Source: Eggerthellales bacterium (lineage in GTDB: Bacteria; Actinomycetota; Coriobacteriia; Coriobacteriales; Eggerthellaceae). From it: a stretch of 35,995 nt of DNA. Made by a program: the position numbers and the translations under genes. The DNA is taken from the NCBI GenBank assembly GCA_029006935.1, contig JAQXGX010000118.1, positions 1 to 35,995 of the forward strand. Reading direction: 5' to 3'. The notes beneath the pieces are model-generated. The model searched no databases, was not told the origin of the DNA, and saw nothing but the letters and a program-made list of their open reading frames with translations. Positions 1 through 35,995 of this stretch are shown in pieces. Each line of letters begins with the position of its first letter. Position 1 is the first letter of the stretch.

Positions 1-264
1 CCCTTTCCCGGCGCCTACACGCTGGAGGTGTCGTCGCCGGGCATCGACCGTCCCCTGCGCACCCTGGAGCACTTCGCCCGCTTTAAGGGAGAGGAAGCGG
101 TGGTGAAACTGGTGGAGCCGCTGGACGGCCGCAGCTCCTACACCGGCCCCATCGTGGACGTACGGGACCAGGACGTGGTCCTTCAGGTGGGCGAAGACCA
201 GGTGGTCCTGCCCCTGGAGTCCATGAAGAGGGCCCGTTTGAAGGGATCCATCACCTTCAGGTAA
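1..264 (+). CDS. rimP: Ribosome maturation factor RimP, C-terminal part (5' truncated by window edge)
   Basis: Open frame from base 1 (PFPGAYTLEVSSPGIDRPLRTLEHFARFKGEEAVVKL...), the typical RimP YxLEVSSPGIDRPL motif, directly upstream of nusA. Confidence 0.9.
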   Translation, partial: PFPGAYTLEVSSPGIDRPLRTLEHFARFKGEEAVVKLVEPLDGRSSYTGPIVDVRDQDVVLQVGEDQVVLPLESMKRARLKGSITFR

Positions 265-352
265 AGATTTCGCCCGACTTACGGTCGCGGCTGATGAAAG
301 ACATGCGTTGAGCAAGGGTCCCTCAGGGGCCGAAGTGAAAGGAAAAGAAGAC

Positions 353-1561
353 GTGGCAACTTCAGAGTTGATCGAGGCGCTGCAGGCGCTGGCACACGAG
401 CGCAAGATCGATGAGTTCTACCTGATCGATCGCCTGGAAGCCTCCCTGGCAAAGAGCTATCAGAGCATCCTGAACCTTGAGTGGGACGCTCGCGTAACCA
501 TTGACCGCCAGACCGGCAAGATCTACGTGTACGAGCTGGTGCCGGTGGGTGAGCCCGATGAGGAGACCGGCGAGTACTCCGAGTTCGAGGAGCGGGACGT
601 GACCCCCAACGACGTGAGCCGCATTGCCGCCCAGAACGCTAAGAGCGTGATCAGCAGCATCGTGCGCGAGGCCGGCCGCCAGTCTATCTACGAAGAGTTC
701 GCCGGCCGCGTGGGCGACCTGGTCACCGGTACGGTGCTCCAGGGAACCGCGGACTTCACCATCATCAAGATCCGCGAGGGCGTTGAGGCGGAGCTGCCCC
801 ACTACGACCTGAAGCGCGATCCCAACGAGCGCAACGAGCGTCCCTCCAACGAGCACTACCGTCACAACCAGCGCCTGAAGGTGCTGATCATCGAGGTGCG
901 CGATCCCCAGAAGGAAGAGCAGGCCAAGACCCGCAGCGACCAGGCCCGTCCCTCCATCGTGGTGTCCCGCACCCATCCGGACCTGATTCGCCGCCTGTTC
1001 GAGATCGAGGTCCCCGAAATCTACGACGGCGTGGTGGAGATCAAGTCCATTGCCCGTGAGCCCGGCGCCCGTTCCAAGGTGGCCGTTTCCTCCCGTGAGA
1101 GCAACCTGGATCCGGTGGGCGCCTGCGTGGGCCCCAAGGGCAGCCGCGTGCGCATGGTGGTGGAAGAGCTCCGCAACGAGCGCGTGGACGTTATCCAGTG
1201 GAGCGACGACCCGGCTACCTACGTGGCCAACGCCCTTTCCCCGGCCAAGGTGAACCGCGTCCTGGTGGACACGGACAACCACTACGCCACCGTGGTGGTC
1301 CCCGACGACCAGCTTTCCCTGGCCATTGGCAAGGAAGGCCAGAACGCCCGTCTTGCCGCGCGTCTGACCGGCTGGCACATCGACATCAAGTCCGCATCCT
1401 TCACCGGCGAGCCCCTGGTGCAGGACAACCCCCTTATGGACGAGGATGACGTGGAGGAAGAAGACTTCATCTGCGCCTACGAGGACGAAGAGGGCGTGCG
1501 CTGCCGCAACCATGCCCGTCCGGGCTCCCGCTTCTGCGGCGTGCATGCGGATCAGGAATAA
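353..1561 (+). CDS. nusA: Transcription termination/antitermination protein NusA, with Cys/His-rich C-terminal tail
   Basis: [33 protein letters not shown]-terminus, S1/KH regions ([34 protein letters not shown]). GTG at 353 has a GGAAAAG upstream; the ORF track's TTG start at 308 is an alternative. Confidence 0.95.
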
Positions 1562-1586
1562 GCCGGCAGACTGCTGGTAAGAAGGA

Positions 1587-1874
1587 TTGACCATGGCCCA
1601 GGAAACGGGAAAGAAGAAGCAGCGTACGTGCGTGGCATGCGGACGTCAGGACGCCAAGGTGGCTCTTCACCGAGTGGTGCGCCTTGCCCAGGGCGGTGCG
1701 GACTTTGATCCCACGGGCCGTGCTGCTGGTCGCGGAGCCTACGTGTGCTCCGCCGAATGCTTTGCTGCAGCGCGCAAGGCCGGGAAGCTTGACCGCGCTT
1801 TGCGTACGAAGCTTGATGAGGAAAGTTACGAGCGAATCGCAGCCGGCCTTGCCCAGGCGCTGCGCGAAGCTTAG
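1587..1874 (+). CDS. ylxR: YlxR family RNA-binding protein (DUF448)
   Basis: QRTCVACGRQDAKVALHRVVR motif, between nusA and infB as in many bacteria. Confidence 0.9.
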   Translation: MTMAQETGKKKQRTCVACGRQDAKVALHRVVRLAQGGADFDPTGRAAGRGAYVCSAECFAAARKAGKLDRALRTKLDEESYERIAAGLAQALREA

Positions 1875-1890
1875 AAGTTAGGAGTGATGT

Positions 1891-4662
1891 ATGGCGGTGC
1901 GCGTACACGAGTTGGCTAAGGAGTTCGGCTTGTCCAGCAAGGAGATGCTGGACAAGCTTGCAGAGCTGAATATTCCCGCGAAGACCCACGCGAGCCCTCT
2001 TTCCGATGCTCATGTGGAGGAGGTCCGCAAGGTCATGGCCCCTCAGGCCAAGGCCCTTGCCGGCGAGCTGGAAGACCCCGAGGTCAAGGAGCTTGCCCAG
2101 AAGAAGAAGGCCGAGGAGGAGAAGAAGGCTGCCGAGGAAGCCGCTCGCAGGGCCGCCGTGGAGGCCGAGCGCGCCGCGCGTCAGGCCGAGCGAGCCAAGC
2201 GCGAAGGGGAGCCCAGGCAGGAGGAGGCTCCTGTCAAGAAGCAGGCTCCCAAGCCCGCTTCCGCCTTCCAGTCCCTGGAGGAGCAGATCAAGGCCGAAAA
2301 GGAGCGCGTGGCCCGCGAAAAGGAAGAGGCGCGTCAGCGCGCCCGGGCAGCTGCCATGGCCAAGGAAGTGGCCAAGAAGCAGGCGGTGGAAGACGCCCTG
2401 CGCAACCGCGGCTCCAAGAAGCCTGCGGTATCTTCGCCCGCCAAGCAGCAGCCCAAGCCCGCACCGGTGATGGGTGCCAAGAAGAGCTCCTTCAGCTCCC
2501 TGCTTTCCCAGATCGAGTCCGAGCAGCAGCGCATGGAAGCCCAGAAGGCCGAAAAGAAGGCCGAGCGCGCCGTCGCTCCCAAGCGCTCCGCCGCAGCCGC
2601 CGACGCCAAGCCCGTGCGCGGTGCCGGCAAGAAGAAGGGCAAGAAGGCCCCCAACTCCTTCGAGCCCGACGTACCCGAGCTGCAGGCGCAGCCTGTGCAG
2701 CAGTCCGAGGACCGCTACGCCCAGATGGCCGTTCAGGCTGAAAAGCTCCAGCGCGACAAGGTTCTGGCCGAAGCCCGCGCTGCCGTGGCCGCAGCCAGCT
2801 CTCATGAGAACGAGGGACGCCGCAAGAGCCGCAAGAAGAAGCGCGAGGCCGAAAAGCGCGAGAAGCTGGTCCAGGTAGCCGAGGAGCGCGGCATCGATGC
2901 CTCCCTTCTGCTGGACGATTCCGTGGTGGAGATTCCCCAGGGTGCCACCGTGGCCAAGTTCGCCGAGCTTCTGGGCGTGGCCCCCAACGACGTCATCAAG
3001 CGCCTGTTCATGCTTGGCCAGATGATGACCCTGACCCAGACCATGTCCGACGACATGATCGAGCTCATTGCCGACGACCTGGGCCGCAAGGTTCGCGTGG
3101 TTTCCCCCGAGGAAGAGTACGCGGTGGTCTACCACGACTCCGAGGAAGACCTGCTGCCGCGTCCTCCCGTGGTCACCGTCATGGGCCACGTCGACCACGG
3201 CAAGACCTCGCTGCTTGACGCCATCCGCAACACCGGCGTGGCAGCGGGCGAAGCCGGCGGCATCACCCAGCACATCGGCGCATCGGTGGTCTCCATCAAC
3301 GGCCAGCAGATCACCTTCGTGGACACCCCTGGCCATGAGGCCTTCACCGCCATGCGCGCCCGCGGTGCCGTGGTTACCGACGTCATCGTGCTGGTGGTAG
3401 CCGCCGACGACGGCGTCATGCCCCAGACCATCGAGTCCATCAACCACGCCAAGGCCGCTGACGTGCCCATCGTGGTCGCTATCAACAAGATCGACAAGGA
3501 CGGCGCCAATCCCGACCGCGTGCGCCAGGAGCTCACCGAGTACGGCGTCATCCCCGAGGAGTGGGGCGGCACCAACATGTTCGTGGAGTGCTCCGCCAAG
3601 AAGCGCATCGGCATCGACGACGTGCTGGAGACCATCCTTCTGCAGGCCGAGGTCCTGGAGCTCAAGGCCAACCCCAACGCGCTGGCCAACGGCTTCGTCA
3701 TCGAAGCCAACCTGGACAAGGGCCGCGGTCCCGTTGCCACCGTCCTGGTGCAGCGCGGCACCCTGAAGACCGGCGACGTGGTGGTTGCCGGCACGTCCTG
3801 GGGCCGCGTGCGCGCCCTGGTGGATCCGCGCGGCAAGACCGTGAAGAAAGCCCTGCCCGCCGACCCGGTGGAGATCCTGGGCCTGGGCTCCGTGCCCACC
3901 GCAGGCGATGAGTTCCGCGTGTTCGAGGACGATCGCGATGCGCGCAAGCTGGCGGAGGAGCGTGCCCTGCGCGCTCGCCTGGCGGAGCAGGAGACCAAGA
4001 GCCACATGAGCCTGGACGACCTGTTCAACCGCATCGAGGAGGGCAAGCAGACCGACCTGAACCTGATCGTGAAGGCCGACGTCCAGGGCTCCATCGAAGC
4101 CCTGAGGGACGCCTTCGGCAAGATGGACCAGTCCGAGGTGCGCATCAACATCGTCCACTCCGCCGTGGGCGGCATCACCGAAACCGACGTCACCCTGGCA
4201 TCGGCATCCGATGCCATCATCATCGGCTTCAACGTGCGTCCCACTGGCAAGTCCAAGCAGCAGGCCGAGAAGGAGAAGGTGGACATTCGCCTGTACCGCG
4301 TCATCTACGAGGCCATCGAGGAGATCAACCAGGCACGCGTGGGCCTGCTTTCCCCGGACATCGTGGAGCAGGACACCGGTATTGCCGAGGTCCGCGACAC
4401 CTTCAAGGTTCCCAAGGTGGGCACCATTGCCGGCTGCTATGTGACGGAAGGCGAAATCCACCGCGACGACAAGGTGCGCATCGTCCGCGACGGCAAGGTG
4501 GTCTTCGAGGGCCACATCGCGTCCCTGCGCCGCTTCAAGGATGATGTGAAGTCCGTGAAGCAGAGCTACGAGTGCGGCATCGGCATCCAGGGTTACCAGG
4601 ACCTGAAGGTGGGCGACACCATCGAGGGCTTCAAGACCGTGGAAGTGGAGCGCACCGAGTAG
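1891..4662 (+). CDS. infB: Translation initiation factor IF-2
   Basis: [23 protein letters not shown]1 motif, [29 protein letters not shown]; long charged Lys/Glu/Ala-rich N-terminus. Confidence 0.98.
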
Positions 4663-4772
4663 TTTTCGCACTTGATTCGAAGCCCGTCGGGTCCGATGCT
4701 GCGGCCTTCCCCGGAAGGCGTGACGGCAACCGGTGCCCGCCGGGCTTTCCCTGTATAGAGGAGGAATCACCT

Positions 4773-5150
4773 ATGAAGCAAGGTTCTTCGAACCGCAAGG
4801 TCAACGAGCAGGCCCGGGAGGTCATTGCCTCCATCCTGCTCTTCGAGATATCCGACCCGCGCCTTTCCCTGGTGACCGTTACCGCCTGCGAGGTCAGCTA
4901 CGATCGCAGCGTGTGCAACGTCTACTACACCACGGACAAGAAGCGCTACGAGGCCGCCGCGGCCGCGTTCCAGAAGGCGTCCGGGCGCATTCGCTCCCTG
5001 ATGGCACGTCAGCTTTCCTGGCGCGTGGCGCCGCAGCTGCGCTTCATCCTGGATCCCAGCGTGGACCAGGCTGAGCGCATTGCCACCGCCCTTGCCCATG
5101 AGGCTGGTCGCGCTCCGGTGCGCATGCCTGAAGAGGATGGCGAAGCATAG
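4773..5150 (+). CDS. rbfA: 30S ribosome-binding factor RbfA
   Basis: ATG at 4773 with AGGAGGAAT SD; NRKVNEQAREVIASILLFEISDPRLSLVTVTACEVSYDRSVCNVYYT...LRFILDPSVDQAERI. Confidence 0.93.
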   Translation: MKQGSSNRKVNEQAREVIASILLFEISDPRLSLVTVTACEVSYDRSVCNVYYTTDKKRYEAAAAAFQKASGRIRSLMARQLSWRVAPQLRFILDPSVDQAERIATALAHEAGRAPVRMPEEDGEA

Positions 5151-5153
5151 GCT

Positions 5154-6191
5154 ATGGCGCTTTCACCTCAGACCAACGCAACCTTGGAGGACATTGCCCA
5201 GGTGCTGCGGGAAGCCGATGACGTGGTAATCGCGGGGCACGTGAGCCCCGACGGGGACTGCATTGGCTCCCAGCTGGCCCTCATGCACGTGCTGCGGGCT
5301 CTGGGAAAGACGGTGACCTGCACCAAGGCCAAGGACGACCCCCTTGACGCCGGCATCTGCTACCTTCCCGGCGCTGCGGAGATCGTGTACGCCGGCTCCT
5401 TCAGGGGTCGGGTGGGGACCTTCGTGGCCGTTGACGTTCCCAATGCCGATCGCATGATGCCCGCGCAATGGAAGCTTCACGAAAAGGCCAAGGTCACGGT
5501 AACCGTGGACCATCATGAGGTTCCCGAGTGCGTTGCCGATCACAACTACGTGGATCCGGACAGCACGTCCGCATCCCTGCTGGTGTGGAAGCTGGCGGGC
5601 CTGCTGGGACAGCAGACCCCGGAGGTGGCCCAGTGCGCCTACACGGGGCTGATGACCGACAGCGGCTCCTTCCACAACCAGAACACCACGGTGGAGGCCT
5701 TCGAGCTGGCGGCTCAGATGGTCCGCGCCGGGGCCGACCCCAGCCTGGCGGCTACCAGCATGTTCCAAAGCCGCAGCCTGGCCTCGGTGAAGCTCCAGGG
5801 CCTGGTGGCCGACCGCCTGACCTTTGCCTGCGACGGGCGTTTCGTCATATCCTGGCTCACCCAGGACGACTTCGCGCGCCTGGGCGCCACCAAGGCGGAC
5901 TCCGAGCACATGATCGACCTGCTGCGCTCCCTGGAGGGGGTGCGGGTGGCCTGCATGCTCCGAGAGCAGGACACCGGGGTGCGGGGAAGCTACCGCGCCA
6001 AGGACAACACCGACGTCCGCACCATGGCCATGCGCCATCATGGCGGCGGACATAGGGCTGCAGCGGGCTTTTCCACCCGCAAGCCCATGGATCTGGCGGT
6101 TTCCCGGATCATCGGGGAGTGGGAGGAGTTCTTTGCCGCGGAAGACGCCGGCGGGGAAGCTGCGGGCGACCAGCCTGCTGATCGCGTATGA
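5154..6191 (+). CDS. nrnA: DHH/DHHA1 family phosphoesterase, NrnA-like oligoribonuclease/pAp phosphatase
   Basis: HVSPDGDCIGSQLAL, VDHHEVPE, YTGLMTDSGSFHN, GGGHRAAAGF motifs; infB-rbfA-nrnA-truB-ribF order. Confidence 0.88.
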   Translation: MALSPQTNATLEDIAQVLREADDVVIAGHVSPDGDCIGSQLALMHVLRALGKTVTCTKAKDDPLDAGICYLPGAAEIVYAGSFRGRVGTFVAVDVPNADRMMPAQWKLHEKAKVTVTVDHHEVPECVADHNYVDPDSTSASLLVWKLAGLLGQQTPEVAQCAYTGLMTDSGSFHNQNTTVEAFELAAQMVRAGADPSLAATSMFQSRSLASVKLQGLVADRLTFACDGRFVISWLTQDDFARLGATKADSEHMIDLLRSLEGVRVACMLREQDTGVRGSYRAKDNTDVRTMAMRHHGGGHRAAAGFSTRKPMDLAVSRIIGEWEEFFAAEDAGGEAAGDQPADRV

Positions 6192-7204
6192 GCAAGCGCG
6201 GAGAGTCCGGCTTGTCCCTGCTGGTAGGGGTGGACAAGCCCGCCGGCATGAGCTCCCATGACGTGGTGAACCGCTGCCGCCGCATCTTCGGCGAGCGTCG
6301 CGTGGGTCACACGGGGACTCTTGATCCCCTGGCAACCGGCGCCTTGCTGGTGTGCGTGGGCCCTGCCACCCGATTGGACGCGTTCTTCACTGGCCACGAC
6401 AAGAAGTACCAGGTCAAGGTCGCCTTCGGCGCTGCTACGGAAACCGACGACGCCGCCGGGTCGGTGACGCGCACCGCTCCCGTGCCCGATAGGCTTCGGG
6501 ACGTGGCCTTCGCCCGGGAATACGTGGAAAGCCTGGTGGGGGAGCACAGCCAGCTTCCCCCGGTGTACTCCGCCCTGAAGGTGAACGGGAAGAAGGCATG
6601 CGACGAAGCCCGCAAGGGCAACGTCATCGACCTTCAGCCCCGCTCCATCCGCATCTATCAGGCGGTGCTGCTGGGCATTGAGGAGGATCTGGACGCAGGG
6701 CTGGTGCTCTGGGACGTGGAGGTGCACGTGTCCAAGGGCACCTACGTGCGCTCCATCGCCCGGGACATGGGCCTTGCCCTGGGATGCCCTGCTCATGTGG
6801 CTGCCCTGCGCCGCACGCAAGCGGGGCGCCTGAGCCTGGTTGACTGCGTGAGCCTGGAGACCTTGGAGCAGATCGGCACCCGTGCCAGCCTGGATCCGGT
6901 GCTGCTGCTGGGGTATAGGTTCCTCTTTGCGGACGAAGCCCAGGCTGCCAAGGTGGCCAATGGCAACCCCCTGCGCGCTTCCGAGGTGCGGCTCTGCTGC
7001 AGGCCCTACGTGGGTCCCGCGGCGGCGCTTTGCGCCTGCACCTCAGGGGTGCGGGAAAGCAAGGAGCCTCCGTCGGACGGCGAGGTGGTGGCGGTGATAG
7101 CCGGCAACAAGCTGGTGGCCCTGTACGAGTACAGCCAGGACCGTCGGCAGTTCCACAGCCGCTGCGTGTTTCCCGTGGGGGTGAGCCGTGGCGAAGGTAT
7201 CTAG
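6188..7204 (+). CDS. truB: tRNA pseudouridine(55) synthase TruB
   Basis: VDKPAGMSSHDVVNRCRRIFGERRVGHTGTLDPLATGALLVCVG. Confidence 0.96.
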   Translation: MSKRGESGLSLLVGVDKPAGMSSHDVVNRCRRIFGERRVGHTGTLDPLATGALLVCVGPATRLDAFFTGHDKKYQVKVAFGAATETDDAAGSVTRTAPVPDRLRDVAFAREYVESLVGEHSQLPPVYSALKVNGKKACDEARKGNVIDLQPRSIRIYQAVLLGIEEDLDAGLVLWDVEVHVSKGTYVRSIARDMGLALGCPAHVAALRRTQAGRLSLVDCVSLETLEQIGTRASLDPVLLLGYRFLFADEAQAAKVANGNPLRASEVRLCCRPYVGPAAALCACTSGVRESKEPPSDGEVVAVIAGNKLVALYEYSQDRRQFHSRCVFPVGVSRGEGI

Positions 7205-8114
7205 GCTCTTCGAGTCCGATCTGGGCAGCTTCATTCCCGGCTTGGCGGGATCTTCCTGCGCCTTCGGGGTCTTCGACGGCCTGCACAAGGGCCATCTGAG
7301 CCTGATCCAGCATGCGCTGGAGGTGGCGGCGCTGGAGGATCTGCCCAGCGCGGTGCTGACCTTTGACATCGACCCCGACGAGCTGTTCCGCAAGGAAAAG
7401 CTGCATAAGCTGTGCTCCAACGGGGAACGCATTGCCCGCCTGGCCGAAACCGGGGTGGACGAGGTCATCATCCTGCCCTTCACCCGCGCCTTCGCCGCGT
7501 TGGAACCGCGGGAGTTCCTGGAGCAGGTGTTCCAGAGCATGCCCGCGGTGCTTCACGTGGGCTGTGACTTCCGCTTTGGCAGGAAGGCCCGGGGCACGGT
7601 GGCCGACCTGACGGACTGGGCCCATGCCCTGGACGCCCGGGTGTGCTCTCATTCCCTGGTGAAGGAGGACGGGGTCCCCATCACGGCGACCCGCATTCGC
7701 GACTTGCTCTGCGCGGGACGTATCGAACAGGCCAATCAGCTTCTGACCAGGCCATATTCCTTCACGGGCATGGTGGAGCCGGGAAGGCGGCAGGGACGGA
7801 ACATGGGATTTCGCACTGCCAACCTGACGGTTCCCGCCAGCCTGCAGTCCATCGGGGAAGGGGTGTACGGCGCCTATGCCCTGGTGGGGGAGGAGCGTTA
7901 CAAGGCCGCCGTTTCCGTGGGCGTGGCTCCTACGTTCGAGGATGCCACCGCCACCTGCGAGGTCCACATCCTGGACTTCGACCAGGACCTGTACAGCCAG
8001 CCGCTCACGGTGGAGTTCGTTCGCTGGCTTCGCCCCATGAAGAAGTTCGACTCCACGGAGGAGCTCATCGCCACGGTCATGGGGAACATCCAGTGGTGTC
8101 GGGAAAATCTGTAG
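7188..8114 (+). CDS. ribF: Bifunctional riboflavin kinase/FAD synthetase
   Basis: FGVFDGLHKGHLSLI, HVGCDFRFGRKARG, GMVEPGRRQGRNMGFRTANLTVP; overlaps truB 3' end. Confidence 0.94.
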   Translation: MAKVSRLFESDLGSFIPGLAGSSCAFGVFDGLHKGHLSLIQHALEVAALEDLPSAVLTFDIDPDELFRKEKLHKLCSNGERIARLAETGVDEVIILPFTRAFAALEPREFLEQVFQSMPAVLHVGCDFRFGRKARGTVADLTDWAHALDARVCSHSLVKEDGVPITATRIRDLLCAGRIEQANQLLTRPYSFTGMVEPGRRQGRNMGFRTANLTVPASLQSIGEGVYGAYALVGEERYKAAVSVGVAPTFEDATATCEVHILDFDQDLYSQPLTVEFVRWLRPMKKFDSTEELIATVMGNIQWCRENL

Positions 8115-8158
8115 CGGGCGCAGGGGGCAGGGCCGCAGGGAGCGAAAGGGGTGAGAAC

Positions 8159-8402
8159 CGTTCGCACAACGACACCCCCTGTTGTGCGAACGAAATGGCA
8201 AGCGCGAATCGTTCGTACAACGCAGGTTCTGAGCCGTTTCGCCCCAAAAACCCCTGTTGTGCGAACGATTTGACCCACACGAATCGTTCGCACAATGCAG
8301 GCTGCTCGTTGTACGAACGAAAATCAGGGTGATAATCGTTCGCACAATGGAGCAACACCGCTGTACGAACGATTCGGCTAACCGCAAAGCGTTCGTACAA
8401 AG
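8159..8402. repeat. Array of nine alternating-orientation half-sites, consensus TCGTTCGYACAA
   Basis: Half-sites read at 8159-8170(+), 8181-8193(-), 8209-8222(+), 8255-8268(-), 8284-8297(+), 8308-8320(-), 8336-8349(+), 8361-8373(-), 8389-8402(+). Includes a perfect 12-bp stem with 10-nt loop (8159-8192) and a perfect 14-bp stem with 11-nt loop (8257-8295). Confidence 0.9.
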
Positions 8403-8482
8403 CGCTTCCTTCACCTTTCAGGGGCGGTAAAGATGTGGTTTTCGATACAGCCGGGAGCGGGAGGCCCCCTCTAGAGCCCCCG

Positions 8483-8839
8483 CTTCCAATTCGCGCGTTG
8501 TTTCCACGGCCCTAACTCTCCCACTGCCAATTCGCACGTTGTTACCACTGCAAAAGTCGATCTGCTGACAAATCCGACGGCGTTACCACTTTTTCGCCCG
8601 CCGCATGGCAAATCTGACGGTATTACCACTGAGCAGGGGCCCGGGACGCCCCCAGGTGCCCCACTCTGTACCATCCATGGGACAGCGTGCCCCGCTTCGG
8701 GCGAAAGAGGGGCTGGTCGGCGTGGTAATAACGTCGGAATTGGCAGCGCCGCCATCGGAGGATCGGCAAACAACACCTGAGTTGGCAGCAGCGGTCGAAG
8801 GCCAAGCCAGCCGCGTGGCAATACCGCCTGAATTGGCGG
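8483..8839. repeat. Array of seven 27-bp elements, consensus CTGCCAATTCGNACGTTGTTACCACTG, four direct then three inverted
   Basis: Direct copies at 8483-8509, 8524-8550, 8565-8591, 8605-8631 (starts 41, 41, 40 bp apart); inverted copies at 8720-8746, 8762-8788, 8813-8839. Confidence 0.88.
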
Positions 8840-8911
8840 TGACGAGCGAACGGGAGCAGCTTTTTCTTCGCACGTGGGAATCTTAGGGGGGTCGCGGGGA
8901 ATCGCGCAGGA

Positions 8912-10912
8912 CTACTCCAGGCTCCGTTGGAAGCCCAGGTCCTCCTTTCGATCGCCGAACAGATTGCCGAACTGTACGATGCGCATGTTCGCCAGGGTCT
9001 GGGACAGCTCCCACTCGGGATGCTCCCAGGTGTCGTCGAACCAGTGCCAGGTTCCTTCCTTGTCCAGGGTGCCGTCAAGGTTTACGCAGGGCATGGTCTG
9101 GTAGGTGCTTGCCAGGAAGCGCTGGTAAGGAGTGAGCTCCATGCCCGTGGACTGGGCAAGGGCCACACCCAGGTAGTTCAGGCTCATGTTGGCCTGGGTC
9201 TTGCCACCGGTCAGGGCGGGGTCCCCGGCAAAGCCATGCTGGGTGGCGGCAATGGAAGCCTTGGCCGTGGAGGTGGTGGCCATGGCTGGCGTGGACGCGG
9301 AGGTGTTCTTCTTGTTGGTCCAGATCAGGTAGGGGGTGGTGTACTTCTTCTGCGCCTGGTTCGCCTGCTGGCTGCCGGTCACGTCTTCGTCGAAGTGCAG
9401 CAGGTCCCCGATGAGGTTGGGCCCGTGGTCGCCGAAGAAGCACAGGGTCACCGGGCGGTCCAGATCCCGAAGCTGGTCAACGAACCAGCCCAGGTCCCGA
9501 TCGGCAACCTGCAGGATGCTCAGGTACTCGTTCAGGGAGTCGTTCTCCTGGCCGTTCACGGTGGCGTGCACCAGCAGATCTTCGGGAACCAGACCCGATC
9601 CATAGCCGCTGTGGTTCTGATAGGTCACGTCGAACAGGAACTGGGGAGTGGTGGGGTCCTGCTCCAGGATCTCCAGGATCTTTTCGTAGGTAGCCTTGTC
9701 GGTGGTCTTCCCGCGCAGCTCGTCTGCCCCTTCGAACTGACTTCCGTCCACGAACTCGTCGAAGCCGAACTGCTGGTAGACCACGTCGCGGCGCCAGTTA
9801 GACGCCGGGCAGGGATGCATGGCGGTGGTCTTGTAGCCCTGGGACTTGAACCAACGGGCCAGGTTTTCGGTCTTGTCCATGCTGTAGACCATGTACGGAT
9901 ACACCCCGCCGCCAAGGTTTCCGCAGCTCATGCCTGTAAGGAACTCGAACTCGCTGTTGCAGGTGCCTCCCGCGTAGGCGGAAACGTAGGTGTAGCCGGA
10001 AAGCAGGGACTCCTGGGCGATCTCGTAGTAATTAGCGGGATAGGCGCACTCCTGGCCGGCCAGTTCGTCCCACAGGGTCAGGTCAGTGAAGGTTTCGTCC
10101 ATGATGCACAGCACCACGGGCGCCGACGAGTCTTGGGAGGTGGCGGCGTCAGACGTAGGTTGGGAGGTGGAGCCGGAGGCGGAGTCAGCGGAGTCGGAGG
10201 CTGTTTCCTGCTCCTGCTCAACTCCCAGAAGCTGGCGAACCGCCTGGTCAGAGTATCCTTCCGGCGCGCTCACGTTCAGCTCCTGGGCCCGCTGCATGAA
10301 GCACAGCAGGGTTCCCTGGGCCTTGTAGGAATCGGCAACGTACCACACGTCCACCTTGCAGCCGGTGCCGTCCTTGATGTTGTAGTTCAGCACCTGATGG
10401 GCGCACATCCCGCCAAAGACCAGCGCCAGGGCCAGGTTGCAGACCGCCAGCTTGCGGCTCAGCTTGACCTTGGGGACCACCAGGACCAGGAAGGCCATGA
10501 GGGCAAGGAAGACCGCCGCAGAAACGATGACCGTCCAGTCCGGGGTGTAGTCGTACCCCCCGCTGACCTGGGCGGCGGTGCCTATCGCGAGCACGTCGGA
10601 GGGCAGTACCGGCGCCTCCTTGAACAGAGTCACGTAGTGGTTGGCCAGGCCGATGATCTGGCACAGGGCCAGAAACACCGCGTAGGACAGGCGGGACTGC
10701 TGCCCAAGGAAGTACACGACCAGCAGAAACCCCAGGTAGATCTGGTAGTTGCATAGCAAGTAGCTGGGAGGTATGGAAAACAGGAAGCCGGGATTGAAGG
10801 CGAACTCTGCCAGGAACATGCCGGCGGCTGCCATTGCCAGGCAGAGCACGGCACGGAAGAGCAGGGTGGCGCGGGGGTTGTCCTCCACGCGATTACGGAG
10901 TTTGGAAAGCAT
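8912..10912 (-). CDS. LTA synthase/phosphoglycerol transferase-type sulfatase family membrane protein
   Basis: N-terminal multi-TM region, Ser/Thr-rich linker, then APVVLCIMDETFTDLTLWDELAG...YVSAYAGGTCNSEFEFLTGMSCGNL...LCFFGDHGPNL (alkaline-phosphatase superfamily). Confidence 0.88.
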   Translation of the reverse strand: MLSKLRNRVEDNPRATLLFRAVLCLAMAAAGMFLAEFAFNPGFLFSIPPSYLLCNYQIYLGFLLVVYFLGQQSRLSYAVFLALCQIIGLANHYVTLFKEAPVLPSDVLAIGTAAQVSGGYDYTPDWTVIVSAAVFLALMAFLVLVVPKVKLSRKLAVCNLALALVFGGMCAHQVLNYNIKDGTGCKVDVWYVADSYKAQGTLLCFMQRAQELNVSAPEGYSDQAVRQLLGVEQEQETASDSADSASGSTSQPTSDAATSQDSSAPVVLCIMDETFTDLTLWDELAGQECAYPANYYEIAQESLLSGYTYVSAYAGGTCNSEFEFLTGMSCGNLGGGVYPYMVYSMDKTENLARWFKSQGYKTTAMHPCPASNWRRDVVYQQFGFDEFVDGSQFEGADELRGKTTDKATYEKILEILEQDPTTPQFLFDVTYQNHSGYGSGLVPEDLLVHATVNGQENDSLNEYLSILQVADRDLGWFVDQLRDLDRPVTLCFFGDHGPNLIGDLLHFDEDVTGSQQANQAQKKYTTPYLIWTNKKNTSASTPAMATTSTAKASIAATQHGFAGDPALTGGKTQANMSLNYLGVALAQSTGMELTPYQRFLASTYQTMPCVNLDGTLDKEGTWHWFDDTWEHPEWELSQTLANMRIVQFGNLFGDRKEDLGFQRSLE

Positions 10913-11003
10913 CGTAAGTCTTTCGTTGCACGGATTCGGTCATTCGTTGGTTTTTCGCACAGGTGCAGATTCTACCCGAACCTGGGGTGCGCAGGTGCAT
11001 GTT

Positions 11004-11009
11004 TATAAT
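11004..11009 (+). promoter_or_regulatory. Putative -10 box (TATAAT) for mtnA
   Basis: TATAAT about 50 bp upstream of the mtnA ATG; no convincing -35. Confidence 0.45.
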
Positions 11010-11058
11010 GTAGGGACCTAACATCCATGGATTTGCCATCGTCTGCGAAAGGACCCCC

Positions 11059-12135
<1,077 letters not shown>

Positions 12136-12144
12136 TGCCCATCT

Positions 12145-12987
12145 ATGGCTTTTACTAATCGAACGCATATCTCGCAGGCCTTCAAGGCTGCCGTGCCCAT
12201 TATGCTGGGCTACGTGGCCATCGGGCTGCCCTGCGGCATCTTGTGCTCGTCTATCGGTCTTGACGGCGTTCAGGTGCTGCTGCTTTCCTACTTGTTCTAT
12301 TCGGGAGCGGGTCAGTTCATGCTGCCCAACATGTTCCTGGCAGGTGCGCCGCTGGCCTCTATCATCGCCAGCATCTCCTTCGTGAACACCCGGCAGATGC
12401 TCTATGCGGCCTCCTTTGCCCCGTACTGCAGCAAAGCCTCCAAGGTGCTTTCCTTCTTCTTTGCTGCTACGGTTACCGACGAAAGCTTTGGCGTGAGCAT
12501 CAAGGAGTTCGAGGCAGGCCGCTGGTCGCCGGATCGGGCGCTCATGGTGAACCTGTTCTCCCAAAGCTCCTGGGCGTGGTCCAACTTCGCGGGAGTGCTC
12601 ATAGGCAACGCGGTGGGGGTGCCGCTGGCCATTGCCTCCTTTGCCATGACGTCCATCTTCATCTGCCTTATGGTCACCCAGCGCATGAGCGCGGAAAACG
12701 TGGTCGCCATGGTCTTCGCTGCTGCGGGGGTGTTCCTGTGCAAGCTGTCGGGTCTTGGCGGACCGGCTATCCTGATCGGTGCGGTGGCAGGCGTGGTGGT
12801 TGCCCTGGTGTTCTCTCGGCTGGTTCCGGGGAAGGGCGCTTCGGCGCGGTCTGCCGCCGGTCCTGGCCCGGAAGCGGATCAGGGTGAGGATCGCCCTGCT
12901 GCTGCTGCGGGGGAGGCGGTTTCGTCCTCTTCGTCCTGCGCGGCCTTGCCTGGGGCCGCTCGACCGCGGGAGGCTGATGGGGTATGA
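12145..12987 (+). CDS. azlC: AzlC family branched-chain amino acid permease
   Basis: FKAAVPIMLGYVAIGLPCGIL, YSGAGQFMLPNMFLAGAPLASIIASISFVNTRQMLYAASFAPY. Confidence 0.9.
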   Translation: MAFTNRTHISQAFKAAVPIMLGYVAIGLPCGILCSSIGLDGVQVLLLSYLFYSGAGQFMLPNMFLAGAPLASIIASISFVNTRQMLYAASFAPYCSKASKVLSFFFAATVTDESFGVSIKEFEAGRWSPDRALMVNLFSQSSWAWSNFAGVLIGNAVGVPLAIASFAMTSIFICLMVTQRMSAENVVAMVFAAAGVFLCKLSGLGGPAILIGAVAGVVVALVFSRLVPGKGASARSAAGPGPEADQGEDRPAAAAGEAVSSSSSCAALPGAARPREADGV

Positions 12988-13313
12988 CCATGACCTGGCC
13001 TGAATTCTGGATCGTGCTTGCTTGCTGCGGTCTGACCATCCTGATCTGCCGCGTTGTCCCCCTGTTCGTGCTGAAGGGGCGCTCTCTGCCCGACGGGGTG
13101 CAGCATGCTCTGGGACTGATTCCCCCTGCGGCCTTTGCCGCCCTGGTGGCGAACGACCTGCTGACCCCGGGGATGTTCGATGCCGGGCTGTGGCCTGCAG
13201 GAGCGCCGTTGGTCGCCGCCCTGTTCGTGGTGGTGGTGGCGCGGATCAGCAAGTCGCTGCTCTGGAGCGCGGTGGCGGGCGTGGTTGCCTACGCGTTCCT
13301 GCTTGCGCTATAA
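12984..13313 (+). CDS. azlD: AzlD family branched-chain amino acid transport protein
   Basis: Small 3-4 TM protein overlapping azlC by 4 bp; VLACCGLTILICRVVPLFVLKGRSLPDGVQHALGLIPPAAFAAL. Confidence 0.88.
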   Translation: MTMTWPEFWIVLACCGLTILICRVVPLFVLKGRSLPDGVQHALGLIPPAAFAALVANDLLTPGMFDAGLWPAGAPLVAALFVVVVARISKSLLWSAVAGVVAYAFLLAL

Positions 13314-13316
13314 TTC

Positions 13317-13346
13317 ATTTCCCTGCGGGGAAAAGCTCTTTTTTCC
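13317..13346 (+). terminator. Possible Rho-independent terminator after azlD
   Basis: TTTCCC-tgcg-GGGAAA stem followed within about 8 nt by CTTTTTT. Confidence 0.4.
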
Positions 13347-13347
13347 C

Positions 13348-13376
13348 TTGCTTATGTATGCGGGGGGTTGTATACT
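13348..13376 (+). promoter_or_regulatory. Putative promoter for rplS
   Basis: TTGCTT-17 bp-TATACT about 60 bp upstream of the rplS ATG. Confidence 0.55.
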
Positions 13377-13435
13377 AACTAATCGCGTCCAAAGCAAAAA
13401 TACGAGTAAGTATGAACATATAAGAAGGAACTGAC

Positions 13436-13783
13436 ATGGATATCATTCGCGCTATTGAGCAGCAGCAGATCAAGCAGGACATCCCTGAGTTCGCCGTTGG
13501 CGATACCGTGGCTGTCCACTATCGCATCACCGAGGGCAACAAGGAGCGCATCCAGGTGTTCAAGGGTGACGTTATCCGTCGTCATGGCGAGTCCTCTCGC
13601 GAAACCTTCACCGTTCGCAAGATCAGCTCCGGCATCGGCGTTGAGCGTACCTTCCCGGTTCACTCCCCGAAGATCGACAAGATCGAGGTGACCCGCAGGG
13701 GCGATGTCCGTCGTGCTAAGCTGTACTACCTGCGCAAGAAGGTTGGCAAGGCCGCAAAGATCAAGGAAAAGTCCTTCCGCTAA
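13436..13783 (+). CDS. rplS: 50S ribosomal protein L19
   Basis: [37 protein letters not shown]...[35 protein letters not shown]. Confidence 0.98.
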
Positions 13784-13806
13784 GCCAAGGCATTTTGAAC
13801 TGCAAA

Positions 13807-13833
13807 GCCGTCCCGTCCGGGGCGGCTTTTTTT
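13807..13833 (+). terminator. Rho-independent terminator of rplS
   Basis: GCCGTCCC-gtcc-GGGGCGGC stem followed by TTTTTTT. Confidence 0.88.
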
Positions 13834-13843
13834 GTGGCGGGAT

Positions 13844-14078
13844 CTTGTCGGTTTGGGCGCCGAGAACGTGGCCCTGCATCTCCGTGGGCTCGCACGTGTC
13901 AATTTGGTGGTCGAAAGTGCGGACTTGGTCCTCTGAGGAGGTCGTTCGGGTCAGTTTGGGTGCCGAGAGTATAATCTCGGCGCCTGAATTGACACCGCCC
14001 CATGTTTTCGGCGGTCAAATTGGCGGCGACCCCCTGATTTCCAGGGCGCGAGCCCGCTTTCGACGCCCGAATTGGCAC
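13844..14078. repeat. Array of six ~22-bp elements (inverted-orientation consensus CTTTCGRCGCCYGAATTGRCAC), three direct then three inverted
   Basis: Direct copies anchored on GTC at 13847, 13898, 13950 (51 and 52 bp apart); inverted copies ending near 13993, 14024, 14076 (last two 52 bp apart). Confidence 0.82.
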
Positions 14079-14125
14079 GGGGCGGGAGAGCCTGGGCCGT
14101 GCGGGCGGTCTGGCGCTGGCCAAAG

Positions 14126-14214
14126 TCGTTCGCGCATCGAGGGTTGTGCAGTACGCGAATGATTTTCGTCCAACTATTCGTTCGCGTATCGAGGGCGGGG
14201 CAATACGCGAACGA
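14126..14214. repeat. Two copies of a 37-nt hairpin unit TCGTTCGCGYATCGAGGG-N6-CARTACGCGAAYGA
   Basis: Unit 1 at 14126-14162, unit 2 at 14178-14214. Unit 2 has perfect 12-bp arms TCGTTCGCGTAT/ATACGCGAACGA with a 13-nt loop. Confidence 0.88.
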
Positions 14215-14308
14215 CTTTCGCCCGGATTCTTGGCCGGACGGGGAAGAGAGGCCCGCATTGGCGGTCATCATCGGTCGAGCTGCAGCTCCCCTTCGTCCGA
14301 AAACTCGG

Positions 14309-14545
14309 GGTTCTGCACGATTCCCGATCCCAGGGCGGAAAATGCGGCGTTTCCGGGCATGAAACCGCGGTTCTGTACGATTCCGCGGAGCGCCGCAGCC
14401 CCTTTTCCAGGACCGCAGCGCCTTTCGCCCGTTCCGCACATCAGCACGTCGGAGAATCTCCAGGTCAGGGACTTGCCTGCATTTCGCCGTAAGGACGGGG
14501 GAGCAGGTATCTATCCTGTCCTGAGGAGCATCGTCGTACAGAACC
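14309..14545. repeat. Three copies of GGTTCTGYACGA(TTCC), two direct and one inverted
   Basis: ggttctgcacgattcc (14309-14324), ggttctgtacgattcc (14369-14384), inverted tcgtacagaacc (about 14534-14545). Confidence 0.7.
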
Positions 14546-14701
14546 CTGGTTTGGCCCCCGAAACGAACGAAAAAACTGCCCTGGCTAAACCACGGACCCG
14601 CAGTTCACGCTGGCCAAACGCCAGGTGCGCCGAAGGTCGGGTAGGCCGAAGGCGTGCCGACGAAACCGCATCCCGCAGCCCGCCCCTGCCTGCCGTGGGA
14701 C

Positions 14702-14707
14702 TATAAT
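14702..14707 (+). promoter_or_regulatory. Putative -10 box (TATAAT) for rnhB
   Basis: TATAAT 54 bp upstream of the rnhB ATG at 14762; -35 not convincing. Confidence 0.4.
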
Positions 14708-14761
14708 CCTGGAAGCAACACACGGCGGCATGGTTGCCGCATTTCAGGGAAGGCGCGCGTC

Positions 14762-15550
14762 ATGGGGCAGACCGTTTTTGAAATCAAGCAGATGCTGGCT
14801 ACGGCGGACGCCGATCAGCTGGCCGCTTTGGAACGCTCTCTCATGGCCGATACCCGCAAGGGAGTGAAAAGCGCCCTTGCCGCGGCGCGCAAGCGCATTC
14901 AGGCGGAAGCTGCCGAAGGCCAGCGTCTTCAGGGAATGTACGACTATCAGCGCGCATTGGCGAAGGAGCGGGGCGGCTCGGTGGTGCTGGGCTTGGACGA
15001 GGTAGGGCGTGGTCCCCTTGCGGGTCCGCTGGCCATCGGCGGCGTGGTGTTGCCCGACCAGCCCCTCATCCCGGGGCTGAACGACTCCAAGAAGGTGGCG
15101 CCGAAGGACCGGGAGCTCATTGCAGCCCAGGTCAAGGAGCAGGCTTTGGCCTGGACCGTCCAGTACGTGGAGCCGGATCAGATCGATGCGCGGGGCATGA
15201 CGGCTTGTCTGGTCGCCGCCTTTCGCCGTGCCATCGAGGCCGTTGAGGCCCAGGGTGTAAAGGTGGACGTGGTGCTGCTGGACGGAAATCCCCTCCATCT
15301 TGACCCGCGCGAGGTGAACGTGGTGAAGGGCGATGGCTCCTGCGCGTCCATCGCCGCCGCGTCCATCGTTGCTAAGGTGGAGCGCGATGCCCTCATGTGC
15401 CGTCTTTCCCAGGAGTACCCCCAGTACGGTTTCGACGGGAACAAGGGGTATGGTTCCGCGGCGCACATGGAGGCCATCCGCACCTTCGGGCTTTCCCCGG
15501 TGCATCGTCGTTCCTTCTGCACCTCGTTGGTTCAGCCCACCCTGTTCTAG
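14762..15550 (+). CDS. rnhB: Ribonuclease HII
   Basis: VVLGLDEVGRGPLAGPLAIGGVVLPDQPLIPGLNDSKKVAPKDRE...KGDGSCASIAAASIVAKVERDALM...GYGSAAHMEAI; start moved from the ORF-track 14654 to ATG 14762. Confidence 0.94.
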   Translation: MGQTVFEIKQMLATADADQLAALERSLMADTRKGVKSALAAARKRIQAEAAEGQRLQGMYDYQRALAKERGGSVVLGLDEVGRGPLAGPLAIGGVVLPDQPLIPGLNDSKKVAPKDRELIAAQVKEQALAWTVQYVEPDQIDARGMTACLVAAFRRAIEAVEAQGVKVDVVLLDGNPLHLDPREVNVVKGDGSCASIAAASIVAKVERDALMCRLSQEYPQYGFDGNKGYGSAAHMEAIRTFGLSPVHRRSFCTSLVQPTLF

Positions 15551-15848
15551 TCCCTGCCGGGCAAAAGCGACCTCCTGGCCGCCTGCCGTCAATCTCTAGG
15601 CGTTTTTCTGCGTTCTCGTTCTGCGCGAGCTGCGGCTTCGTGCTGCGTCGTTGTCCGATTCGTGGGAATTGGTGGGACTCATCGGGATTTCGTTGGGAGT
15701 CAAAGGGGAAGACGGCGGGAAGCGCGTGGGCAAAAAGGGCGAAGGAAGCGGGAACGTGCCGTCGATTATTGGGAATCTATGAGCTGCCGACCCCGAATCC
15801 GCCCAAGCCCACCCATGGAGGCACGCAATAATCGTCGAAGACAGGCCC

Positions 15849-15908
15849 CATAGGATAACCCCACGGTAAAAATCTTCTGGCTTCAGCCAGGGAAAGGGGA
15901 ATCCTATG
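15849..15908 (+). promoter_or_regulatory. Structured leader enclosing the yraN start codon
   Basis: CATAGGAT(15849-15856)-aa-CCCC pairs with GGGG-a-ATCCTATG(15901-15908); inner hairpin CTGGC-ttca-GCCAG (15877-15890); the yraN ATG at 15906 lies in the 3' arm. Confidence 0.6.
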
Positions 15909-16577
15909 AGCAACCAGTTTTCAGGGGAGGAGGCTGGCTTCTACAGCCAGCAGCCATCGGAGAGGGTCTACGCTGCGTCCCAGGAAGAGTCCCGCTACTG
16001 CTTCGGCCAGTCCGTCTCCTCCTTCGACGGGGCCGGGGAGGCGCGGGTCCCTGCTGATTCTAAGCCTCCCGCTGACCCGCAGTGTCCCGTCGACCCGCGG
16101 CCTCCTGCCGGCGTGCAGGATCCCGTTGACCCGCAGGGTCCCGCTGGTCCCCAGGCGGGCTCCCAGCCGCAGGACTTCGACCCCGATCTTTGCCCGGAAG
16201 ATCGTGAAGCCTTCAGCCATAACAAGGAGCTGGGAAAACGGGGCGAAGAAGCCGCTACCCGCTATCTGGAGCGAAGGGGGTACAACATCCTGGCCCGCAA
16301 CTGGACCTGTGAGCACGGCGAGGCAGACATCATCGCCCAGGACGAAAGCGCCCTGGTCTTCGTGGAGGTGAAGACCCGCGCCAACTGCGATTACGGTATG
16401 CCGGAGGAGGCGGTGACCCCGGAAAAGCGCAATCGTTACGAGCGCATCGCCTGCGCTTTCCTGCGGGAGTATCCGGGATCGGACATACCCATTCGCTTCG
16501 ACGTGATCGGTCTGCTGGTGGTGGACCAAAACCGCGCCCTCATAAAGCACCACATCAACGCCTTCGGCATCGGGTAG
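15906..16577 (+). CDS. yraN: YraN family (UPF0102) endonuclease-like protein with Pro-rich N-terminal extension
   Basis: NKELGKRGEEAATRYLERRGYNILARNWTCEHGEADIIAQDESALVFVEVKTR core; upstream of comM and dprA. Confidence 0.88.
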   Translation: MSNQFSGEEAGFYSQQPSERVYAASQEESRYCFGQSVSSFDGAGEARVPADSKPPADPQCPVDPRPPAGVQDPVDPQGPAGPQAGSQPQDFDPDLCPEDREAFSHNKELGKRGEEAATRYLERRGYNILARNWTCEHGEADIIAQDESALVFVEVKTRANCDYGMPEEAVTPEKRNRYERIACAFLREYPGSDIPIRFDVIGLLVVDQNRALIKHHINAFGIG

Positions 16578-16586
16578 GGGGACCTT

Positions 16587-18134
16587 ATGGGAACGCGCAG
16601 GTACGGGTCCTTCAGGGTGTGGAGCGCCACCTTGCGGGGCGTGGAGGCGGTTCCGGTCCAGGTGGAGGTGGTGATCAGCGCCGGCATGCCCTCCTTCTGC
16701 ATAGTGGGGATGCCGGATGCCGCCATCCAGGAGGCAAGGGAGCGGATCCGGGCGGCGTTGCGTGCCTGCGGCTTCGACATGCCCCGGGAAAAGACCGTGG
16801 TGAACCTGGCACCAGGATCGTTGCGAAAGACGGGGTCTGGCTTCGACCTGCCCATTGCCGTAGCCCTGCTGGCAGCTACCGCCCAGATCAATCCCGCCCA
16901 TGTGCTGGACCGCCTGCTGGTGGGAGAGCTTTCCCTGGCGGGGGAGGTGCGCACGGTTCCGGGGCTTCTGGCCTATGCCCTGTGCGCCCGCGCCCATGGC
17001 CTGGGGTTCGTGTGCGCTCCGCCTGTCACCGAGCTTCCCTCCCTTTCCGGCCTGGAGCAGCTGCGGGTGCAGGGGCTGGGGGACTTTCGCAGGGACGAGC
17101 TTGATCCAAGCGCTCCTGGCAATCATCGGTGGTGCGCAGATCAGCCTGATTTTCGCGAAATCGCCGGTCACGAAGGGGCCAAGCGCGCCCTTCAGATTGC
17201 TGCCGCCGGCGGCCATGGCGTGCTCATGATCGGTCCCCCGGGTTCGGGAAAGACCATGCTGGCCGAGCGCCTGCCCTCCATTCTGCCGCCCCTTTCCGAA
17301 CGGGAGATGATAGAGTCAGCCGTCATCCATTCGGTGGCAGGGGAAAGCATCGCCCCCATCATGGCTGGTCGGCGTCCCTTCCGGCAGCCCCATCATTCCA
17401 CCTCTGCCGCGGGGCTGGTGGGAGGGGGGAACCCCCTGCGCCCCGGGGAAGCCACTTTGGCCCACAACGGCGTGCTCTTCCTTGACGAGCTGGCCGAGTT
17501 CAAGCCCTCGGTACTGCAGTGCATTCGCCAGCCCTTGGAGTCGGGGGTCATAAGCATTGCCCGGGCCGACGGCAAGGTCAGCTTTCCCGCCCGGTTTTCG
17601 CTGGTGGGGGCGGCAAACCCCTGTCCCTGCGGCTTCAGCGGCGATCCCGACCGCACCTGCAGGTGCACGGACAAGCAGGTGGTCACCTACCAGAACCGCA
17701 TGGGCGGGCCGCTGCTGGACCGCATGGACATGCGCATCGACGTGCGCCGCATCCCCTCCGAGCAGGTGCTCAGCGCTGGCCAGGGAGTGAGCTCCGAAGA
17801 GCTCAGGGCCGGAGTGGAGCAGGCGCGGGCCTTTGCCGCGGAACGCCGTCGAAGCCAGATGCGAAGGCGGGACCAGGCGGAGGGAGGGGTTGAAGGGACG
17901 GGCGGCAGCGGGCGAAACGCCCCGCAGCAGATCATCGAGTCCTGCTGCCTCACCTCCACCGCCCGGCAGCTGCTGGAGCAGGCGGCTAAGGCCTACGCCA
18001 TGAGCGGGCGCGGCATGGTGCGCACCTTGAGCGTGGCCCGCACCATCGCCGACCTGGATGGCCGTGCCCGGGTGGAGGAGGCGGACATTGCCGAAGCGCT
18101 GTCCCTTCGGCTTCAAGACGTGGATGCAAGGTGA
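16587..18134 (+). CDS. comM: YifB/ComM family Mg-chelatase-like AAA+ ATPase
   Basis: GMPSFCIVGMPDAAIQEARERIRAAL, GHGVLMIGPPGSGKTMLAERLPSILPPL, FRQPHHSTSAAGLVGGG, RTLSVARTIADLDG. Confidence 0.93.
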   Translation: MGTRRYGSFRVWSATLRGVEAVPVQVEVVISAGMPSFCIVGMPDAAIQEARERIRAALRACGFDMPREKTVVNLAPGSLRKTGSGFDLPIAVALLAATAQINPAHVLDRLLVGELSLAGEVRTVPGLLAYALCARAHGLGFVCAPPVTELPSLSGLEQLRVQGLGDFRRDELDPSAPGNHRWCADQPDFREIAGHEGAKRALQIAAAGGHGVLMIGPPGSGKTMLAERLPSILPPLSEREMIESAVIHSVAGESIAPIMAGRRPFRQPHHSTSAAGLVGGGNPLRPGEATLAHNGVLFLDELAEFKPSVLQCIRQPLESGVISIARADGKVSFPARFSLVGAANPCPCGFSGDPDRTCRCTDKQVVTYQNRMGGPLLDRMDMRIDVRRIPSEQVLSAGQGVSSEELRAGVEQARAFAAERRRSQMRRRDQAEGGVEGTGGSGRNAPQQIIESCCLTSTARQLLEQAAKAYAMSGRGMVRTLSVARTIADLDGRARVEEADIAEALSLRLQDVDAR

Positions 18135-19171
18135 AGGAGGTCCGCATGGACGTAGATGAGCTGGGAAAGGGCCCAGCCCTGGGCTTGGGGATGGAGCCCC
18201 AGGGGAGCGTGATGGAAAAGGAGCCGGCGCGAAGAAGCCATAAGCAGCGGGGCTTCACCCGCTATGGAGGTCCGAAGCTGCGGGGGCTGCGCCACGTGCT
18301 GGAGCTGGGCAGCCCAGACTATCCGCCCCAGCTGGCCCAGATTCCCCGCCCTCCCAAGAACCTGTACGTAATCGGGAGCCTGGAGGCGCTGCAGCCGGGC
18401 CTGGCGGTGGTGGGCGCGCGGAAGGCCACGCCCTACGGGCTAGGGTGCGCACACCGCTTCGCGGCATTGGCGGCGCGCAAGGGCATTCCCATCGTGTCCG
18501 GCGGTGCGCGGGGCTGCGATGCCCAGGCTCATCGTGCCGCCCTGGAGGAAGGGGCTCCCACGGTGGCGTTTCTGGGTGGCGGCTGCGACGAGCTGTATCC
18601 GCCTGAGCACTACGCGCTGTTCCAGCAGATCGTGGACGGGGGAGGAGCGGTGGTGTCGGAGCAGGAATGGGACTTCCCGGCGCTGCCCTGGACCTTCAGG
18701 GAAAGAAACCGGCTTATCGCGGGCCTTGCCCGGGCCACGCTGATCGTGGAGGCGGGCTTGCCGTCGGGGACCTTCTCCACCGCAGACGAGGCCGCCCAGG
18801 CGTCCCGAGAGGTACTGGCGGTGCCCGGGTCCATCTGGTCCGCAGCATCCCGAGGGACCAACTTCCTGATCAGCGAAGGAGCCCAGGCGGTGTTCGACGA
18901 CCAGTCCTTCGAGCGCACCCTGCTTACCTTGTACGGTGCCCTGGCCGACCCCGGCGGGTCAGACCAGGGGCCCATGCCGGAGGAAGATCCGCTGACGGCG
19001 GCGCTGCTGGCGGCTCCCTGCCACAGGGATCAGCTGATCTCCGTTGCTCAGGGAATGGGGCTCAGCTTGCGTCAGGCCCATTCCCAGGTGGCTCTGAGGC
19101 TGGCTGAGCTGGAGTCCTCTGGGCGAATTGCCCGGTATCCTGACGGGCGCTACGGCCCCGCGGGCCGCTGA
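18131..19171 (+). CDS. dprA: DNA-processing protein DprA
   Basis: YPPQLAQIPRPPKNLYVIGS, VVGARKATPYG, GIPIVSGGARGCDAQAHRAALE, FRERNRLIAGLARATLIVEA, AVPGSIWSAASRGTNFLISEGAQ; start codon uncertain (18131 or 18146). Confidence 0.92.
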   Translation: MKEVRMDVDELGKGPALGLGMEPQGSVMEKEPARRSHKQRGFTRYGGPKLRGLRHVLELGSPDYPPQLAQIPRPPKNLYVIGSLEALQPGLAVVGARKATPYGLGCAHRFAALAARKGIPIVSGGARGCDAQAHRAALEEGAPTVAFLGGGCDELYPPEHYALFQQIVDGGGAVVSEQEWDFPALPWTFRERNRLIAGLARATLIVEAGLPSGTFSTADEAAQASREVLAVPGSIWSAASRGTNFLISEGAQAVFDDQSFERTLLTLYGALADPGGSDQGPMPEEDPLTAALLAAPCHRDQLISVAQGMGLSLRQAHSQVALRLAELESSGRIARYPDGRYGPAGR

Positions 19172-19182
19172 TTTGCTAAGCT

Positions 19183-20550
19183 ATGCCTATGATGAAGAAC
19201 GTGAAGATAATCGGAGCAGGGCTTGCGGGCAGCGAAGCCGCGCTCCAGCTTGCCCGCAGGGGCATTCGGGTCACTCTGGTGGAGATGCGTCCCCAGGTGC
19301 CCACGGCTGTCCACAAGACCGACGCCTGCGCGGAGCTGGTCTGCTCCAACTCCCTGAAGTCCACCAAGCCGGAAAGCGCCGCGGGCATGCTCAAGGCCGA
19401 GCTTGCCGCGCTGGGCTCCTTCCTGTACCAGGTCGCCCTGGAAACCCAGGTGGCCGCGGGAGGTGCCCTGGCGGTGGATCGCGATCTGTTCGGCCAGGGG
19501 GTAACCCGCCTGGTCCAGGAGCAGGACCTGATTACCTTGGAGCGGCGGGAAGCCGTTTCCGCGGAGGAAGAGGCCCGGGGCTTTGATGCGCTGCTCCTGG
19601 CTACCGGCCCTCTGACCAGCGATGCCTTGGCGGAAAGCCTTCGCCAGCTCACGGGGGCGGACCACCTGGCCTTCTACGATGCCGCGGCGCCCATCGTCAT
19701 GGCGGATTCCCTGGACATGGAGCGCCTGTTCCGCCAGAGCCGCTATGAGGAGGGTGCCGGGGATTACCTGAACGCCCCCTTCTCCAAGGACGAGTACGAG
19801 GCGTTCATCGAGGAGCTTCTTTCGGCTGAGCGGGTGATCGCCAAGGACTTCGAGACCAAGGACCTGTTCCAGGCATGCCAGCCCATCGAGGAGATAGCCC
19901 GGTCGGGCAAGGATGCGCCCCGCTTCGGCCCCCTCAAGCCCGTGGGCCTGACCGATCCCCGAACGGGGCATCGTCCCTGGGCTGCCCTGCAGCTGCGCGC
20001 GGAAGACGCCCACGGCGGCTGCTACAACCTGGTGGGCTTCCAGACCAACCTGACCTTTCCTGAGCAGCGCCGGGTGTTCCGCATGATCCCCGGTCTGGAA
20101 AACGCCGAATTCGCCCGCTACGGGGTCATGCACCGCAATACCTTCATCGAGGCTCCCAAGCTGCTGGATCCCACCTTGCGCCTGCAGGGCGCGGATGCGC
20201 TGTGTTCGGCCCCGGTGTTCGTGGCGGGTCAGCTTTCCGGCACGGAGGGCTACGTGGAGGCCATACGCTCCGGCTTGCATGCAGCCTTGGGGATCGCGGC
20301 TCTGCTACAGGGCAAGGAGCCCGTTCCGGTACCCGTGGACATGGCCTTCGGCGCCTTGCTGGACTATGCCACCAACCCCGCGACCGTGGGCTACCAGCCC
20401 TCTCACGTGAACTTCGGGATCATGCGCCCCTTTGAGCAGCGCATTCGCAACAAGCGCGATCGCTACGCGGCCTATGCCGCCCGGGGAGGTCAGGCCCTTC
20501 AAGGCTACGTGGATCGTCTGCGCCAGGAAGGCCTTCTGGAGGAGGCCTAG
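19183..20550 (+). CDS. trmFO: Methylenetetrahydrofolate--tRNA-(uracil-5-)-methyltransferase TrmFO
   Basis: KIIGAGLAGSEAALQLARRGIRVTLVEMRPQ...TDACAELVCSNSLKS...VGFQTNLTFPEQRRVFRMIPGLENAEFARYGVMHRNTFI. Confidence 0.96.
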   Translation: MPMMKNVKIIGAGLAGSEAALQLARRGIRVTLVEMRPQVPTAVHKTDACAELVCSNSLKSTKPESAAGMLKAELAALGSFLYQVALETQVAAGGALAVDRDLFGQGVTRLVQEQDLITLERREAVSAEEEARGFDALLLATGPLTSDALAESLRQLTGADHLAFYDAAAPIVMADSLDMERLFRQSRYEEGAGDYLNAPFSKDEYEAFIEELLSAERVIAKDFETKDLFQACQPIEEIARSGKDAPRFGPLKPVGLTDPRTGHRPWAALQLRAEDAHGGCYNLVGFQTNLTFPEQRRVFRMIPGLENAEFARYGVMHRNTFIEAPKLLDPTLRLQGADALCSAPVFVAGQLSGTEGYVEAIRSGLHAALGIAALLQGKEPVPVPVDMAFGALLDYATNPATVGYQPSHVNFGIMRPFEQRIRNKRDRYAAYAARGGQALQGYVDRLRQEGLLEEA

Positions 20551-20552
20551 GC

Positions 20553-21485
20553 GTGGAGGAGCTGGATCGGGACTTTGCCCGGGGAATAGATGCCTACTGC
20601 AGCTGGCTCACCTACGAGCGGAACTACTCCGCCCATACGGTTCGGGCTGCTCGATCAGACCTTGAGTCCTTCGGGCGGTGGGCAGGGCGAAAGGGACTCG
20701 ACCCCTTCCGTCTTACGCTGCGGCAGGTTCGCGGGTTCCTGGCGGAGCTGGACCGGGCCCAGTACGCCCGCTCAACCATCAACCGCCGCCTGAGCACCCT
20801 GCGGCGCTTCTTCGGCTATGCCCAGACCTTCGGGCTGTGCGAGGCCAACCCTGTGGCGGCGCTGCAGGGGCCCAAGCAGCCGCGAACGCTGCCTGCGGTT
20901 CTGCGCAGGGCGGATATGGAGAAGCTGCTGGCGGTGCATGCCGCCGTGGGCCCGGATGGAAAGCCGCGGGAGCAGACCCCTGCCGACCTGCGGGACCAGG
21001 CCCTTCTGGAGCTGCTCTACGCCAGCGGCCTGCGGGTTTCCGAGGCGGCGGGCCTTGACGTCAAGGACGTGGACCTTTCCCAGGGTCAGGCCCGGGTCAT
21101 GGGCAAGGGGAGCAAGGAGCGCATCGTGCCCCTGCACGCCACGGCGGTAGCTGCCATCGCCGAATACCTGGAGCGTGGTCGTCCCGTTTTGGCGGTGAAG
21201 CCGGGTGAAAGCAGGCTGTTCCTTTCGTCCCGGGGGAATCCTCTGACTGCTGACGCCATACGCCGCATGTTCAAGGAGTCCCTTCGGGCAGCGGAATTGG
21301 ACGAAAGCCTTTCGCCCCATGCGGTGCGCCATACCTTTGCCACCGATGTTCTGGACGGGGGAGCCGACCTGCGCTCCGTCCAGGAGATGCTCGGCCATGC
21401 TAGCCTCTCCACCACCCAGATCTACACCCACCTGACCCCTTCGCGGCTTCTGGACGCTCACGCTCAAGCGCACCCTCGGGCCTAG
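20553..21485 (+). CDS. xerC: Tyrosine recombinase XerC
   Basis: SAM-like N-terminal domain; catalytic LLYASGLRVSEAAGLDVKDVD, HAVRHTFATDVLDGGADLRSVQEMLGHASLSTTQIYTH. Confidence 0.92.
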   Translation: MEELDRDFARGIDAYCSWLTYERNYSAHTVRAARSDLESFGRWAGRKGLDPFRLTLRQVRGFLAELDRAQYARSTINRRLSTLRRFFGYAQTFGLCEANPVAALQGPKQPRTLPAVLRRADMEKLLAVHAAVGPDGKPREQTPADLRDQALLELLYASGLRVSEAAGLDVKDVDLSQGQARVMGKGSKERIVPLHATAVAAIAEYLERGRPVLAVKPGESRLFLSSRGNPLTADAIRRMFKESLRAAELDESLSPHAVRHTFATDVLDGGADLRSVQEMLGHASLSTTQIYTHLTPSRLLDAHAQAHPRA

Positions 21486-21494
21486 CTTTTGCGT

Positions 21495-21514
21495 GGGCGC
21501 AGATTTCTGCGCCC
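21495..21514. other. Strong hairpin between xerC and uvrA
   Basis: GGGCGCAG-attt-CTGCGCCC perfect 8-bp stem; no T-tract, so not called a canonical terminator. Confidence 0.6.
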
Positions 21515-21533
21515 AAATCCACTCAATCATAGT

Positions 21534-21547
21534 AGAATAAATGTTCG
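21534..21547 (+). promoter_or_regulatory. LexA/SOS box-like site upstream of uvrA
   Basis: AGAATAAATGTTCG matches 12 of 14 positions of the Gram-positive-type CGAACRNRYGTTYG consensus, 18 bp before the uvrA start. Confidence 0.5.
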
Positions 21548-21564
21548 TATTTTGAGCGGAAGGC

Positions 21565-24456
21565 ATGGTGCACATGGGACAGAACGAAATCGTGATCAAG
21601 GGTGCGCGGGAGCACAACCTGAAAGACGTTGACCTGCGGATTCCCCGCGATCAGCTGGTGGTGATCACGGGCCTTTCCGGTTCGGGCAAGTCCAGCCTGG
21701 CCTTTGACACCATGTATGCCGAAGGTCAGAGGCGCTACGTGGAGAGCCTTTCCAGCTATGCCCGCATGTTCCTGGGGCAGATGAACAAGCCGGACCTGGA
21801 CAGCATCGACGGACTGTCCCCGGCGGTTTCCATCGACCAGAAGACCACCAGCAAGAATCCTCGCTCCACGGTGGGCACCACCACGGAGATCTACGATTAT
21901 CTGCGCCTCCTGTTCGCCCGGGTGGGCGTTCCCCACTGCCCCGAGTGCGGTCGGGAGATCAGGTCCTCCACCACCGACCAGGTGGCGGACCAGATCCTTG
22001 CCCTGGGGGCCGAGGACGGCAAGACCAAGGCCATGATCATGGCTCCGGTGGTCGCGGGCCGCAAGGGAGAGTTCACCAGCCTGTTCGCCGACCTGATGAA
22101 GGAAGGCTTCAGTCGCGTGCGGGTGGACGGGCAGATGGTCCGCCTGGAGGGCGATCAGATGAAGCTTGACAAGAAGATCAAGCACTTCATCGACGTGGTG
22201 GTGGACCGCGTGGTGCTGAGGGAAAGCGCCCTGACCCGCATCGCCGAGGCGGTAGAGACCGCAACCGCCCTGGCAGATGGGCGGGTGCTGGTGCAGGTCC
22301 TGGGTGCGGACGGCAAGCCTCTGGGGGAGGCCCGGTCCTCTTCCGGTGCCACCGGCGGCCTGGCGGAGGGGGAGCACCTGTTCTCCCTGGCCCTGGCATG
22401 TCCCGAGCACGGTCACTCCATCGACGAGCTGCAGCCCCGGGACTTCTCCTTCAACGCTCCCTACGGCGCCTGTCCCGATTGCGCGGGCATTGGCGTGAAG
22501 GATCAGATCGACCCGGCCCTGATCGTGCCTGACCCTTCCCTTTCCGTGGCGGAGGGGGCTATCGCGCCCTTCAAGACCGGAAACTACTATCCCCAGGTCC
22601 TGCGCGCGGTGCTTCATCATCTGGGACAGAGCGAGGACACGCCGTGGGAAGACCTGCCCAAGAAGGTCAGGGATGCCGTGATGCACGGCATAAAGAACCA
22701 GAAGGTGCGGGTGGACTACGTCACGGTTGATGGCAGGGAAACCTACTGGAACATCGACTGGGAAGGCATCGTTGAGGCGGTGAGCACCCGTTATCGGGAG
22801 GCGCAGTCCGATCGCCAGCGGGAAAAGCTGGGCGCGTTCTTCGCCACCGTTCCCTGCACCAGCTGCAACGGCCAGCGCCTGAAGCCGGAGATCCTTGCGG
22901 TCACCGTGGGAGGCCTGTCCATCCATCAGGTCTGCAACCTTTCCGCGGCCCAGTCCCTGGAGTTCTTCGAAGGGCTGGAGTTTTCCGGTGCCGCGGCCCA
23001 GATCGCAAACCCCATTGTGAAGGAGATCGCGGCGCGCCTGCGGTTCCTGGTTGACGTGGGCCTGGACTACCTGACCCTGGAGCGGGCCACGGCTACCTTG
23101 TCTGGCGGCGAAGCCCAGCGCATTCGCCTGGCAACTCAGATCGGCGCGGGCCTGATGGGCGTGCTCTACATCCTGGACGAGCCCTCCATCGGCCTGCATC
23201 AGCGGGATAACGAGCGGCTGATCGCCACGTTGGAGCGCCTGCGGGACATGGGCAACACGGTGGTGGTGGTGGAGCACGACGAGGACACCATCCGCGCGGC
23301 GGACTTCGTGGTGGACATGGGCCCGGGTGCGGGTGAGCGAGGAGGCCAGGTGGTGGCCGCGGGCACGCCCCAGCAGGTCATGGCCACCGAGGGGTCTCTG
23401 ACTGCAGACTACCTTTCCGGCCGTCGATGCATTCCCGTGCCTCAAGAGCGCCGCCGTCCCGGCAAGGGCTCCGTGGTTATGACCGGCGCCTGCGAGAACA
23501 ACCTGAAGGACGTGACCCTGGAGGTGCCCCTGGGCACCCTGACGGTGATCACGGGGGTATCGGGCTCGGGCAAGTCCAGTCTGATCACCGACACCCTGGC
23601 GCCTGCCCTGGCCAACCGTCTGAACCATGCTCGAAAGCGCACGGGCGCCTACGGGAAGATCACGGGCCTGGAGGGCCTGGAAAAGGTGATCAACATAGAC
23701 CAGAGCCCCATCGGCCGCACTCCTCGGTCGAACCCTGCCACCTATATTGGGCTTTGGGACGACATCCGCGCCCTGTTCGCCTCTACCACCGAGTCCAAGG
23801 TGAGGGGATACGCTCCCGGGCGCTTCAGCTTCAACGTTTCCGGAGGTCGCTGCGAGGCCTGCAAGGGCGATGGCCAGATCAAGATCGAGATGCACTTCCT
23901 CCCTGACGTGTACGTGCCCTGCGAAGTCTGCAACGGAGACCGGTACAACCGGGAGACCCTGCAGGTGACCTACAGGGGGAAGAACATTTCCCAGGTCCTG
24001 AACATGACGGTGGAGGACGCCCTGGAGTTCTTTGCCAACATTCCCGGAATCAAGCGCAAGCTCCAGACCCTGTACGACGTGGGTCTGGGCTACATCCGCC
24101 TGGGGCAGCCCGCTACTACCTTGTCCGGCGGCGAAGCCCAGCGGGTGAAGCTTGCCAGCGAGCTGCAGCGTCTGAGCAAGGGCAAGACCTTCTACATTCT
24201 GGACGAGCCCACCACGGGACTGCACTTCGAGGACGTGCGTCAGCTCATGGTGGTGCTGCAGCGTCTGGTGGACGCGGGGAACACCGTTTTGGTGATCGAG
24301 CACAACCTGGACGTGATCAAGTGCGCGGACCACATCGTGGACCTGGGTCCTGAAGGGGGCGAAAGGGGTGGCATGGTGGTGGCAAGCGGCACGCCGGAAG
24401 AGGTGGCTCGCTGCAAGGAAAGCCATACCGGGCGGTTCATCGCCCGCATGCTCTAG
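21565..24456 (+). CDS. uvrA: Excinuclease ABC subunit UvrA
   Basis: [73 protein letters not shown]; zinc-binding [13 protein letters not shown] and [10 protein letters not shown]. Confidence 0.98.
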
Positions 24457-24465
24457 GGGCAGGCC

Positions 24466-25410
24466 GTGGATAAGGAAAAAAACACGGCCGTCCAGGCGCG
24501 CTACCCCCACATGGTCAGGGGAATACTTCTGGCCCTTGCGGGTGGTACGTGCTGGGGCTTTTCCGCGACCTGTGCGGAGCTGCTCACCGGGGCAGCGGGG
24601 TTTGCCCTGCCGGTGAACTGGCTGATCTCCATCCGCCTGGTCATCGCATCGGCCATTCTTCTGGGAATCTGCCTGAGCACGTCTGCCAACAGGCGCAACC
24701 TGGCGGGGGCGCTGCGGAGTCGAAGGACCATGGCGGTGCTGGTTGCCTACGCCATCCTGGGCATGCTGCTGACCCAGGTAAGTTACCTGACCACCATCAG
24801 CTACACCAATGCGGGAACCGGCACCTTGCTGGAGTACCTGGGAGCTGCGCTGGTGATGCTGGTCTGCTGCATCCAGGCACGGCGCCTGCCGCGTTTCAGG
24901 GAAATCCTGGGCCTGGTGCTGGCGCTGGTGGCGGTGTACTTGGTGGCCACCAAGGGACAGCCGGGCGTGCTGGCCATTCCCCTGGTGGGCTTGATCTGGG
25001 GTCTGATCTCCGCCCTTTCCCAGATGTTCTACACCGTGCTGCCTGAGGGGCCGACCCAGAGGTGGGGAAGCGTGGTGGTGAACACCTTGGGCATGGTCAT
25101 TGCGGCGGTAGGCGGCATCGTGGTCCTGCAGCCCTGGCACTACCAGGTGGAGCTGACCTGGGACATGGCCTTTCCCATGGTCTGTCTGATTGTGGTGGGC
25201 ACGGTGGTGGCGTTCCTTCTGTTCCTGCAAGGCGTTGCGGAAGCCGGCGCCATGCGCGCCGGCTTGGTGGCAAGCGTGGAGCCCATTTCCGCCATGGCGT
25301 TTTCCGCTCTGTGGCTGGGAACCCCAGTCACCCCTGCCGACCTTGCGGGACTGGTGCTGATCATCATTATGTTGTTCTTGGTCGCTCAGAAAGACCAGGC
25401 GGACCAATAG
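24466..25410 (+). CDS. EamA family (DMT superfamily) transporter
   Basis: About 10 hydrophobic segments; LALAGGTCWGFSATCAELL, LTQVSYLTTISYTNAGTGTLLEYLGAALVML, EPISAMAFSALWLGTPVTPADLAGLVLII. Confidence 0.87.
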   Translation: MDKEKNTAVQARYPHMVRGILLALAGGTCWGFSATCAELLTGAAGFALPVNWLISIRLVIASAILLGICLSTSANRRNLAGALRSRRTMAVLVAYAILGMLLTQVSYLTTISYTNAGTGTLLEYLGAALVMLVCCIQARRLPRFREILGLVLALVAVYLVATKGQPGVLAIPLVGLIWGLISALSQMFYTVLPEGPTQRWGSVVVNTLGMVIAAVGGIVVLQPWHYQVELTWDMAFPMVCLIVVGTVVAFLLFLQGVAEAGAMRAGLVASVEPISAMAFSALWLGTPVTPADLAGLVLIIIMLFLVAQKDQADQ

Positions 25411-25422
25411 AACCTTGGCGTA

Positions 25423-25428
25423 TATAAT
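25423..25428 (+). promoter_or_regulatory. Putative -10 box (TATAAT) for the 25435 gene
   Basis: TATAAT ending 6 nt before the ATG at 25435. Confidence 0.5.
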
Positions 25429-25434
25429 GCGCCT

Positions 25435-26298
25435 ATGACAATCAGCAGAGAAAAAAAGGCGCTCGTGGTCCTGGCGGCCATGCTTTTGCTCATCACCTCT
25501 TTCGTGATGGCGTACGTCTTTGTGGGCCATTCCCTGAATGCCGCCGTCACCACCATCGATGAAGCCGTGGGATCCCTGGAGGGCTATACCGTCCTGCTCT
25601 TCGAAGGAACCCAAAGCCCTGCCGTGCTCCAGCCCGATGATTCCGACGAAGAAGGGGTCATGGGCTCTTCCCTGCGCCGGGAGGAGCTGGAGACCATCCT
25701 GAACGCGGAAGAGGCCCCCTCATCCGCTCAGGTCCAGGAGGCAGGTCAGAAGAAGGGACAGGATTCCCAGGAGCCTTCCTTCGCAGGATTGGAGGAAGGC
25801 GACCTTTCAGGTGTGTATCGCGAAAACCAGGACGACCTTGAGGCGGGCCTGACCCCCCTGGAGTCCCTGGAGAAGAGCTACCAGGCAAAGGGGGCTTCGA
25901 CCCTGCGCCTTGACCTGGCTCATGCCCAGAAGTACCGGGACGGTATGATCTTGCGGGTAGGATCCAAGCGCATCGGCGTCATGAGCGCCACCAAGGAAAA
26001 GACCACCAGCCGGTCTCTGAAGCGCCTGGTCAGGTATTTCCACAAGCACGGGGTCAAGTGCATCGTCTGCATCAGTAACAGCAAGAAGCTGCTAAAGGAC
26101 GTGGTGGGAATCACCATCGCCGTCCTGACGTACCCTGCCGCCTCTCCCGCCACCAGCGTTTCGGGCCTTCGGGGCACCTCATACGTGCTTCCCCCGGTGC
26201 GGGGGGCGGCGGGAGCTGCCATCATCGGTCCCGGCTACGTGGTGTCCGTGCGCACCCAGCTTCCCTTCCAGCAGGAGGACGAAGAGGATGGCAGGTAG
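25435..26298 (+). CDS. Uncharacterised membrane-anchored protein (one N-terminal TM, acidic linker, C-terminal globular domain)
   Basis: KKALVVLAAMLLLITSFVMAYVFVG anchor; acidic linker; ILRVGSKRIGVMSATKEKTTSRSLKRLVRYFHKHGVKCIVCISNSKKLLKDVVGITIAVLTYP. No family confidently recognised. Confidence 0.7.
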   Translation: MTISREKKALVVLAAMLLLITSFVMAYVFVGHSLNAAVTTIDEAVGSLEGYTVLLFEGTQSPAVLQPDDSDEEGVMGSSLRREELETILNAEEAPSSAQVQEAGQKKGQDSQEPSFAGLEEGDLSGVYRENQDDLEAGLTPLESLEKSYQAKGASTLRLDLAHAQKYRDGMILRVGSKRIGVMSATKEKTTSRSLKRLVRYFHKHGVKCIVCISNSKKLLKDVVGITIAVLTYPAASPATSVSGLRGTSYVLPPVRGAAGAAIIGPGYVVSVRTQLPFQQEDEEDGR

Positions 26299-26458
26299 CC
26301 CAGGGCCCTGCCGCTTCTCTTCTGTGGGTCCGGGCCGGGACTTTGCCCTGCTCCTGCTGCCTGCTCGGGCTTCGTCCGCTCCGTGGGTCGTTGCAGGGCC
26401 AAGTGCCTCCCCGCAGCCTCCTGCTTCTTTGCCGAGCCTCCCGAAGATTCCCAGAATG

Positions 26459-26489
26459 AAAAAAAGGGCTCCGGATTGCTCCGGAGCCC
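26459..26489 (-). terminator. Rho-independent terminator of gdhA
   Basis: GGGCTCCGGA-ttgc-TCCGGAGCCC perfect 10-bp stem; run of 7 A on + strand (T-tract on -). Confidence 0.9.
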
Positions 26490-26541
26490 CTGGGTGATTT
26501 CGCGTCAAGCTGCTAGCGAGCAGCTTTCGTGCTAATCGGTT

Positions 26542-29008
<2,467 letters not shown>

Positions 29009-29067
29009 GGGAGGCTCCTAGGGTGAAACAGGTGATCAGGAAAAAAAGATTAGGGAATCACCGTATT

Positions 29068-29652
29068 CTACAGCAGCACGTCCTCCAGCGGGCGCTTGGG
29101 CACGTAGTGGACCTGCTCTTCGTCACGGTAGTACTTCAAGCTGCCGTCAGGCCGAGGCTCTGCCAGCCGCACGTCCTCCTTGGGCTTTCCCAGGGCCAGC
29201 ACCAGGTCCGGGGAAAGGGGGCTGTCCTCTCCCGCCACTCCGCAGATGCGCGCCACCGACTCCTTCTTGAAGGAGCCGATCATGCATCCGCCGAAGCCCG
29301 CTTCCGTGGCAGCCAGCATGATGGTCTGGGCGGCAATGCCTTCGTCCCATGCGGTGAAGCGCTCTCCCAGGCACACGTTCTGATCCCGAAGGACCACGAT
29401 GTAGGCGCTGGGCCGCTCACCTTCCTGTGGTCCGTCCCAGTCCGGCAGGGCGCCTGCCCAAGCCAGGCAGGGAAACAGCTCCGCGCAGTCTTGGGGACGG
29501 TGGAAGATGCGGTAGCGTAGCGGCTGTGCGTTGGCGCTGGAGGCAGTTATGCGGGCGGTGTCCACCCAATCGGTCAGCAGCGCCGGGTCTATGGGCTGGT
29601 CCTGGTAAAATCGGCGGTAGCTGCGGCACATATGGGCGATGTCCTTGATCAT
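29068..29652 (-). CDS. Nitroreductase family protein
   Basis: MCRSYRRFYQDQPIDPALLTDWVDTARITASSANAQPLRYRIF...DEGIAAQTIMLAATEAGFGGCMIGSF; start chosen at MIKDIAH with GGAGGTCC SD. Confidence 0.9.
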   Translation of the reverse strand: MIKDIAHMCRSYRRFYQDQPIDPALLTDWVDTARITASSANAQPLRYRIFHRPQDCAELFPCLAWAGALPDWDGPQEGERPSAYIVVLRDQNVCLGERFTAWDEGIAAQTIMLAATEAGFGGCMIGSFKKESVARICGVAGEDSPLSPDLVLALGKPKEDVRLAEPRPDGSLKYYRDEEQVHYVPKRPLEDVLL

Positions 29653-29705
29653 GGGACCTCCTGCAATGCTTTCGGGGGCGTGGCGTTCTTCGTGGGCTAT
29701 TATAC

Positions 29706-30716
29706 GTGGGTGCAGGTTCAGGAAAAGGAAGGGGAAGGAAATTGGCATCGTCGTCACGGCAGAGCGCCCAGTGCGTGGACGATCGGTCCTCCGGGGCGCA
29801 CCGTGCTGGGGATGCGTCTTCCGGCAACGGTGACCTGCGCCGCGGTACCCTGGCGGGAGCCCTGTGCTATGTGGTGTGGGGTCTGCTTCCCCTGTACTGG
29901 AAGCTTCTGGACGAAGTCAACCCCTTCGAGATTACCTGCCATCGCATCATCTGGTGCTTTGCCGTCATGGTGCTGGTCTGCGTCCTGCTTCGCCAGGATT
30001 TTGCGAGCTTGCTGCGCCAGAAGCGTACCTGGCGCTACCTGGGGCCCGCCGCCCTGCTCATCACCTTCAACTGGACCCTGTACATCTATGCGGTGAGCAT
30101 CGACTGCATCGTGGAAACGGCCCTGGGCTACTACATCAACCCGCTGGTCTCCATTCTGCTGGGGGTGGTGGCCTTCCGGGAGCGGCTTACGCCGCTGCAG
30201 ATCGTGGCAACCGTCCTGTGCACCGGGGGCATTCTGTTCTTCACCGCAAGCTACGGGCAGTTCCCCTGGATTTCCCTTCTTCTTGCCGTGACCTTCGGCG
30301 CCTACGGCGCGGTGAAGAAGGCGGCAGGGTATCCGGCAACCCAGGCCCTGGCGGTGGAAAGCTCCATGCTGGTGATTCCCGCCGCCTTGACGGCATTGGT
30401 CTTGGCGGGTGTTACCGGAGGCCATGGCTTCCTGGGCAATGTCCAGACCGCTCACGGATGGACCATCACCGTGCTGCTGGTGATCGCCGGCCCCATGACG
30501 GCGCTGCCCCTGGTCCTGTTCGGCAAGGCCGCCACCAGCATTCCCCTTACCCTACTGGGCTTTCTGCAGTACATCAGCCCCACCATCGCCCTGCTCATAG
30601 GCGTGTTCGTGAACGGAGAACCCTTCACCTTGGCCCACGCGATGTGCTTCGGCTGCATCTGGACGGGCCTGGCCCTGGTAGGCTATGAGTCCGTGGCCAA
30701 GAGCAGGTCGAAGTGA
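29706..30716 (+). CDS. rarD: RarD-like EamA family transporter
   Basis: LAGALCYVVWGLLPLYWKLLDEVNPFEITCHRIIWCFAVMVL...YYINPLVSILLGVVAFRERLTPLQ...SIPLTLLGFLQYISPTIALLIGVFVNGEPF; start uncertain. Confidence 0.9.
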   Translation: MGAGSGKGRGRKLASSSRQSAQCVDDRSSGAHRAGDASSGNGDLRRGTLAGALCYVVWGLLPLYWKLLDEVNPFEITCHRIIWCFAVMVLVCVLLRQDFASLLRQKRTWRYLGPAALLITFNWTLYIYAVSIDCIVETALGYYINPLVSILLGVVAFRERLTPLQIVATVLCTGGILFFTASYGQFPWISLLLAVTFGAYGAVKKAAGYPATQALAVESSMLVIPAALTALVLAGVTGGHGFLGNVQTAHGWTITVLLVIAGPMTALPLVLFGKAATSIPLTLLGFLQYISPTIALLIGVFVNGEPFTLAHAMCFGCIWTGLALVGYESVAKSRSK

Positions 30717-32110
30717 GCTTGAACGAAGGGCAAAAGCGCGCTTCGCTGCCAAAGGAGGACGAAGTCTCTGACATCGGAAACGTGTCTGCACGCCGAAGAA
30801 GCGCCATCTTCGCCAACCTGATCACCACTTGCGTGGCTTTGGCCATGATGTCCACCGCCATGAACACCACCCTGGCTCCCCTGGTGGGGGACCTGGGCGT
30901 GAGCGTGGCCCTGGGGCAGTGGGTGACCAGCGGCTATGCCCTTGCCTTGGCAGTGGTCATGCCCCTGACGGCATACCTGGTGACCCGTTTTTCGTCCCGC
31001 TCCCTGTATCTTTTCGCGGTGGGGTCGTATGCCCTGGCCAGCCTGTGCTGCGCCGCTGCCCCCAGCTTTGCCCTGCTCATGGCGGGCCGGGTGGCGCAGG
31101 CGTGCATGAACGGGGTCATCGCCAACCTGACCCAGGTGAGCATTCTGAGCCTGTTCGGTCCCGGGTCCCGGGGAAAGGCCATGGGATGGTTCGGCCTTTC
31201 CCAGGGAGCCGCGGTGGTGGCGGGCCCGGTGCTGGGAGGATTCCTGGCCGATGCCTTCGGTTGGCGGGCGGTGTTCTTCGGCGTGGCTCTGATCTGCGCC
31301 GCGAGCTTTTCCGCGGCGCAGCTGACCCTGGTCAACCTGCTTCCCGTCAGGAACCGGCCCTTTGACGTCGTCAGCTTCATCCTGAGCGTCTTGGCCTTTG
31401 GCGGGCTGTCCCTGGGCCTGGGTTCGGTGGTTTCCTCAGGGCTTTCCCCCTTGGTCTTGGGGGCGTTGCTGGTAGGAGCAGGGGGAACGGGGTTGTTCGC
31501 GGCCAGGCAGCTGGCATCAGCGGAGCCGTTCCTGGACGTTCGCCTTCTGGGGATGCCGGTATTTTCCCTGGCAACGGGCTGCAGCGCGGCCCTGTACGCC
31601 TGCTCGATGGCCTCTTCGGCGGTGCTTCCCCTGCAGGTCCAGATGGGCCTGGGGCAGTCCGCGGCCTGGGCGGGACTGGTGGTCCTGCCAGGTGCGGTGG
31701 TCCTGGCCTTGGTGAACCCCCTTTCCGGGTCGGCTTTCGACCGCTTCGGCATCCGTCCGTTGTGCCTTGGAGGAGGCCTGTGCGTCCTTGCGGCAAACCT
31801 TGCAACGTGTATTCCAGGGGTGCAGGGGTCCCTGATGTTGCTTACCGCGGTGAACATGGTGCGCTGCTTGGGCTTTGGGCTGCTGCAAATGCCCTTGGTC
31901 ACCTGGGCGAACTCATGCCTGGGCCAAGCAGAGCTACCTCATGCGTCGGCCCTGCTCACTGCCTTGCGCAACGTTGCCGGAGCGGTGGGGGTGGCCGTAG
32001 GCGCGTCTTTGTTCCAGCTGGCGGGGGGCAGCGCGGCCTTTGCCGTGATGGCAGGGCTTTCCCTTTTGCTCTTCCTGCCCGTTGCGGTGCGCTCGGCGAA
32101 GGCCGGATAG
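30713..32110 (+). CDS. MFS transporter, DHA2/EmrB-like
   Basis: STAMNTTLAPLVGDLGVSVALGQWVTSGYALALAVVMPLTAYLVTRFSSRSLYLFAVGSYALASLCCAAAPSF; GTG start overlaps the rarD stop. Confidence 0.9.
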   Translation: MSLNEGQKRASLPKEDEVSDIGNVSARRRSAIFANLITTCVALAMMSTAMNTTLAPLVGDLGVSVALGQWVTSGYALALAVVMPLTAYLVTRFSSRSLYLFAVGSYALASLCCAAAPSFALLMAGRVAQACMNGVIANLTQVSILSLFGPGSRGKAMGWFGLSQGAAVVAGPVLGGFLADAFGWRAVFFGVALICAASFSAAQLTLVNLLPVRNRPFDVVSFILSVLAFGGLSLGLGSVVSSGLSPLVLGALLVGAGGTGLFAARQLASAEPFLDVRLLGMPVFSLATGCSAALYACSMASSAVLPLQVQMGLGQSAAWAGLVVLPGAVVLALVNPLSGSAFDRFGIRPLCLGGGLCVLAANLATCIPGVQGSLMLLTAVNMVRCLGFGLLQMPLVTWANSCLGQAELPHASALLTALRNVAGAVGVAVGASLFQLAGGSAAFAVMAGLSLLLFLPVAVRSAKAG

Positions 32111-32206
32111 CGGGGCGCCGGGCCCTGGCGGCACGGGTGCCACTGGGAAAAGCCCTCGCCCATCGCGCCGTTCGATTACGCGCTTTCTTTTGCGTGCCCC
32201 GCGTCC

Positions 32207-32335
32207 CTAGCGATGGGAAAGAAGCTCCACCAGCTCTTCCTCGATCAGCTGCAGGAAGCTGGTGAACCGGGAAAAGAGCAGCACCATTTCCTCGGATTTC
32301 TGGGCGGCCTCCATCAGGTCAAGGATGGCGGCCAT
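32207..32335 (-). CDS. Small ORF (42 aa) or C-terminal gene remnant
   Basis: MAAILDLMEAAQKSEEMVLLFSRFTSFLQLIEEELVELLSHR; amphipathic, natural-looking composition; below the ORF-track length cutoff; frame open upstream only to a nearby TGA. Confidence 0.35.
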   Translation of the reverse strand: MAAILDLMEAAQKSEEMVLLFSRFTSFLQLIEEELVELLSHR

Positions 32336-32481
32336 CTTCACCCCGGCATAGCGGTCGCAGGGGCATCAGGGCACCATTCTACTCCAGAGGGGCGCCCTGG
32401 GGGATTTCCCTTGAGGTGCATCGGATTTGCGCTGCCTGTGAACCTGGCGTTGGGAATCCCGTTGTTTTGTGGGTTTCATCA

Positions 32482-32503
32482 GGTATTATAGGTTACTAAT
32501 ACC
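32482..32503. promoter_or_regulatory. Operator-like dyad upstream of WYL regulator
   Basis: GGTATTA-N8-TAATACC perfect 7-bp arms, overlapping a candidate -10 (TATTAT 32484-32489). Confidence 0.5.
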
Positions 32504-32571
32504 AGATACAGCTGATTTCGGATTGCCAGTACAGGCTGCTTTGTCGGGACTTGGAGAGCTTAGGAGCGCGT

Positions 32572-33672
32572 ATGCCTTCTGAACCGCAAAAGCTCAGGTT
32601 GCTTCATCTGTGCATGATTTTTGTCAAGGAAACCGATGGCGACCATGGTCTGACCATGCCGCAGATTATCGAGCGGTTGCTGGAGCTGGGCGTGACGGCG
32701 GAGCGCAAGGCTATCTACCGCGATATCGCCGTGCTCCAGGACTTCGGCATGAAGGTGGAAAAGCTCCCCACGTCTCCGGTGCAATACGCCCTGGTGGAGC
32801 GGTGCGTGTCCGTTACGGACTGCTCCCTTATGATCGACGCTCTTCAGGGGTGCCCCTACCTGACCAAGCGCAAGTCCCAGGACCTGGTACGGATCGTGAA
32901 GAAGCTGGTGAGCAAGGAGCAGGCCAAGAGGCTTGACAAGCGGGTGCATCTCCAGCAACGCGTTCACACCCAGTTCAGTTCCGTCTTCAGCAACGTGGAC
33001 GTGATTCAGCGGGCCCTTTCGGAAAGGCGCAAGGTGGAGTTTCGCCTGTACACCTACGGGCTGGACAAGGAGCCCCAGGTTACCTCGGGCACAGCGCCTC
33101 TGGTGGTGACCCCGGTGGAGCTGGTCTACTCCGACAGCCTGTACCACCTGATCGGATACAACCATGTGTGCCAGGATTTCGCCGTCTACCGCGTGGACCG
33201 CATGCAGCAGGTTCGGGTGAGCAAGCAGGTGGCCGATAGGAACGACTCCATCGCCCTGTTCGACATAGAGGAGTACACCTCCCGGGTGTTCGGTATGTTC
33301 AGCGGTGAGCCCGTCTATGCCACCTTGCGGGCAAAGCCCCAGCTTATGGGCGAAATCATCGACCGCTTCGGAACAGACGTGCGCTTGCGGATCCTGCCTG
33401 GAGACACCATCCACGTCTACGAGAGGGTGGTGCAGACCCCCAAGTTCTACGGCTGGATCGCCCAGTTCGGTAATCAGATCGAAATCGAGGGACCTCCGCC
33501 CCTGCGGAAGGGCTATGCCGACTTCATCCGGCAGATCAGCCAGGTCTACCATGAAGACGATGGGACCTACCGCCCGTTCGGGGGGGGGGGAATCTTTCTG
33601 AGTGATAATCCCGCAGAGGAACTAGGGTTACAGCTAGGGCTCCAGCAGGGGAGTGACCTTTCCCTGGGCTAG
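32572..33672 (+). CDS. HTH/WYL-domain transcriptional regulator
   Basis: LRLLHLCMIFVKETDGDHGLTMPQIIERLLELGVTAERKAIYRDIAVLQDFGMKV HTH; VVTPVELVYSDSLYHLIGYNHVCQDFAVYRVDRMQQV WYL-type core; ATG 32572 with TAGGAG SD. Confidence 0.88.
   Translation: MPSEPQKLRLLHLCMIFVKETDGDHGLTMPQIIERLLELGVTAERKAIYRDIAVLQDFGMKVEKLPTSPVQYALVERCVSVTDCSLMIDALQGCPYLTKRKSQDLVRIVKKLVSKEQAKRLDKRVHLQQRVHTQFSSVFSNVDVIQRALSERRKVEFRLYTYGLDKEPQVTSGTAPLVVTPVELVYSDSLYHLIGYNHVCQDFAVYRVDRMQQVRVSKQVADRNDSIALFDIEEYTSRVFGMFSGEPVYATLRAKPQLMGEIIDRFGTDVRLRILPGDTIHVYERVVQTPKFYGWIAQFGNQIEIEGPPPLRKGYADFIRQISQVYHEDDGTYRPFGGGGIFLSDNPAEELGLQLGLQQGSDLSLG
33580..33590 (+). repeat. 11-nt poly-G homopolymer inside the WYL regulator CDS
   Basis: cgcccgttcggggggggggaatc region: G run 33580-33590 in the printed sequence. 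Confidence 0.95.
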
Positions 33673-35799
33673 GACCGTCACCTGCTGGGTGGCTCGGGAA
33701 ATGGCCGTGTACAGGCGGTTGCGGGAAAGGCGATCGGACCCGTAGAAGCTTTCCTGGGCGTCGGTGACTATGACCTGGTCGAACTCCAGCCCCTTGGCCA
33801 GGGCAACGTCCAGGAGCACCACGCCCTTGGAAGGCAGCGGGGTTCCCTTGCCCAACTGCAGCACCTGGCGGTACGGCTCCCCGCCGTCTTCCCGCGCCGT
33901 CGTCCGGGCGCCCAGCAGCTCTGCCAGCTGGCGGGCGCGATCGGCGGTGGGGGCGATGACGGCGCACAGGCCGCCTTCTTCGCCCTTTTCCTGCACCGCT
34001 GAGGCGACCATGCCCTGCAGGGCCTCTTGGTAGGCGCTGGCATCGGGGAAGGAGCGAATCTGAGGCTCGGTTCCAGGACGCTGCACCGATGAGGTGCGTA
34101 TGCGGTCATCCGGGTCCATGAGGCTGGTGAACAAGGCGGTGATCTCCGGGGTGGATCGGTAGCTGGTCAGCAGCTCGCATTCGCATACCTGCCCCCGGCT
34201 TTCCTGGAAGATGCTCCTGATCTGGGGGAAGGTTGCGGTCTGGGGCCTGATAGCCTGGTTTTGGTCGCCCAGGAGCAGGAAATGGGCGTTGTTGAAGTAG
34301 CGGGCAAGAACCATGAGCTGGGGCTCCGCGTAGTCCTGGACTTCGTCCACCATCACGTAGCGGGCAAAGCGGTTTGTGCCTCCTGCCAGGGCCAGCTTCA
34401 GGTACAGCCACTCCGCTGCGTTCAGGGTTTCCTGGCCCAGCATGCGCATGCCGATGCGGTCGATGCGCAGCCAGGCGCCGTCCTCGATGGCCTGGGCTAC
34501 GGGGGCGTAGCGGTCTTGGAGCCAGGTGCGGGTGTAGGAGGCCAGCTCCTCGTCGGACTGGGGAACGATCAGGTGGCCGAAGACCCTGACCATCTCCTCC
34601 TCGGGCAGGGCGGAAACGGTGTCCTGGGTGTCCTCGTCCTTTGTCAGACGGGTGATGCGCTGCTCCAGCTTTTCGAGCAGGTCCTCTGCCGCCAGGCTCG
34701 AGCGGTGCAGGCCCGCGGGAAGTCGCTTGTAGCGGTTGTAGGCGCTGCGAGCCTGGGCGGCGGTGATCACCCGCTCGTCCTCCACGCGGATGTCCTGGAA
34801 GTCCCGCTGGTCCAGCTCCAGGGTGGGCAGCAGTTCGTCAATACGGCGCAGCGTTTCGGCGCTTGCGCGCTTTCCCAGGCCGCGGTCCTGAAGTCCCAGA
34901 CTGCTCATGAGGTCGTCCCAGGTCAGCACCTGGGGGTTTCTTTCGCCCATGTCAGGCAGGACGTGGTCGATGTACTGGCGAAACACCGGGTTGGGGGTGA
35001 TCAGGTACACGTCGTCGGGGCTCAGGTTCTCTCGGTTGCGGTAGAACAGGTAGGCTATGCGCTGCAGCAGAACGCTGGTCTTTCCCGACCCGGCTATTCC
35101 GTTGACCAGCAGTACGGGAACATCCTGGTGGCGGATGACCTGGTTCTGCTCCTTCTGGATGGTGGCGGTGATGTCCTGCAGTTGGTCGCTGCGGCGGCGG
35201 CTCAGGGATGTCAGCAGCAGCGGGTCCTCGATTGCCACCGTGGTGTCGAAGTAGCCGTTCAGGGTGCTGCCGGCAAGGTCGAACTGGCGGCGCAGCTTCA
35301 GGTTGCAGTGGATGGTGCGCCCGTTGGCTTCGTAGGAGGTCTTGCCGTTTGCCTGGTTGTAGTAGACCTCCGCCACGGGGCTGCGCCAGTCCACGATGAA
35401 GTGCTTGCAGTTCTGGTCGGTCATGCCGGTTGCGCCCAGGTAGATTTCCCGGGCCGGGGCGCCGGGCTTGAACTCCAGGCACAGCTTGGCAAAGTAGGGC
35501 TTGCTCATGAGCAGCTTTGCCTTGGCCATGCGCTCCGCGTCCAGATCGTTGGCAAGGTTGTACTCGTCCATGATCTTGTGCATGGCCTCGAACTCCACGT
35601 AGGTTTCCAGGTTCACCCCGGTTCCCAGGTCCATGGAAAGGGCATCCAGCATGTTTTCCCGGTCTTCCAGGGCGGTGGCCATGCGCTGGTCCACCTTCTG
35701 CCGCGTTTCCTGGAAGATTTCCTCCAGCTTGGCGTAGGTGGCGCTCAAGTGCTCCTGCTCCGCTTCGAAGACGGGGTCCTGGGGGGTTTCGATGGCCAT
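33634..35799 (-). CDS. helD: HelD-like superfamily 1 helicase (UvrD-like)
   Basis: FEAEQEHLSATYAKLEEIFQETRQKVDQRM coiled coil; NGIAGSGKTSVLLQRIAYLFYRNRENLSPDDVYLITPNPVF; VDEVQDYAEPQLMVLARYF; LYTAISRATQQVTVL. ATG at 35799 chosen over the longer ORF. Confidence 0.9.
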   Translation of the reverse strand: MAIETPQDPVFEAEQEHLSATYAKLEEIFQETRQKVDQRMATALEDRENMLDALSMDLGTGVNLETYVEFEAMHKIMDEYNLANDLDAERMAKAKLLMSKPYFAKLCLEFKPGAPAREIYLGATGMTDQNCKHFIVDWRSPVAEVYYNQANGKTSYEANGRTIHCNLKLRRQFDLAGSTLNGYFDTTVAIEDPLLLTSLSRRRSDQLQDITATIQKEQNQVIRHQDVPVLLVNGIAGSGKTSVLLQRIAYLFYRNRENLSPDDVYLITPNPVFRQYIDHVLPDMGERNPQVLTWDDLMSSLGLQDRGLGKRASAETLRRIDELLPTLELDQRDFQDIRVEDERVITAAQARSAYNRYKRLPAGLHRSSLAAEDLLEKLEQRITRLTKDEDTQDTVSALPEEEMVRVFGHLIVPQSDEELASYTRTWLQDRYAPVAQAIEDGAWLRIDRIGMRMLGQETLNAAEWLYLKLALAGGTNRFARYVMVDEVQDYAEPQLMVLARYFNNAHFLLLGDQNQAIRPQTATFPQIRSIFQESRGQVCECELLTSYRSTPEITALFTSLMDPDDRIRTSSVQRPGTEPQIRSFPDASAYQEALQGMVASAVQEKGEEGGLCAVIAPTADRARQLAELLGARTTAREDGGEPYRQVLQLGKGTPLPSKGVVLLDVALAKGLEFDQVIVTDAQESFYGSDRLSRNRLYTAISRATQQVTVLAQGKVTPLLEP

Positions 35800-35995
35800 G
35801 CCTGCTCCTTGTTGTGCTCGCGTTGCCCTGCAGCGGGGTGCGGGGCCGTACCCTGGAGCAGCTCTGGGCGAAAGGGGTCGCCGGTGCCGCGAACAGGGCG
35901 GGTCGGTTTTCCAATCTAACAATACTAGCAGGACGGTGGGGTAAAAGGTACGCGTAGTTGCGGTTTTGCGTTCGGCGTTGGGACTGGCGCGTGGC

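Follow-up and report, generated by a model that had tools for sequence, protein, structure and literature searches.

The 11-G homopolymer near the end of a putative WYL/WCX regulator gene is probably a potentially slippery tract of the type found in spacers, which the regulator's reading frame has taken in at its 3' edge and which would generate neutral heterogeneity in the tail that follows. It lies in the window analysed here, which is the whole 35,995-nucleotide stretch of DNA from an Eggerthellales bacterium. The run would belong to a kind of mononucleotide tract found mainly in the intergenic spacers of this bacterial family, in this case situated at the extreme 3' edge of the regulator, where the conserved helices have ended and only a short junction separates the gene from the convergent helD. 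Replication slippage would then give rise to three alternative tails, two of which would end at nearby stops to yield proteins of 342-344 aa, whereas the third would yield a protein of 366 aa and run 39 bp into antisense helD. Such changes in length would be tolerated because every tail spares both the regulator domains and HelD, and the long tail of the 11-G form most likely exists only because the tract happens to have its present length.

The arrangement described in the earlier note was exact on direct reading. The regulator frame begins at an ATG at 32572, with AGGAG before it, contains 11 G at 33580-33590 and ends in a TAG at 33670-33672, 366 aa later, and the difference between this end and that of helD at 33634 on the minus strand constitutes the 39-bp overlap (Table 1). 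When the frame was translated with the tract varied from 8 to 14 G, the length of the run determined both the C-terminus and the overlap with helD, as had been claimed. Tracts of 10 or 13 G end in ...FGGG(G)ESF at 33601, those of 9 or 12 G end in ...FGGG(G)NLSE at 33605, and those of 8, 11 or 14 G open the long tail to 33672; the products are 342 aa with 10 G, 344 aa with 12 G and 366 aa with 11 G. This reproduced the stops previously proposed for 10 G (33599-33601) and 12 G (33603-33605), both of which precede helD. Both frames other than that of the 11-G form are closed within 15 bases of the tract, one of them by a tandem pair of stops, and the tract is outside helD's own frame.

Table 1. 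Coordinates of features around the G tract, numbered from the first letter of the window
Feature	Position	Strand	Basis
Conserved WYL/WCX regulator core, residues 1-332	32572..33567	+	Pfam domains and alignment of relatives
11-G homopolymer	33580..33590	+	Codons 337-340 of the regulator ORF; read directly
Long tail IFLSDNPAEELGLQLGLQQGSDLSLG then stop, probably fortuitous	33591..33672	+	Open with 8, 11 or 14 G only
TGA for 10 or 13 G	33599..33601	+	Translation with varied tract length
Tandem TGA TAA for 9 or 12 G	33603..33608	+	Sequence and translation
Imperfect 12-bp tandem duplication (CTAGGGTTACAG / CTAGGGCTCCAG)	33622..33645	.	Tandem Repeats Finder row 33622-33650 and sequence
Convergent helD (HelD-like RNA polymerase recycling helicase)	33634..35922	-	NCBIfam HelD_BACSU

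The gene product is predicted to be a WYL/WCX regulator by its Pfam matches, a WYL domain at residues 141-216 (1.7e-11, 44.4 bits against a cut-off of 21.8) followed by a WCX domain at residues 247-321 (8e-7, 29.8 bits against a cut-off of 23.9). Pfam detected no HTH in the N-terminal region at E<=0.001, although homologs in the family align from residues 1-6, continuing to about residue 320-334. Most relatives stop directly behind the last WCX helix (for example with ...ILDAYE), approximately 5-15 residues before the first codon of the tract, and a few carry unrelated extensions. In the comparison with 29 other loci, no gene contained a G/C run of at least 6. As the domains and the ends of most relatives precede it, the tract belongs to an accessory tail, and the domains stay complete whatever its length. 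Hence slippage, occurring downstream of both WYL and WCX, would swap a short tail rather than truncate the regulator. A phmmer search found no solved structure close enough to place this tail.

The 26-residue tail of the 11-G form looks like spacer DNA that happens to be open, given its low GC content, low codon score, lack of convincing alignment to the same-genus ortholog, and composition in part from apparently duplicated and antisense helD. GC content is 44% at 33591-33633, compared with 59% in the core. The codon score of 33592-33633 in the 11-G frame was -4.9 bits, whereas core windows of equal size had a mean of 7.6 (sd 3.5) and none scored as low, on a codon table trained on three genes of the window with the regulator core among them, which biases the comparison somewhat towards the core. 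Following the tract, the tail consists of spacer, then an apparent duplication of the 3' end of helD, then antisense helD; the duplication takes in helD's final codons together with its stop, and is the source of LGLQLGLQ in the long tail. Homology between the post-tract frames and the tail of the same-genus ortholog was considered and rejected, as no frame aligned to it convincingly. The exact C-terminus annotated for the WYL gene should not be trusted.

Another explanation for this ending is an error of assembly or sequencing, in which the gene would in truth carry 10 or 12 G and end at 33601 or 33605, before helD. The earlier note was fair in offering homopolymer length error as an alternative. 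The record is a draft in 197 contigs with an estimated contamination of 7%, and while stops lie no more than 15 bases beyond the tract in two of the three frames, the deposited length misses these stops and enters helD. Such an error would be consistent with the non-coding appearance of the 11-G tail, and would do away with the unusual overlap with helD as well. However, the long frame would be open by chance at one length in three in any case, and we regard an error as unlikely, if deserving of some weight.

Across the junction, the longest helD frame starts from the TTG at 35922, although the ATG at 35799 is the more likely start. Its putative product is HelD-like, matching NCBIfam HelD_BACSU (4.5e-104), and is not assigned as an equivalog because its 348.9 bits fall below the equivalog cut-off of 419. 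The same convergent WYL/helD pair is present in the genus' one other genome (G001, locus L002), and among the loci compared the convergence of helD with a WYL gene was limited to this congeneric pair. The syntenic WYL orthologs, that of the window being at 32572-33672, are only 52% identical, compared with 78% for the adjacent HelD proteins, hence the regulator evolves much faster than HelD. The orthologs have the motif PFGG in common, and where the window has the G run, the G001 gene encodes PFGGDG as GGC GGC GAC GGG, without a homopolymer. It continues for approximately 36 residues in a coding-looking extension of 79% GC, with a GC3 of 81%, and its stop overlaps that of helD in CTAG. Given this extension, a tail is not wholly foreign to the ortholog pair, which counts against the reading of a captured spacer tract.

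A second strain of the species was not found by protein and flank-pattern scans of genome contigs, nor by a flank scan of viral contigs, and searching 140 genomes of the family with the DNA returned the source assembly only, with similarity otherwise at the level of helD or the core. Nor was a second copy or strain variant found within the same assembly, which yielded only a partial paralog, 45% identical, at a contig edge.

The position of the run in a short junction between convergent genes raises the alternative that it serves as a nucleic-acid element, either a terminator or a G-quadruplex, to which protein coding would be irrelevant. Eleven G could in principle form a two-layer quadruplex with single-G loops. 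However, the junction of the congeneric genome lacks the tract, and a terminator or RNA structure at this site was rejected, as there was no terminator-like site within 33300-33900 and RNA folding was no better than in shuffles (z = +1.2). A role of this type is therefore scarcely credible.

The proposal of a captured spacer tract draws in part on the distribution of such runs, both in this genome and across the family. No G/C run in the 1.79-Mb assembly is longer than the 11-G tract, and pattern searches of the assembly found 270 runs of exactly 6 (derived from 306 overlapping 6-mers less 36 from longer runs), ten of 7, two of 8, one of 9 and one of 11. The tract is therefore a length outlier relative to the real genome, which nearly lacks long runs. 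Base composition alone would allow it, since the window contains fewer 8-G words than expected, with four observed against a mean of 8.7 in dinucleotide shuffles. The remaining runs of at least 8 G/C in the source genome all appear to be intergenic. The persistence of the longest run formally inside an ORF, in so run-poor a genome, could reflect selection, which counts against this proposal.

In the wider family, 40 of 61 sampled genomes contained G11 or longer, some of them many times, with overlapping G11 matches per genome ranging from 0 to hundreds. Among loci from 13 genomes (the source genome and 12 others), 91 of 99 runs of at least 9 G/C were intergenic, an approximate tally made with a simple home-made codon-based gene caller on an uneven sample of loci chosen for their long tracts, and some of the runs called as CDS reflect weak calls. 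By hand count from the rows of this tally, 10 of the intergenic runs lay no more than 20 bp from the 3' end of a gene, whereas only 3 were as close to a 5' end. The runs of at least 9 G/C in G001 likewise appear to be intergenic. Hence a tract at a 3' border is expected, given a family background in which long runs are mostly intergenic. One cluster, at L056 (G004:C1:225277-225380) in a 3.4-Mb genome assembled as one contig, separates two convergent genes and has G runs of 12, 18, 33, 9 and 14 within approximately 105 bp.

As spacers and gene edges hold most of the long G runs of this family, finding one in frame at the 3' end of a gene says little in favour of phase variation. Much better candidates are runs near the gene start or in a linker, as seen in LuxR-like regulators of relatives. 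At L122 (G033:C8:66226-69245), the gene at 1502-2437 encodes a putative LuxR-family membrane regulator (GerE, 5.7e-11) with a 12-C run two codons past the called ATG, which is the classic position for an ON/OFF switch, as other lengths would give short products of 77-142 aa. At L137 (G062:C148:19571-22585), a gene on the minus strand at 1341-2747 encodes a membrane protein, and its tract at 1502-1514, a 13-C run on the coding strand, is in the linker before a LuxR-like HTH. In the assembly, the HTH-like sequence PREGEILFYLAKGRNAKYIADQLYVAERTVKTHTYHIYQKMGIHSQQELID and the N-terminal part do not share a frame, making this gene either a candidate LuxR-type regulator with translational phase variation or a case of length error.

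The alternative of selected C-terminal phase variation holds that slippage at the window's tract reversibly swaps the tail between ESF, NLSE and the 26 residues, altering the activity, stability or partner binding of the regulator. The anatomy of such genes is present, since the homopolymer (codons 337-340) follows the domains, which end at residue 321, and the other frames provide alternative C-termini of 342, 344 and 366 aa. The tract's exceptional length within its genome also favours this alternative, as does a second C-terminal tract in the family, at L073 (G077:C25:21042-24052), where an 11-C run lies 13 bases before the stop of a possible 206-aa regulator (904-1524, ending ...LRIAPPPPSQN), which is a weak gene call with no Pfam match. 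However, conserved or coding-like alternative ends were not found, the codon score being below that of all core windows; the alternative tails are either 3-4 residues after the glycines, or of non-coding composition; and neither the sole congeneric ortholog nor any other relative compared has the tract. Hence the earlier note's description of the run as a phase-variation substrate holds in so far as the tract is of a slip-prone kind, whereas a functional regulator switch is unsupported, as the tract is past the domains, the tail looks non-coding, and long runs are mostly intergenic. Reversible, selected tail swapping is thus distinctly unlikely, and it is improbable that the tract is a selected contingency element, in which stochastic exchange of tails tunes the activity of the WYL factor across the population. 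As a switch, the tract would matter little unless the tail variants differ in function; were it selected, it would represent C-terminal phase variation of a WYL regulator, in a family for which we found no report of poly-G switching.

Among known systems, the WYL/WCX regulators PafBC (PMC6789036) and BrxR (PMC9122589) resemble that of the window, in which both WYL and WCX were detected by Pfam, whereas the window's regulator has an extra, homopolymer-bearing tail after WCX. The tract itself resembles those of Helicobacter canadensis, in which poly-G tracts near gene 3' ends have ranges of length in sequence reads, such as G8-14 (Snyder et al. 2010, PMC2823697). This read-level variation in 3'-end tracts of at least 10 G, including G11 in flaG and HCAN_0643 (PMC2823697), is a point in favour of phase variation, and the genes share with the window a 3'-end poly-G (there of 10-14, including G11), three short C-termini and a domain upstream of the tract (PMC2823697). 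Unlike the H. canadensis genes, the present tract is known from one assembly, as a single tract in a run-poor genome, with a long tail that is non-coding in composition. C-terminal phase variation has also been proposed in Neisseria gonorrhoeae (PMC5320596), similarly favouring a switch, with strain comparisons showing tract differences for several of the genes (PMC5320596). The window's gene could work like a C-terminal phase-variable gene, judging from its anatomy, although it is not classed as one. As in the gonococcal genes, a repeat at the 3' end alters the C-terminal residues, and one frame can enter the neighbouring gene (PMC5320596); however, the gonococcal fusion is with a co-directional gene, whereas here the neighbour is convergent, and is read only in antisense.
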